Program-made: the position numbers and the translations under genes
In this document: piece by piece, positions 1-64,000 of the stretch
How positions within the stretch are numbered: position 1 is the stretch's first letter
How the letters are laid out: every line of letters begins with the position of its first letter
Notes under the pieces: model-generated
What the model was told of the DNA's origin: nothing
The model's input: only the letters and a program-made list of their open reading frames with translations
Database searches by the model: none
Assembly (NCBI GenBank): GCA_020186115.1
Contig: WSYJ01000002.1
Coordinates: 186,001-250,000, forward strand
Source of the DNA: Histomonas meleagridis
Lineage: Eukaryota; Parabasalia; Tritrichomonadida; Dientamoebidae
Reading direction: 5' to 3'
Length of the DNA stretch: 64,000 nt

Positions 1-644
1 AAGTTATTCCTTTTCGATATAAATAAAAATTTTACATTCACTTTACTGACCTATCGTTTTTGAAAACACTGTATGTTGTCAAGACCAAATAAATGTGAAG
101 TGATATGAATTTATATTAAATGATTAAATAATAAAATTAACGTACATTTTTATCACTACACTAAAGTATTTTACCTGTCTTTCTCGATGAATATAAAAAG
201 TATTTAATATAAGAATACTCATTCTACCATTAAAACACATATCTTTGTCTATTTTTTTCATGTCACATTTACTGTTTAGTAAACGTGGTTAATATTAGAA
301 ATATGAAGAGTTCAGTTTTTTAGTTAATTTTGATGAGTAATAAATATATTAACATGGTAAATAAAATAAATATTTAATATAATATATCTCGAATTCATGT
401 TAAAATAATCAGAAAAATATTGAAAAGAATATGAGATAATGCAAAAATTAAAAAATAAATTATTTTTTCTTCTGTAAAAATAAAACAGTCGAAATATTCT
501 AAAAATGTAAATTCATACTATCTTAGAGATGGGCTTTTGTTAATAGTATTTTTGTGAAAAATCGATCGAGGGAAAATTTTTGATTGCACCTCTCATGTAG
601 GCTTATGATAATTCTGAATTAAAAACTTTGATAGGTTTATAATG
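1..644. other. AT-rich flank without a recognisable gene
   Basis: I see no supportable gene on either strand. The stretch is AT-rich with many short stops. It is the outer flank of the inverted-repeat element that begins near 645, where base composition switches abruptly to GC-rich. Confidence 0.6.
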
Positions 645-793
645 CGGTCGGGACCCTAAGGGACCCGGGCCCATATAGTCCTCGGGATTGGACCCGACCT
701 TTCCTTTTAACATAGGGGGCTGGAGGCCTCCTGGATTCCTTCGGGTTCCCAGGCTGCTGAAGAGCCCTAAGTAGGCTTGCTTCGCTTGCTACG
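645..793 (+). repeat. Left terminal inverted repeat of the Rep/Cap element
   Basis: This GC-rich block shares, in order and inverted, several blocks with 6240-6342: AGTCCTCGGGATTGG, CCGACCTTTT, TAGGGGG, GAAGAGCCCT and CCTAAGTAGGCT followed by GCTTCGCT. It is longer than the right copy because of an extra self-complementary insert around 720-752 (GGAGGCCTCC and flanks). The outer GGTCGGG/CCCGACC at 646-698 can also pair with itself. Composition contrasts sharply with the AT-rich surroundings. Confidence 0.7.
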
Positions 794-1023
794 AGAATAA
801 TAATAATCTTTGTGAGCCATACAATTCGTTTGAAAAATTGAATGCATATTCAAAATTTAATTAACGATTAACTTTTTGATAGCACCGGTAGCAGATAGCA
901 CTTTTCATGTAAATCTATTCAAAAACCTCGTATAATCAGCACAAATCGTCCCTAAACTATATTTAAAAATCAAGTAGTCAAAAAGCGACGGTTATCGTTT
1001 GGTCGCATGGCAAACTTATTCCA

Positions 1024-1640
1024 ATGGACCAATGGTCAGTATTCTTAATTTTAAAATGTCACTTCATCACTTCACTCTATATGAATACAGACTTCTATTC
1101 TGTTACAAAACTTGGGGATTATCTCAAAGAGAAAGATTCAGATGCTACAGCAGTAGCTTTATTTTTCGAACCCAAGGATGACAAATTAGACAATTCTAAC
1201 AATTTTGTAATTAAACCAATAGGAATGATAATCAAACACGAAAATTTTCAGAATATTTATTATCTTCATAGAGAGTTAATGGTATTCTTTAATAAAATAT
1301 CAAAATATCAATACCAATCACTGAAAACAAAATGCCATTACTTACTAATAATATTCATTATTTAGAGATCCATTTAATACAATTAGAAAGTAATTTTGGA
1401 AGGCGGTATCAAGCATTTATCTATAAGTCCAAGAATGATGAAGTTAACAATATTCTAATCTCCCATAAAATACCTGATACCCATGAATTCGAATCAGTAT
1501 TCGATGTCAATTCTATCAATTCCTATAGATCACCCAATGACATCACACATAACGATACGATTAAGTCAATTTATGTTACTAATGTTTTTTCTTCATTATG
1601 GACGGTAGGACAAATAGTTAGAGATTTAAATGAACGATAA
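1024..1640 (+). pseudogene. Frameshifted ORF of unknown function in the element's left arm
   Basis: Two overlapping open stretches in different frames, 1024-1365 and 1332-1640, look like one gene of about 200 codons broken by a frameshift near 1330-1365. The second part is hydrophilic and protein-like in composition. I recognise no domain. It lies inside the inverted repeats and reads toward the perfect palindrome at 1899-1987. It could be a decayed cargo gene of an older mobile element. The 999-1181 ORF in a third frame is probably noise. Confidence 0.35.
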
Positions 1641-1898
1641 AATAAACGCTTATTTTTTATATTTTTTTTTCATAACGTGTCACATATATTTTGCTATTTT
1701 GTTTTAAAGCTGAAAATGCGATTGGTTTCTCAGATATAATTGCATTTGAAAATGATAAACTTCTTTGTTTATCTATATCTTCATAAATTTGTAATTTCAG
1801 AAATATTTAATTTATTTGTGTTGTAATTAATTTCAATAACTTCAGGTTTATAATTCGACATTTATAGAAATTATTTAGATTTTGTATAATCACCACGA

Positions 1899-1987
1899 TG
1901 AATTTTTAAAATGAAGACTTGTCAATAGAACCGGGGTGTCCGCAGGACACCCCGGTTCTATTGACAAGTCTTCATTTTAAAAATTCA
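1899..1987. repeat. Perfect palindrome, 43-bp arms with 3-nt loop
   Basis: Arms 1899-1941 and 1945-1987 are exact reverse complements, checked base by base, with loop GCA at 1942-1944. The core is GC-rich (ACCGGGGTGTCC), the outer part AT-rich. It lies between a broken + strand ORF ending at 1640 and a broken - strand ORF ending at 2044, that is, between convergent reading directions. Perfect palindromes of this size are unstable and normally diverge, so this one is young or maintained. A bidirectional transcript-end hairpin, a replication or recombination hairpin, or the scar of an inverted duplication are all possible. Confidence 0.9.
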
Positions 1988-2043
1988 AAACATTATATGA
2001 ATAATTTTATTTATTTCTATTGACCAACTAACGCTTATACTAC

Positions 2044-2265
2044 CTATTCTATAACAGGTGAGAATTTATCAGCTATTTTAATTTCTTTTGCAATAGCACC
2101 AGCATGATCAGGTAAATTTTCAATTCCAGGTATTTTACAGACAGTACTTACTACAGGCTTTGCTACTTTATTCCATACATTACCGATAAATCTTCCAACT
2201 GATTTGATAATTTTATCTCTGATTCAGGCACCTGCTTTTTTAAAACCATTTTTAATTTTGTTCCA
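2044..2265 (-). pseudogene. Remnant of a small basic protein, interrupted by a stop
   Basis: On the minus strand an open stretch ends at TAG (2044-2046) and is interrupted by an in-frame TGA at 2224-2226. The downstream part is rich in Lys, Val, Ile and Gly, with an amphipathic look, and has no start codon of its own. Small basic amphipathic proteins occur among minor structural proteins of DNA viruses and Maverick-type elements, but this is only a resemblance in composition. I name no function. Confidence 0.25.
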
Positions 2266-2429
2266 TTAACCCCACTACTGTACTAATAAAACATGATCAG
2301 CTCATATTATATGATAATTAATTGGGATTAAAATTTTGCCAAAATGGTGTCAACACGTCAAAAAGGCGTCAACGCTTGGAAAATGCAGTGAATTGGTATA
2401 TTGACTTAATAAAAAATAACTCATCTGTG

Positions 2430-2890
2430 TCAATTCTCATTTATATGTATATATTATCACTTATATTGTTAATACCACTTGTATGTGTTTATTTTCACAT
2501 GTGTGTGTTAATTCTCACTTATCTGTGTTAATTTTCACTTATCTATATGTATTCTCACTTGTATGTATTATTCTCAATTTTTTTGTTTATCGTCACTTCT
2601 CTGTATTTTCTTATACGTATTTTTATTTATTCTGACTTATATATATATATATTCTCACTCTTATCTGTGGTAATTTTCACTTTTTGCCGTTTATTCTTAC
2701 TTATGGGTGCTTATTGTTACTATTTATTTGTTCTCGCTTACATATGTTATTTCTCATTTATACTTGTTAATTCTAATTTATGCATATTAATATTAATTTA
2801 TATATGTTAATTCTCATTCATTGAATTTATATTACTTTGTCTATATTATTCTCACCTTCACTTGTCTGCGTTTATTCTTTAATGTGCTTG
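2430..2890. repeat. Degenerate TTCTCACTTATNTGTGTTAA minisatellite
   Basis: About twenty imperfect copies of a roughly 20-25 bp unit related to TTCTCACTTATCTGTGTTAA run head to tail. Open frames across it (2322-2531, 2547-2810) encode only Leu/Ile/Tyr/Phe-rich sequence imposed by the repeat and are not genes. It separates the broken left-arm ORFs from the intact Rep. Confidence 0.7.
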
Positions 2891-3194
2891 TTTATTTTGA
2901 AATGAATACATTAGATGTAGCCAACGTATAAATTTATTCATAAATTTATGATATGTTCATATCATCACACATGCGGATTAGTTCTCATTAATATGAATTT
3001 ATTTTTGGGCAAATATATCCTCAATAACTTATATTGATTGGTGTTTCAAATAACATGTCGTGACATTTTTATTTTTTCACAAAATAAATTGAACATTTGC
3101 AACGTGTCAGAATATTTTTCGATACGTATTCAAAAAATTGTATCGTATTATAGAATAAAATTTCAATTGAAAAAAAAACGTAAATAAATTAACA

Positions 3195-3201
3195 TCACTT
3201 A
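3195..3201 (+). promoter_or_regulatory. Host-type initiator (TCACTTA) upstream of Rep
   Basis: TCACTTA at 3195-3201 fits the parabasalid initiator pattern TCA followed by pyrimidine and T/A, and lies 6 bases before the Rep ATG. Identical TCACTTA precedes the ornithine cyclodeaminase-family ATG at 28568. Single matches to a short motif are weak, but the position is right. Confidence 0.4.
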
Positions 3202-3207
3202 CATTAA

Positions 3208-4191
3208 ATGGAACAACAACAAGTTATTGCAAATCAAACAGAAACAACAAGAGATCAAGCAAGAATTCAGAATCTAAACCCTAGAGCAAAACGTCGGGTT
3301 TATACATTAAATAATCCAACAGAAGAAGATGTAGAATTACTTAAAAACCCTCCACAAATTATTAAAGATTCATTACAATTCATGATATTTGGGAATGAAA
3401 GAGCACCAACGACAGGAACTATTCATTTACAGGGATACATTAATTTCAAAAACAGAGTTTACAAAAGAACAGTTGTGACATTGTTTGTACCATTATCAAG
3501 GGCATACTTAGAGCCTGCAAAAGGTACGGAAGAAGCAAACATTAATTATTGTAAAAAAGAAGGAGATTTTTGGATGACAGGTGAACCAATTAAAGCAAGA
3601 GGAGCAAACTTACGTCAAGGATCAGTATATATAGACTTATTAAATGATATAAAAAATGGAATGGGTTGGGATGAGATTGAAGAAAAGTACCCGGTTCAAG
3701 CTATGAATAAAATTACTGCTATTGAAAGAACTATGGAGCGTCATATACAAACACAAATAGGTGATATATGGAATGGAGAATTATCTGAAAAAAATATTTG
3801 GATTTGGGGTCCACCAGGTACAGGGAAATCCCGTTGGGCTTGGAATCAAGGTGGAACTGTTGCTAGTTATCCTAAAATGGTGAATAAATGGTGGGATGGA
3901 TATAGAGTAATAGATCATAAGTACGTAATTTGTGAAGATTGGCCAAAACAAGAAGGTTATGCATTAGTACAACAACTTAAACAATGGTCTGATCGTTTCC
4001 CATTTATCGCAAAAATTAAGGGAAAAAGTACAGTTATTAACCCTGGGAACTATAAATCAATAATTACCGCAAATTATAGTATAGAAGATACATTCATTGA
4101 CATAGATCAAGTGGACAAAGATGCCATTAAAAGAAGATTTAAGGAAATAGAAGTCAAAAGCCGAGAGGACGTTAATCTACTGAGAGTTTGA
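3208..4191 (+). CDS. rep: CRESS-DNA virus-type replication initiator protein (Rep)
   Basis: This 327-residue protein has the full two-domain Rep architecture. The N-terminal HUH endonuclease shows motif I VYTLNNP (31-37), motif II HLQGY (73-77) and motif III YCKK (114-117; Tyr114 is the expected nicking and joining tyrosine). The C-terminal superfamily 3 helicase shows Walker A GPPGTGKS (201-208), a Walker B-like VICEDW (240-245), motif C-like SIITANY (284-290) and the arginine-finger region AIKRRF (306-311). Known Reps nick the origin and drive rolling-circle replication of circular ssDNA. The frame is intact, of normal length, and no key residue is missing. A host-like initiator precedes it, and the stop runs straight into TAAATAAA, which suits host polyadenylation. 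Cap lies 1.2 kb downstream on the opposite strand. The general family is certain; the exact virus family cannot be set from sequence alone. Confidence 0.93.
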   Translation: MEQQQVIANQTETTRDQARIQNLNPRAKRRVYTLNNPTEEDVELLKNPPQIIKDSLQFMIFGNERAPTTGTIHLQGYINFKNRVYKRTVVTLFVPLSRAYLEPAKGTEEANINYCKKEGDFWMTGEPIKARGANLRQGSVYIDLLNDIKNGMGWDEIEEKYPVQAMNKITAIERTMERHIQTQIGDIWNGELSEKNIWIWGPPGTGKSRWAWNQGGTVASYPKMVNKWWDGYRVIDHKYVICEDWPKQEGYALVQQLKQWSDRFPFIAKIKGKSTVINPGNYKSIITANYSIEDTFIDIDQVDKDAIKRRFKEIEVKSREDVNLLRV

Positions 4192-4772
4192 TAAATAAAC
4201 AATTCAATTTTACCTGAATTTAGTTATTTAGGTACCAAAAATTGAATACTTATCGCCTAGGCAATGACGTAAAGTATTCAATTCCGAACTTTTTGTATCA
4301 ATATCTGGTCGATAGGCAATGCCCATTCTCTTTAGGTAATATGATCTCCTTGGAGCCTACTATCGTTCTGCAATACGATAGAACTAAAGAGAATAAGGAT
4401 TTTTTATTTTTATCGTCCTCAGATAACGGTCGAAATTGAATTAGAAAATTTTGACTAACCCCCACCCCTAGTACACTTTATCTACTTCTCTGGTCTCCGC
4501 CCTTATATAAAAAAGGGCTCCGCGAGGTCGGGCTACGGCCAGCTCGTGATAAATGCACTCATTCGCCATTAGGGCTCTCTTTGGGGGAGGGGGTACCTTG
4601 GTTTAAAGAAAAAGAAAAAAAGAAAAAAGTTCTCAATTGCCCATAGAGTGAACAAACTTTGTGTTATTATCACTTATGTGCTGAGTCGAAAAGAAAAAAA
4701 CAAAATTAATCAGAAAAACCGATAGGAAAAAGAAATTATCTTAAAATCAATTGAATGGTTTACATTTTACGA
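4192..4772. other. Hairpin-rich region between the convergent Rep and ORF3 ends
   Basis: No gene: the open frame 4242-4439 starts at TTG and only reflects the inverted repeats. Structures seen: (1) a perfect 12-bp stem AATTGAATACTT/AAGTATTCAATT, 4240-4251 with 4272-4283, loop 20 nt; (2) a three-way fold at 4325-4394, listed separately; (3) a GC-rich block at 4495-4600 containing GCCCTTATATAAAAAAGGGC and AGGTCGGG, echoing the terminal repeats. GGCAATG occurs twice, near 4260 and 4316, and might be an iteron-like pair. A purine-rich AAAGAAAAAG tract follows. Confidence 0.6.
4325..4394. repeat. T-shaped inverted repeat: 11-bp stem enclosing two small hairpins
   Basis: The outer stem ATTCTCTTTAG/CTAAAGAGAAT pairs 4325-4335 with 4384-4394. 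Inside are CTCC-TT-GGAG (4346-4355), which can be extended by AGG/CCT, and CTATCGT/ACGATAG (4360-4366 with 4375-4381, loop 8 nt). The result is a three-way junction, similar in layout to parvoviral terminal hairpins. On the minus strand the loop region contains CATATTACC, close to but not matching the CRESS nonanucleotide NANTATTAC. It could be a replication origin, a Rep-binding structure or an RNA 3'-end structure. Confidence 0.6.
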
Positions 4773-5405
4773 TTAAAAATTAAATGAATAATTAGAATTA
4801 GGAACAATTAAAACACTGGGTGCAGATACTTCAAAATTGGTTTCACGAATATAAAATACAAGATAATTATTAGATGTAAAAAAACCAACTGTACGATTAT
4901 TAACTGATGGAAAAGTAGTACCAAAATCATATAAATAATAATAATAAGTACCTGAACTAGAAATAGATGATTGATGTAAATAATTGACATATATCTCAGT
5001 ATATTCAGAATTGGGTTGATTAGGTTCAATTTGAATAATAACATAATAATGTGTTGGATCTATTGTCTGATTTAAATTAGTGATATAAGTAAATTGTGAT
5101 AATGGAATAAAACCAGGAATATCTGAAATAGATATAAAAGATATTGGTATAATAACCTTAATAGTAGATCCAATTTCATAAGCAATTCTTTTAGTACTAG
5201 AACCACCAGGATAATTAACAATGGTATCTTGAATAGTATAATCAGGAATCCTACCATTGTTCTTAAATACTTCATAAGCACGATCTAAATCATATTTAGT
5301 AAGAGGTGGATTAATAGGAGGTACCAACTTACGTTGTATAACACGTCCCTTGTTACGTGAATAATAAGATTCACTAATAGGTCCAATACGATGTGGATCA
5401 AACAT
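4773..5405 (-). CDS. Unknown protein of the Rep/Cap element (ORF3)
   Basis: This intact 210-residue ORF lies 26 bp downstream of Cap on the same strand. The N-terminal ~60 residues are basic and proline-rich (for example RKLVPPINPPL); the rest is rich in Tyr, Ser, Ile, Val and Asn with alternating hydrophobic residues, suggesting a beta-rich fold. I see no signal peptide, no transmembrane segment and no enzyme motif. Position beside Cap and a beta-rich composition make a second structural or host-interaction protein plausible, but that is inference. The stop is followed by TAAA a few bases downstream. The overlapping frames at 4808 and 5072 are shadows. Confidence 0.7.
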   Translation of the reverse strand: MFDPHRIGPISESYYSRNKGRVIQRKLVPPINPPLTKYDLDRAYEVFKNNGRIPDYTIQDTIVNYPGGSSTKRIAYEIGSTIKVIIPISFISISDIPGFIPLSQFTYITNLNQTIDPTHYYVIIQIEPNQPNSEYTEIYVNYLHQSSISSSGTYYYYLYDFGTTFPSVNNRTVGFFTSNNYLVFYIRETNFEVSAPSVLIVPNSNYSFNF

Positions 5406-5431
5406 AAAAATAACAGTGGGAAAATTTTTTA

Positions 5432-5944
5432 TTAATAAGTAATAGCATAATTCAATTGAACCCCTAAGAACTTATCGGTGATTTCAGTACCAGGAATGGA
5501 TACTTTTAAACATAAAACAATACAATCACCTGAATTCAAATTACGTGCTAACCTAGTACGAAATACTTGAGTCTGTTGAGCATTAGGGGTAAGGTACCCT
5601 GACATTATAACATTTTGATTGGGTTCATATAATGAAACAGGAGCAGCAGGGGTACCAAGTGACATAGATTGGGGAAGAGTACCATCTGGAACATATACTA
5701 GAGCCCATAATAAAGGAATATCAACATCTGTAATCATTTTTAAAGTAAAATTCTTTACTTTACGCATACCTTGAGTAGCAACAGCAGTAATTAGGGTGGT
5801 ATTTACTTGATCACCTACGGAACCTTCACCGGAGCCTGTATTAAATGTAATGTTTCCGGAACAATTATAAGTCTCATTAGAATACTTTACAGTCTTTAAT
5901 GGACGTCCACGTGAATAACTACGTCTACGTAATCTACGAGGCAT
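5432..5944 (-). CDS. cap: CRESS-DNA virus-like capsid protein (Cap)
   Basis: This 170-residue protein opens with an arginine-rich tail (RRLRRRSYSRGR, residues 3-14), the typical DNA-binding and nuclear-targeting N terminus of circovirus-like capsids. The remainder is beta-rich, with a segment of the type found in small CRESS capsids: VYVPDG, then LYEPNQ, then ARNLNSGD, near residues 83-140. This fits a single jelly-roll capsid protein. The length is at the short end for the group, but the frame is intact. The stop is TAATAAA, suiting host polyadenylation. It faces away from the right inverted repeat and runs toward Rep. GTGGGA lies 22-27 bp upstream of the start and is shared with ORF3. Confidence in the family rests on the tail, those motifs and the Rep partner. 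Confidence 0.82.
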   Translation of the reverse strand: MPRRLRRRSYSRGRPLKTVKYSNETYNCSGNITFNTGSGEGSVGDQVNTTLITAVATQGMRKVKNFTLKMITDVDIPLLWALVYVPDGTLPQSMSLGTPAAPVSLYEPNQNVIMSGYLTPNAQQTQVFRTRLARNLNSGDCIVLCLKVSIPGTEITDKFLGVQLNYAITY

Positions 5945-6239
5945 AACAATAAAAAATTTAATGCTGTGGGAGATTCATTAATTGAGGGTGAATTAAATAA
6001 GAAGGAACATCCTTACAACGACGATCATAACGGATGGCACCTATCGAAATGATTGGGAGAACAATAACCCAATTCTCAACCAACTGAGGTTTCTCCTTAA
6101 TAAAACCTTTAAGAAGTCCAACATTACTAAAATAAATGGTTTTAACAAAAATTATGAATTAAAAATCAAAAATTCCATCAATTATTTTTGATTATAATAT
6201 GTTATATGACTGACGACGATCAAAAATTCTGTGTGTATG
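5945..6239. promoter_or_regulatory. Cap upstream region with two stem-loops
   Basis: This stretch between the Cap start and the right inverted repeat has no gene. ATTGGG/CCCAAT (6052-6057 with 6068-6073) encloses a 10-nt loop. AATCAAAAAT/ATTTTTGATT (6164-6173 with 6184-6193) is a perfect 10-bp stem with the 10-nt loop TCCATCAATT, a geometry like CRESS origins but without NANTATTAC. ATCAAAAATTC recurs at about 6220 without its partner. Confidence 0.5.
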
Positions 6240-6342
6240 TAGAGCGAGCGAAGCGAGCCTACTTAGGTGGCTAAAGGGCTCTTCAACCCCCTAAGTTCAA
6301 AAAAAAGGTCGGAACCAATCCCGAGGACTCTAAGGGACCAAC
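6240..6342 (-). repeat. Right terminal inverted repeat of the Rep/Cap element
   Basis: Read on the minus strand it matches 645-793 block by block, with several substitutions and without the left copy's palindromic insert. The innermost block is AGCGAGCGAAGCGAGCC and the outermost CCTCGGGATTGG followed by CCGACC on the minus strand. It ends only about 40 bp before the ATG at 6384. Confidence 0.7.
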
Positions 6343-6383
6343 TTTTTTAAGACATGTGATGTGATATAAAAACTGTCAAAGAA

Positions 6384-7373
6384 ATGCAAAAGAAAGAGTT
6401 CGATCTTCATAAATTTATAACTGATTTCATAAAAGAATCAGCTCAAATAAGCAAGATTGGTGGCTTAATTAAATTTGCACAAAAAAATGCCTCAAAAATT
6501 AAATTTGATATAAAAATAGATTCATTAAGCATTGCTCAGAAAGCTGCTTTACTAATGATTCTACCGTTTGAATTATCTAAAAGGATTGTCGAAATTGGTG
6601 TTGAAGTTCTTCAAGTATTTGTTGAATGTCCAAATATTATTAAAACATCAATAGCAATGCGAGTTATAAGAGCAGCAGCATTATCAAAAACACTACAGAG
6701 GTTGTACGAAACTAATTTAATACAACAATTGTATCAAAAAAATAAGACAGTATTCAACTTGCCAATGCTTTATTTGGCAGCACAATCAAAACGACCTGAT
6801 TCAACACTGCATCCAACAATTTCCATGTCCACTAGAAACGATGTTTTGCAGTATTATTACAGCGGAATCAATCAGATGAATTTAAAAAATTTTGAAGATG
6901 CAAACATAGATTTCGCCAAAGCGCTTACACTCGCTAAGGCTTTAGAGTTTGATGAAATCATTCGCTCAATTATCGATAAGTTATCTTTAAGTTCGTTCTT
7001 AAGTCACACGCAACGTGACGTTTTCTTGAAAAGGATTCCCATTTATTTAAAGTTGGATGGGCCTTATGAGAAAATATGGGATATAAATTCTGAAATAGAT
7101 CGTTATGATTCTTTTATGAACTCTTTTTCATATGAAATCTCACGCGAAAGAACAAGGAGGCTTATCATTGACCTTGCGTTGACAACATCACGAATTAATA
7201 TTGATCATTTCGTTGAATTGTGCGGTCCAGTTGATGAAGCTAAAAAAATGACACAAAATGAAATTGAGATAATTGTAAACGACGATATGATTACTTTTAA
7301 CGGCCCCTTCCTTCTGGAGAAAGTTCAGAACAAAATCCAGGATCTGACAGTGATTCTTGATGTCCTTGAATAA
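6384..7373 (+). CDS. CSN3: COP9 signalosome subunit 3-like protein (PCI domain)
   Basis: This 329-residue, largely helical protein shows the CSN3 signature layout. A central LQYYYSGINQMNLKNFEDA, about residues 154-172, matches the YYYYGG-(x)-LKNFE region of CSN3. The C-terminal PCI/winged-helix segment has the normal ending (DMITFNGP, then a final helix). In other eukaryotes CSN3 is a scaffold subunit of the complex that removes NEDD8 from cullins. It is shorter than metazoan CSN3 (about 420), missing part of the N-terminal helical repeats. The CRESS element ends about 40 bp upstream, so its promoter region is mostly or wholly element DNA. The stop runs into TAAATAAA. A Rpn3 or eIF3-type PCI protein is the main alternative. 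Confidence 0.6.
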   Translation: MQKKEFDLHKFITDFIKESAQISKIGGLIKFAQKNASKIKFDIKIDSLSIAQKAALLMILPFELSKRIVEIGVEVLQVFVECPNIIKTSIAMRVIRAAALSKTLQRLYETNLIQQLYQKNKTVFNLPMLYLAAQSKRPDSTLHPTISMSTRNDVLQYYYSGINQMNLKNFEDANIDFAKALTLAKALEFDEIIRSIIDKLSLSSFLSHTQRDVFLKRIPIYLKLDGPYEKIWDINSEIDRYDSFMNSFSYEISRERTRRLIIDLALTTSRINIDHFVELCGPVDEAKKMTQNEIEIIVNDDMITFNGPFLLEKVQNKIQDLTVILDVLE

Positions 7374-8059
7374 ATAAATTTTAAACATAATTACTTATTT
7401 AAGTAGATGAAATAATGTTTGCTAATTCTAAATTTATATTAAATCAATGCAGTATTAATATTTCATATTTTATGATGCAATAATTTGTATTGAAAATGTT
7501 CAAAAAATTCATGAAATTTAAATTCATGAAATATTTAAAAACTAACTTAAGTACTATTCTTCGTCTATTAGTACTTTCATTTAAATTTGACCTCAAATCG
7601 CTTGGTTATGTAAGATATATTTCTAATTGGAAATAAAGATCTTTTTTTTTTTCAACCTATGATTTATTTTTCTCAACAACTTGAAGTACTATTGTACTTC
7701 TGGGATACTTGTAATGAATAAATATGAAACAATATCATGAAATTGTATTTGCTTGTTGGAAGCAATCGTTTAAAGAATACCGTTATCAACAGCATACAAT
7801 TTGATGCAATTGGATAAGTCTTTTGCATTTTCGGCAATAAATATCTCTTAGTACAAGGATCATCACATATTTTCCCTTGGGGAATTCTTCAAATTATACG
7901 GTTTTTCATGAAGTATACAGATTCCCTGTGTCTTTATTTAAGGAAAAATTAATCAAATTTTAAAAATAATTTTTTCGAAAATTTTCTTACCCTTCAATAG
8001 ATATTCAAATAAAATTTTAATATTATCTTTATTATCATGGGAAAAATAATATATTAATT
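7374..8059. other. Intergenic, no gene seen
   Basis: AT-rich spacer between the convergent CSN3-like and BTB/F5/8C genes. There is only a small inverted repeat, GAAGTACTATTGTACTTC (7683-7700). No coding stretch is supportable on either strand. Confidence 0.6.
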
Positions 8060-9589
8060 TTATCCTTCAGGAGTGATGAGCTCGCCAAACAATTCAAAGT
8101 TCGACAGAGCCAACACGTTATCTCCTCTTGAGTTTTTACCAGTCATTCTTAATCTTATGCATTTATATGGCATTTCAACGTTATCACAAGGAAATGTTTG
8201 GTATTTATTTGGCCCATTCAACACGTTAATAGATCTTATGTCGATTACGTCCCAAACATTTGAATCATTTGATCCTTCAATGACCCACGATTTTATATGG
8301 CATGTCTTAAACTTATGTGTTTTAATGGTATAATGTGAGATTAAAACCCTTTTATCAATAAAATCAAATTTTATCCATTGATCAGGTTGATCTTCAGTGA
8401 ACCAAATATCTTTCCATTCAATATTAGCAACTTGGAAACAGTTATTGTGGTCACTTGTTGATGATGTTATCTTAATGATTCCTTTTTCATGAACATTTCC
8501 ATTAACTTTTTGTGACAAATATGAAATTATTCCATTAAGTGATCGACCAACAAATGGTATATATGTCTTGGAAATTGTATGTGGCTCAAAACGCATAGAA
8601 TTTATTTCATTCTTAAGTTGAACATTTTGTGATTGAAGTATTTGAATTTCTGATCGAATTTCTTCAATAGACTTATCATATGTTATAGACTTGCGTGTTA
8701 GTCCGTTAACAATTTTATTAGTCTTACGAAGATCCTTGTGTGCTTTTTCTTCAAATTCTTTTAGCTTGTCAACAAATGCCGATTGGATCTTTTCTTTGGA
8801 GAAGCTTTCATTCAAATCGGTTTGAACGGGCATTGAATTGTGTAAAGCTTCTAATTTATCAACTTTTTCAATTAGTTTACGAATAATTGAATCCATTGAA
8901 TCAACTTTTTGTATGAGATCTTCGTTTTCTTTAGTAAGAGAAAGTGAAAATTCAATGAATTTCTGAGGGTTAATATATTTTTGAATGGATGGAATGCCAA
9001 AAAGTTTCCTTGCTTCAGTTGAAGTAAGTTGTTGTAAATCAATGAAATTTGTTAACATTAATGCATCGTCACCTCTTTTTTCTTCAAGTTTAAGAATAAA
9101 ATCTAATAAGAGATGATAATTAATATTACCTTTAGCACTAATGATAATTCTCTTAATGGAATCTAATGGAAAACACATGAAAGATGGCAAAAAAATTACA
9201 TCTGATAAATGCTCTGATAATACTTTTTCTAATTTTTCATCAATACTTGTTTCATCTTCTGTAATTTTTTGACAGAGTTTTTCATAATTTGGAAAATGAG
9301 AAATCGCTTTAAGAATTGAATCTTCAACAGTTGATGTTTCCCATTCTTCTGACAGCTGTAAAAGCTGAATAAAATTATCCTCTGTCACATCAAACTCTTC
9401 GCCTTGAGCACCCTTTAAAAAATTTGAAAAAGTCGAGAATAAAACATTTCCATTAATTGTTAAACAATTTGAGTTTTTGAACTCAGGTAATTGTCTAAAC
9501 TTGTTCGAGTACAAAGCAAATCTAAACCTAGATATAATTATTTCCTGTGAATTATAGTAAATTGCAAATTTGTCGATATTTTCTTCCAT
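8060..9589 (-). CDS. BTB-like and F5/8 type C (discoidin) domain protein
   Basis: This 509-residue protein has three parts. A BTB/POZ-like N terminus covers about 10-110, with a BACK-like helical stretch to ~210. A coiled-coil segment covers about 220-345, rich in Lys/Glu/Leu heptads. A C-terminal F5/8 type C beta-sandwich covers about 355-505, with QWIKFDF, a TIKTH strand and FELFGEL at the end. This combination is a large family in trichomonads, with unknown roles; BTB domains usually mediate dimerisation or cullin-3 binding, and intracellular F5/8C domains bind ligands. There is no signal peptide, so it should act in the cytoplasm or nucleus. The ATG is the first in frame. The + strand frame at 8073 is its shadow. 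Confidence 0.75.
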   Translation of the reverse strand: MEENIDKFAIYYNSQEIIISRFRFALYSNKFRQLPEFKNSNCLTINGNVLFSTFSNFLKGAQGEEFDVTEDNFIQLLQLSEEWETSTVEDSILKAISHFPNYEKLCQKITEDETSIDEKLEKVLSEHLSDVIFLPSFMCFPLDSIKRIIISAKGNINYHLLLDFILKLEEKRGDDALMLTNFIDLQQLTSTEARKLFGIPSIQKYINPQKFIEFSLSLTKENEDLIQKVDSMDSIIRKLIEKVDKLEALHNSMPVQTDLNESFSKEKIQSAFVDKLKEFEEKAHKDLRKTNKIVNGLTRKSITYDKSIEEIRSEIQILQSQNVQLKNEINSMRFEPHTISKTYIPFVGRSLNGIISYLSQKVNGNVHEKGIIKITSSTSDHNNCFQVANIEWKDIWFTEDQPDQWIKFDFIDKRVLISHYTIKTHKFKTCHIKSWVIEGSNDSNVWDVIDIRSINVLNGPNKYQTFPCDNVEMPYKCIRLRMTGKNSRGDNVLALSNFELFGELITPEG

Positions 9590-10134
9590 ACTTAATTCAC
9601 TAAGTTTGTTGCCTCCCTGCAGACAAACCTTATCAATTTCGATAGCAAAAATAGTGTGGATGCCAAACTTATTGAAGCGAAAAGTAACCAGATATTAACT
9701 CAAAAAATGGGAAGCACGATACGATTCAACCACTTACTTTTACAGTTGAATATAATCGTACTTCACAATTTTTTTCTCTCTCGTAAACTAGTCATTTGCT
9801 ACTTTTCGAGAATTAACATCTGTGGCAACAAGAAATAGATCATCAAAATAAAATGAGCAAAAACTGTCTGCATGAATTATTTTTTTGAGTGTTTTGTCTT
9901 ATTTGAATTGATACCCGTTTGCAAAAAAAAAAAAGTTTATTCCTATAATCTCAATTTTTCCGAACGATCATTTTTACCATAAAATGTCTATCGTTTCCCA
10001 CGTAAATAACGTATTTTTCCCGGGGTAGTTCATCCTAATCCGAGTAAAATATAATGTAATATGTTACATTCGAAAAGATGTTTACAAATTTTATCATATA
10101 TATTATGCAAAACGTATATACAAAACATTTTTAC
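9590..10134. other. Intergenic, no gene seen
   Basis: AT-rich spacer. The short frame 9656-9838 has no family features. The region carries the upstream sequence of the 9589 gene and the 3' end of the TPR gene. Confidence 0.6.
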
Positions 10135-11475
10135 TCAAACAAACAAAGAAGAATTAAGAGTTCCGTTCTCATCAAACAGCCCATATTTTTTCATTTCATT
10201 GTTCCCCTTCACAATTCCGATTGCCACTTTTGCGTAATCTATTAAATCATTTGCACCAATTTGTTTAGCCAAATCCAAAGCGTTGCAATAATATTTTTCT
10301 GCTTTATCAAACTCACCATAGATACAACACAATTTCCCAGCTGAAACAAGTGCCTCAAATGCAGTTGGTACGTCGCCTTGTTGTAATGATATTCTCGCTT
10401 GTGAATCGAAATAATCTTCATGTGTATTAATCTGTTCCTTATTTTCATCAGATAACTTAAGCCTATCTCCAAAAGAAAGGTTAGAAAGTTGCGTGAATCC
10501 AATATCTTTAACTTTTGTCTCATTTTCCATTAATTCGATTTGATCATTTAATGCGTTTTTCATTCGTTTAACTTGTTCATAAAAAGGGGAATCTTCGTCC
10601 TCAATCATTTCTTTTGTGATATCGAGCGCCGATTGATAAAATTCGACGCTTTTATTTATTTCGCCTTTTTCGCGATATATTAACGCGATATTACAATTTG
10701 CAGCAATTGCTTCAAACATTGAGCAACTAAATGAAAGATGTCGCATGTTCCACTCAATCGCTTCATCATACATATGAAGAAGATAACAATTTACTGCTAT
10801 TCGATTAAAAACTATTGGATCGCTTTCAGCGCCAAGTGTTTGGATGTATTTAAGGTAATATTCATTAGCTTTACGAAGATGTCCTTCGCTTTCATATAGA
10901 AGACCAATGTTAAAATAAGCAGAGCCTTCGCCTTTGATGTTGCCTGAACGATTTGATGATTGAACTAAAAGATGAAGATCTCGTAAAGCTTTTTTAAAAT
11001 CAAGTTTGGTAGAGTTGATGCTTAAACGAAGTGGCTGAAGGCCATCAAAGTTTAACGAGATAACATCGGGTTTAACAGATTCATTGACTGCAAATGAGCC
11101 ATCTGCAACAATGCGTTGTGGATTGTTTAGAAGTGAATAGTTTGAATTGTTAGTGTTATGAACATTCATTCGTGAAAATCTGGACGGATTCTGTGGAATG
11201 CAGAGAGAAAAATTATCTGTAACAGAACTTGTATCAGTAGAACTTTCTTTGGTATCCATTGGTGGAAGTTCAGGTTTTGATTTGGACTTTGGCTTATTTC
11301 TTGAAGCAAAATGAGCTTCGACTTGACGAACTACAGTGGGTGGAATTGAATTTGGTCCAAACTCAGGTGGAGGTACATGATTGGTTGGTGCTGGATAACA
11401 TCCGATGGTTGTTTTATTTTTTGTTTGTCGTGGGATTTTTATAATATTTCTTTTTGTTGGAGAAACATTTTTCAT
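10135..11475 (-). CDS. Tetratricopeptide repeat protein, TTC29-like
   Basis: This 446-residue protein has a low-complexity basic, Pro/Ser-rich N terminus (1-130) followed by TPR units from about 165 to 420. Clear helices include AYFNIGLLYESEGHLRKANE, CNIALIYREKGEINKSVEFY and AEKYYCNALDLAKQIG. TPRs form protein-binding superhelices. The arrangement recalls the axonemal protein TTC29, which would suit a flagellate with a BAR protein of the CIBAR type nearby, but TPR similarity is weak evidence for the specific name. The 5' end faces the small gene at 11560, 84 bp away. TCATTAT, initiator-like, lies on the minus strand at 11517-11523. Confidence 0.7.
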   Translation of the reverse strand: MKNVSPTKRNIIKIPRQTKNKTTIGCYPAPTNHVPPPEFGPNSIPPTVVRQVEAHFASRNKPKSKSKPELPPMDTKESSTDTSSVTDNFSLCIPQNPSRFSRMNVHNTNNSNYSLLNNPQRIVADGSFAVNESVKPDVISLNFDGLQPLRLSINSTKLDFKKALRDLHLLVQSSNRSGNIKGEGSAYFNIGLLYESEGHLRKANEYYLKYIQTLGAESDPIVFNRIAVNCYLLHMYDEAIEWNMRHLSFSCSMFEAIAANCNIALIYREKGEINKSVEFYQSALDITKEMIEDEDSPFYEQVKRMKNALNDQIELMENETKVKDIGFTQLSNLSFGDRLKLSDENKEQINTHEDYFDSQARISLQQGDVPTAFEALVSAGKLCCIYGEFDKAEKYYCNALDLAKQIGANDLIDYAKVAIGIVKGNNEMKKYGLFDENGTLNSSLFV

Positions 11476-11559
11476 GTTTTAATAACGGAATTTCAACGAT
11501 AGAAATATTTGAATTCATAATGATCGAAACCTTTTAATTTGGAAGAGAAATAAGTTAGA

Positions 11560-11898
11560 ATGAAAACCTTATCTATGGGGAGACAAATTCTAATCGAAGA
11601 CATAACAGAACTTACTCCAAGAAGAGGAGCAACAATAGTACATGTAAAGATAGATAAACCACCAGAACTTGAAGAAGTTGATGCTAAAATTGATCAATTA
11701 GTTGATATGATGGCAATATTAGAGGGAAGCCTAGATAAGCTCGAACAAGAATATTTCCAGGATATTGAACCAATTGGTGATTCAGATATTGATGCTCAAT
11801 CAGTTGATGAAAATTGGAATGTTATTCAGAATGAATATAACAAAGAATTTGATGATAAAGAAAAAGAGTATCAAGCTTTACTTCGCAAAATCAAATAA
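11560..11898 (+). CDS. Small acidic coiled-coil protein, unknown
   Basis: This 112-residue protein is acidic and predicted helical from about residue 38 to the end (heptads in VDAKIDQLVDMMAILEGSL). The N terminus has a short basic turn (TPRRGA). I recognise no family. It is divergently transcribed from the TPR gene across 84 bp, so they may share a promoter. Candidate roles include a small axonemal or trafficking adaptor, but nothing in the sequence decides this. Confidence 0.65.
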   Translation: MKTLSMGRQILIEDITELTPRRGATIVHVKIDKPPELEEVDAKIDQLVDMMAILEGSLDKLEQEYFQDIEPIGDSDIDAQSVDENWNVIQNEYNKEFDDKEKEYQALLRKIK

Positions 11899-12105
11899 TA
11901 TATCTTATTCATTTATTAAATCTTTGTATGTTTATTATAATAAAAAAAATATATTACTTAGCGTTTGTTAAAAATATTTGTTTTGGAATTATTAAACAAA
12001 TTTGGGAAGAAATAATGTTATCAATAAAACAAGTATTTTAACGACCGTTAAATATCATAGGGATATTTTTACCCTTTTACGTTTGAAATTTTTGTTCAAA
12101 CAATA

Positions 12106-12753
12106 ATGCAATCGAAAAATATTGATTCAATTGGACAAAGCACTTCATTACTACTTCGTGATTCAAAGCATTTTTCTGATTTAATTCGAAAAAACATGAA
12201 AATGGCAAATGAAAAAGAAAGATCAGTTGGAATATTATGTGAACAATTAGCCGAAATGTGTGAAACTGCTTCAAAAAACCAATTTTCCACAGTACAGACA
12301 ACGTTAGTTGGATTTGCTACAATATTGTATCGGATAGAACTTTCACGAAAATCATTATATCAAAGGATCAATATCTTATCTGAAAATTTTTTACTTAATT
12401 CATCTAAGAATGTACAAGCCACAATTCAAGAACTGGCTAAAAGAGATTCTGCCTTTAAAAAAATACAGAAAATTCCACCTGCTGAAAATGACCCTCATGC
12501 AGCTAAAAATAATGCACTTCTAACACAAGCGTCACAAACAAACATTCAGGTATGTAATAGTGTACAGGCATGGTCAAATCAGTATAACACAGAACTAAAG
12601 AATGATTTAAGGGAATATGCTGTTGCACAAATGGAATTTGCAGCAAAGGCACTTGAACAGTGGACAAACTTCTTAAGTGATTTGGCCATTCTTGATTTTA
12701 ATACAGATACGGACGAAGCTATATCGATGCTTGAGGAAGATGTGGAAAATTAA
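12106..12753 (+). CDS. BAR-domain protein, FAM92/CIBAR-like
   Basis: This 215-residue helical protein resembles the FAM92/CIBAR family in length and layout: three long helices with heptads, an AKRDSAFKKIQK stretch in the second helix, a conserved-looking NNALLTQASQTN turn, and a last helix ending before an acidic tail. In animals CIBAR proteins bind membranes at the ciliary base. A basal-body or flagellar-base role is plausible here but inferred. Other BAR or IRSp53-type families remain possible. It is preceded by GTTCAAACAATA, and the stop is TAAATTACTAAAA. Confidence 0.6.
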   Translation: MQSKNIDSIGQSTSLLLRDSKHFSDLIRKNMKMANEKERSVGILCEQLAEMCETASKNQFSTVQTTLVGFATILYRIELSRKSLYQRINILSENFLLNSSKNVQATIQELAKRDSAFKKIQKIPPAENDPHAAKNNALLTQASQTNIQVCNSVQAWSNQYNTELKNDLREYAVAQMEFAAKALEQWTNFLSDLAILDFNTDTDEAISMLEEDVEN

Positions 12754-13521
12754 ATTACTAAAATAAATTATATATAAATTGTTCATAACAACTCTAGAGT
12801 TTGGGAAAATGAAAAAATTACAGAGGCGTTAAATTTCCTTTCTAGATTTTAACTTATAATTATCATTAAATCTGCAGTATTTTCTTTGTTTGTTGCCAAG
12901 GAATTCATGAATCCAATTTTGTATATCCAATCTTTCATTAAAATATTTTGGAAATATCCAGTTTTCCTCAAAATTCCTGCATGAAAATACACCAAATTTA
13001 AATGTATAATGCAATACAAATAGTGCTTATTATATCAAAAAACTAAAGAAAATTTCCTTTATTTCTAGAAATCTATTAAATTTTTATTCTTATCTATATA
13101 TTGATTTTGGAAAATGCAAAAGATAATTTATGGAAAATAAAAAGTTAATCAGAATCATTTCTTTGCATTTTAATGCAACAATCTTTTTTATAAAAAATAA
13201 GAATATTATTATGTTATAATGCATTCAACAACAAGGATAAGGTCCAAAAAATACGTTAAGTCACTTGGCTTTAATAACTCTGAAGTTGTTAATGCTACAA
13301 TAAAGCTACTGTCGAAATGAGGGAATCCATATCAAAATCGATTGATAGAATTTTCTGCACAACGATAGAGATTTTCATATAAAATTGATCGTTTATAAGT
13401 GAATTTTTTATCGATCATTTTTGATTTTTGAAAGAATCTTCATTTTACAGTGATCGAATTTTGAAAACTTTATTTTTTTAGCTGCAATTTTTGGGTAGGT
13501 GTAGCAACCCATTTTTCTCAG
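12754..13521. other. Intergenic, no gene seen
   Basis: AT-rich spacer upstream of the RalGAP-like gene. The short minus-strand frame 12829-13014 has no supporting features. I see no repeat of note. Confidence 0.6.
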
Positions 13522-16500
13522 ATGAAGAAGCCAAATAAACAAAAAAAAGAAGCACATCCGCCTCTATCAAGTGAAGAATTAATAGAGGCATATAAAAAAG
13601 AATTTACAGAATATCTAAATCGATCAGTTAGTAATCGTTGGGGGAGATCTCCCGCAAAATCCTCAATTATAAAGAGTATAAATAATTTAATGCAAGCTAT
13701 GACCAAAAATCAAAACTTATATGCATGTATTATTTATCAGTCTCTTGATCTATACACAGAATTTTTTGAAAAACCATATGATGTAGACATACGAATTGAA
13801 GCCTGGAATTCCATGCTAAATATTATAAATGTTTATCAATGTTCTGTCAACGAGTCCAATAAATTTCTTAAAAAGGCGTTAGAAGATAGTTTACGCAACA
13901 AAGAAAGATCAACCCCAGAGACAAGGAGGTATGCTTTCAAACTTTGTGATATTTTATTCCAAATTGTTGAGAAAGAAGATTTTTCTCATTTTGTATATTG
14001 GTGGGAAATCATTGGCCATTGTATATTACCATATTTTTTCAATGGCGAAGGTACTGAAGACATTCGCAGTATTCGTGATGAGGTTGCTCTTGATTTTATT
14101 AAGTTAATAGTTAATGCGATTGAAGTCCAAAAATTCCCAAAAGAGCAAATTTTCACAGACGAATATGAATTTCCTATCCATAACTTTGAGTCCATCTTTG
14201 CCTCAGTTTATAGCTATTTACAAAAACGTGGCGATGCCAAATCAGTTGATCTTATCTATCGATTTTTTGATATATTCTTTCCAAGTATTTATAAGAAGTC
14301 CATTCAACAAAACCCGATACCCGAAATCTATCAATTTGTCATATATTCACCATTATATAGTAGTTGCAAGACATTATTAAATTTATTACAAAAGATCGAA
14401 CCGAACAATTTAAATTTATATATATTTCTAATGAACATCAGTTTTTTCATTATATATTTTTTATTTAAACAATTACGCATTACATCAAAGAGCAACAAAG
14501 AATATGAATATATTCAAGAGCGATTATTTCTTCATATCTTACGCGTTAATAATATATTTCATGGGATTACAAAAATAGAAGATCAAAAGAAGTTATTTTC
14601 CATTGTATTTAATTCACAAACTACAGATATGATACCATTTATGCTTGTTTTTTATATCTCCATTTTATTAACACAAAAAGAAGCTGATTTAGATATGGAA
14701 GAATTCTCTAAATTTATTGAGCGTTCTGTTCATCATGATAAAATACTTACTGAGAACTTAATGCAAAAAGTTATATCACAATTAGCAATAGTTTTTTCAA
14801 TCACATTATTTAATATAAAAGATGGCGAAATAGTAAATAATCCAGTGTTATATGAATATCAAAAGATAAAATTCACATCGAATATTAACATCGAAAATTC
14901 ATTTTTTTATTTTGTTTATTTTTCGAAAGTTAATTGGAGTAAAGAAAGTATTACATTGTTTCTCAATGAATTGTTTAAAAGATGTGACCCAATCATCGAG
15001 AATGGTATTAGTTGGGTCTTTTCGAAGACATTACTTGAAATCAAAAAGACATTACAAGTGAATGCGCCAATAATTTATGAATTCTTAATCCCTTATTTGT
15101 TACAAATGTTATATAAGAAAATTAATATCTTCCAATTAAAAGTAGTATATGATTTGATACAAGAAGCGTTCGTTTCAAAATGTTTAAACTATGAAATGTC
15201 AAGAGATTGGATAATGGTGTTAAAGAAGGCAATAACAGAACAAACATTCTCATTAGAAATTTTCATTTTGGTGATCGAAACATTTTTAAAAGTGATCCCT
15301 TTGTCACTTGCTTTAGGGCCTTTGATTGTAAACGCGATTACAAACCTTCCAATGAATGTACTCGATGATGATCAAACTTCTTTACTTGTATCATTTCTAA
15401 TTTCTTTTGTTTTGATCGCATATAAAATAGATGGAATTGAATTGGAAAGTACAATCTTGATGATAGGTATTACAACAAAAAGAAGAATAGTTGAGAAAGA
15501 AATGGAAAATATGTTTTTCTTGTTGTTAATTAGTTTGGTTTCAAAGTCAAAACCTTATGGACAACTTCTGACAGATTTGTTTAACGATCTCTTCAACTTT
15601 TTCTTAGGAAAATTGGAAGATAATACAATTGGAATGAATTTCTTGTTGAATATGACGATCTTGGCAATATATTCAAATTTGATACACAAAAGAATGGCAA
15701 ACTTTTTCAAACGATTGATAAAAACGATCGAAAAATGCCTTCAGAAACCTGACATTGAAATTGAAATGACCACAATTTTGGTTCAATTTTTGATTGACTT
15801 GATGACGTTTATAACCGATAGGGATATATTTGTACTATGTTATAAAGTACTTACATCTGAATCGATAGTTAAAAAGAGACTAATACAAAAATTAATACAG
15901 CAAGAACTTGACTCCTTTTTATTACACTTTAGAAAGATTAATGGTGATTCAAGTGAAATACAAAATGTATTATCAAAAATTGCAAACATGGAAAACAAGT
16001 TGGTTGTCATATCAAAGAATAAAAGGTTTTGTATCTGTACCTTCGAACAAAATCGAATTTCGATCACATCTACAAATCCTTATGGATCTTCTTCATATGA
16101 AGTTACACCTATAGGAAATGCGCCAACATGTAAAGCGTTTCCACAGTCGTTTATCTTTTGGTCTACATTAAGATTAATGAATGGTAAACAAATCAAAACA
16201 ACAATTCCAGATAAAATGGAAAGTTATATTGATGATATTTCTAAATACTCTGACCAAAGGCCATGTTTAAACATTGGCATAAACAATGCAGCACGACTTC
16301 AGCAATTGAAAAGTTTTAAATATTTTCTACAAGAAATTCGAAAAATCCATCATCCAAGGTTTAACGTACATTTTACATATCCTTTAGCGGATGCTGATGT
16401 ATGTATATTATGGTTAGAAATGTACATGGACTATTATTATTATGTTGACTTATACGAGAACGTTAAGATATTTATATTTATTCAAGAAAAAAGAAACGGT

Positions 16501-16719
16501 CTCTTTCTGGTGAACGTTTATAACCGCTGTGGCATTAATATCAATTATGGCTTGTTACCAGACAATAAGATCATTATACCAATTAGATTGTTACCTTTTG
16601 CTGTAGGTTGGACAGGCTTGTTGCTAGCGAGTGCATTATATGATAAAACGCAAAAAGTTGAAGATGAAGAATTTGATACATTTTTCAGAGAAATCGGTAA
16701 AAAGCAACAAGACGCATAA
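13522..16719 (+). CDS. RalGAP/tuberin-like GTPase-activating protein
   Basis: This 1065-residue protein starts with a motif like the N terminus of RalGAP alpha subunits (NRWGRSPAKSSIIKSINNL, residues 37-55). A long helical, HEAT-like solenoid to about 780 follows, then a C-terminal region resembling a Rap/Ran-GAP fold (about 880-1060; FNVHFTYPLADAD and related strands). Family members stimulate GTP hydrolysis by Ral or Rheb-type GTPases, usually as heterodimers with a second large subunit. I do not see a clear catalytic Asn-thumb motif, so it may be the non-catalytic partner. CTCAG directly before the ATG could be an initiator. Confidence 0.55.
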   Translation: MKKPNKQKKEAHPPLSSEELIEAYKKEFTEYLNRSVSNRWGRSPAKSSIIKSINNLMQAMTKNQNLYACIIYQSLDLYTEFFEKPYDVDIRIEAWNSMLNIINVYQCSVNESNKFLKKALEDSLRNKERSTPETRRYAFKLCDILFQIVEKEDFSHFVYWWEIIGHCILPYFFNGEGTEDIRSIRDEVALDFIKLIVNAIEVQKFPKEQIFTDEYEFPIHNFESIFASVYSYLQKRGDAKSVDLIYRFFDIFFPSIYKKSIQQNPIPEIYQFVIYSPLYSSCKTLLNLLQKIEPNNLNLYIFLMNISFFIIYFLFKQLRITSKSNKEYEYIQERLFLHILRVNNIFHGITKIEDQKKLFSIVFNSQTTDMIPFMLVFYISILLTQKEADLDMEEFSKFIERSVHHDKILTENLMQKVISQLAIVFSITLFNIKDGEIVNNPVLYEYQKIKFTSNINIENSFFYFVYFSKVNWSKESITLFLNELFKRCDPIIENGISWVFSKTLLEIKKTLQVNAPIIYEFLIPYLLQMLYKKINIFQLKVVYDLIQEAFVSKCLNYEMSRDWIMVLKKAITEQTFSLEIFILVIETFLKVIPLSLALGPLIVNAITNLPMNVLDDDQTSLLVSFLISFVLIAYKIDGIELESTILMIGITTKRRIVEKEMENMFFLLLISLVSKSKPYGQLLTDLFNDLFNFFLGKLEDNTIGMNFLLNMTILAIYSNLIHKRMANFFKRLIKTIEKCLQKPDIEIEMTTILVQFLIDLMTFITDRDIFVLCYKVLTSESIVKKRLIQKLIQQELDSFLLHFRKINGDSSEIQNVLSKIANMENKLVVISKNKRFCICTFEQNRISITSTNPYGSSSYEVTPIGNAPTCKAFPQSFIFWSTLRLMNGKQIKTTIPDKMESYIDDISKYSDQRPCLNIGINNAARLQQLKSFKYFLQEIRKIHHPRFNVHFTYPLADADVCILWLEMYMDYYYYVDLYENVKIFIFIQEKRNGLFLVNVYNRCGININYGLLPDNKIIIPIRLLPFAVGWTGLLLASALYDKTQKVEDEEFDTFFREIGKKQQDA

Positions 16720-16895
16720 GACAATGTTTAGAACTAAATATATTCAACAGATACATAAAGAAAAGTTATATCGGAATAAAAAAAAATAGTTAAAACCCCA
16801 TTTTTTGTTGCAAAAATTTTACTTTTTGTATAAACTCTGATGATTCCTTTTGTTTTTAGCATAGATATATGTCATCAAACGGAATCTAAATAAGC

Positions 16896-17810
16896 TTAGA
16901 ATACGTTTCCGCCATCGAATTCATCATCCAAATCAGGTACATCAAATCCAAATTGATGCTTGACATCATAATAAAGACCTGGATATTGTTCGCTCTCCAA
17001 GTATCTGCGGATCCATGGATGCTCCAATGCCTCTTGTGCTGTGATTCGTTCAGATGGGTCAACTCTCATCATATGGAAGATTAAATCTTTGGCACCTTCA
17101 GATACATCTTCCCATTCTGGTCCATCAAAGTTGTAGTCGCCATTAATGATGGCACCTCTTTGATAGTAATCACCAGGTGGAAATGGTGATCTTCGTGATA
17201 ATGCAATATATAATGTAACACCTAATGCCCAAATATCAACAGATTTGTCGTATGGAATCCTTTTGTGGATTTCTGGCGCTGAATATAATGGAGTTCCGAG
17301 ATATTCATCACATAGATAACCAGGTGGGAATCTCTTTGAAAATCCAAAATCGGATAGAACAAAGTATGGGTCTGTAAGAGAGCTGTCCATTAAAAGGAAG
17401 TTTTCTGGCTTAATGTCACGATGCCAAATATCTTTTGAATGCATGTAATCAAGAGCTGTAAGAGCTGTAAATGCGAATTTCATCGCAAGGCGTTCACTAA
17501 GAGCTCCATTCTTATTTAAAAATTCAAACAAATCGCCTCCAACAGCTAATGGGAAAACGATAATTCTGAAATCGTCTTGATCAAAAATTTCGACGGCAGA
17601 CATGAGGTACTCATGACGCATTTCCCTTACGAGGGAACATTCATTTTGATAATGTTCTTCTAAAGCTTTATTTTTGTCAATAATTTTAAGAGCGAGTTTC
17701 TCATTTGAGGAAGGGTTTGTAGTTTCGCTAATTAATGCTGTGCCTGTTTCAAAGATAGTAGATCCAACCCAGTATTGGCCAAGGCGGCGTGGAACCTTGA
17801 TGGAAAGCAT
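16896..17810 (-). CDS. CAMK-type serine/threonine protein kinase
   Basis: This 304-residue protein is almost entirely a kinase domain. The ATP-anchoring lysine is in LALKII (residues 40-45), the catalytic loop is HRDIKPEN, the magnesium loop is SDFGFSKR, the APE motif is SAPE, and DIWALGVTLY follows. All catalytic residues are present. The glycine-rich loop is degenerate (GSTIFETGTALI), with Gly at unusual spacing. FEFLNKNGALSE and the YMHSKDIWHRD region are CAMK-like. It ends in a short acidic tail. Substrates cannot be told from the sequence. Confidence 0.9.
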   Translation of the reverse strand: MLSIKVPRRLGQYWVGSTIFETGTALISETTNPSSNEKLALKIIDKNKALEEHYQNECSLVREMRHEYLMSAVEIFDQDDFRIIVFPLAVGGDLFEFLNKNGALSERLAMKFAFTALTALDYMHSKDIWHRDIKPENFLLMDSSLTDPYFVLSDFGFSKRFPPGYLCDEYLGTPLYSAPEIHKRIPYDKSVDIWALGVTLYIALSRRSPFPPGDYYQRGAIINGDYNFDGPEWEDVSEGAKDLIFHMMRVDPSERITAQEALEHPWIRRYLESEQYPGLYYDVKHQFGFDVPDLDDEFDGGNVF

Positions 17811-18552
17811 CTGTCAATTTCTAGGTAAAATTGTTACAAAACCGGTGTCATTCAAATTGAAATAATTGTTTGAATTTTTGAACCCAAAAGTGGTTCAATG
17901 GGAAAAGTGGCCACGAAGAACTGGCATTTTGAGCAATTATTATTAATAATTGCTTTATATTATTATAAATATGTTAGAAAAGATTATTTAGACTTTGTTG
18001 TATATATGTTTTGAAATCATTTAAATTATAATTAATTACAAATTTAAGAAACTTTCAATGTTTACCTGAAAGACATCGATTGTGTGACAAAATTAATTCG
18101 AATTATGCTCAAATAGTTGGTAATTAATAATATGAAAGGAGAAAGTCAGCAAGCTAGGTTGAATGGTATTCAAAAAATATTCAACTTTCAAACACTTTGA
18201 ATCCAAACTGTTTGAAAGGAAGAACCTGGTTGACTTTATGGAAAATTGTCCAGGGATAATTATAAAAAACATATTTGCAAAGCATTTCACAATTACAACC
18301 AATTTCAACCTATTTGTAAAAACATCTTATATAAAATATTTTGAATTCAAAATTTGAATTATGTATCTAATGATATATATATTTTTCATTAAAGATAGAA
18401 GGGGAATTTATAAAAAAAAAATATCAAATAACCAGGAAGGCAGGAAAATGTTTTCAAATATTTTAAATTTTTAGATGTTTTCCATGCATATGATATATTA
18501 ATATATTGCTAATAATTATTTACATAACTAAATATAACTAATATCATCACAA
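17811..18552. other. Intergenic, no gene seen
   Basis: AT-rich. The overlapping short frames at 18093-18308 (-) and 18163-18357 (+) arise from an inverted-repeat-like stretch TTCAAACACTTTGAATCC around 18186-18203 and have no family features. Confidence 0.5.
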
Positions 18553-19200
18553 AATGATTTTGATTTTAATCAGACTATCAAACCATCACTTTATGAAAGA
18601 TGTTCATTTATTAATCAAGAAAATGTTACATTAATTGATTATGCAGTATTTTTTTCTTCAATTAAATGTTTTAAATATTTACTTATGAACAATGCAAAAG
18701 TAAATAATACAGGTAAATATGCAGCTGCAGGTGGAAATGAAGAAATAATTCATTTATGTGAACAAAATCATTCAACATTTGAAGATGCATATGAAACAGC
18801 AATTGAATATCATCAAAATGATGTCTTTAAATATATTTATGATAATAAATTAGAAAAAATACAATCAAATCCAAAAATGTCTAAAGTCACACATTATATT
18901 GGAATATGTTTTAATAATTTGGAATATGTTTTAATAATTTGGAATATGTTTTAATAATTTGAAACAGCACTTCATATAGCAGTTAGAAATAATAAAATAG
19001 AAATAGTAAAATTACTTTTAGGTAAAGAAGGAATTGATGTTAATGCAATAAATATTCATTTTAATAATTTGAAATATATTTTAATAATTTGGAATATGTT
19101 TTAACAATATTTGACCGCAATTCAAATTGCAGAACAAAAAGGATACACAAAAATAGTAAATTTCCTTCATGAAAAAAGCACGAACGAAAATTCTAATTAA
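18553..19200 (+). pseudogene. Decayed DUF3447/ankyrin gene fragment
   Basis: The sequence reads as a DUF3447 segment (KPSLYERCSFINQENV-type, then NNAKVNNTGKYAAAGGNEEI from 18685) and ankyrin units (TALHIAVRNNKIEIVKLLL-like near 18965). It lacks a start, contains stops, and its frames are interrupted by ~20-bp repeats and AT-rich spacers. The last unit ends at TAA near 19200. The intact paralogue is at 31932-33233. Confidence 0.75.
18901..18960. repeat. Three exact tandem copies of a 20-bp unit
   Basis: GGAATATGTTTTAATAATTT occurs three times in a row, exactly. Partial copies return at 19070-19105 in the next inter-ankyrin spacer, so the spacer is expanding by slippage. Confidence 0.95.
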
Positions 19201-19883
19201 AAAACTTTTTATAAACATCAAATCTTCATTTTTAATAAGAAATGGAAATGAATAATATATTATATATTAATATATTAATGATAATTAAAAATAGATCCAG
19301 ATATCAAAACTCAGCAGTCGAACTTACAAAAAATGTATATATAAACTCAATACCAGAAGTTGTTTATATGTTATGAATTTCGACAAAAAACTATTGAGGA
19401 ATTTAGAGTTGAATCGCCCTTTTTTTTATGAATATAAAAAATAAAATTTTCAATGCTATGATTAAAATTTAGCTTTGGTTGAAAAATTCATTTATTGTTT
19501 AAACAGTATAAACTTATGTTACTAGAGCATCAAGAGAAAAAAATGCTTGATTTTAATATGACTTTTGGGAGATTATATGCCGATTGTTTTGGCACTTTCA
19601 TAATCGTTAACTGAACAATAAGCATAACAACAATCGATGTAAAGCTCTCAAGTTATAGGGCATCCCATATATATAAAGACGTTAAGAACTGTAAAACCGT
19701 TTCCCGATAATCATGTGCTAGGGAATTATCCTTATATACATTTACAGATATTCAAGTATTTCATATGAAAGCATAAACATTTTCTTATTCTTTAGTAGAA
19801 AACATGTTTTTTTAATGATATTCCTATTTAATAGCTGTATTCGACCGAATAAAAATATTTTTTATCACATAACATTTCACAAA
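19201..19883. other. Intergenic, no gene seen
   Basis: AT-rich; no coding stretch. The initiator-like TTTCACAAA lies immediately before the ATG at 19884. Confidence 0.5.
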
Positions 19884-20867
19884 ATGACCGAAAATGATCC
19901 GCAATGCTATGACCTTATCAACGGAAATTTCCTAAATAGATGCTTTATTGTCAATGGCTATGACGGTCTCCGTCAGTTTACACAAACTTTTTTCAAACTT
20001 GTATATCCAACTATTATTACATCTGTTATTATTATTCTTATAACTTTGCTTCCGTTTGTTTTTGAACTGTCCTCAAAACAGTTATATAGAAAGTCATTAC
20101 GACTTTACAATGTTGTACGTTTTACATTATTATCTCTTTTTCACCGTGTTTCATATTGTTATTCATTGTGTTCAATTATCCGTTATCTCATTAATCAGTC
20201 AGATCCATGCCAATGCTCTTCTACATTAGAAAATATTCAAAACATGCCATACATTTATACTTGTTCAGCTGTTATGGTTGCGATGACACTTGTAGACTTT
20301 GCCAAATTTTCACCTAAAGTATTCTATTTCCTTGCAGCCTTCATTTGCATTGTTCCAAGCACACTATATATTTTATGTGGATATGTATCAGTTGGCCAAG
20401 TTCTAGCAACAACGTTTTTTTTCATAGCTATTCACATATACTCCACCAAATCCTCCAATCGTGTTATGTTTGTTGAATCCATTATTCTTTTTCTTGCAAA
20501 TATCATAGCCGCAATCATAGTAGCTTTTAAAGAGGAAATGACCAAATTCTCTGTCCGAAATTCGCCAGTTTCGGTCATGATACGCGGTCTTTTATGTAAT
20601 CTTTTTGTCATTTTGCATGATCTAATGTTTCTCATCCAGAACAAATGGGGCTATTTCACCATCCAAACAGGTCTTCTGATGGTAGAAAATGAGCAGACAA
20701 GTGTTAGATCAGCGATTTTATCATCTGATGATGAAATTGCAATTTTCCATCAAACAATGAAAAATGATAAAATTTATGGAATAATTATATTGGTCGTTAT
20801 CATCATCGGAAAGTCGGGCGAATACGTGGTAGAGAACTACCTAAATCCGGTATCAGTAATGCCATGA
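19884..20867 (+). CDS. Multi-pass membrane protein, unknown
   Basis: I place the start at the second in-frame ATG (MTENDPQCYD) because TTTCACAAA, a good initiator, sits right before it; the frame is open from ATG 19815. The 327-residue product has about seven hydrophobic segments: near 45-65, 80-100, 125-145, 150-170, 175-195, 205-225 and 300-320. There is a loop with paired cysteines (DPCQCSS). The topology recalls a seven-helix receptor or transporter, but I see no family motif. Confidence 0.75.
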   Translation: MTENDPQCYDLINGNFLNRCFIVNGYDGLRQFTQTFFKLVYPTIITSVIIILITLLPFVFELSSKQLYRKSLRLYNVVRFTLLSLFHRVSYCYSLCSIIRYLINQSDPCQCSSTLENIQNMPYIYTCSAVMVAMTLVDFAKFSPKVFYFLAAFICIVPSTLYILCGYVSVGQVLATTFFFIAIHIYSTKSSNRVMFVESIILFLANIIAAIIVAFKEEMTKFSVRNSPVSVMIRGLLCNLFVILHDLMFLIQNKWGYFTIQTGLLMVENEQTSVRSAILSSDDEIAIFHQTMKNDKIYGIIILVVIIIGKSGEYVVENYLNPVSVMP

Positions 20868-21469
20868 AATCGAATTGGTCAATTTATATTTAGGCGGAGT
20901 GTTGTAATGTAGTATACATTTTGAATATATACTCACTAAACATGCGAATTAAGGAAATAAATAGTTGTCGAAAAATGATTATTTGTGAAAAGACAAAATT
21001 TTGTTAAATGTTTGATGAATTATTTTTTTAATATGTTAAAGCGATTTCAAAAAATTGTCTAGAAATGGAAGGAGATTTTCAGTTTTGAAATTCCAAGGAA
21101 TTTTATATTCAGTACAATGTTTATACAAAAAATACATATTTTTAACATTGTTTTATATTTTTGATAAAACGTATATTATTAAATCAAAGCATTGTTGATC
21201 AATGATAGTGTTTATTTTTAAAGTTACTTTTTATGAATATTAATTTAATGATAATGTTAAAATATACTTAGCTTGAAAATTATCGATAATTTTTTCATTT
21301 AATATTACATGTTATATATTTTTAGATATCTAGAAATTTCACAGTTTTTGAACATTTGTAATGTATGTTTCGTTAACTCACTGTTGGCAAGACGATTAAG
21401 TTCGTTCAAACGTATTTGATCGGTGCCGATCGTTTTTCAAAATTTTGTAGTCAACATAATTTTAGAACA
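20868..21469. other. Intergenic, no gene seen
   Basis: AT-rich, no coding stretch. It provides the upstream region of the surface-protein gene at 21470. Confidence 0.5.
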
Positions 21470-23203
21470 ATGAATCTTTTTGTTATCATGTTAATAAGCA
21501 CAATCAATTCCATTTCTTTGATATCTAACATAAATTACACAAATCCAAGTGAACATCATGCAAAATTTGTATTAGAAGAAGATGATCAAATTGTTTCAGC
21601 CACTGGAAATTTCATAATTCATTCGAACAACAGTTCAATTAATAACACAAATGAGTTATTTAATAAACACATAAATTTTTCTCGCGACTGTAATAAGTTT
21701 GTTTCAAATAATGTTTTAAGCTCTCAGTCATGCAAAGAAAATTTTCAAACGATCATTGTGAATACCACATATACAGATGGGCATACTCAAATAATGGAAA
21801 ATAATCTCACTCAAACACTTTCTTTCCTGAATACGAATGGAAAATATACATTCAATGTGACTGTAGGTGCTACTGGAGCTGATGTAAGTTATGTAGAAGT
21901 AGTCGGAAATACAGAATTTTGGAAAGATGGTGATAAAATTATTCTTTTTGACAATTCATACGAAAGTTATACATATATGTATAATGCATCGAAAAATTTG
22001 TGGGTTGCTGTTAATCCTTATTATTTTCAAAGCACGAGTCCCGTTAATATCTATGCATACTATGCACCATATCTATTGGACGGTAATACCAAAATTAACA
22101 CAAGCAAAATGCAAATTACAAATGAAACGCAAAGAGATATAGATTTTTTATATTCATCAATTACTATTTCGTATAATACGCCTGCTAGTTTTGTTTTTCA
22201 ACATTGTATGTCTAATTTATTGATATGCATTCAAATTAGTAATTTTTCTAATTGGAAATTTTATTTAAGTGGGATAATTCATGAAGGTACTTTTAATACG
22301 AATAATGGAACAACATCTATTGATTCAACAGCATTGCCTCTTGATGAATGGGATATTACAAATAATACTTATTATGATAATATAAAAAATAATACGCGCA
22401 CTTACAAAATGATTTTGTTTCCACAATCACTTAAAAATGGAATTTTATTTACAGCAATATCTGATGAATATTCATATAATGAAACAATTAAAATCAATGA
22501 ATTATTACCTGGCGTTTCATATCAGCATAATATTACATTAAGCTTTATCGAAGGATACTCAAATCCGTTCCTGCAATCGAACACATTCACACAATCGAAT
22601 ACATTAACAAAATCAAATTCATTCATAAAATCCAATGAATACACCCAATCGAACAAATTAACAAAATCAAATTCATTAATACAATCAAGTATTAATCGTG
22701 AATCTATTATCTTTGAATCAAATATAAATATTTCATATGTTTTAATTAAATCATATTACTTTACTGAGACAATTGTTCTTAATTCATTTATATCAAATAC
22801 ATTAACAGCTTCTTTTGTTGATTCAAAATATAGTTTAATATATACAGAGTTTATTTATTACCAGTATCAAATTGTTGAATATTCGACAATTTATTCATAT
22901 TATTCAAAATATTTTTTAATGAATAACGAAGATAATTCTCTTGAAAATAAACAACCAAAACATATAATTATCATTGTTGTTTGTTGCGTTATTGTAGTTA
23001 TTATAATTGTTATTATTATTATAATTTTTATAATTCGGAATCATCAAAATAAAATAAACGAAATAAAATATGAAGAATCAGATAATTATAATGAAGAAAA
23101 AGAACCAACGAATAACACAGCATTCAATATTAAAATGACACATGTTGAAGAAGATCCATTTGCTAAAGATTTTAAAGAAGATAATATTATTGAACACATA
23201 TAA
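21470..23203 (+). CDS. Single-pass surface glycoprotein-like protein
   Basis: The first true ATG gives a 577-residue type I membrane protein. It has an N-terminal signal peptide (MNLFVIMLISTINSISLI) and an ectodomain of about 490 residues with many N-x-S/T sites. A Ser/Asn/Thr repeat (QSNTLTKSNSFIKSN type) lies at about 365-405. One transmembrane helix of Ile/Val (about 503-523) and an acidic cytoplasmic tail follow. Trichomonads have large families of such surface proteins, often linked to adhesion or endocytosis; the ligand is unknown. The gene converges on the rhomboid-like gene, 26 bp apart. Confidence 0.8.
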   Translation: MNLFVIMLISTINSISLISNINYTNPSEHHAKFVLEEDDQIVSATGNFIIHSNNSSINNTNELFNKHINFSRDCNKFVSNNVLSSQSCKENFQTIIVNTTYTDGHTQIMENNLTQTLSFLNTNGKYTFNVTVGATGADVSYVEVVGNTEFWKDGDKIILFDNSYESYTYMYNASKNLWVAVNPYYFQSTSPVNIYAYYAPYLLDGNTKINTSKMQITNETQRDIDFLYSSITISYNTPASFVFQHCMSNLLICIQISNFSNWKFYLSGIIHEGTFNTNNGTTSIDSTALPLDEWDITNNTYYDNIKNNTRTYKMILFPQSLKNGILFTAISDEYSYNETIKINELLPGVSYQHNITLSFIEGYSNPFLQSNTFTQSNTLTKSNSFIKSNEYTQSNKLTKSNSLIQSSINRESIIFESNINISYVLIKSYYFTETIVLNSFISNTLTASFVDSKYSLIYTEFIYYQYQIVEYSTIYSYYSKYFLMNNEDNSLENKQPKHIIIIVVCCVIVVIIIVIIIIIFIIRNHQNKINEIKYEESDNYNEEKEPTNNTAFNIKMTHVEEDPFAKDFKEDNIIEHI

Positions 23204-23229
23204 AACATAAATAAAATGTTAAATACTTT

Positions 23230-24312
23230 TTATTTTTGTTCATGACACCATCCGCTTATGTTTACGCAGTTAAGTAATTGACACCAATTACAGAAATTGC
23301 TGTCTAACGTTTGCTTTGAGAAAAGCACAAGAGAAAGCATGAAAACTGTCGATAGGATTGGGAATCCAAGAAAACCACATAACAAATTACACACATTTCC
23401 ACATTTCTTTATGCTCATATTCGGGAGTAAGAGTAATGAGAAGAATAATCCGACAAATAACCCTCCAAACTCTGCAAAAAAGTCCGAATATCCAGTTGTA
23501 CCTAAACATAAAATCGCAATTACTAAAAACAAATCAAATACTATTGCATTAATTGGCTTTTCTCGCATGTGCCATGTCGAAATATTTTCACATATCACTC
23601 TGCCATATAAGCCAAGTAATGCTCCAAGTGTTCCACAAGATACAAAATTAGGAATGACTAAACATGATAATATATAACCATAGCTCCCAGATAAAATAAA
23701 AGTAAAAAATGTTTGCCATATACCGGCTTTCTTTTCGATGTTTTTGGTGATCAATAATATGAAAAGGGAAATTACATAAAGTAACCCATTGCTTTGTAGT
23801 ACAATAGCAGTGAATATTCGCCAATATTCTCCATCAAGAATTAATGGCGCATATTTACCGCCCATCAGTAAAATTGTAGATTTATCAATCCCATATAGAT
23901 TATTAAGACCGGCCTTTTCATTGGCTTGCATGACCTCACAAAAAAATGTTACCGAAATAAGAACGGCTATACTAATTGTCCAAAGGCATGGAAATGGCTT
24001 CTCCAATTTCAATATATCATGTTCATAAGAATCATATATCATAGGATCATAAGCAATAAATGGGTTGTGTTTTTTAGTTCTTTTAATTTCTTTTTTGATT
24101 TTTTGTTTCTTTGGCTTTTCATGATCTTTAAGATCATAATTGTCAATTTCATCATCATCTTTCCACCATAGTCGGATTGCAGGTTCATTGGTTTCTTGAG
24201 TATTGCTTTCAGAAAATGAATCACTTGTTTCTATATCATTAGATGATTCATTAATAGATCTTATTGCTGTACTTTCTGTGTTAAGAGGTGTTTTTATTGA
24301 TGGTGTTTGCAT
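23230..24312 (-). CDS. Rhomboid-like protein lacking catalytic residues (pseudoprotease)
   Basis: This 360-residue protein has a cytoplasmic, acidic/basic N terminus (1-105), then six to seven membrane helices in rhomboid order. GEYWRIFTAI (161-170) is the usual L1 WR motif. The active-site block reads SCGTLGALLGLYG: the GxSG serine is Leu229. The helix-6 histidine of the HxxG block is replaced (FAEFGG, Glu281). The helix-2 His/Asn pair is also absent. This is the condition of iRhoms and derlin-like pseudoproteases, which act in ER trafficking or quality control. Function here is inferred only. The frames on the plus strand are shadows. Confidence 0.8.
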   Translation of the reverse strand: MQTPSIKTPLNTESTAIRSINESSNDIETSDSFSESNTQETNEPAIRLWWKDDDEIDNYDLKDHEKPKKQKIKKEIKRTKKHNPFIAYDPMIYDSYEHDILKLEKPFPCLWTISIAVLISVTFFCEVMQANEKAGLNNLYGIDKSTILLMGGKYAPLILDGEYWRIFTAIVLQSNGLLYVISLFILLITKNIEKKAGIWQTFFTFILSGSYGYILSCLVIPNFVSCGTLGALLGLYGRVICENISTWHMREKPINAIVFDLFLVIAILCLGTTGYSDFFAEFGGLFVGLFFSLLLLPNMSIKKCGNVCNLLCGFLGFPILSTVFMLSLVLFSKQTLDSNFCNWCQLLNCVNISGWCHEQK

Positions 24313-24729
24313 TTTCTTTAACGCGAAAGATATTGTACATAAAAAAATTTTATAGGAATTCAGCTCATCAAGTAGAGGGGTTCAACAGAAGGGCACCCCA
24401 TACAGAAGTAAAAATTAAGTTTTAGAAATTACCATATTTTAAAAAGATTTCGCGTATATATTTTTTTTTCAGATTTCTTGTATGCATTTATAAGAGTGTG
24501 CCAAATTAATCTAACAAACGCTGATTTCCTGAAAATGAAAATACAAGTGAAAAGTATTAATCTAGTTTCCTGAGGAAAGTTTATTCAAGTAATTTTTTGA
24601 AGAAAAAACTTTAAAAGACTTCATGATTTAGCTTCATGAGTTGTCATTTTCCTCAAAGTGAAATGTTAATTCTTAAGTTTATAGTAATGTTAGTTCTGGT
24701 TCTCATTTCACATTTTCCCATAACAGAAG
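24313..24729. other. Intergenic, no gene seen
   Basis: AT-rich stretch upstream of the rhomboid-like gene. No coding sequence seen. Confidence 0.5.
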
Positions 24730-25020
24730 ATGTCTAATGCAAATGCCAAAGAAAATAATAAGAATGATTTAAAATTCGATACTTCTTACATACAACTTGA
24801 ACAAATTACATTTAAAAAAAAACACAAAAAAATCTTGAATTAATAATTGAAGAAACAATGAAAAAATTTGATATAAATTTCCCAAATTCATTTAATTCTG
24901 TAAGCCATTTGGTCTATTATTTATTTGTATGTATAAACATTTAATCTTTATATCAATCATTTAGAAAAAATTCAAAGTAAAGAAGAAGAAATCTATAACA
25001 AATATACGAAAGTATAAAAA
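24730..25020 (+). pseudogene. Fragment of a DUF3447 protein N terminus
   Basis: Conceptual translation in short frames gives YIQLEQITFK and FDINFPNSFNSVSHLVYYLF, matching the N-terminal part of DUF3447 proteins (compare FFDLNFPYSFNKIISTLVYY near 51790). Frames are broken and nothing follows. It is a relic. Confidence 0.6.
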
Positions 25021-25664
25021 ATATTTGTATCTATGTAGTTTATTTGAAACGAGCATACAATATTTTAATTTATTTTAAAATAAATGTTTTTTCACATCTA
25101 CATTTTATGTAAAATTGGATTCATACTGATAGAGACAAAAATTGTGAATATGTTGAAATCTATACGATGATTGTCAAGCAATGCTTAGGATTTTTTTCTT
25201 TTGAATATATGGAAAATTTACTGGCATATTTTTAGCTTTGAAAAAAATGGTTTTTATGAACTTTACTTATTTTTTGAAATGACGATATGGAATCATTTCA
25301 TGTGTTACCATTTAAAATTACCATTACCAGTTAATATCTTCATTCTATATATAGAAATCCTTTCACTATTCATGAAATATAAATTAAAGACATTTGAGTT
25401 ATTGCTATTTTTCCCCTTTGCCCTTTTACCCTACCAAGGTGGACATGTACAACAACTCAGCAAAATTGACCACAATTATAGAAATTCTTATCCTCATTGT
25501 CCTCAAGTACAATCAAAATGTATTAAATATAAAATGTGCACTATAAAGATCTTAATAAGCTTATGTAAAACCAGGAAAGAAAATTTTCAAATTAAACAAT
25601 TGAATTTTAAAAAGGAAACAAGCAAAAATTAAAACATCTATTTAATCTTTTACTTAAACATAAT
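25021..25664. other. No supportable gene
   Basis: A frame at 25201-25632 starts at TTG, is rich in Phe/Leu/Lys and shows no family features; I do not count it as a gene. Otherwise AT-rich spacer. Confidence 0.45.
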
Positions 25665-27560
25665 TCACAGATATTCTTCTTGGGCCCTTATCGCTCTATC
25701 TTTCATTTTTCTTATAACTTTTCTAATTTCGTCATTCGAAGCCCTTCTAAATTCTTTTTCTTTCCATCGCTTCACGTCATATGTTTGACATCCAAGCGTT
25801 TCACAAGTAGTTAACCAAGTATTAAATCTTTCTTCTAATCTTTTTCTCTCAAAATCTTCTTTTGATTCAATTCCGCCACTTTTGAATAAACTATACAAAT
25901 TTTTGAATTCGTTATTTTTCCTTTTGATCGTTTCGACGTTTTTATGTTCTTTTCCGGCTTTTTCGAGCCATGAACTATAATATTCTATCATTAAATTAAG
26001 TATAATACCTTTGAATGAAAACCCATGTGAATTAGCGTAATTTCTTGCTTTAATTAGATCTGAATCAAAATCATTATAAATTTTGCCCCTTTGTAAATTA
26101 TCGTTCATGTTGTTGATTAATGAATTTATTACTTTGTTTGACTGAGTGATTTTCGTCGGCGATAATTCCCAGCCGATATTTTCATAATGAATATCGTTAC
26201 ATTGTGGAACGGGCATTAAAAAATAATTTGTCATAAATGTTATTGACCGCTCTTGGCTATATGTTACGGGTATTGTAAAACGTATAAACTCTTCGCCAGT
26301 AGTTTTGTCAACGATATGAAAGATTTCATTTGGATGTATTTGTAGTTGAAGATTTCGTTCATTGGATTCAATGTCACCACGTTCAAAAATGGGATAATCA
26401 GTGATATATGAAGAACTAAGTGTACAACCATTTGTAAGTTTTGAAATAAGTTTAAGATTTCGATTTCCACTACTACAACAAACACCTTTTTGGAAACACC
26501 CAACGTAGCAAGCACCCATGGCATTTGCTGATATAGAATCAAGAGATCGCTGTGGAGAGATACCAAAAGTATCTTTGATATATGTTGATATTAATGGAGA
26601 ACGAGATCCATCGCCTACAAGCTCAATGGAATCAAGACGTATGCCAAGATTGGTACAAGAAAGACGAACATCATAGAGAAATTGATAAATTTCTCCAAAA
26701 ACCGAATCGAGATCTTTTCTGTTGACTTTGATCGTTCTGTCTTTGAATGAAAAAGTGGTGGCGGTTGTGACCGTTAATGTCTCCTTTGCTTTTCGAGTTA
26801 GCTCGAGAAAAGTTTCATAATCTCGTGAAGAACGAAGATCAAAAGAATACCGATTTGAAAGTAAATCAACAAGCTTTTCATCAACATTCTTACCACCAAA
26901 AGATTCATCAAAAAATGATGTGATTTCTTCAACTGAATCCCGTGTAAATTTTGATATAGTGAAACGGATACCTTTGGAACCTACATCAAAAAAGCCGATA
27001 ATTTTGTTTTGATGTGTTTTGTGGCGTTCATGCCCATAAAGAGCTGAGGATGCGAATGTGGTTGGAACAAATTGAATAGAATTGATCTTAGCAATCGATA
27101 GAGCAGAATAAAGGAAGCTCTTTTCAATTGCTGAAGTTGAAGGTGGAATTGAAATAACAACATCAATTTGATCTTTGATTCGTTCAATTTCTTTGACTTT
27201 TTTTAGAATTTGGAGGAGCTTTAAAGCTGTGATTTCATATCCATAGATATAATCATAATAGCGTTTGTTATTGAAAGTATTTCCTTGAATAATTGAATCT
27301 GGATATCTGATTATAGAATCTTGTGCTTCTTTTCCAAATTGCCAAATGACATTATCTATTGGCGTATTTGGCCTTAGTTTCCTAGATTTATCATATTTAT
27401 CCCAAAATGATATATAATTGGGAATCTTTTCCATTGAATCAAAACCTTTGACAAGATGAACTGGTTTTCCCTGTGAACCACATGCTACCTTTATTGAGCT
27501 TTCTCCCATATCGATACCAACAATTGTTGAAATCGTAATTTTTAGAAAAATCAAAAACAT
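25665..27560 (-). CDS. ER-type Hsp70-family protein, Grp170/Lhs1-like
   Basis: This 631-residue protein begins with a hydrophobic signal-like segment (MFLIFLKITISTI), then the Hsp70 phosphate-1 loop in VGIDMGESSIKVA. Other actin-fold elements are a degenerate DVGSKGIRFTISKF, FDESFGGKNVDEKL and the adenosine loop IELVGDGSRSPLI. The C-terminal part is helical and charged, as in Hsp110/Grp170 proteins, and lacks a KDEL-type end. Grp170 proteins are nucleotide exchange factors and holdases for BiP in the ER lumen. It is short for the group (usually 800-1000), with a reduced substrate-binding beta domain. The call rests on signal peptide plus the divergent ATPase domain. Confidence 0.7.
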   Translation of the reverse strand: MFLIFLKITISTIVGIDMGESSIKVACGSQGKPVHLVKGFDSMEKIPNYISFWDKYDKSRKLRPNTPIDNVIWQFGKEAQDSIIRYPDSIIQGNTFNNKRYYDYIYGYEITALKLLQILKKVKEIERIKDQIDVVISIPPSTSAIEKSFLYSALSIAKINSIQFVPTTFASSALYGHERHKTHQNKIIGFFDVGSKGIRFTISKFTRDSVEEITSFFDESFGGKNVDEKLVDLLSNRYSFDLRSSRDYETFLELTRKAKETLTVTTATTFSFKDRTIKVNRKDLDSVFGEIYQFLYDVRLSCTNLGIRLDSIELVGDGSRSPLISTYIKDTFGISPQRSLDSISANAMGACYVGCFQKGVCCSSGNRNLKLISKLTNGCTLSSSYITDYPIFERGDIESNERNLQLQIHPNEIFHIVDKTTGEEFIRFTIPVTYSQERSITFMTNYFLMPVPQCNDIHYENIGWELSPTKITQSNKVINSLINNMNDNLQRGKIYNDFDSDLIKARNYANSHGFSFKGIILNLMIEYYSSWLEKAGKEHKNVETIKRKNNEFKNLYSLFKSGGIESKEDFERKRLEERFNTWLTTCETLGCQTYDVKRWKEKEFRRASNDEIRKVIRKMKDRAIRAQEEYL

Positions 27561-27816
27561 GTTTGTGATGTGATTAAATTTTTGGCATAACCGCCATTTT
27601 GGAATTTGGTTAAGCGGTTATCCGGCCAAACAACAAAAGAAATCGTATGACATGTCATGTGAAAAAGCAAAAAGTCTCCTTCACCAAAAAGATTGGAAAG
27701 ATTGAGAAATATTTAACACAACACATGATTTCATATTCTACCTATTAAAATAGAGTTAGAAGAAATGTGTCTTGAAAGAAGATTATAAAAATTAAATTAA
27801 AAAAAGATAAAACCTT

Positions 27817-28398
27817 TTAACGGTTGGACTTAGCAATACGTTCAAGTTCATCCTTCTTGCGGACTGCATAGCTATCATTTGTATTTCCTGATGCAGCAAT
27901 AAGCTCATCAGCAATGCATTCAGCAATGGTCTTAGAAGAGCGGAAAGCAGCCTTACGTGCTCCCTCTGTAATAAGAGCGAGAGATTGGTTGATACGACGG
28001 AGTGGAGAAACATCGCATGCTTGACGACGAACTGTACCACCAACGCCAATACGTGTTGAATCTTCGCGAGCACCACAGTATTGAACAGCTTTAACAAATA
28101 CAACGAGTGGATTTTCGCCTGTAACTAAATTGATAAGATCGAAAGCTTGGCGAACGATACGGATAGCCATAAGCTTCTTACCAGCGTTACGACCGTGACA
28201 CATGAGGTAGCAAACAAAACGTTCGATAAGTGGGCAGTTAACTTTGTGGAATTGTTGGTGTTGATAACGGCCTGCTGTGTGTGGGAGAATGACTTGTTGC
28301 TTCTCGTGGACTGAGATATAGTCAACAAGAGCTTTATCAAGTTGACTAAAATCTATGTCATTATAAGACCATTTTCCGAAGAGTTTTACGTCTTGCAT
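27817..28398 (-). CDS. RPS5: 40S ribosomal protein S5 (uS7)
   Basis: The product from the ATG at 28398 ([10 protein letters not shown]) is 193 residues, the right length for eukaryotic uS7. Landmarks include [13 protein letters not shown], the [20 protein letters not shown] block, and a basic C terminus ending AKSNR. uS7 is part of the small-subunit head near the E-site. The frame continues open upstream to 28509, but that extension is hydrophobic and unlike S5, and it overlaps the region shared with the divergent gene; I choose the internal ATG for that reason. Confidence 0.96.
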
Positions 28399-28567
28399 CA
28401 GAAAGGAAAGCCAAACAGAGTCATACAAAACGTAGACGACCGTTTGTAATAAACATAAAGTACTGATTCCTTTTGACAAACGATCGTAGGCTAACAAATA
28501 ACACCTCAAAAAACCGAATTGAATTCAATTCGATGACAAAAACGATAATATTCACATCACTTAGCAT
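28399..28567. promoter_or_regulatory. Shared upstream region between uS7 and the OCD-family gene
   Basis: The 169 bp between the two divergent ATGs must hold both promoters. TCACTTA at 28557-28563, shortly before the plus-strand ATG at 28568, is a good parabasalid initiator. Confidence 0.5.
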
Positions 28568-29554
28568 ATGCGCGTTCTGAACGGAAAACAAATCGAAGAA
28601 GTTTATACACACGAACTTGCAATTCAAGATTGCCTTCGTTCTTACTCCGTTATAGCAGACAATAAGATGATATTACCTATTCGAACAACAACAAAAACCG
28701 AAAATCAAGATCTTCTTTTAATGCCAGCTGCTGTTAAGAACGGTGAAAAATCTGATCTTGGTGTCAAAATCCTTTCACTTGTTCCAGGAAATCGAGATAG
28801 AGGACTTCCATTCATTCTTGGTAAAGTTTTGACTATTGACGAAGAAACTGGTGCAATGGAAGCACTTTTGGATGGATCCATGGTAACATACCTTCGCACA
28901 GGTGCTACTGCTGGTGCCTCTGCAAGACTTTTCCATCCCAAACCAGCTGAAAATGTTGTTATCTTTGGCTGTGGTGCCCAAGGTAGAGCCGGTTTCGAAA
29001 GCATTCTCCACGCACATCCAGAGGTTAAGCATGTTAGCTGCTTCGATTACTTCCCTGCTGCTGCTAAAAAGTATGCTGAAACATACAGTGCTAAATATCC
29101 AAACATTACATTCACTGATGCTGATGACAAAGAGAAAGCAGTTCGTAATGCCGATATTATCCATTGCGCTACAACATCTCAAGAGGCATTATTTGATGGA
29201 ACATGGGTTAAGCCAGGAGCACATATCTCTGCAATTGGAGCATACAGGCTCGACATGCACGAGCTTCCAACCAACATTTTCTCAAGAAGTGATGTAAGAT
29301 TATTCATTGATGAAAAAGAAGCATGTGAATCCGAAGCCGGCGATGTCATGAAGGCAGTAAATGAAGGTGTTATATCATGGGAAAAGATTCATCTTTGGGG
29401 TGATGTTGTTAATGGAAAGATTCCTGGTCGTGAAAATGATGAACAAGTAACAATCATCAAAGTCGTTGGTATTGCAGTCCAAGATATCGTAGCTGCAAAG
29501 ACAATCGTCAAAGTAGCTACTGAGAAAAATGTTGGAGTTGTCGTTGACATCTAA
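28568..29554 (+). CDS. Ornithine cyclodeaminase / mu-crystallin family enzyme
   Basis: This 328-residue protein has the family's layout: an N-terminal substrate domain, then a Rossmann fold with VVIFGCGAQGRAGFESIL (about 138-155), the NADIIHCATTS strand, and GAHISAIGAY. The TYLRTGATAGASARL block is a diagnostic family stretch with an active-site arginine. Members convert ornithine to proline and ammonia or act as NAD-dependent amino-acid dehydrogenases; the substrate is not decidable here. Trichomonads use arginine via ornithine, so an ornithine-to-proline role fits. Bacterial origin by transfer is plausible for this family in protists but not tested here. It is divergent from ribosomal uS7. 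Confidence 0.88.
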   Translation: MRVLNGKQIEEVYTHELAIQDCLRSYSVIADNKMILPIRTTTKTENQDLLLMPAAVKNGEKSDLGVKILSLVPGNRDRGLPFILGKVLTIDEETGAMEALLDGSMVTYLRTGATAGASARLFHPKPAENVVIFGCGAQGRAGFESILHAHPEVKHVSCFDYFPAAAKKYAETYSAKYPNITFTDADDKEKAVRNADIIHCATTSQEALFDGTWVKPGAHISAIGAYRLDMHELPTNIFSRSDVRLFIDEKEACESEAGDVMKAVNEGVISWEKIHLWGDVVNGKIPGRENDEQVTIIKVVGIAVQDIVAAKTIVKVATEKNVGVVVDI

Positions 29555-29870
29555 AAGCATTTAATTAATTTCTAATTTTTGTTTTACAACGATCAAAATC
29601 AATTGAAAAGACAAATATTTCATTCTTTGTGTGCCGAGCAATTTGGAAGTGCTTAGGAAACAAATAATGATAACATGGAACACTCTTAATAACAATGTAT
29701 TGTTTGAGAAATAAATTAAATTATTTTTTAAGTTTAATTTTTCATGCTTAAGCATAAAATATTGCATTTTAAGGAAAACTAACATAAATATTGTTCTGAA
29801 TTACGAACTTGATAAGTCTCCGATGCATATAAAAAATGTTTTTACAAAATTAATCAATTTTTTTATTTGT

Positions 29871-30482
29871 TTAACAACAACGCAAATTATTATCACTTGG
29901 TTCAAATTTGCCTAAAGGCAAGTCTTGACGTTCTGAATCATGTGAATTATCGTGTGTATTACTTTCTATGAATTTTTCGCAAATTTCTTGAAACATTTCA
30001 AAAATTCCATCGCCTGATAAAGCACTTGTCTCATAATACTCAATAACATCTGGAAGGGTTTTCGCTTTTTTAGCTCCTTCATTGAATGAAATTTCGCGAT
30101 TTTGTAGGTCAATCTTGTTTCCACAAAGGACTATCGTTACGCCTTCTTTAAATTCTTGAACTTGATTGTACCATCTATTAACTGATTTGAATGATTCACG
30201 GCTGTTTTTTGCTTTTTGATCATCGTTTCCAACTGCAAAAACTATTATTATCACATTAGCATGTTGATAATAAATTGGCGCAATTGACCTATAAGCCTCT
30301 TGACCAGCTGTATCCCATATTTTCATGTTAATGGTCTGTTCATTGATTTGTATTTGTTTATTGATATTAACCCCTGCAACATTTGGAGCTTGTAAATTGT
30401 TGAATATACCATTAACAAAACGATTAATAATTGCTGTCTTTCCGACACCCGAATCTCCAATAAGCGTTACGTTCATTTTCAT
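29871..30482 (-). CDS. Rab-family small GTPase
   Basis: This ~203-residue protein shows the P-loop GDSGVGKTAI, the switch II motif WDTAGQE, the G4 motif GNKIDL and the G5 motif ETSALS. It ends in a dicysteine (RCC) for geranylgeranylation. Switch I is unusual (NLQAPNVAGVN, with Val before the Gly where Thr is usual), so effector contacts may differ. Rabs direct vesicle traffic at specific membranes; the sequence is closest in feel to Rab5-like endocytic proteins, but that is a weak assignment. I start at the first ATG (30482); the frame opens at a TTG 12 bp further out. Confidence 0.9.
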   Translation of the reverse strand: MKMNVTLIGDSGVGKTAIINRFVNGIFNNLQAPNVAGVNINKQIQINEQTINMKIWDTAGQEAYRSIAPIYYQHANVIIIVFAVGNDDQKAKNSRESFKSVNRWYNQVQEFKEGVTIVLCGNKIDLQNREISFNEGAKKAKTLPDVIEYYETSALSGDGIFEMFQEICEKFIESNTHDNSHDSERQDLPLGKFEPSDNNLRCC

Positions 30483-31289
30483 TTTTTCAACCAAAAAATG
30501 CCAAGAATCATTTCAAGTTCAAATCAAGATTTATATCTGATCCAAATCGGTAAATAAAGTATCAACTTGCATCAAAAGACAAATATTAAAGAAAGCTTAT
30601 TTGAAAAGATAATATTGATCACCACAATACATAAATGGCAAATCAAATGGCACTGAAAAAAAAACATATTAACCACATTAAAGTCTGCTGGAAGATAAGT
30701 ATGCGAATCAAGCTTTTGAGTTCATTGGTTATTTGCTATAATTAATTATCGCAATGATTAAAAAAAGTGAAAATTTTGTTGATAATAATTCTGTTTCACA
30801 TTTGTGTATAATATTTAAAACATGTGAAAATTAAGATGTGATAAGAAGATTTTTTATAAATTTATTTTCTTAACCAATTTCCAAAAGAATTCGAAATTAG
30901 AATAACACTTACACTAAATCACATCAATCAATTGATCACTTCACAACCAGGTTGTAAAAATATTCGACATAGACAAACAGATTTCTTTTTATTTATTTTA
31001 TATTGAAAAGAACGCCACCAAATTTTAATATAATAAAATGAAGTCATATGTAGAAAATTCCCCTACAACTTATCCTTACTAAGTTTCGATTTGAAGAGTT
31101 TTTTATAAAATTATTTTTGAAAAATGATTCAGCAAAACGTTTTACGAGAAAAAAAATTATTTTTTAAGAATAACGAAGTAAAATATCATATTCACGCGCT
31201 CTATAAAAATAAGAAGATAATTTTAAACAATTTTATTAAATATCTTTGTGTTGCACGATTTTCATTTGTTTCATCTAACTATCCATATT
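30483..31289. other. Intergenic, no gene seen
   Basis: AT-rich; short frames only. The frame at 31124-31360 overlaps the minus-strand pseudogene and is spurious. Confidence 0.5.
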
Positions 31290-31775
31290 TAAATGTTTAT
31301 TGTTACAATAACAGCTGCAACGACAACAACACCCGCAGCAACAGATACTCCAATTATTGAAGCCTTGTTGTCATTTTTATTATTTTCATTTTGTGCGCTA
31401 GCTAAAATATTTTGAAATTCTTCTAATGTTTCTGCTTGATTTAATTGGTCCATATATTGATTTTTTTTATCTTCACTTAAATTTGGTATAAGTTCAATTT
31501 TTTGTTCAATATCTTCTTTCTTTAAATTATTTAATTATTTCATTTTCATTTTTAGCTTCATTTATTATACTTTGAATTGTTTCTTTATCATGTGCTTCTT
31601 TAATTTGTTTTTTGATGTTTGCTTATTAATGTTTCATCTAAAAATGTATAATTTGAGTAATTCTTTCGCATCATCTTTTTGTACTTGTAATTCTCTTTTG
31701 CTTTCATTTTCTTTCTTTGCTTTTTCTAAAATATCATTAATATCTTGTTCTTTGAGTATTCAGACTGAACATTGG
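31290..31775 (-). pseudogene. Broken surface-protein 3' end with GA-module-like repeat and TM anchor
   Basis: On the minus strand, several frames each give related sequence broken by stops and shifts near 31640 and 31530. The last segment reads IPNLSEDKKNQYMDQLNQ, then AETLEEFQNILASAQ, then a transmembrane helix (IIGVSVAAGVVVVAAVIV) and stop at 31290-31292. The helical pattern with PNLS...QI..A.T.EE...I...A is that of GA/FIVAR-type modules known mainly from Gram-positive surface proteins. At least two repeat units are visible. The 5' part is missing. It lies directly upstream of, and divergent to, the DUF3447 gene. Confidence 0.55.
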
Positions 31776-31931
31776 TTATGTAGACGAGAAAAATCTTGAA
31801 TAAAATTCAAATTTGATTTCTCATATCACAAGTCATTGAGTCATTCAAAATCTCTCAAATATGGATCAAGCGGTTGGGACAATCCTCTTCAGAGATAATA
31901 TTCAAAAAGTGGATACGTATCGTACTAACTT

Positions 31932-33233
31932 ATGGGTGATTCGATCAGTGATATTAAATCAACAGAAAATATACCACCAAATTCCTGTACAACAGAAGGA
32001 GATGTACTTAGTATGAAAATTACAAATGATTTTCAAGAATTGTTTTCTAAAGTTCAATCACTTCGAAATCTTATTTTTGGTTTAAAAGAAGAAAATATTG
32101 TATCAACAGCAGAATCCATAATGAATATAGGAGAAATAAATTATCCATTCTCTTATGGACTTGTTCTTAGTCAATTAATTTATTCAGCTTTTATTTCTCA
32201 AAAAAAGGATTTCAATATTTACTTACAACTTATGCTAGAAATTGGGGAAAAAGAAGAAGCATGTGAACACAAACTCATTGATATCTTTAAATTCTTTATA
32301 TTTAGTTTTTTTCCAAAACATGCAGAATGCCAAGAAACAAATTATATTCTTGAACAATTGATTGAACATAATTATCTTAATCCAAAAGATTTACCTATAG
32401 GATCTCTGTATTTTATTCAATATCAAGCTAACAAAGTCAGTTTGTTTGATAATTTTTCCCCATTTAAAAATTATTTTCTTCACAATATTAATAAGCTTAA
32501 AAAGGATAATTGGGCACTTCATAAAAAATATGTTAAAGAAGGTATTAATCCAAATGAAATTGCAAAAGCAATTCGATATGATAATGTTGAAAATCTCCAA
32601 GAACTTGCATCACAAACAAATTTTGACTTTAATCAAACAATTGAGCCATCTCTTTATGAAAGATTTTCTTATATTAATCAGAGAGATGTTTCACTTATCG
32701 ATTATGCTGCATTTTTTGGATCGATTAAATGCTTTAAATTTTTAATGTTAAATGGTTCTGATTTAAATAATATTGTGCTTAATGATAACTTTCCAACTGA
32801 TAATTTAAGTAGTACTTGTTTATATGCAATCGCAGGTGGAAATAATCAAATTATTCATTTTTGTGAAGAAAGTCATATTCCTTTTAATGGGTCTCTTGAA
32901 ATAGCAATAAAATTTCATCAAAATGATATATTTTATTATATATATGAAAATAAACTAACAGAAATCAACGACTTATCTTTGTTAGGAAAGGAATGTATAA
33001 AATATTATAATCTTGAAATCTTTTTATTCTTATTGAAAGAAGGAATGAAATTATCTACTTCTATTATCGAAGATGTTGCAAAAATTGGAAACATTTTCAT
33101 TATTAAATCTCTTATTGAAGAAAATCAAATCCCTAAAACGATTTTGATTTACTCTTCAATTTCTGGAAATATTGAACTTGTAAAACTCATACTTGAACAA
33201 AAAGGAATCGATATTAATGAAAAAAAAGTTTAA
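31932..33233 (+). CDS. DUF3447 ankyrin-repeat protein
   Basis: This 433-residue protein is the only complete DUF3447 gene in the window. It has an N-terminal helical region (1-190) and the DUF3447 core with KKDNWALHKKYVKEGINPNE, SLYERFSYINQ and DYAAFFGSIKCFKFLMLNG (about 190-280). Degenerate ankyrin units run to the end, the last being IELVKLILEQKGIDINEKKV. This is one of the largest families in trichomonads; role unknown, presumably a protein-binding scaffold. The stop sits exactly where the inter-ankyrin spacer begins, and homologous ankyrin units continue without a start in the next 1.4 kb, suggesting the gene was once longer or the array is a separate relic. Confidence 0.85.
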   Translation: MGDSISDIKSTENIPPNSCTTEGDVLSMKITNDFQELFSKVQSLRNLIFGLKEENIVSTAESIMNIGEINYPFSYGLVLSQLIYSAFISQKKDFNIYLQLMLEIGEKEEACEHKLIDIFKFFIFSFFPKHAECQETNYILEQLIEHNYLNPKDLPIGSLYFIQYQANKVSLFDNFSPFKNYFLHNINKLKKDNWALHKKYVKEGINPNEIAKAIRYDNVENLQELASQTNFDFNQTIEPSLYERFSYINQRDVSLIDYAAFFGSIKCFKFLMLNGSDLNNIVLNDNFPTDNLSSTCLYAIAGGNNQIIHFCEESHIPFNGSLEIAIKFHQNDIFYYIYENKLTEINDLSLLGKECIKYYNLEIFLFLLKEGMKLSTSIIEDVAKIGNIFIIKSLIEENQIPKTILIYSSISGNIELVKLILEQKGIDINEKKV

Positions 33234-34610
33234 TTTTTATTATTGATGTTTTTTTATTTATTATATAATATAAAAATGTTTGGTGTTTATTTAAGGCATT
33301 TAAAACAGCACTTATATGTGCTTCTTATACAGGGAACACTGAAATAGTTAAATTACTTCTTGAACAAGAAGGAATTGATATCAATGTTAAAGATATTTAT
33401 TCTTTTTGTTTAATATTTGTTTTAATGATTTTTAAATTTAAAATAATATTTGGAATTTAATCATGCTATTGAAAACAGCATTCATGTTTGCGTCTGAATA
33501 TGGACATACAGAAATAGTTAAATTACTTCTTAAACAAGGAATTGATATTAATGATAGAGATATTCATATGTTTTATATAATATTTGTTTTTATGAATTGG
33601 TATTTCGAAAATATATTTGAAAATTATTAAAATTATTTTGGACAGCACTTATGAAAGCATCTTTAAATGGTCATACAGAAATAGTTAAAATTCTTATTGA
33701 GATAGAAGGAATTGATGTTAATACTAAAGAAGTTTCAATGTTTCTTTAGGAATTTTATCTCATAATTCGAAATTCTAAAATATTATTTAAAGATCATTCA
33801 AAATATTTGAAAAACAAATAGTTTTTGAACTCGCTGCTGAAAGAGGTTTTACAGAAATCGCAAAAATGCTTTTCGAATTAAAAGGAATTGATGTTAATGG
33901 TAAAAATTTTTATTTGCTATTCTTTATATTTATTATGATAAATTTGTGTTTCAAAATAATATAAGGAACTTAATCATATCATTTGATACAATTCTTATTA
34001 GGGCATCTGCAAATGGTCGATATGAGATCGTTAAATTACTTCTTGAACAAGAAGGAATTGATATCAATGGAAAAAATATTTATTTGTTTTATATGAAATA
34101 CATTACAACAACTTTCTATTTCAAATTAACATTTCAAAATTTTTTATATTATTCGAAACAGCACTTATAAGATCTTGTTTAAGAGGTCAACTGGAAATAA
34201 TTAAATTACTTCTTGAACAAGAAGGAATTGATTTTAATGCTAAAGATATTTATTTGTTTTATATAAAATTTATTTTAATAATTTTTTATTTCTAAATAAT
34301 GTTTGGAAATTATTTAAACTATTTGACACAGCACTTATTAAAGCATCTCAATGTGGTTATATAGAAATCGTTAAATTACTTCTTGAACAAGAAGGAATTG
34401 ATATTAATGCTAAAGATATTTATTTGTTTTATATAAAATTTATTTTAATAATTTTATAGTATTTCAAAATAATATTTGAAAATTATTTATATTATTTAAA
34501 ACAGCACTTATGTGGGCATCTGAAAATGATCATACAGAAGTAGTTAAATTACTTAAACAAAAAGAAAATGACAACAACACGAAAAAAGTTAATTTATCAT
34601 TATTAAATAT
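33234..34610 (+). pseudogene. Array of orphan ankyrin units separated by ~80-bp spacers
   Basis: About eight units each encode TALIxAS-(x)-G-(x)-EIVKLLLEQEGIDIN-like ankyrin sequence of about 30 codons. After the codons for GIDINAKDI each is interrupted by an AT-rich spacer of about 75-90 bp that contains stops and shifts the frame. The spacers are related to each other (TATTTGTTTTATATAAAATT ... AATATTTGGAAATTATTT). No single frame crosses the array. Either it is a pseudogene, or the spacers are removed from RNA; they lack a consistent GT start, so I favour decay. Confidence 0.7.
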
Positions 34611-35138
34611 ATAAATAAAAGATAAACCTTAACAATATTTCAACTAGTAAAAGTAAATTTTCGTAATCATTTTTTTCATATTATTATATTTTTGATTTAA
34701 ATAATCATTAAAAATTATTGTAAATTATTATATAAAATAAGGAAATTAAACGAATCAATGATGCATATTTGGGGCATCCTGATACAGTTTCGTCAACTTT
34801 TTAAATTGATATTATCCGTTTCACAACACAAACAACATTCAAATCTTCATGTAACAAAACGACATACAATTTACTCGCCCAAATTCGTAATTTTATGAGA
34901 GGTGGTGATATGTTCCAACTGAACGGTTTTTACTACTAAATTAAAAGATATAAATCTGCAAGTCTTTTATGGCTCCTTCAGTAATTTTAGTTGAAATATG
35001 TTAATATTCTTTTTAATCAGTTTGTAGCCAAAATATTAACTTCATAAATATAAACATTCATTTAATTCTCACTGCTGAGCCTGACTGATTATACATTCAC
35101 ATAAAAATGACATTATTTAAGCTTCACATTTTATTCAT
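34611..35138. other. Intergenic, no gene seen
   Basis: AT-rich sequence downstream of the ankyrin array and at the 3' side of Hsp70. No coding sequence or repeat of note. Confidence 0.6.
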
Positions 35139-37130
35139 TTAATCGACTTCCTCGACACGTGGTCCTGATGAGTGTCCACCAGTTGAAGCGCCAGGTGATG
35201 GGCCAGCGCCTCCTTGCATGTTCGCGAACATTGATGGGTCGATGCCTCCCGGCATGCCGCCAGCGCCTGGCATTCCTCCCTGTGCGCCGCCAGCTGCGTT
35301 TTGGTATGCAGCTTGCATGAGTGGCATTAACTTGCCTTCGAGTTCCTTCTGCTTAGCTTCGAATGTCGCGACGTCTGCGTCTTGGTTAGCGTCGATCCAT
35401 GCGAGCGTGTCATTGATTTCCTTGTTGATTGTGTCCTTATCTGATTGTGACAATGCGTTAGCGAACTGCTCTTGATTTAATGAGTTGCGTACGCCGAAGC
35501 AGTATCCTTCGAGTGCGTTCTTAGCCTCAACCTTCTTACGCACTTCTTCATCTTGTGCTTTGTACTTCTCTGCGTCTGCAACCATTCTATCGATATCTGC
35601 TTGTGAAAGACGTCCTTTCTCATTCTTGATTGTGATCTTCTTAACATTGCCTGTTGACTTATCTTGTGCTGAAACATTCATAATACCATCTGCGTTAACA
35701 TCGAATGTAACTTCAATCTGTGGTACGCCGCGTGGTGCTGGTGGAATGCCCGTTAAATCGAATGTACCAAGCAAGTTGTTGTCGCGTGTTCGTGAACGTT
35801 CACCTTCGTAAACTTTGATTGTAACAGCTGGCTGGTTATCGGAGAATGTTGTGAAGACATTTGACTTCTTGCATGGAATTGTTGTGTTACGTGGAATTAA
35901 GACAGTCATAATTTCACCTGCTGTTTCGATACCTAATGAAAGTGGTGCAACATCTAACAATAAGATATCTTTGATTTCTTCATGTGTATCGCCTTTGATA
36001 ATTGCTGCTTGAACTGCTGCGCCATATGCAACTGCTTCATCCGGATCAACACCACGGCATGGTTGCTTGCCGTTGAAGAAGTCTTGTAACAATTGTTGAA
36101 CACGTGGAATACGCGATGAACCACCAACAAGAACAATATCAGTGACATCTGACTTTGACATGTTTGCATCTCTTAAAACTTGTGCGACTGGATTCATTGT
36201 TGACCTGAAAAGTTCATCATTTAAGTTCTCGAACATAGCACGTGAGATGTTATCCATGAAATCGTGGCCTTCATATAATGAATCGCAAACAATGGATGCG
36301 GATGTGGCTGTGGATAATGTTCGCTTAGCACGTTCGCATGCTGTTCGTAATGTACGGAGTGCACGTGGCGATTGTCTTAAGTCACATTTGAACTTCTTTT
36401 GGAAACGATCTGCGAAGTAATTAACCATACGATTATCAAAATCTTCGCCACCAAGATGTGTATCACCTGCTGTGGCACGCACTTCGAACATACCACCATC
36501 GATATCAAGTAAGGAAACATCAAAAGTACCACCACCAAGATCGAAGATAAGAACATGACGTTCGTTGTCGGATTTTTCGTTAAGACCGAAGGCAATAGCA
36601 GCGGCTGTTGGTTCGTTGATGATACGAAGAACATTGAGACCAGCAATAACACCTGCATCTTTTGTAGCTTGACGTTGACCATCGTTGAAATAGGCTGGAA
36701 CTGTAACAACAGCATCAGTAACTTTGTTGGAAAGTTGGCTTTCAGCTATTTCCTTCATTTTACCTAAAACCATAGCTGAGATTTCTTCTGGGTAGAATTG
36801 TTTGGTTTCACCCTTCCATTGAACTTGAATCCTTGGACGATCTGCATCGCCACGAACAACCTTGAATGGCCAATGTTGCATATCCTTTTGAACAACTGGA
36901 TCACTGAATTTACGGCCAATCATACGCTTTGCATCGAAAACTGTGTTTGTTGGGTTCATGGCAGCTTGGTTCTTAGCAGCATCACCGACAAGACGTTCAT
37001 CTTCGGTGAATGCAACATAAGATGGGGTTGTACGATTACCCATATCATTTGCGATAATATCGACACGACCGTGTCTGAAGACGCCGACACAACTGTAAGT
37101 TGTACCAAGATCAATACCAATTGCTGACAT
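35139..37130 (-). CDS. HSP70: Cytosolic heat shock protein 70
   Basis: This 663-residue protein is a full-length eukaryotic cytosolic Hsp70. It has [14 protein letters not shown] at the start, the signature [34 protein letters not shown], a substrate-binding beta domain, a lid, a Gly/Met-rich C-terminal tail and the terminal EEVD that docks TPR co-chaperones. It folds and refolds proteins in the cytosol. Base composition and codon use (more C/G at third positions) mark a highly expressed gene compared with its AT-rich neighbours. All frames on the opposite strand here are shadows. Confidence 0.98.
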
Positions 37131-37263
37131 TAAAAAAATGATCTCATTAAGGCATTTTTTGGCTGAGCATTTACTGATTCAAATTAAGTATCCGACCATT
37201 TAAAGTATTTAAATCACAATAACGTTCAATGATAAACGGTCGAAAATCTTGTTAAAGAAAGTT

Positions 37264-37659
37264 TTAGTGTTTAGCAGAAAGAGGACTGTCGGAAAGAGCC
37301 GGGTTCTGCTTAAAGTTAACAAATTCCATAGTATGTTGTAAGATTTCTTCATTTGTATCAAGATTCTTTACCTTAACACTGTAGCGAATTGCTGCCCAAT
37401 CATCCTTAACAATCATATTATCGAATTCGCCTAGTTCCATGGTGTAATGTTGGAAAAGTTGTCCCATCATATCTTTATATTGTTGTAATGTTAATCGATG
37501 GCCATACACATTATAATGTGCATCTGGTTCGTACAATGTATTACACCAATCTAACCATCCTTCATACCCACCATTCCAGTTCTTGAATCCATTTACAAGA
37601 CGATCACGGATTGCTTCTTCCATATTTGGTGCACTTTGTATCTTTTGTGCTTCTGACAT
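37264..37659 (-). CDS. NTF2/SnoaL-like small protein
   Basis: This 131-residue protein fits the SnoaL-like cone fold: an N-terminal helix, GWLDWCNTLYEPDAHYNVYG with its His/Tyr pocket, and a C-terminal sheet (DDWAAIRYSVKV, then ILQHTMEFVNF). Such proteins include polyketide cyclase-like isomerases and many uncharacterised small binding proteins. It is a conserved-looking, well-expressed type of gene next to Hsp70. Catalytic function cannot be assigned. Confidence 0.65.
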   Translation of the reverse strand: MSEAQKIQSAPNMEEAIRDRLVNGFKNWNGGYEGWLDWCNTLYEPDAHYNVYGHRLTLQQYKDMMGQLFQHYTMELGEFDNMIVKDDWAAIRYSVKVKNLDTNEEILQHTMEFVNFKQNPALSDSPLSAKH

Positions 37660-37885
37660 TATAAAAAATGATTATCTAAAGAAACTTTTCACCGGAGATT
37701 TAAATGCTCGGTGAACATCATCCAATCAATTCACCACTTCATCATAAACTATTCAATATTTCATTTACAGAACTTTACTTGTCACCGGGTGATCGTTTTT
37801 CCAAAAATACAAAAGTGAATAACTCTAAGATATCACAATCTTTCCTAAAAAGTGAGATGTTTCGTATCCCAAAAAATGAAAAAAA

Positions 37886-37957
37886 TGGATGTGTGGGGGA
37901 TCGAACCCCAGGCCTCTACAATGCAAATGTAGCGCTCTACCACTGAGCTACACACCC
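37886..37957 (-). tRNA. tRNA-Ala (anticodon TGC)
   Basis: The minus strand folds as a full cloverleaf of 72 nt. The acceptor GGGTGTG pairs with CACATCC, including G3:U70, the alanine identity pair. The D arm is GCTC/GAGC. The anticodon stem CTACA/TGTAG carries loop TTTGCAT, so the anticodon is TGC. The T arm is TGGGG-TTCGATC-CCCCA and the discriminator is A. A TTTTT-type pol III terminator follows at once. No intron, no encoded CCA. Confidence 0.97.
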
Positions 37958-38594
37958 GTACATTAATTTTTTGAAAAATATATTTATAATTATTATAAGT
38001 TAATAGATTTTTTTTTTGATTGTGATATTGGACTATATACATAGTACATCATATTTATTTATATTAAAAAAATCGCGAAATGTTAATAACGATTTATTTA
38101 ATTTATAATAATTTCTTATTTATTAATTTAATATTTATGATCTGGTTCTTTTGGAGTCTTTAAAAAGAGATGCTGAGAGTAACATCAAAATATAATAAGG
38201 AACCATTATGGATCGAATTATAATGGCATTGGAGTCAATCGAAAAAGCAAGTATGGGTTCATTGATTAACTGATGCCGATAGAGAACGATAGATGATGAA
38301 TTCATTGAGTGATTTTTTTTTTCAATCAACTTTTTTGAAGGACTGATTGATGGGATTTCTTTTATTCTTGCATTTTAATAACAACTCGTGATGGCCTATC
38401 TATATTCCAAATATGATTAAAAATCTATTTGCCACTTAAAAGATATATGAATTCTACTAGAGATCTCTATTTTTTTGGAATCCTGATTCCACTTCAGAAA
38501 CAAAAAGTGTCTTTAGGCACTTTAATGTAAATATAAGTAAATTTTTTTTACAAATTTATTTCTACGAAAACAAAAACACAAAAACATTCGATAT
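37958..38594. other. Intergenic, no gene seen
   Basis: AT-rich. The short frame at 38135-38329 lacks support. Confidence 0.55.
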
Positions 38595-39779
38595 TTATTG
38601 CTTTGGGAGTAAAGTTTCCAAGTCTTCCTCACTAATTTTCCACAAATAATCCAATCCCTGTATCAATGACATTGGTTCCACGAAATCTATTTTCAGCACC
38701 TCCAACATATATTGTATACATTCTAACAATCCCGCGACGTAATCCCGCAACTTTCCACTGTCCTCATTTTTTGGTATTATTAACCACTCGTTTGTCAGTC
38801 TTCGCTTTATTTTCGACGATGTTGTTAAAGGGAACAAACAAAACTGTAATGGAACACCAATAACTCTCGAGACTTCTCGAATGTAATTCGTGGCGAAGCC
38901 TAAAAAAGAACGCGTTTCATCCCATTGATTCGATTGTGGGTTTTCGTAATAATGGACAGAACAAATCGTATTGGCACTGGCCGAAAATGGAAAAATGACT
39001 TTTAACTCATCAAGTGCTGAAAGACGAAAGCGTAAAAGTAATTGATATTTCTCAATGGATGGTTTGGGTGGAGGCGGAATGTTTTTGTTCGACTCTAAAT
39101 GAGAAGTAAATGAGTTATACGCGACACAAAAGTCGGACTCGTTCTTAGAGTGAAGTGTTAACGCTGTCATTTTTTGGTTTTGCTGATTAAGCTGATATTG
39201 TGCTGCACGTTTCTCACGGAGTGATTTCTCAATCTGAAGCTTAAGAGATGATAGCTTGTCGAGATCAATACCGGAGTTCTTTAACGAGGTTTTGGTATCT
39301 TCAAGATCTTCAAGTGATGAACGAAGTTCACTAAGTTGGATTTGAAGACTTTCAATATGCTGATATTCAAGTGTTGGAATAGTTTTGGAATCAATGTTAA
39401 AGGAAACTGTGCTTTCATGATAATCATCTGGACGAATATAAATACCACTTGGAAATTCAAGTGTATAAGCTCCTGTAGGAAGGTGAGCGGATTTGGTGGG
39501 ACCAAGATAGATTAAATTTGATAAATCAAAATCAATTATTCCTTCTGTTGTATTGATTTTTAATGTTTGAGATTCGGTAGATTCCTCAAGGATATCGTCA
39601 ATTTCCCAGACTATGTGATCTGATATTTGACGAGGTTGAACGGTAATTTCGGTTGAATCAATAATTAATTTAATTGGTGATGAAGAACTTTGTGAGTCTT
39701 CAGCTAAAGTGGTTATTGATATTAAGTCTATTAAAAGTAATTTCGGTGGTACGAAGATACAGTTGATTTTTTCAGTCAT
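38595..39779 (-). CDS. UVRAG/Vps38-like subunit of a PI3-kinase complex
   Basis: The first ATG in the open frame (39779) gives 394 residues. A C2-like beta-rich part occupies about 1-140. A coiled coil follows (LEYQHIESLQIQLSELRSSL to about 235). The C-terminal domain has the UVRAG/Atg14 pattern: RLSALDELKVIFPFSASAN, SFLGFATNYI, VIGVPLQFCLFPL and DYVAGLLECIQYML. Family members join Vps34 and Vps15/Beclin to make PI3P for endosomes or autophagy. The open frame runs upstream to about 39946 without any ATG but with protein-like sequence, so the true start may lie in an upstream exon or at a non-ATG codon. Confidence 0.6.
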   Translation of the reverse strand: MTEKINCIFVPPKLLLIDLISITTLAEDSQSSSSPIKLIIDSTEITVQPRQISDHIVWEIDDILEESTESQTLKINTTEGIIDFDLSNLIYLGPTKSAHLPTGAYTLEFPSGIYIRPDDYHESTVSFNIDSKTIPTLEYQHIESLQIQLSELRSSLEDLEDTKTSLKNSGIDLDKLSSLKLQIEKSLREKRAAQYQLNQQNQKMTALTLHSKNESDFCVAYNSFTSHLESNKNIPPPPKPSIEKYQLLLRFRLSALDELKVIFPFSASANTICSVHYYENPQSNQWDETRSFLGFATNYIREVSRVIGVPLQFCLFPLTTSSKIKRRLTNEWLIIPKNEDSGKLRDYVAGLLECIQYMLEVLKIDFVEPMSLIQGLDYLWKISEEDLETLLPKQ

Positions 39780-40170
39780 TATAGCGGGGTGCCCTGCAAT
39801 TAATAAGTTTACGTTGTCATAACGATACAATCTTCCACAAACAATTTTGTTGTGTGATGCATCACAAGAAGAAATCAAATATTCAAATGATATTAACGTA
39901 ATCAATGTTACTTTGGTTGCGATCAACAAAATTCTTAAGTGACTGTTAAATATACATCATATCCAAATTTTCAGATCTTACTAGAAATATATAAAATGAC
40001 AATGTTTGTGACTGTGAAAACGAAAAGAGGAGAAAGAATTTATTTGTCTTACAATGCATATTGTAAATCCAATAATGGAAATTTTTGTCGAAGTAATAAT
40101 AATGTAAACATCACAAATTTGTAAGTCAGAAATCCCCACTTTTTGAATATAACCGATACAATCAGACAAA

Positions 40171-41046
40171 ATGAAGCAAACACTGAAAATTGCAGTGTTT
40201 ATCCCACAATTCAAATGGGAAAGAATGAACTTAGCAAGTGTCAAACCAGAAGTACATGGAATTGAATTAGTTCCTGCAGATTTTGATACTGATCTTTCTT
40301 CATTTGATGGAATTATACACAAGTTCACATATCAACTTGTGGATGGACACAAAGATCAAGTTGAAAAAATCCAACAATATATTGCAACAAGAAAGAACTT
40401 CATTGTTATTGAGCCAATTGATAAAATCAACATATTTATAAATCGCAAAGAATTACAATTGCTTTTTTCAAAGCATCACCTTCCAAGCTATATCAAATAC
40501 AGCGAAGGAATTGAAGATTTTTCATCTGTCACTCAATTTCCTGTTGTTCTTAAGTCAATTGAAGCATGTGGAACATCAGAAAGTCATTCCATCCGAATTG
40601 TACATACCCGTGAACAGCTTTCAGAGATACAAAACGTTCCACCAAAACTTATGGCATTTCCATTTATTCCACATTATGGAGTAGTTTTCAAGTGCTACTG
40701 TCTTGGTGACAACTACGTTATGCGTGCTAGTGGGTCCCTTGTTCTTCACAGCAAGGACTCCACAGTATTTGACTCCCAAAAACCACTTCCAGATGATCTC
40801 TTAAATACAACTTTTTCATCTCAAAATACACAAGAAATTGCGCCATCACAAGAAGAACTTAAGGGAATCTGTCAAAGCCTCCAGGAAATCACTGGAGTGC
40901 AACTTCTTGGGTTTGATGTATTAAGAAGTGAAGTTGATGGTTTATTGTATCTTGTAGATGTAAACTACTTCCCGTGCTTCAGGAACATCGAAAATATCGG
41001 CGACAAATTAGCTGAGTTCATCAAAAAAAAGGCAACAAATAATTAA
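40171..41046 (+). CDS. ITPK1: Inositol-tetrakisphosphate 1-kinase (ITPK1-like, ATP-grasp)
   Basis: This 291-residue protein follows the inositol 1,3,4-trisphosphate 5/6-kinase pattern. The N-terminal inositol-binding domain comes first. Then come IEPIDKINIFINRKELQLLF, FPVVLKSIEACGTSESHS (the ATP-grasp lysine and flexible loop), the FIPHYGVVFKCYCLGD block, RASGSLVLHS, and the metal-binding end LLGFDVLRS, LVDVNYFPCF. It is slightly short for the family. It makes higher inositol phosphates in the cytosol. It is preceded by ATCAGACAAA, initiator-like. It is divergent from the UVRAG-like gene. Confidence 0.85.
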   Translation: MKQTLKIAVFIPQFKWERMNLASVKPEVHGIELVPADFDTDLSSFDGIIHKFTYQLVDGHKDQVEKIQQYIATRKNFIVIEPIDKINIFINRKELQLLFSKHHLPSYIKYSEGIEDFSSVTQFPVVLKSIEACGTSESHSIRIVHTREQLSEIQNVPPKLMAFPFIPHYGVVFKCYCLGDNYVMRASGSLVLHSKDSTVFDSQKPLPDDLLNTTFSSQNTQEIAPSQEELKGICQSLQEITGVQLLGFDVLRSEVDGLLYLVDVNYFPCFRNIENIGDKLAEFIKKKATNN

Positions 41047-41107
41047 TAAATGATACAAAAACTCATAAATACAAAATATATCGATTGTTTATAGTATGCT
41101 TTTGTTT

Positions 41108-41398
41108 CTAGTTGCTGAGAGCAGCTGCTTCTGTGGACTCTGTTCCTAAATTATCATCAAATCCTTCATCCCCTTCAAGAAGTAGATAACAATGTGATCC
41201 GTCAGGCATTTGAGATGCAATAGTTCCTTCCATATCTAACATATTGTCCAAATATTTAAATCCGCGTGAAGATATATGATCAAATCCAGATCGATCAAAA
41301 CGAAGAAGCGCTACGTTTGAGAGCCATTCAACTGTTTGCTGGCCCTCACCAACACTAACAGGATATGTTTTGTCTCGAATGTGAACAAAAATTTTCAT
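41108..41398 (-). CDS. Small protein with ubiquitin-like N terminus, unknown
   Basis: This 96-residue protein begins MKIFVHIRDKTYPVSVGEGQ, which has the alternating pattern of the first beta-hairpin of a ubiquitin fold, followed by a helix-like VEWLSNVALLRF and an acidic C terminus (EGDEGFDDNLG). It lacks a terminal di-glycine, so it is not a conjugated modifier. The frame is intact and ends cleanly; ATTCAAAATG precedes it. Fold assignment is tentative. Confidence 0.65.
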   Translation of the reverse strand: MKIFVHIRDKTYPVSVGEGQQTVEWLSNVALLRFDRSGFDHISSRGFKYLDNMLDMEGTIASQMPDGSHCYLLLEGDEGFDDNLGTESTEAAALSN

Positions 41399-41710
41399 TT
41401 TGAATTTTGTAGCACGTTAAAATGTTTTATGTCAATTTTTTATATGAGTTCATTGAAAATGAAACAAATTCATTCACACAAACCAATTTTACTTGTTTAC
41501 TGTTTCTGAATATATTCATGAATATATAAATGAAAACAACTCAAAGAAAATCAAAAATTTTGAAGAATTAGAAAAGAAATAAGCTAAACTTAAATATTTC
41601 AAGACATGAACTTCTTAAGGCATTTGCAAGTTTTCAATAAAAAGCAAAGATTTCATTTAAATTTTACATTTTGAAACAGCTGTTTAAAAAATATTATTAT
41701 AAAATTGTTT
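41399..41710. other. Intergenic, no gene seen
   Basis: AT-rich spacer of about 310 bp. No coding sequence. Confidence 0.5.
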
Positions 41711-42420
41711 TTAACAGCACGCGTATTGCATGTAGAAAACACCAAAATCACCTCCTGTAGTCATCCATACCTGTGCACCAGCATCTACCCACGTGTTAGT
41801 TGATGCCTCAGATTCGTCCATTTCCAACAACAGAACTGTTCCTTCTGGCTGATCGTTTCCTTAGACAAAATCAGCCCATCCACCTAAGTATGTTAGAGGT
41901 CTTTCCATTAGGTATTGTAAGTCTTCATCCATTGTTGCTTCTTCAATTTGATGAATGTCTTGTAATAGTTCTGGGTGTAATTTAACTAATGTATCTTGAT
42001 CTTGAACGAACATTTGTTGCTGTTCCCGTTAGGTTACAACTCGGTGTTAATTAAATACGCGCTTTTCATCATTTTCATCTTTATAAAGATGCTTTTCATC
42101 ATTTTCATCTTTATAAAGAAGCTCATTAATTTTATTCCCATGATATCTGACCACATCTTGGCCTTCCCCACAGCTAAACCCAGCTACAACACTTTCACGT
42201 TCGTCCTCTGAGAAATAGTTTTGAATCTCTTCGGGAAGTGATGGAGCATAATGAAAATACAAGTGAAGTAGGTTCACCACAATCACAACACTTGTGGACT
42301 TTCCCATCTTTAGGTAAATATAGTGCACGTCCACCAAACTTAGATGCCATGGGGTCAGTTGAATCTTTATTTTCAACAATAGGAGTATAACAGTTTTTAG
42401 CTGTTGATTTAATTATTTCT
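41711..42420 (-). pseudogene. Broken DUF1963/YwqG-like gene
   Basis: Minus-strand frames read, in order, KFGGRALYLPKDGKVHKCCD, FHYAPSLPEEIQNYFSEDE, LQYLMERPLTYLGGWADFV, and TVLLLEMDESEASTNTWVDA, then GGDFGVFYMQ and a stop at 41711. The order and the LGGWADF...LLEMDSE...WVDAG layout fit DUF1963 (YwqG) proteins. It is broken by a frameshift near 42255, a stop and an exact 30-bp duplication near 42061-42120, and an in-frame stop near 41866. Not functional as read. Confidence 0.6.
42061..42120. repeat. Two tandem copies of a 30-bp unit
   Basis: GCTTTTCATCATTTTCATCT followed by TTATAAAGA(T/A) occurs twice at 42061-42090 and 42091-42120, identical but for the last base. It is a recent tandem duplication inside the DUF1963 pseudogene. 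Confidence 0.95.
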
Positions 42421-42599
42421 AGAATCTGTTCCCTGCTGTATGATTTATATACATACTATTTACTTAATGTGCTTGAATTTTGTGTAGATTTAGTACTTAA
42501 AAAAGTATTATGTTTGATTAAACAAAAGATTATGTAGTGTTAAAAAAACTTTAAAAATAATTATAAATGAAAAACTATAAAATATTTTATTATATGAAC

Positions 42600-44984
42600 T
42601 TAATGATCGCTTATTTCCTTTAATTTATTTTCTACATCTTTCGCGAATTCTTTATTTTCATCATCGAAAACCACGTTTTCAATATTTTCTGAAACGTTCA
42701 ATTTAATTAATTTCTTAAAAGTTTCTTTATAATTACAAAGAATTGTATAATAACTTAAAATACAAAACTGCAAAATTTTATTTTCTTTTATTTGTTTTAA
42801 CGAAGTTTCTAATAACAACAAATATTCCTTTAAATATCCGAATCTTCCGATATGACATATAAGTAAATAACCAATTAAATAAAATTGTTGTTGATCATTT
42901 TTTATGATTATATCCAAAAAACATTTCAAAAACGAAGTATTACTAATTAGCTCTAAACTTTCATTAGTTAAATCGATTTTTTTAAGGAAATGATAAACAA
43001 AATTTAACATTTCTATTTGGTCACCTTCATCGATTATTAAATTTTTTAAGAATATATAAATGTTTTGAAGTTTAGATAAATGTTTTGAAAAATTTTCATT
43101 TTTTAATAATATTATTAAAACTCGAACTTTAGAATCTTCGGATAAAATTTCTTCATTAAAAATATCATTTATAAATGCTACATATGTTTCATTAACATTT
43201 GGATTCTTTAACATATTTAAGAATGCTAAAAATCCCCATTTTGATTTCTTTATCTTTTTATATACATTTTTTAATAATTCTAAATTTATTTCATTTAATT
43301 TTATTAATCCCAAAAAATCTAATGTAATTTTACATATTTTTTCATCATTTAAATGAGTTAAAATTACATTTGGATTTATATTTAATTTTTTAACTTTTAA
43401 ATTACATAATGAAGAATATGAATATTCAATTAAATTATATTCTTTTGGTTTATTTAATAAATTTAGTAAGAAACTTATATAATATTGGATTTTATTTTCT
43501 TTAAACTCAGGGAAATTATCAATTAAATTATGGAAAATATGTATTAAATAATTAGTTGTTTTATGCTTCACAAAAACATTTGAATATATAATTAATATGT
43601 TTATTATTTGTGATTGTAATTCTTTAATGTTTTCATTTGGTTTCTTAACTATAATCGAAAACAAACGAATTATCTTTTGAGGCCATAATGGTATTAATAA
43701 TTCTAATTTCTGTAATAAGTTAATACGTATAAATTGAGGAAACTCTTCAAATATTGGAATTAATATTGATAATGAAACCTTTTGAAGTTCTTTATCTTCA
43801 AATGGTAATAATTCATGATAATATGATTCAACAAATAATGAAAGACAATCCTTTTTAGTGATTAATAATTTAAGTAATTCAAATAACGCAATTTGTACAA
43901 TGTTTACAGATGGTTCATTTTGAATCAAATATATTACCGAATCGAAAAATGTTTTACAATTAAATTCATTAATAGTATTAGTGTAATTTAAGATCTTAAG
44001 TGGATCAAGTTCTTTAAATAAAAGTGGTATCTTATCAGTCATTCGAACTGTTTTAAATTCGTTTTTCGATATTTCATATGTTTCAATCATTTCTTTAATT
44101 TGTTCAATAGTTTCGTTTTTTGTCCCATCAAAAAAAACTTTTTTCGTTAAAAATAATTCAAAGATTTTCCCAAACGTTGGCCTTTTTTCAGGATTTTGAT
44201 GCCAACATAGTTGTATAAGTTTCTTTAATGATTGCGGGGCACGTGGTGGTATAGCTGGTCGTTCTTCTTTTAATAACATTCGTTTGACATTGTCAATTGA
44301 ACGCCCTTTAAATGGTATAAAACCTGTTTCTAATTCCCATAAAATCATGCCAAATGAATAGACATCAACTTTATTAGTACATGTGCCAACTGTAAATAAT
44401 TCTGGAGCAGACCATTGTGTACATGTAATTATATCATTAGGCAAATTATACGTTTCAATAAATGTTGAATATTGATAATTAAATATATATGGATGAAATG
44501 ACTCATCTAATAATATATTCGACGAACGTAAATCTCGATGAGAAATATTATATTGATGAAGGTGTAACATGCCATAGGCAATACCAATGGCAATTATGTT
44601 TTTTTGATCTCCTGTTAAATTAATGCTATAATTTTTGGAATGAAGAATTTGATAGAGAGATCGATCCCCAACATATCTGGTGATAATGGAAATCGGTGGA
44701 TCTGGTATAAACCCAATTAAAGGGACTAAAAATGGATTATCAGAATAACTTAAAACTTGGATTTCATGACAAAAATTAAGAAGTGTGGAATCACTTGGTT
44801 CATCAGATTTTATGCTTCTGATTGAAACTTGCTTTCCTGTCGATTTTTGATTACTTGAATAAATTATGTATTCTTCATCACTTTCTATTTCTTTAAAAGT
44901 TTCAAAATCATCAGAGGAGACTACAAAGCTAGAGAGCTCAATTTGCAATTGAATGAAAAGATCTTCTCCATTTTCTTTTGGCAT
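42600..44984 (-). CDS. Kinase-like (TKL-type) protein with HEAT-like C terminus, probable pseudokinase
   Basis: This 794-residue protein has a kinase domain at about 20-285 and a long helical HEAT/armadillo-like region to the end. HRDLRSSN (149-156) is kept, with WSAPELF and DVYSFGMILWELETG. But the ATP-anchoring lysine is replaced (VSIRS, Arg56) and the DFG aspartate motif reads FNY (168-170). It is therefore predicted to be inactive or very atypical. This architecture is common in trichomonads. Its start faces the paralogue at 45501, 516 bp away. Confidence 0.82.
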   Translation of the reverse strand: MPKENGEDLFIQLQIELSSFVVSSDDFETFKEIESDEEYIIYSSNQKSTGKQVSIRSIKSDEPSDSTLLNFCHEIQVLSYSDNPFLVPLIGFIPDPPISIITRYVGDRSLYQILHSKNYSINLTGDQKNIIAIGIAYGMLHLHQYNISHRDLRSSNILLDESFHPYIFNYQYSTFIETYNLPNDIITCTQWSAPELFTVGTCTNKVDVYSFGMILWELETGFIPFKGRSIDNVKRMLLKEERPAIPPRAPQSLKKLIQLCWHQNPEKRPTFGKIFELFLTKKVFFDGTKNETIEQIKEMIETYEISKNEFKTVRMTDKIPLLFKELDPLKILNYTNTINEFNCKTFFDSVIYLIQNEPSVNIVQIALFELLKLLITKKDCLSLFVESYYHELLPFEDKELQKVSLSILIPIFEEFPQFIRINLLQKLELLIPLWPQKIIRLFSIIVKKPNENIKELQSQIINILIIYSNVFVKHKTTNYLIHIFHNLIDNFPEFKENKIQYYISFLLNLLNKPKEYNLIEYSYSSLCNLKVKKLNINPNVILTHLNDEKICKITLDFLGLIKLNEINLELLKNVYKKIKKSKWGFLAFLNMLKNPNVNETYVAFINDIFNEEILSEDSKVRVLIILLKNENFSKHLSKLQNIYIFLKNLIIDEGDQIEMLNFVYHFLKKIDLTNESLELISNTSFLKCFLDIIIKNDQQQFYLIGYLLICHIGRFGYLKEYLLLLETSLKQIKENKILQFCILSYYTILCNYKETFKKLIKLNVSENIENVVFDDENKEFAKDVENKLKEISDH

Positions 44985-45500
44985 GTGTTTCGCAGACGAA
45001 AGATCTTTATGAAAAAGTTATAAAATTGAGAGCAGAAAATCTTCATTTTTGAATTTTTCTGTTCCAATTTTCGCGGTATTAAAGAGATGTTTCTATAAAT
45101 TAAGATCATTTAAAATCTATATCAAACAAGACATGGCGTTATAAATCTAATATATTTTTTTTAAATGCAATGATTTCTTTACATTGTTGAAAAATCTAAT
45201 AATTATTTAACCATTAATGGTTAAAAATCGGAAATAATGACAAAGAGACTCAAAGCAGCACATGGAGTGATACAGCAAGTTAATAATTCAAAAAATTCAG
45301 ACTGAAATACAATAAATTTTTCAAATTTTGACATTAAGAAAAAGTATTTCATTAAAAAATAGTTATATATGTCATGTAGTTCTATTTGGCCCACAATATT
45401 AGTAAGATATAATTACCTGAGGTAGGAAAAATCGATTTTTAAATTTTTTGTATAACGTATTTCTATCGTTCCCAAACTGTTGCCGCGAAAAATTCCTTCA
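44985..45500. promoter_or_regulatory. Divergent upstream region of two kinase-like paralogues
   Basis: 516 bp with no gene (the 44921-45109 frame is noise). It must contain both promoters. I see no clear initiator. Confidence 0.4.
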
Positions 45501-47915
45501 ATGAATCCTCAAAAAAAATACATCGAAATCCCTAATGAGATTCGAAAATTTATATTCAGTAATTCCGATATTTCCATCGTAAAAAAACTTGAAGGAAATT
45601 CTTGCATTATTAAAATTAATTCTCTTAACAAAAAATACATATCGAAAGTAGTGGCAATAGAAACAATGACCCGTAAAATGTCAATATCATATTTCGAGGA
45701 GATTTTAGGATATTCAAGAATTCAATCAAAATTTATTCAAAAACTTGTTGGGTTTACAATTAAGCCTCCTTACTTTGTTTTTGGTAATTGCGTAAGCTCT
45801 ATTACATTGCATGATTATCTTCAAAAAAATAATTGTTTATCTTCTGATCTTACAATCATTGCAACTGGAATAGCAAAAGGTATGGCCGAATTACATAGGA
45901 ATGGCTTAACCTTACCATATCTCAATAGTAAAATCATTTTTTTATCTCGTGATTTACAACCACAAATCTGTGTTTTCTATAATAACACAGTCAATTGGCA
46001 AGCTCCTGAATGTTATAATGGTTTCTCTTGTTTAAAATCAGATGTTTTTATGTTTGGTTATATTCTATATGAAATGGTGACAAAGGATTTTCCATATGAA
46101 GGAATTAATGAGCGTGAAATTAAATCCATCATTATGAGAAATGAACAACCACAAATTCCGTCTTCTGCATCAAATTCACTTAATAAAATTATCCAAAAAT
46201 GCTGGTGCCAAAATCCTGATATGCGGCCAAGCTTTGAAGAGATTTTAAGCGGATTCATTTCTGGTAACATTGATTTTCAATCTAAATTTTATGAACAATA
46301 TTCAAACTCTAAACAGTATACTCCAATCCGTCCTATTAGTTCACCTATTTCACATGGCACTCTTATGTCTGCATATATGGATACAAGTAATTTAATTGAT
46401 CAGAATTTTACTTCGCCTCATAAAATGCAACAAAATTTATATTCTTCAATTCGACCATCTGAGTATATACAAAATAATGATTTTGACATAAGTATTTTTG
46501 AGAAGTATTCTAATAAAGGATTTCTTGAATCATTAAAAAATGTGTCTTCATTCGTTGATCCCACTCAATATCGAACTTTTTTTAAGTTAATGGGATCAAA
46601 TCTTTTGTCTAATCCACCTGTATATGTTACCAAAGCCATTTTAGAAGCAATATTATCAATATTAACTAATAATACATCAATTGAAACATTTGTTTCTTTA
46701 AATATACATAAATTTCTTCCAATTGATGATTCAGATTTAGTTAATTATTCATTCAAAATATTATATATTATTTGTGAAAATAATCCATCAATATTACAAA
46801 ATGATTTTTCACAAATTTTATCAATATTAATAACAAAAAGCCCATGTAAATCATTAGTTTTAATTTCGATGTTTTCTAAATCATTTACAAATCTTGAAAA
46901 TCCTTATTCTATTTTAGATCTATTAATTAAATATGAGAAAGTATTTTTTAAGTCAAAAGTTAGTTCTCATTATATTAACCTAATATTTTTTCTTAATTTT
47001 TATTTTGTTTCTTATTATAACTCAAGAATTTCTAAATGTAGAACAATATTTACTAATTTTTTAAGTTCTAATGATAAACAAACTTTAATTATAACGTATA
47101 AATCGATTTGTATACTTTACAACGAACTTTTTGAGATACCTTTTCATCAAATTAAAAATCATATTAAAGATGAAGACTTATGTTACTTATGCATATCATT
47201 GTTGTTACGAGTTAAAACCATTCCATATGATCCAGACCTCATTCAAACTTTGTTAATTATCTCTGAAACGAAAGTGGAATCAACGTTATGTTTATTAAAG
47301 ATGTTACAAAATTTAGAATCATCACGTTATATGACGACGAATACTTTATGGCTTAACAAGAACTTACCAACAATTGAAGATACGTTACGTTTATTTTTAG
47401 TTATTATTTCACATAAAACAATACTAAATATCATAGTGACGATACCAAATGTTTTAAATTATTTTTTAACAATTATTAAATCGAATAATATCAATTGCAT
47501 ATTAATTCTATCTAAAATATTACGGAAAATTCCAATGTCAAATGAAGTAATCGAAATATTAGAAAACATAAATTTCTTTAAAATTTTATATAAGAAAATA
47601 CCTAAAAATTTGGAAAATGTTCAAATAATTCCATACTTAAATATACTTTTACAATTTGCACTTGTCGAATATTCAAAAGATTTTAATATGTTTTCGGAAT
47701 TGATAATTAATGCATTAGGTTCCGAAAGTAGAATATCAAAAGTTGCATTAAATTGTATATATATCTTAAGTTATTACAAAGAATGCGTGAAAATATTTTC
47801 CGATTTAAATGTCGAAAATAAAATCCGAAATTTGCAAGTGAAGAAATCGGATGAAAAGAAAATACAAATTATATTCTCCAATTTCGATAAGTTCTATAGT
47901 TATTATAGTGATTGA
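45501..47915 (+). CDS. Kinase-like/HEAT paralogue, clear pseudokinase
   Basis: From the ATG at 45501 (MNPQKKY) the product is 804 residues, similar in layout to the gene at 42600: kinase-like domain about 15-265, then helical repeats. The catalytic loop is gone (LTLPYLNSKIIFLSRD in place of HRDxxxxN) and the DFG region reads CVFYNN. APECY, the SDVFMFGYILYEMVT helix and RPSFEEIL remain. So the fold is kept but phosphotransfer is not expected. The frame is open from a TTG 21 bp upstream; I chose the ATG. Confidence 0.82.
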   Translation: MNPQKKYIEIPNEIRKFIFSNSDISIVKKLEGNSCIIKINSLNKKYISKVVAIETMTRKMSISYFEEILGYSRIQSKFIQKLVGFTIKPPYFVFGNCVSSITLHDYLQKNNCLSSDLTIIATGIAKGMAELHRNGLTLPYLNSKIIFLSRDLQPQICVFYNNTVNWQAPECYNGFSCLKSDVFMFGYILYEMVTKDFPYEGINEREIKSIIMRNEQPQIPSSASNSLNKIIQKCWCQNPDMRPSFEEILSGFISGNIDFQSKFYEQYSNSKQYTPIRPISSPISHGTLMSAYMDTSNLIDQNFTSPHKMQQNLYSSIRPSEYIQNNDFDISIFEKYSNKGFLESLKNVSSFVDPTQYRTFFKLMGSNLLSNPPVYVTKAILEAILSILTNNTSIETFVSLNIHKFLPIDDSDLVNYSFKILYIICENNPSILQNDFSQILSILITKSPCKSLVLISMFSKSFTNLENPYSILDLLIKYEKVFFKSKVSSHYINLIFFLNFYFVSYYNSRISKCRTIFTNFLSSNDKQTLIITYKSICILYNELFEIPFHQIKNHIKDEDLCYLCISLLLRVKTIPYDPDLIQTLLIISETKVESTLCLLKMLQNLESSRYMTTNTLWLNKNLPTIEDTLRLFLVIISHKTILNIIVTIPNVLNYFLTIIKSNNINCILILSKILRKIPMSNEVIEILENINFFKILYKKIPKNLENVQIIPYLNILLQFALVEYSKDFNMFSELIINALGSESRISKVALNCIYILSYYKECVKIFSDLNVENKIRNLQVKKSDEKKIQIIFSNFDKFYSYYSD

Positions 47916-48149
47916 AATTATTAATTGTATTATAAATACTTATATGAACATTGGACTGTTAAATATCCTTTGTGACTTCTAAGTCGAATCTCGACACATG
48001 GAAGCTAAAGCATTAAAGGATATCATTCTCTGCAATCTCAAATTTATCGTTGAATGAAGTTGGTCAAAAAAATCACTCCACTTTTTGAATACAATTCTGT
48101 TAAAAACGATCAAAAAGTGCTGACTTCCACAAAAAGTTCAAATTTGAAG
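47916..48149. other. Intergenic, no gene seen
   Basis: Short AT-rich spacer before the reductase fragment. Confidence 0.4.
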
Positions 48150-48480
48150 TGACTTCGGTTACATCACATGGCATGGGTTTACATGCTTTTTGGGAAAAAG
48201 CCAATTTCTTATCAAACACCCTCGAGAAGCTTTTGTTCAACATGCTCAATCATACAATGTTGTTGTATATGCATATTCACCATTATCAGTTCTTATAATG
48301 GCATCTACAATATTCCAAGAGCCAACACTAAAACAAATTCTGAAGGCACATAGCATTGCAACAAACACAAGGGTTAAAGATTTATTAACGACACTTGGCA
48401 AATTAACAAAAACATGTTTGCAAACTCAGTTTGGCCCAACAAGAAAATGGTCACTGACATGTCAATGTATGCGCCATTAG
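48150..48480 (+). pseudogene. Aldo/keto reductase fragment
   Basis: The frame from 48190 reads HPREAFVQHAQSYNVVVYAY, SPLS, and TIFQEPTLKQILKAHSIATN. This is the C-terminal-half pattern of aldo/keto reductases (AYSPL, then a P-x-L-x-x-I-A-x-x-H helix). No N-terminal half or catalytic Tyr/Lys precedes it and the frame ends early. Sequence to about 48700 contains short frames that might be further debris. Confidence 0.55.
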
Positions 48481-49225
48481 TAAGTACCTCTACTGATAAC
48501 GCCAGTCGGTTTCCCACAGCTTGGATGTGACTTCATCAATAAGCACATTGAAGAAGTTACGCATGGACTCATTAAGGACATATATTAAGTCCGCAAACGC
48601 TTGTTAAAAATGTCCATCAGATAATTGTAGGTGCGAATCACTTCAACGCAAAGTAGAAGAAACGGCCAAAATGTGACGCACTACATACCATAAAATCGCA
48701 CCATTTTAAAATTATAAGCAATGATGATATTAATTCATCGGAATAAAATTTATATAAATTGTTCAAGTAAAACTAAAATAAATTTTTATAGGTTGTTAAC
48801 ACTTTTTTGTTTCTTTGTTTCTTTTCCTTTCAACAACAAAATCACACAATTCCATACATACAACTTATAACAAAGATGACAAATAAACAAAACATTTTTC
48901 AGTGACACCATGATTAAAAAAACAACAAATATTTATGCTCCATTCACAAGTGCTAAACTACTTGTAGTATTCATTTGCGACAACGGAAGTTTTTTCTTTT
49001 AATCAACTTGATGAATATGTAACCAACGCGGTGCATATAGTAAAACAAATATATTATAAAGGAAGTCAATAACGCAAAAAAATGATCAACCTTTTCATCT
49101 CAAAGAGAATCAATCCAAACATATTTAAATTATTGACAAGAAATTCAATCTAAAGAAGAAGCAATTTTTCACAACAATCCAAATCAGAATTTAATCCACA
49201 AGAGATATATTATATCATTGAAAAA
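48481..49225. other. Decayed or intergenic sequence
   Basis: 48500-48620 gives a short protein-like stretch (VGFPQLGCDFINKHIEEVTH) that stops; I cannot assign it. The rest is AT-rich without features, up to the DUF3447 relic. Confidence 0.4.
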
Positions 49226-50623
49226 ATGAATGAAAAAGAATTAATTAATATAAGTATTACCAAAAACTTTAATACCAATTATTTTTCAAATTATAAAACT
49301 GAAGAAGAAAACAAGAAAAACGAAACTAAAGATTCATTAAATGAAGAATTTAAAAATAATTATGAAAAATTATCAAAGAATGATTGGGAACTTCATAAGC
49401 AATTAGTTAAAGAAGGAGTTAATTCAAATGAAATATCAGAAATCATTAGAAATGATGATATAGAGAAACTTCAAGAAAATCAACACAAAAAAATTTCGAT
49501 TATAATCAAATCATCAAACCATCACTTTATGAAAGATATTCTTTTATTAACAAAGAAAATGTTACATTAATTGATTTTGCTGTATTTTTTGAAGCAATTC
49601 AATGTTTTAAATATTTATTATTGAACAACGCAAAAGTTGAAAATACAGGTAAATATGTGATTGCATGTAGAAATCTTGAAATTATTTATTTATGTGAACA
49701 AAATCATTCGACATTTAACGGTGTTTATGAAATAGCAATTAAATTTCATCGAAATGATATCTTTAAATATATTTATGCAAACAAAATTGAAAAACTAGAT
49801 CAAAACAATCAACAAATGTTGTTATTAACATATGTAAGCACAAACATAATTCCGTTTAAAAACTTTGGATATTGTAAGTAACACACAAGCATAAACTGAT
49901 ATTAAATTCCAAGAACAAATTTATCAATGTATTAACATTGGTAATTATGAAATTCTTTCATTTTTAGAAGGAGAAATCAAATTCGATGAATATAAAATTA
50001 ATTTATCAGCGAAAATAGGTAATTTATATCTTGTCGAAGATTTTCTTGAGCATAATCAAATACCGAAAAATATTTTAGTTTTCACTCCAGAATAAGGAAA
50101 TATTGAACTTGTTCAATATCTTATTAAACAATAAGGGATTGATATTAATGCTAAAAATATTGATTTGTTTGTATTAAAATATGTTTTAATGTTTTGATAT
50201 TTTAAAATGATATTTGGAATTTTATTAAATTATTTAGAACATCATTAATGATAGCAACTATAAAAGGTTGTATAGGAATTGTTCAATTTCTTATAGAACA
50301 AGAAGGAATTACCTTCAAACTAAAAAATATTCGTATGTATTATCCAAAATTGATATTGTAAATTTTGTGTTTTTATAGAAATTTGGAATTTAATTGTTAT
50401 ATTTGATACCACACTTTTAATGGCTTCCCAAAATGATCAAACTGAAATATTTAAAATACTTCTTAAAACAGAAGAAAACATTAACAACATTGTTTTTGTT
50501 TATTTTATAGCTAGAATAATACAATATGAAAAATATTGCTCAAGAAAAAAGGAATCAGTACCAAAACATACGAGAAAACTATTACAGTGGCTTAAGTTAA
50601 TTGTTTGCGTTTTTACTCATTAA
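49226..50623 (+). pseudogene. Decayed DUF3447/ankyrin gene
   Basis: Segments match the intact 31932 gene in order: KLSKNDWELHKQLVKEGVNS and NEISEIIRN (49226-49570), a frameshift, NNAKVENTGKYVIACRNLEI (49621-49881), IPKNILVFTPE ending in a stop near 50094, then ankyrin units near 50100, 50240 and 50420. The last units are separated by AT-rich spacers placed, as in the 33-34 kb array, after the GIDIN codons. Several stops make it non-functional. Confidence 0.8.
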
Positions 50624-50916
50624 GATATTTGATTAACTATAGAAAATAAAGGATGTGAAATGAGCAAGGTAGATATTAAAACATATATAAAGATCATGTT
50701 AGTTATGAGGCGATGAATTTTTTTGAACCAATATGGAGTGTCAGTAAAATATAATTCAATGCTTTATTCGAAAAGTACATGATGTCAAAAGTGACGTTCG
50801 TAAACTTCATAATTCATTTTTGAAGAAGTTTTGCCACTTTTTAATTAGAATTACACAATCTTTTAAGTGGAATTATTAAAGCATTAGTATTTATGCTGTT
50901 TAATGAAGTGTTCATT

Positions 50917-51339
50917 TTATTTGAGGGATGTTGCTGATGAGCTACGTGTGGCACCAACACCTGCTTTGCTATGTTTAACAATCTTCTTGCTCATAGCAAA
51001 GTCAGCAAGAACATGACCAATCATTTCAGGCTTGATCTGAACTTCTACAAATTCCTTTCCATTGTAGATACCAATTATGTTATCAACAAATTCAGGAAGA
51101 ACAACCATTGATCTAAGGTGTGTTTTAACAACAGGTGGCTTTTCGCCTGGACCTTTGACAGCCTCACGAGCCTTTTTGAGCTTAGTGATAAGATGAAGAT
51201 GTTTTACACCAAAGCAACGTGAGATATAGCGCCTGCGTGGTGCAGAAAGAAGCTTAACGAATTCTGGGAGTTCCATTGCCTTAAGGTCATCAAGAGTTTT
51301 GCCGCGAAATGTGTAGTTACGTTGTGCGAATTTAGACAT
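50917..51339 (-). CDS. RPS15: 40S ribosomal protein S15 (uS19)
   Basis: This 140-residue protein has eukaryotic uS19 landmarks: FRGKTLDDLKAME near the start, APRRRYISR, the LRSMVVLPEFVDNIIGIYNG block, IGHVLADFAMSKKIVKHSKAG and a Ser/Thr/Arg C-terminal tail. It is part of the small-subunit head and touches tRNA at the A site through the tail. The length is normal. Confidence 0.97.
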   Translation of the reverse strand: MSKFAQRNYTFRGKTLDDLKAMELPEFVKLLSAPRRRYISRCFGVKHLHLITKLKKAREAVKGPGEKPPVVKTHLRSMVVLPEFVDNIIGIYNGKEFVEVQIKPEMIGHVLADFAMSKKIVKHSKAGVGATRSSSATSLK

Positions 51340-51544
51340 TCCAAAGGCTGACCAAACCGTAAAACCGCCTTAACGATACAAATACATATTAACGGTCTCA
51401 TCAAGTGGCTTGAATAAATCAAAAAAGTGACATTTTTTCTCATTGGGAAAAAATAATCAATTTTTAACAGCACTGTGTATTTTTGTAAACAGACACTGTT
51501 AAAAAAATTATGAATAATATCAGTAAACCATTAAATTTCTCGAA
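51340..51544. other. Upstream region of uS19
   Basis: About 200 bp with the uS19 promoter. The minus-strand frame 51204-51473 is a shadow. Confidence 0.4.
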
Positions 51545-52063
51545 ATGTTTTCTCTTGTTGAGAACAACAAAAACATGGAAAACGATGATTTTAAAACACA
51601 CCTTAGTTTTATGGAGAGATTATTAAAACTTGAACAAATTATTTTTAATTTAACACAAGATAACATTCAAATAAAGTGGTTGCAGAAAGGTTTCCCAACG
51701 ATAGAATCGAATGAATGAAAAATCATCGGATTTATATTCAAAAACTGAAGTGTTTGGGAAACCACTTTATCTATTTAAGAAACAATGAGCTTTTTTGATT
51801 TAAATTTCCCATATTCATTTAATAAAATTATTAGTACTTTAGTGTATTATGCATTTTGTCGTCAAAAAGAAACGAATTTTGTATACATAAATTATTTAGA
51901 ATCCATTCAAATGAAAGAAGAAGAAATTAATAAAAATTTTTCAAAAATAACAAAAATATTTTTTAATTATATCAGTCAAATAAATTCACAAGAATCATAT
52001 TATTTAAATGATAGATTGATTAAACGAAATTTAATTGATGTAAATGAGTTGGAATCAACATGA
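51545..52063 (+). pseudogene. DUF3447 N-terminal fragment split by an insertion
   Basis: An ATG at 51545 opens MFSLVENNKNMENDD and continues to ERLLKLEQIIFNLTQDNIQ, as in DUF3447 N termini. The 100-bp inverted-repeat insertion at 51671-51770 then introduces a stop. Past it, FFDLNFPYSFNKIISTLVYY and NDRLIKRNLIDVNELEST continue the family sequence to 52063. The core and ankyrin repeats are absent. Confidence 0.75.
51671..51770. mobile_element. MITE-like 100-bp insertion with inverted ends
   Basis: Exactly 100 bp bounded by ATAAAGTGGTT and its complement AACCACTTTAT. Internally TTTCCCAA recurs inverted as TTGGGAAA, offset by a 9-bp insert in the left arm. It interrupts a DUF3447 coding stretch. 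No clear target-site duplication is visible and there is no coding capacity. Confidence 0.6.
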
Positions 52064-52321
52064 TTTTTTCGATAGATTTTATTTATCATTTATTATCAAT
52101 AAATTTTAACCAACTTATTTTATGATTAAAGATATTTTCATTTTATTCATTTACAAACATGTTTGGTCATTAAATTACACCAAAAGTGACATTGGATTCC
52201 ATCATTCGGCCGTTTATTTTATTCAAAAAGTTGTTAGTAAACCTAATGGAACGAAGGTATAATTCTTAATTAATTTCAAACTATTTTTTAATTCAAGTAT
52301 TTTCGCCAACTATCAGTTCCC
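52064..52321. other. Intergenic, no gene seen
   Basis: AT-rich spacer before the 3' end of the large repeat protein. Confidence 0.4.
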
Positions 52322-55300
52322 TTAATGTATAGTGCGGCCAAAAAGGCGAAGTTCTGTGTTTCTGATTTCTTCACTAATTTTCTTGTTTTTATTTTTTAAG
52401 TTATCCAATTCAATCTCCTCAAAGTGGTCATAAGAGTACGTGATTATTTTGAAAAGTTTTTCATCGATTCCTCCATTCTTGCAATTAGGAGTATCTTTAA
52501 GATATTCTGCGGTACTAAAATCATACAAGCAATATTGTGATATATTAGCCAAAACGTTTCTAGTCTCTTTTGTTTGGAAAAAGGCATGATAATGTTCAGG
52601 TCCGAATTTTCCTCTTAAATCGTTATAAGGAAACAAAAGAGTTTGCAAATCATATGGACCATTTTCATAATTGACAACAACTGAACAAGAAGTAAACATT
52701 GCTTTCGAAACTGCTATTGTGAAGTAATCATCATCACTAGCAAACCTAACATAATCATCAACATGTTTTCCAATATATTCTTTTCCTTTGATTATTAATT
52801 TGGTGCCTTCTTTAATTGTATCAATGAATTTCTCTTTCATAAACTTTTGTCTTTCTAATGATTGTTTAGCCCAAACATCTTGATACCTCTTTTCTTCTGC
52901 CTTCAATGCTTCTTTGTTTGCTTTCCAATGTTCATTTACATTTTCATATATCTTTTTGACAATTTCATTGTGAATTTTTCCATACCTTGCAAGCTGACTC
53001 ATAAAAGTACCATCATCTTCTGACATAATTTTATTTGTATATTTTTCATGGAATTTCAGTACTAAATTAAGTAAATCGATGTGTGTCTTATCTATGATAT
53101 TATATAATACTTGATAATGTGGTTCAAAGACTTTATCATCCTTATAAAAGGTAATAAAAGATTTCATTTGTTCCAAAACTTTTCGATATACTTTACAAAA
53201 TCTAAGTAATTCTGTCCAATGATATTTCTTCAAATTAAACATTTCGGTAATTATTGTTTGGAATGGAGTTATATCTTTAGAATTAAAAACAAGTTCTTCA
53301 AATCTATGTTCAATACTTCTATCAATACCATCTAAAGTTGGTGGCTTTCTTTTAGGTAATTGATTGAATTGCTCTTGGAAATTATCAATAGCTTCTGAAA
53401 ATCGTTTGATATATAATGGAGAAATTTTACAAAAGAAATTATATATATTCATTGAATAAAAATCAAATTGATGATTAGAATATAAAACTCTAAAATCAGA
53501 TTTATCATAAAGTAAATAAACTATATCTAAATTATTAGAAAATGATCTTTCTGCTTGTTTTTGTCCAAATGTTGACATTGCTTCGCTAAGATATGACTTC
53601 TTAAGTGTTACTAATCGTTCGGACATTTGGCTTGATGGAAACAATAATAAATATGGATTTAAATATGCTGGATGTATAAATCCATTAATATTTCTTTGAA
53701 TTTCTATTTTAAGATCAATTAAATTCATTAAACATTCTGCAAATTTACCCGCATTTTTCAGATAATAATCCATTGTTTTAGTTTCTTGTGGATAACTTCT
53801 TCTAAGTCTTGCATCAGGTTCAAGATAATAATCACATTCAAACATTGGTTCAATAATCATTTGTCTAAGAGGATCATTTTCAGAATATATATAAGTTGTT
53901 GGTGTCATTTCACTATATGGAATTCTTCCGATTTTTTCATATGAATTTTTGATTATTTTAACACATCTATTTCGGATTTTTTCATCAAATGAATAATTAC
54001 GCCACAAACCTGGAATCATTTTTAGTGCAATTAATGGATTCGTTTCAAGACAAGATTCTGCTTCTTCAAGTATTTTATATTGATTATCATTAGCTTTTAT
54101 TGTCTCATTTTCTTTTGCGAAGTTTATAAATTCATCTAATATATCAACTCCTCCATCTAAAACAATATTAAGTAATGATACATTTGATATATAATATGAG
54201 ATTAGATTTGATACTAATTGCACTTGATTAAACTTCTTGAAATATTCAGTAGAAGCAAAAGTAGGTTTCGGTGGTGAATTTATTATTGAAATTAACATTT
54301 TTGCTTTGTTTAATTCTTTTGTTAATTTTGGTTTAATTCCAGTTTTAATTTCATTTTTAACACTTTCAAAGAATTTTTGTATTTCGTTATAATATTTCTG
54401 ATATTCAGGTTCACTTTTAGTTATTGCTATAACTCCATTAATTAATGATAAGAGTTTGAAATAATTCATTTCAGGGAGTTTCGAATCTGTTTTCATTGTT
54501 TGATAAAATTCTTTGACTTCGCTTATTGATCTTTCGATGTCTTCTTTATATGAACTATCTGATTTAGCTTTTGGAAATGCAATTTCTACTTCATTCCCTT
54601 TTGGTTTTGTAATTGAATTAAGTTTTTGTCTTAATTCTTTTGCTTCATCTTTAAGAAATACATCAACAATTTCAACAATTTCTTTACATCCATTATAATA
54701 TTCAATTTCACTTGAAGCTCTTGGTAAATAATTATCAAATTCTTTCTTCAAATCAGGATAATGCATGGATTTATACTTTTTGATGATCATGCTGAAATCA
54801 TTTTCGTTTCTAGTAAAGTTATTTGAATTAAAATCACCTGTTGCATATGCATATTGAAGTATTTCATCTTTTGTCTTTAAATACTTTTGATATTGTGCAT
54901 TCCGTATTTGTTTACCACGTATCAATGCATTATAAGCTGTTGTTCTTGGGGAATAAAGTTTCTCCCTATAATTGTCTTGAAGTCTCCTTATTTCAGGTAA
55001 CCCTTCCAAACTATTATAATTATATTGATAAAGCAATGGATGTGATAGCTCGCAATCTTCTATAATGTTTAATAAATAATTTTCCTTTTCTTCATTTGAT
55101 AATTCATTTGAGGAATTAGTATTCATGTTTACATTTGGAGTTGGTGTAGAGCTTGTTGTTGTTGTTGTTGGAACTCTGTTAGTAGGAGTTGGTGGTGCTT
55201 GTTGATAATGACTTACGGTTGTTTCTTTGGAAAGAGAATTGGTAAATGTTACTTTGGAATGAAGAACTTTTTCATTAAATTCAACTGCAATCTTTTGGTA

Positions 55301-57040
55301 TTCAAGAACTTCTCGTAGTTTTTCTGCTGGATAATAAGTTAAATCATCGAATTTATCATTTTGCTGCAATAATATAGGAAGCTGGGTTTTAATTTGTTGC
55401 AATGTAGGTGGGTCAATTTCAGTATGTTCCGGATCCGCAATAACCTCTTCCATGATTTCTTTATTTCGTGAAACAATTGACATTTTTGTTGAAAATGAAG
55501 AAAGCTTTTTATATCTTGGCAATGCTTCTGCAATTTGCACACGGTTTTCATATATCTTTTTAACTGTATTAAAATCTTCGTTGTTAACTTGCGTTGCATC
55601 TAAAAGTTCTGGGTGTGAAAAGAGATCAACGTTTGAAAGTTGTTCTTCTATATTTGCAATTTCATATCCAAATTTATCTATATCTGTATTTACTATATAT
55701 CTTAATATTGTTGATCTTCGAATTGTATTAAAAGCAACTGTAATTTGTTGTTTTGTAACTGATGGTATTTGTTTGGATGAAGCATTCGTTTGTGATTTTT
55801 GAACAGGTGGTGGTTTACTAACAACATTTTTTGAAGCTTCAGGTGATGGTGGTGGAGGTGGAGGAAGAACAAGTGTTTCTTTGCGATTAAGAACTTTATC
55901 ATTAAATTCAACTGCAATCTTTTGATATGCAAGAACTTCTTTCAATTTTTCTGATGGATAATATGTTAAATCATCAAATTTATCATTTTGCTGCAACAAT
56001 ATAGGAAGCTGGGTTTTAATTTGTTGCAATGTAGGTGAATCAATTTGAGTATATACAGGATCTGCTATAGCCTTTTCCATGATTTCTTTATTCCGTGAAA
56101 TAATTGACATTTTTGTTGAAAATGAAGAAAGCTTTTTATATCTTGGCAATGCTTCTGCAATTTGCACACGGTTTTCATATATCTTTTTAACTGTATTAAA
56201 ATCTTCGTTGTTAACTTGCGTTGCATCTAAAAGTTCTGGGTGTGAAAAGAGATCAACGTTTGAAAGTTGCTTTTCAATATTTGAAATTTCCTGTTTGAAC
56301 CTTGCTTCATCTGCATTAATTATTGTTCTTAATATTGCTGATCTTTGAATTGCATTAAATACACTTGTAATTTTTGATTTTGCAATTGGTGGTTCTTGTT
56401 TAGGTGAAGCATTTGTTTGTGGTTGCTGAACAGGTGGTGGTTTACTAACAACATTTTTTGGTACTTCTTTAACTGGAGCTTCCTTTTTGGGAGGACTGGT
56501 AGTTGTTTCTTTGCGATTAAGAACTTTATCATTAAATTCAACTGCAATCTTTTGACATTTAAGAACTTCTCGCAATTTTTCTGCTGGATAATATGTTAAA
56601 TCATCAAATTTATCATTTTGTTGTAACAATATCGGAAGTTGTGTTTTAATTTGTTGCAACGTTGATGGACTGATTTTAACGTTTTCAGGGTCTGCTATGG
56701 TTTTTTCCATTATCTCTTTGTTTTTTGAAACAATTGATATTTTGGTTGAAAATGAAGAAAGCTTTTTATATCTTGGTAATGCTTCTATAATTTGTGTACG
56801 ATTTTCATATATATTTTTAACTGCATTAAAATCATCACTGTTAGTTTGTGTTGCATCTAAAAGTTCTGGGTGTGAAAAGAGATCAACAATTGCAAGTTGT
56901 TTTTCAATATTTGAGATTTCTTGTTTGAATCTTGCTTCATCTGCATTAGTTATTGTTCTCAATATTGTCGATCTTCGAATTATATTAAATACACTTGTAA
57001 TTTTTGCCTTTGTAACTGGTGGTTCTTGTTTTGGAGGCAT
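52322..57040 (-). CDS. Large helical protein with three N-terminal tandem repeats, unknown
   Basis: This 1572-residue protein begins MPPKQEPPVTK. Three ~170-residue repeats start near residues 11, 221 and 430 (period 209-210), each from KITSVFN-(I/A) through VDLFSHPELLDATQ, LPRYKKLSSFSTK and LPILLQQNDKFDDLTYYP. Pro-rich linkers (PPPPPPSPEASKN and the like) separate them. The last ~1000 residues are mostly helical and charged, ending LRLFGRTIH. There is no signal peptide or transmembrane segment. No known domain is recognised; a cytoskeletal or scaffold role is a guess. Repeats two and three are nearly identical in DNA over about 165 bp. The minus-to-plus overlapping frames are shadows. Confidence 0.85.
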   Translation of the reverse strand: MPPKQEPPVTKAKITSVFNIIRRSTILRTITNADEARFKQEISNIEKQLAIVDLFSHPELLDATQTNSDDFNAVKNIYENRTQIIEALPRYKKLSSFSTKISIVSKNKEIMEKTIADPENVKISPSTLQQIKTQLPILLQQNDKFDDLTYYPAEKLREVLKCQKIAVEFNDKVLNRKETTTSPPKKEAPVKEVPKNVVSKPPPVQQPQTNASPKQEPPIAKSKITSVFNAIQRSAILRTIINADEARFKQEISNIEKQLSNVDLFSHPELLDATQVNNEDFNTVKKIYENRVQIAEALPRYKKLSSFSTKMSIISRNKEIMEKAIADPVYTQIDSPTLQQIKTQLPILLQQNDKFDDLTYYPSEKLKEVLAYQKIAVEFNDKVLNRKETLVLPPPPPPSPEASKNVVSKPPPVQKSQTNASSKQIPSVTKQQITVAFNTIRRSTILRYIVNTDIDKFGYEIANIEEQLSNVDLFSHPELLDATQVNNEDFNTVKKIYENRVQIAEALPRYKKLSSFSTKMSIVSRNKEIMEEVIADPEHTEIDPPTLQQIKTQLPILLQQNDKFDDLTYYPAEKLREVLEYQKIAVEFNEKVLHSKVTFTNSLSKETTVSHYQQAPPTPTNRVPTTTTTSSTPTPNVNMNTNSSNELSNEEKENYLLNIIEDCELSHPLLYQYNYNSLEGLPEIRRLQDNYREKLYSPRTTAYNALIRGKQIRNAQYQKYLKTKDEILQYAYATGDFNSNNFTRNENDFSMIIKKYKSMHYPDLKKEFDNYLPRASSEIEYYNGCKEIVEIVDVFLKDEAKELRQKLNSITKPKGNEVEIAFPKAKSDSSYKEDIERSISEVKEFYQTMKTDSKLPEMNYFKLLSLINGVIAITKSEPEYQKYYNEIQKFFESVKNEIKTGIKPKLTKELNKAKMLISIINSPPKPTFASTEYFKKFNQVQLVSNLISYYISNVSLLNIVLDGGVDILDEFINFAKENETIKANDNQYKILEEAESCLETNPLIALKMIPGLWRNYSFDEKIRNRCVKIIKNSYEKIGRIPYSEMTPTTYIYSENDPLRQMIIEPMFECDYYLEPDARLRRSYPQETKTMDYYLKNAGKFAECLMNLIDLKIEIQRNINGFIHPAYLNPYLLLFPSSQMSERLVTLKKSYLSEAMSTFGQKQAERSFSNNLDIVYLLYDKSDFRVLYSNHQFDFYSMNIYNFFCKISPLYIKRFSEAIDNFQEQFNQLPKRKPPTLDGIDRSIEHRFEELVFNSKDITPFQTIITEMFNLKKYHWTELLRFCKVYRKVLEQMKSFITFYKDDKVFEPHYQVLYNIIDKTHIDLLNLVLKFHEKYTNKIMSEDDGTFMSQLARYGKIHNEIVKKIYENVNEHWKANKEALKAEEKRYQDVWAKQSLERQKFMKEKFIDTIKEGTKLIIKGKEYIGKHVDDYVRFASDDDYFTIAVSKAMFTSCSVVVNYENGPYDLQTLLFPYNDLRGKFGPEHYHAFFQTKETRNVLANISQYCLYDFSTAEYLKDTPNCKNGGIDEKLFKIITYSYDHFEEIELDNLKNKNKKISEEIRNTELRLFGRTIH

Positions 57041-58125
57041 TTTTAAAGTGAAGCGATGAATCCTTGAGGTTCTGGTTAAACTTTTTGATAGACATTTCTG
57101 TTAAAGGTGATCACCTCACATAAATTGAAATATTATTGAAATTCCAATGGTGGTTGTAGTAACGTCTTCTGAAATATCTTTTTTCATAACCGTTGAAAAT
57201 TTTATACGGATTCAAAATCAATTTAATGGTTTGCTTTTCCAAAGAAATTTTTTGTGAAGCAGCCAGAAAACTATCAAGTTAAGATTAGATTTCATTTTAT
57301 TATGAATTAGACCAGAACGGGTCCTATCCTCTGGACGGTCGTTACCCTTATGAATGGTCATGATAAAAAATCAAATATTTTTTCTCAGGCCTATGCTTAA
57401 AATCGTTAATTGATTTCTTGTGGCTTTTATATGTTAATGTTCCTCATTTTATGAAGTTTATTTGGCTAAAAGGATTTTTTGTTGGTTTTGATGATTAGTT
57501 ATTCTTCGAAGTTGTACTGCTTTTAAATATAATTTAATCAGACCAATTTCTTCATTACTTATCTCTTCGATTTCATCTACTGAAATTTGAAGAAATTTAT
57601 ATTAATTCATTGTTAAACATAAATATCTCGATTAAAAATTGGTTTTAAAATAGAAAGGAGATATAAAATCAAAACATATCATATATCGATAACCAGTATA
57701 ATCTTTAAAATTTAAGACATTTAGAATGGGATCAGTTCGATTCAGAATTATTCATATGAAATTTTTTAACAAACAAAAATCCATAATTTAATAAAATGTA
57801 TTCTTTCATATAGCTGTAGAGCCTGTGTCATGAAATGTGATCACTTTTATTGTATTAAACATCCATCTTAACAATCAATTAAATTTGATTGCTTTTTATG
57901 TTATTATAAAAGCTAGGACGAAAGTAAAAAACGAGTATACTACTTTACCTTGATTAATCTGATTTATGATTTGTCTATGCTCGTTACCTACATTTTACAT
58001 TGACCTATCCCTTCCGAAATGAAGTTAACCAAGTATTTTTGATATTCCAGATCGAAATATAGATATTGCAATGATAATTTTTCCCAAATATTTCCGGTTT
58101 TTTCGGTTTGGTCCATCCTTTCGAG
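57041..58125. other. Intergenic, no gene seen
   Basis: About 1.1 kb between the divergent repeat-protein and eL36 genes. AT-rich with a few GC-richer stretches (57310-57350). I see no coding sequence, tRNA or repeat in it, only promoters by position. Confidence 0.55.
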
Positions 58126-58389
58126 ATGTCTAGCACAGAAAAACAAGTAGCAACAAAAGGAAAGAAGGGATCAAGTGGAAAGCGTTCTAGGTTTGTACGC
58201 GAAGTTATTCACGAACTTTCTGGCTGGTCACCATACGAACGTCGTGCTATGGATCTTATCAAATTAGAAAAAAGGAAATCAGCTCGTACATTCCTTAAGA
58301 AACGCCTTGGTACACACAAACGTGCCATGCACAAGCTCACATACCTTGAAAATGTTATACAGGAAGAAAATATGCAACATCATCATTAA
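58126..58389 (+). CDS. RPL36: 60S ribosomal protein L36 (eL36)
   Basis: From the ATG at 58126 the product is 87 residues. It contains the eL36 hallmarks RFVREVIHELSGWSPYERRA, MDLIKLEKRKSARTFLKKRL and GTHKRAMHKLTYLENVI. The length is near the usual 100, with a shorter C-terminal end (EENMQHHH). The open frame reaches a TTG at 58108, which I do not use as the start. Large-subunit surface protein. Confidence 0.95.
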   Translation: MSSTEKQVATKGKKGSSGKRSRFVREVIHELSGWSPYERRAMDLIKLEKRKSARTFLKKRLGTHKRAMHKLTYLENVIQEENMQHHH

Positions 58390-58563
58390 ATAACAGAGGA
58401 GTTTTTGTCATACGTTTTTTTGGCCTTACAAAACAAATGATATTTTTTAATTTTTTTGGCACTGAGAGTAATATTTCTTGCAGATTCTATACTTGTGACA
58501 CTATTTTTGAATTCAATGAAAAATGATCGGAATCAATTGAATTTTGATTGTTTTGTAATTTTA

Positions 58564-59418
58564 ATGAAAACAATTTCTTCAGAAGAATCAGAAGAACAAT
58601 ATCAAAAAATATTTGAGATAGGAGGTGGAACATATGGGTCTGTTTTTAAGATGTACTCAACAAAAGAAAAAAAAATAATTGCAATGAAAATTATTTCAAA
58701 TGTTAAAGATCTTTCTAAACCTATAAGAGAAGCAGAATCTCTTCAAGAACTTAAGCACCCAAATATCGTAAAATTTTACGATGCATTTTTTGTGAATGAA
58801 GATTTCTGGATTGCTACAGAATATTGTGCAGGAGGCAGTATTAATGCACTAAAATCAAAAATGACAGAAAAAATATTGTTGTGTATAATACGAGATGTAC
58901 TTAATGCATTATCATTTATTCATCGTCAAAATAAAATTCATTTCGATGTAAAACCGCCAAATATTCTTTTTTCTTCAATTGGCGAATTTAAACTTGCTGA
59001 TTTTGGTTTAACAAAAGATCTATGTACATTAACAAAAAAAACTCAATTCTCAAAAAAAGGATCAGAATTATATATGTCTCCTGAAATGTTACAAAATAAC
59101 TCAAATGTTTCGTCAGCTGTTGATATTTGGGCACTTGGTATCTCGGCTTTTGAAATGATGGTCGGTATTCCTCTTACGCTCACAGGGAAAAAAACGTTTC
59201 AAGAATGGGAGTCAAAAAATCTTGATCATGTTTTTCCAGGAGACAATAAACCGATGAGCTTGTCACTGAAAAATATATTTTGTAAGATGCTTATTGCTGA
59301 TCCAAATAAACGTGCAACAGCAGATCAACTTTTAGAAGAAAAATGTCTCAAAAACTTACCAGAGTCATGGCTTGTTTGTGGGAATATAATTTGTAAACCA
59401 CAATCTGTATGGGATTAA
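58564..59418 (+). CDS. STE20/MST-like protein kinase with HFD in place of HRD
   Basis: From the ATG at 58564 (MKTISSEESEEQY) the product is 284 residues, a kinase domain with little else. The glycine loop is GGGTYGSVFK, the lysine is in IAMKII, the Glu helix is REAESL, the magnesium loop is LADFGLTK, and SPEM and DIWALGIS follow. The catalytic loop reads HFDVKPPN, so the usual HRD arginine is Phe while the catalytic Asp and Lys and the Asn are present. Activity without activation-loop phosphorylation is usual for RD-lacking kinases. In-frame ATGs also exist at 58516; the start is therefore uncertain by up to 16 codons. Confidence 0.85.
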   Translation: MKTISSEESEEQYQKIFEIGGGTYGSVFKMYSTKEKKIIAMKIISNVKDLSKPIREAESLQELKHPNIVKFYDAFFVNEDFWIATEYCAGGSINALKSKMTEKILLCIIRDVLNALSFIHRQNKIHFDVKPPNILFSSIGEFKLADFGLTKDLCTLTKKTQFSKKGSELYMSPEMLQNNSNVSSAVDIWALGISAFEMMVGIPLTLTGKKTFQEWESKNLDHVFPGDNKPMSLSLKNIFCKMLIADPNKRATADQLLEEKCLKNLPESWLVCGNIICKPQSVWD

Positions 59419-59470
59419 TAAATTTTACTTGTATGCAAATGTTAACGTTCTTGGGGTATCCCCAATTCTC

Positions 59471-62400
59471 ATGCAAACTGAGCTGGAAAAGCTCAAGAAA
59501 ATTATAAATCAAAAAAATTTAAAATTTTCTGAATCTGTTCTATTTGATCATCTTTTAAATCTCAATTCATGTATAGAAAAAGAAGAAATTACAGATCAAA
59601 TAATCTCGCAAGCTGAACCAATTTTTTCAGATTTATTGCTATTAAACAATGGAAAGATTAGTACGCAATGTACTCTTTCAATTTCTGATACCTTATTACA
59701 AATATATAGAAAACAAAAAAATCCTAAATTATGGATAATAACTAATCTTGCAATAAATAATCCAAATCCTTCTACAATTCTTGCTGCAGGTTATTTGTTT
59801 CGACACTTAGGATCAACTAATAAATCACAGCTTCCTAGGTTTATTGAATTTTTATTAGATAAAGGAAATCATTTTCTTTTTTCAACAATATATTCTTTTT
59901 ATTCCTGTCTTAAATCAGTCGGATCTTCTTTGTCTCAATTTACGTCCCAAATTTATGAGTTTACTCATAAACATATTCAAAATGCATCACAACATGTTGT
60001 TTTTATTTCCCTTAAATTGCTAAAAACTCTTTTATTTAATTCAGTTCCGGTAAATCAGATTCTTGAAACGGCTAATATTTGTTTATCAAAAAATCATAAT
60101 AATTTATTTGTTATAAATAGAGTTTCTAATCTTGTTTCCTGGTGTGCCTATCAACCATTGATTCCATATATTAATCAAACCACGCAAAATAAAGATGAAT
60201 GGACACTTGAAAGCAAATCACCAAATTTAGATTTCACCAATTCTTTTGCAACAATATTAACTTTTCCACAAATTATCACTGAAGTTTTAGATTCTTTTCT
60301 TAATTTACTTGGACCTGAGATAATTTCTATTCATCATTTATCAATATTTAAATTCATTCGAACAAATATTCCAAATTCACTTAATTTGTTAATACCTTTT
60401 TTACCCGGCGATTCACGTTTTACATATTTTTATGACATAATAAAAGAACCAATTTCATCAGAGCAATTAAAAGTTTTATTTTCTTTAAGTCCTGATGATC
60501 GATGTATTAAAGAAACAATAAAAATTGCAATGAAACTTTCATGTTCGAGCAATAAAAATGATAAAACAGAAATAAAAACATTTTTCTCAACGTTATCACA
60601 AAATCATCCATTTTTAGTTGAGCCTTATATAAAAGAACTTTTTTCATGTTTAATCAAAAAGAATGTTACTGAAAATGAGATAAAAGGTTATACATCAATT
60701 ATTTGTTCTATTTTAAGTAATTTAAAGGATAAAGAAAATATATTAAATAAAAATAAAACATTAATAATAAAAATAATAAAAGAATTTATTAAAAACACAA
60801 ATTCATTAAATTTTTTATGTATGTTTAAAATATTAAAGGAATTAACAAAACAATTTACTTCATTAAAAATAGTAACAAATTCAATTGATTTAGTTATAAA
60901 CAATAAAAATATTAATAATATTAAATTATTAAAAACATTTTTATCATTTCGTTCTAAATTCATTAAAACTAATCAAACATTAAACTTATTAAAAATTATT
61001 ATTAATTTAAATGCAAATTTACCAATTTCAATTTTAATTAGTTTCACAAAAATTATTCCGAAAATTCCAAAAGATAATTCGATTTCATATAAAGCGACTT
61101 TATTAATTTTAAATAAAGCATTCGAAATTAAGCAATCCAAAGAATTAGTGAAATCATTTATTAAATTCCCAATACCTGTAACAAATGAATTACTTGAAAA
61201 GAAAAATGAATTTACTAAAAACGACAAATTCTTAGACATTGTAATACGAAAAATTCCAATTTTAATTAATAATTGTATAGAAAATGAACAAAATCTTTTA
61301 ATTAATCATATTTTAAACACTAAAATTAATGCTATCAGTTTATTAATCATAGCTTCAATGTGTGAATCTAAATTAACACGATATAAATTACCTATAAATC
61401 TTCATAAATATTTGTTAACTTTATTACCTAAGAAAACTTCATTTTATCAAATTATTAGTGAAAGTATTTCATTGTTTTGTCGTTATCATATTGAATCACT
61501 TCCATATGTTTTTGATTATATCGAAAAGAATCCAACAATTTCAAGTTGTATATTATTGTCTTCGATTTTAGGTCATATTAATTTAACTTCACAATTGTTA
61601 TCAAGATCGATTAACATATTAAATTCATTAATTATTAATCCTAAAATTATACCAATGATATTTCATACGTTTTCAACACTTTTAATTACACATTCCATAC
61701 AATTTTCATCATTAAAGAATTCAAGTGATTTGTTCCAAAATTTATTTAATGTAATAAATAATGAAATATCATTACAACCAGTTGTATTATATATATTTAG
61801 TAAATGTTTTTGTAATTTAATCGAAATATTTTCAAGTGATTTATCATTAAATAACTCAATGATATCAAAATATGTAATAAAAATCATTCAATTAATAAAA
61901 TTTACTCCAAATGATTTCCATAAAGAAATTTATTGTCAAGTTTGTCGATCAATTTATTTATTTGCTTATAAATTAACTCCATATATAAATATAACATTTC
62001 CTAATTCTAAAGGAACTTCTTTTTTATTACAACTTTATTCATGTCAAACATTAACAGATATATTAAAATTCCAAACATTAAAATTTAATCTTAATGAATT
62101 AATACAGACATTATTATTTTTATTACAAAAAACTAATGACTTAAGAGCTTATAATTTTATTATAACAATTGGTTCAATTATGACTGAAAATGATTTAACT
62201 TTTTGGGTTTCTACTATAAAACGTATTTTAGTAACTTCTTCATTATTAAATACTACAACATTATCAATTGAGCCAACACAAATAGTAAAGAAATGTTGTA
62301 TTAATGTCTCAATATATGCAATTAATCAAATTTCTAACTTGAAAGTATTAAAAACAGAGTTTCTTGATGATATTGTTACATCATTATGTCGTTCAATAGA

Positions 62401-64000
62401 AACAGGTGATATTCACTTACAAAAATCGACTTTCCCAGCTTTACAAAAAGTGGTCGAGTTATTTTCTAATAGTGTTAATGAAGATAATGAATATACATTA
62501 AATTTATATGAATCACAATTTCTTTCAGTTATTAAAGTTGGATTTCAACTTGACTTAAACATAAGTGGGAAATTTTTAACATCTTATTTAATATTTATTA
62601 GTAATAATATGTTTATTAATCCCGAAGATTTTTCAGCTGTTATCATTGTATATTTAAGTGGTTTAGATAAATGTAATCAAAGGAATTCTTCATTTTATTC
62701 ATTAGCTTCAAGATTATGTACTATTGGGATGAAATATAAACAATTACAAACATTAATTTTACCATTTTTAACAAAGCTAACTCCGATTTTTGCTGAAATT
62801 GTATATGAATCAATTTCATTATGGAATCCAAAAAACACATGGAAAGAAAAATCGATTTTTAGAGAGAAAGTTAAAGATTTTTACTTCGAATTATTACCAG
62901 GATTTGTTTGGCTTCAAACAATTTCGAATACATTAATTGATAATAACATTTTAATTTCATTCTTTTTAATGGAAATAAGTTTTAACAATGAGAAGTTAAT
63001 GGTTAAATCAGCGTTTGAATCACTTTCGACTTCGATAAAGTTTTGTGGTAATTTAATTTCGCCTGAAATGTTAGAATTAGTTATTAAATCTTCGTTAACA
63101 TTTAATGAAATTAATGAAACGGAACTTTTGAATCAAAGTTCTCTTTTAATTAAAGAAGATAAAAATTGGGATCCAATTCGAATTAATATTTTATCTCTTT
63201 CGTTAAATTCGGAAATTGTTTTTTCGCCTTTAATTTTCGCTTATTTATTATATACTGATAAAAGAAAAGTTCTTTCGAAATATGCTTTGTATATGGGATA
63301 TTTCTTAATTGAGCGTTATCAAAATATAAAAAATGAAGCAAATGCTCTTTTTACTCTTTTGTTTAATCATTCTCCTTTTATAATGGAAAATATTTGTAAT
63401 TATATTATCGATAAAAATGATATTAAAACAGATTTCAAATATTTAATATTAAATCTTTGTTTACCGAAATTAAAACTAACTAATAACTTAGATAAAATTA
63501 TTAGGTTTTTATTAGTGACTTTTAAAAAAGGTGGAATGCATTTAATTGGTGAAACTCTTAAATCCAATACACAAATTGGAATTTATCTCTTTATAAAAGG
63601 CGGATGTAAAACGGCTTTTTTGCTATCGTTAAAGGATTCAGAGAATTTGAGAGCTTATTTGTGGTTCATTCAATTCGGATTAAACGTATTGAACAAAAAC
63701 GAATCAAAAATAGCAACAAAATTTGCTGTTTCTGTTTTTAAACTTGTAATTATTTCTTTAGAAAAATACGAAAATAATTATACAAACTCAAGAATGATAA
63801 TTTGGCATTACATTAGATTATTAAAAGATGCTGTTGAAATAGGAAAAGATTTATTAGAAATAGAATTCGAAAAATTGGATAATAAAACTAAAATTAAAAT
63901 TAATCAAATGATAAAAGGATTTATAGAGATTGAAGAAAAAAATATAAAAGTACAAAAACTTGTAGAGTTCTCAACAAATGACATAAGTCGAAGCACAATG
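59471..64000 (+). CDS. HEATR5/Laa1-like giant HEAT-repeat protein, partial at the window end
   Basis: The reading frame from the ATG at 59471 (MQTELEKLKKI) is open for 1510 codons to the last base; I checked the frame at several points without a stop. The protein is a helical solenoid throughout. The N terminus has the HEATR5 layout (LSISDTLLQIYRKQK, then ILAAGYLFRHLGS). A later block, GDIHLQKSTFPALQKVVELF, followed by LYESQFLSVIKVGFQ, follows HEATR5 closely. HEATR5/Laa1 proteins help recruit AP-1 clathrin adaptors and other cargo machinery to trans-Golgi and endosomes. The gene lies 52 bp after the kinase. Family members are about 2000 residues, so a quarter is missing beyond the window. Confidence 0.65.
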   Translation, partial: MQTELEKLKKIINQKNLKFSESVLFDHLLNLNSCIEKEEITDQIISQAEPIFSDLLLLNNGKISTQCTLSISDTLLQIYRKQKNPKLWIITNLAINNPNPSTILAAGYLFRHLGSTNKSQLPRFIEFLLDKGNHFLFSTIYSFYSCLKSVGSSLSQFTSQIYEFTHKHIQNASQHVVFISLKLLKTLLFNSVPVNQILETANICLSKNHNNLFVINRVSNLVSWCAYQPLIPYINQTTQNKDEWTLESKSPNLDFTNSFATILTFPQIITEVLDSFLNLLGPEIISIHHLSIFKFIRTNIPNSLNLLIPFLPGDSRFTYFYDIIKEPISSEQLKVLFSLSPDDRCIKETIKIAMKLSCSSNKNDKTEIKTFFSTLSQNHPFLVEPYIKELFSCLIKKNVTENEIKGYTSIICSILSNLKDKENILNKNKTLIIKIIKEFIKNTNSLNFLCMFKILKELTKQFTSLKIVTNSIDLVINNKNINNIKLLKTFLSFRSKFIKTNQTLNLLKIIINLNANLPISILISFTKIIPKIPKDNSISYKATLLILNKAFEIKQSKELVKSFIKFPIPVTNELLEKKNEFTKNDKFLDIVIRKIPILINNCIENEQNLLINHILNTKINAISLLIIASMCESKLTRYKLPINLHKYLLTLLPKKTSFYQIISESISLFCRYHIESLPYVFDYIEKNPTISSCILLSSILGHINLTSQLLSRSINILNSLIINPKIIPMIFHTFSTLLITHSIQFSSLKNSSDLFQNLFNVINNEISLQPVVLYIFSKCFCNLIEIFSSDLSLNNSMISKYVIKIIQLIKFTPNDFHKEIYCQVCRSIYLFAYKLTPYINITFPNSKGTSFLLQLYSCQTLTDILKFQTLKFNLNELIQTLLFLLQKTNDLRAYNFIITIGSIMTENDLTFWVSTIKRILVTSSLLNTTTLSIEPTQIVKKCCINVSIYAINQISNLKVLKTEFLDDIVTSLCRSIETGDIHLQKSTFPALQKVVELFSNSVNEDNEYTLNLYESQFLSVIKVGFQLDLNISGKFLTSYLIFISNNMFINPEDFSAVIIVYLSGLDKCNQRNSSFYSLASRLCTIGMKYKQLQTLILPFLTKLTPIFAEIVYESISLWNPKNTWKEKSIFREKVKDFYFELLPGFVWLQTISNTLIDNNILISFFLMEISFNNEKLMVKSAFESLSTSIKFCGNLISPEMLELVIKSSLTFNEINETELLNQSSLLIKEDKNWDPIRINILSLSLNSEIVFSPLIFAYLLYTDKRKVLSKYALYMGYFLIERYQNIKNEANALFTLLFNHSPFIMENICNYIIDKNDIKTDFKYLILNLCLPKLKLTNNLDKIIRFLLVTFKKGGMHLIGETLKSNTQIGIYLFIKGGCKTAFLLSLKDSENLRAYLWFIQFGLNVLNKNESKIATKFAVSVFKLVIISLEKYENNYTNSRMIIWHYIRLLKDAVEIGKDLLEIEFEKLDNKTKIKINQMIKGFIEIEEKNIKVQKLVEFSTNDISRSTM

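Follow-up and report, generated by a model that had tools for sequence, protein, structure and literature searches.

Likely endogenous kirkovirus-like elements in the genome of the parabasalid Histomonas meleagridis

Analysis of a 64,000-nucleotide stretch of the Histomonas meleagridis genome (here named the window) revealed genes for Rep, Cap, and a third protein (ORF3) that very probably represent an endogenous viral element. By this reading, Histomonas or an ancestor would have been infected repeatedly by a kirkovirus-like ssDNA virus (CRESSV2-type), pieces of it would have been integrated, and the inverted repeat arms found on either side of the genes would be unrelated to it. The virus would have had a circular, ambisense genome of about 3.3 to 3.4 kb, with Rep in one direction and Cap, ORF3, and a fourth ORF in the opposite one. 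The original prediction had named the record of a trichomonad-infecting CRESS virus as one of two options, and this option is well supported by the many sites, their circular permutation, a 3368-base period, purifying selection on Cap, and metagenomic relatives of the proteins of all three genes.

Rep is encoded on the plus strand (positions 3208 to 4191) in an open frame of 327 amino acids. It matched the Pfam families Viral_Rep (E = 1.2e-16) and RNA_helicase (E = 7.2e-8), the solved structure closest to it in sequence is 7lar (E = 1e-22), a chain annotated as ATP-dependent helicase Rep, and all six motifs that were sought are present. Pfam, 7lar, and motifs thus identify a rolling-circle endonuclease and an SF3 helicase domain of circovirus type, and the earlier description of an unbroken Rep with HUH and SF3 motifs holds. 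Cap (5432 to 5944; 170 amino acids) and ORF3 (4773 to 5405; 210 amino acids, with a conserved basic N terminus) are open frames on the minus strand, and ORF3 is intact as first described. Cap starts with MPRRLRRRSYSRGR, and therefore the Arg-rich stretch noted previously is its N terminus. No Pfam family was matched by Cap or ORF3 at E values up to 1, and a PHROGs search gave weak matches only (E = 0.18). ORF3 is perhaps a second structural protein.

The viral insert measures about 3.0 kb and extends from position 3151, give or take a few bases, to position 6146. It was placed using the ends of shared homology and a paralogous site on C86 (410312 to 410605), where sequence equivalent to window positions 2970 to ~3154 is joined directly to that of ~6143 to 6241, without virus; the flanks at 2970 to 3150 and 6147 to 6241 are common to both sites. 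Because the C86 site is a paralogue matching at 83 to 88%, the exact bases of the joint are uncertain, and no target-site duplication was seen by eye at the viral edges in comparison with it. After removal of C2 rows and of rows inside longer ones, 66 rows of homology were counted, 14 of which, on nine contigs, end exactly at 6146, while 15 start exactly at 4401; the stretch from 4401 to 6146 is a Cap/ORF3/ORF4 module (minus strand) common to many loci. Homology ends at 6146 inside the fourth ORF, which is left as a remnant of 62 codons plus stop (5958 to 6146, minus strand, with homology to other loci) and counts 114 amino acids from its first Met in C71. Other loci retain the first 52 codons of this ORF and also the intergenic stretch that precedes Rep, both of which the window lacks, so that the set does not appear to be complete.

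Downstream of Rep lies a likely replication-origin hairpin (4320 to 4401), proposed from its fold and from comparable sequence at other loci, and the shared Cap/ORF3 module begins beside it. On its minus strand, the hairpin carries a NANTATTAC-like sequence that departs from the consensus at one letter. The viral part of the window was found to have no exact NANTATTAC, which occurs in 4 of 15 stretches from viral loci, three of these four being near copies.

Searches of the H. meleagridis assembly gave 44 matches for Rep, 24 for Cap, and 33 for ORF3. The copies have their genes in circularly permuted, broken, or tandem order; the window has Rep-ORF3-Cap, C111 has ORF3(1-67)-Cap-Rep, and C71 has Cap(1-63)-Rep-ORF3(62-210), in a layout with which 88 of 88 overlapping pairs were consistent. 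Terminal repeats common to all viral copies were not found. At the end of an array on C48, Cap starts are spaced 3368 bases apart, and this period and the permuted copies fit a circular genome of about 2.8 to 3.9 kb, a size deduced from integrated copies. Each of two 6.7-kb intervals in the array has Rep matches at two places and one Cap and one ORF3, and the array is therefore no clean tandem of whole genomes. Both this tandem array and the junctions described here are assembly-based. A number of viral matches are located at a contig end or close to one (C48, C64, C73, C116, C30, and C109), as might be expected if the assembler had joined a free virus of the culture to host contigs. Such contamination or misassembly is extremely improbable, however, since many copies lie deep in long contigs (that of the window ~189 kb into a contig of 316846 bases), stops or truncations break many of the Rep, Cap, and ORF3 copies, and shared viral stretches are about 4% to more than 30% apart in DNA, unlike one virus in one culture.

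Phylogenetic analysis placed the seven Histomonas Caps in one clade (SH-aLRT = 99), whereas the seven Histomonas Reps need at least four lineages and a single Histomonas clade was rejected (AU p = 2.2e-46); both trees are quick searches without bootstrap, the deep Rep branches are weak, and the Rep tree contained no Rep named as kirkovirus. A single Cap clade thus goes together with four or more Rep lineages, and the best reading would be viruses that exchange Rep modules. Comparison of Cap copies gave dN/dS values of 0.02 to 0.10 in 12 pairs among the window, C48, C74, and C111 (dS 0.10 to 0.67) and of 0.19 to 0.28 in 6 pairs with C118. Judged by these ratios, Cap is under strong purifying selection between copies, with a weaker constraint on ORF3 (0.20 to 0.88 in 21 pairs). 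The low Cap values and the open frames also speak for a domesticated set, in which Rep, Cap, or ORF3 would serve the host itself, e.g., as a defense against infection, and the selection on Cap would be exerted by the host. We consider this very improbable in view of the many copies with stops or truncations, the weaker constraint on ORF3, and the Histomonas Rep lineages whose metagenomic sisters stand nearer to them than do most other Histomonas Reps, which fits infection.

Under the preferred reading of repeated infection by kirkovirus-like viruses, Rep would nick the origin hairpin and replicate the circle, and recombination or template switching at the hairpin could exchange Rep-plus-origin modules. 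Linear or concatemeric viral DNA would then have been end-joined into chromosomal breaks, in the window within repeat DNA.

Alignment of inverted repeats confirmed a left arm at 667 to 824 (plus strand) and a right arm at 6202 to 6339 (minus strand), with a score of 92; 500 shuffles reached 35 at most, and random pairs of segments from the window (up to 1000) reached 75. Listed as two separate repeat pairs, the arms comprise one of 59 nt (81%) and one of 25 nt (92%). A fragment of a repeat family, here named X, covers 632 to 2275 (plus strand) according to multicopy matches and takes in the left arm with its hairpin region, and positions 6243 to 6324 in the right arm also match C50 beside an X copy. 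The original prediction of a repeat-bounded Rep/Cap set was correct in that genes and arms are real and the arms flank the genes, but the repeats do not bound one element. About 2.3 kb of nonviral DNA, partly multicopy repeat, separates the left arm from the viral part, and DNA searches of the genome with the arms found no second arm pair, nor any copy with both inverted ends; of the viral loci examined, C21 shows sequence resembling an arm on the single side read. Left-part and arm sequence is present at sites where Rep and Cap gave no match (C104, with left-arm family X, and C50), and such repeats were detected near only 9 of 39 Rep/Cap sites, window included, a count made after removal of 4 of 79 repeat rows (two window rows, low complexity on C54, and the virus-free C86 site). 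A mobile element whose inverted repeats at 645 to 6342 carry Rep and Cap as cargo and which moves as a whole would account for real arms flanking the genes, yet it is already largely refuted and highly improbable: gene order is permuted among the copies, their end points vary, and at C86 the immediate flanks stand together without virus or a visible target duplication. Arm and left-part sequence at sites lacking Rep/Cap, the majority of Rep/Cap sites with no such repeats detected close by, and the virus-free C86 site amount to much of what the original prediction had named as its own refutation. With no shared inverted ends, the reading as a TIR transposon was dropped, and the arms appear to be remains of a separate hairpin-ended repeat family rather than virus ends.

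At C36, C98, and C89, a DNA_pol_B_2 match is found about 6 to 6.5 kb away from X, each time with the same orientation relative to it, which may hint at a Maverick/Polinton-like element. The geometry differs at two of nine polymerase sites (C21 and C85), at four of nine no X is among the matches listed, no integrase match was found beside the polymerase sites of C36, C98, and C89, and X is known from incomplete copies. One integrase match, on C40, is some 0.5 kb away from a copy of X.

Two aligned direct junctions between virus and X start 0 and 8 bases from the X palindrome loop, and their viral sides differ (~4470 and ~5820). It is conceivable, if rather doubtful, that viral DNA was captured at the palindromic ends of X, either by Rep using the hairpin tip as a surrogate origin or by an extruded hairpin that breaks and catches viral DNA. 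If so, and given that Rep modules are exchanged next to the viral hairpin as well, the genome would preserve a record of how hairpins drove recombination between a CRESS virus and its neighbors.

The integrated sequence ties a CRESS group known from vertebrate feces and discussed as agents of pig diarrhea to a parabasalid host, a poultry parasite whose scattered, reshuffled viral copies are related to small circular DNA viruses of pig feces. If the relatives from pigs, cattle, and horses also infect gut trichomonads, the associations with disease will have to be reconsidered. With so many copies, Rep/Cap module exchange also becomes measurable within one host. A link between kirkoviruses and parabasalids is already in the literature: Kinsella (2022) reportedly predicted parabasalids as hosts of Kirkoviridae and backed this with endogenous elements. 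Among the papers listed from one open-licence literature collection, none reported CRESS elements in Histomonas or in another parabasalid. What looks new is the record of module exchange and the two junctions at the tip of the palindrome.

Relatives were found among metagenomic CRESS virus proteins for Rep, Cap, and ORF3 (P0097, P0169, and P0246, each listing one contig, of 3311 bases), and in a Po-Circo-like (kirkovirus/CRESSV2) virus, with whose capsid (P0218) the window Cap is 46% identical over 100% of the query. No kirkovirus-named Rep was among the 120 Rep matches listed, and scanning viral_contigs with Rep, Cap, and ORF3 yielded no confirmed relative. The Po-Circo-like strains 288_4 and 302_4, as described, share with the virus in the window the ambisense plan, a likely origin on the 3' flank of rep, and a pair of adjoining ORFs whose basic N termini are conserved (PMC8307498). 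The Histomonas virus, at a deduced ~3.3 to 3.4 kb, would also fall inside the genome size range of the proposed Kirkoviridae, 2833 to 3923 bp (PMC9290044). Unlike these viruses, the Histomonas copies sit in a parabasalid genome, and the window copy is without part of the fourth ORF and the intergenic region and has a nonanucleotide that is one letter off. Endogenous Naryaviridae, Nenyaviridae, and Vilyaviridae of Entamoeba and Giardia are likewise cases of Rep and Cap integration in gut protists, and some of them comprise whole genomes (PMC7493932). In contrast to those elements, the host here belongs to another group, and the Histomonas copies appear to exchange Rep modules around one Cap clade.

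The uninterrupted Rep, Cap and third open reading frame (ORF) of the original prediction were borne out: Rep (3208-4191, plus strand), ORF3 (4773-5405, minus strand) and Cap (5432-5944, minus strand) are all open frames. Rep carries Viral_Rep and RNA_helicase domains and resembles solved Rep chains in a comparison with known structures. Among the homologues listed, some are named by NCBI as Rep, replicase or Cap protein of Histomonas meleagridis. The window lies on contig C2 (186001-250000) of an assembly that comprises 43276120 bases in 121 contigs. The H. meleagridis genome paper gives 43 Mb and 28% GC, and in its available portion no discussion of viral insertions was found, with "viral" absent and "virus" occurring twice (PMC8529796).

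Six-frame searches of the genome revealed 44 Rep, 24 Cap and 33 ORF3 matches, which were grouped into 39 viral sites. The copies present their genes as a circle would if cut at differing points: the window reads Rep, ORF3, Cap; contig C111 reads ORF3(1-67), Cap, Rep; and contig C71 reads Cap(1-63), Rep, ORF3(62-210). Furthermore, an array of viral units with periods of 6.7 kb and 3.4 kb occupies the end of contig C48 (C48:953331-974130), with Cap starts 6724, 6727 and 3368 bases apart and 97.6 to 99.4% identity between pieces one period apart. The period of 3368 bases, which takes in Cap, ORF3 and Rep, is consistent with one genome length; in each of the two longer (6.7-kb) intervals, Rep is matched at two positions but Cap and ORF3 once each.

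Window positions 1-9500 were compared with other viral loci, yielding 66 homology rows. Homology ends exactly at 6146 in 14 rows (nine contigs) and begins exactly at 4401 in 15 (twelve contigs). Past 6146, the copies on C111, C71, C30, C53, C48 and C8 continue through the opening half of a fourth ORF and then intergenic sequence in the direction of Rep. The window lacks both; its remnant of this ORF (5958-6146) has 62 codons versus 114 amino acids from the first Met in C71. At C86:410312-410605, window sequence from 2970 to ~3154 is joined to ~6143-6241 (83% and 88% identity). Because this paralogous site is without virus, we place the viral insert at ~3151-6146. By eye, about three bases are shared at the C86 joint and a few may have been lost; no duplicated target was seen at the insert edges relative to this site. 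Single bases are uncertain since C86 is a paralogue.

The inverted repeats described around the gene set (667-824 and 6202-6339) are real. Their arms align with a score of 92, against maxima of 35 for shuffles and 75 for random pairs from the window; the latter shows that this AT-rich, repeat-bearing window by itself yields fairly high scores, with the arms still above. In an inverted-repeat listing they appear as two pairs, one of 59 nt (81%) and one of 25 nt (92%). A DNA search of the genome identified window 632-2275, which includes the left arm, as a fragment of a hairpin-ended repeat, family X, with at least 79 matches (40 of 97 candidates scored), 75 of them outside the window in 37 clusters. 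On C104 (stretch L087), the aligned part of the copy spans 1114 to 3035, with a palindrome at 1128-1204; a similar palindrome on C74 has 38 of 40 bases paired and a 3-base loop. The right arm has a match on C50 adjoining an X copy. X or arm sequence thus stands on C50 and C104 without any Rep, Cap or ORF3 match, which argues against these repeats as the ends of a Rep/Cap unit.

Within the X fragment, 1899-1987 is a perfect 43-nt inverted repeat with a 3-nt spacer. Degenerate units spaced ~20 nt form an array at 2415-2820, and C32 has similar sequence upstream of a Rep fragment. Past the window-shared part of X on C104, two open frames (L087:3071-3746) gave no Pfam family above the cut-off.

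Viral sites lie near X more often than expected at random: with the listed X clusters, 4 of 39 were within 3 kb (0.30 expected; Poisson p 2.5e-4) and 2 of 39 within 1.5 kb (0.20 expected; p 0.017). When the viral loci were scanned more sensitively, with no matched control, X was placed near nine of the 39, including the window. A shared clustering of all repeats in those regions could account for this proximity. In the two direct junctions between virus and X that were aligned, X begins at the palindrome loop on C21 and 8 bases past the loop on C10, and the viral sides differ (~4470 and ~5820). On C74 and C116, X is nearby, but other sequence separates it from the virus. An integrase-core (rve) match at C21:400853-401119 lies ~1 kb from a viral ORF3 (C21:399446-399886), and C106:18897-19110 (stretch L029), adjoining X and a Rep fragment, by eye resembles a Pif1-type helicase C terminus.

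Family X may be Polinton-like. At three of nine polymerase sites (C36, C98 and C89), a DNA_pol_B_2 match lies ~6-6.5 kb from X in the same relative orientation, with no integrase matches beside these polymerases. Two further sites (C21 and C85) have X near the polymerase but in a different geometry, and at the other four no X was found among the matches listed.

Phylogenies were computed as quick searches without bootstrap. The Rep tree (80 rows) held the window, six other stop-free Histomonas frames of the 44 matches and 73 of 120 listed homologues; the window Rep clustered with the database proteins P0002 and P0003. The starred branches require the Histomonas label to change four times or more, and a single Histomonas Rep clade was rejected (AU p 2.2e-46). 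The Cap tree (123 rows) combined the seven Histomonas Caps free of stops, out of 24 matches, with 116 of 120 listed homologues, and the seven formed one group (SH-aLRT 99). Together, the trees indicate a single capsid lineage combined with several Rep lineages.

Downstream of Rep, 4320-4405 folds as a hairpin, and similar sequence was seen by eye in other loci; the shared Cap/ORF3 module begins directly after it. The exact nonanucleotide NANTATTAC occurs on the minus strand in four of 15 stretches (C48 twice, C8 and C32, the first three being near copies). None was found within window 3151-6146, where the nonanucleotide is one letter off. Rep may travel together with its own origin, and recombination may occur at the nick site.

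For selection on Cap, dN/dS was computed for 21 pairs of the seven proteins. It was 0.02-0.10 in 12 pairs among the window, C48, C74 and C111 (dS 0.10-0.67) and 0.19-0.28 in six pairs involving C118; three pairs within C48 were uninformative. ORF3 gave 0.20-0.88 for seven stop-free copies of 33 matches, with one more full-length stop-free C48 copy excluded. The Cap values indicate that differences accumulated while the protein mattered, and are consistent with separate integrations from a replicating virus.

Kinsella 2022 reportedly predicted parabasalid hosts for Kirkoviridae, with endogenous elements as support. Should that study include Histomonas, the link to this host would not be new. 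It is cited in the accessible parts of PMC10193959 and PMC11281440. Kinsella 2020, as far as its available text goes, describes whole CRESS genomes in Entamoeba and links such viruses to Entamoeba and Giardia (PMC7493932). In the open-licence literature searched, no earlier account was found of Rep-module exchange, of the site without virus or of palindrome-tip junctions.

Rep has 466 relatives at E ≤0.001, the best outside this genome reaching 54% among the 120 of 466 listed. Cap has 1149, of which 120 were listed; among these, a Po-Circo-like virus capsid matches the window Cap with 46% over 100%. For ORF3 there are 11, including five that bear the Histomonas name or nearly match its own copies; the N terminus of ORF3 is kept in metagenomic relatives while the remainder is variable. 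Rep P0097, Cap P0169 and ORF3 P0246 are each listed with a single 3311-base contig, as are Cap P0133 and ORF3 P0244 with one of 2065 bases; judging by equal size alone, each set probably shares a contig. Po-Circo-like virus is assigned to the proposed Kirkoviridae in the available part of PMC9290044. The gene plan of the Histomonas copies agrees with that of its strains 288_4 and 302_4, where the rep end is close to the nonanucleotide and the N termini of ORF2 and ORF3 are conserved and basic (PMC8307498).
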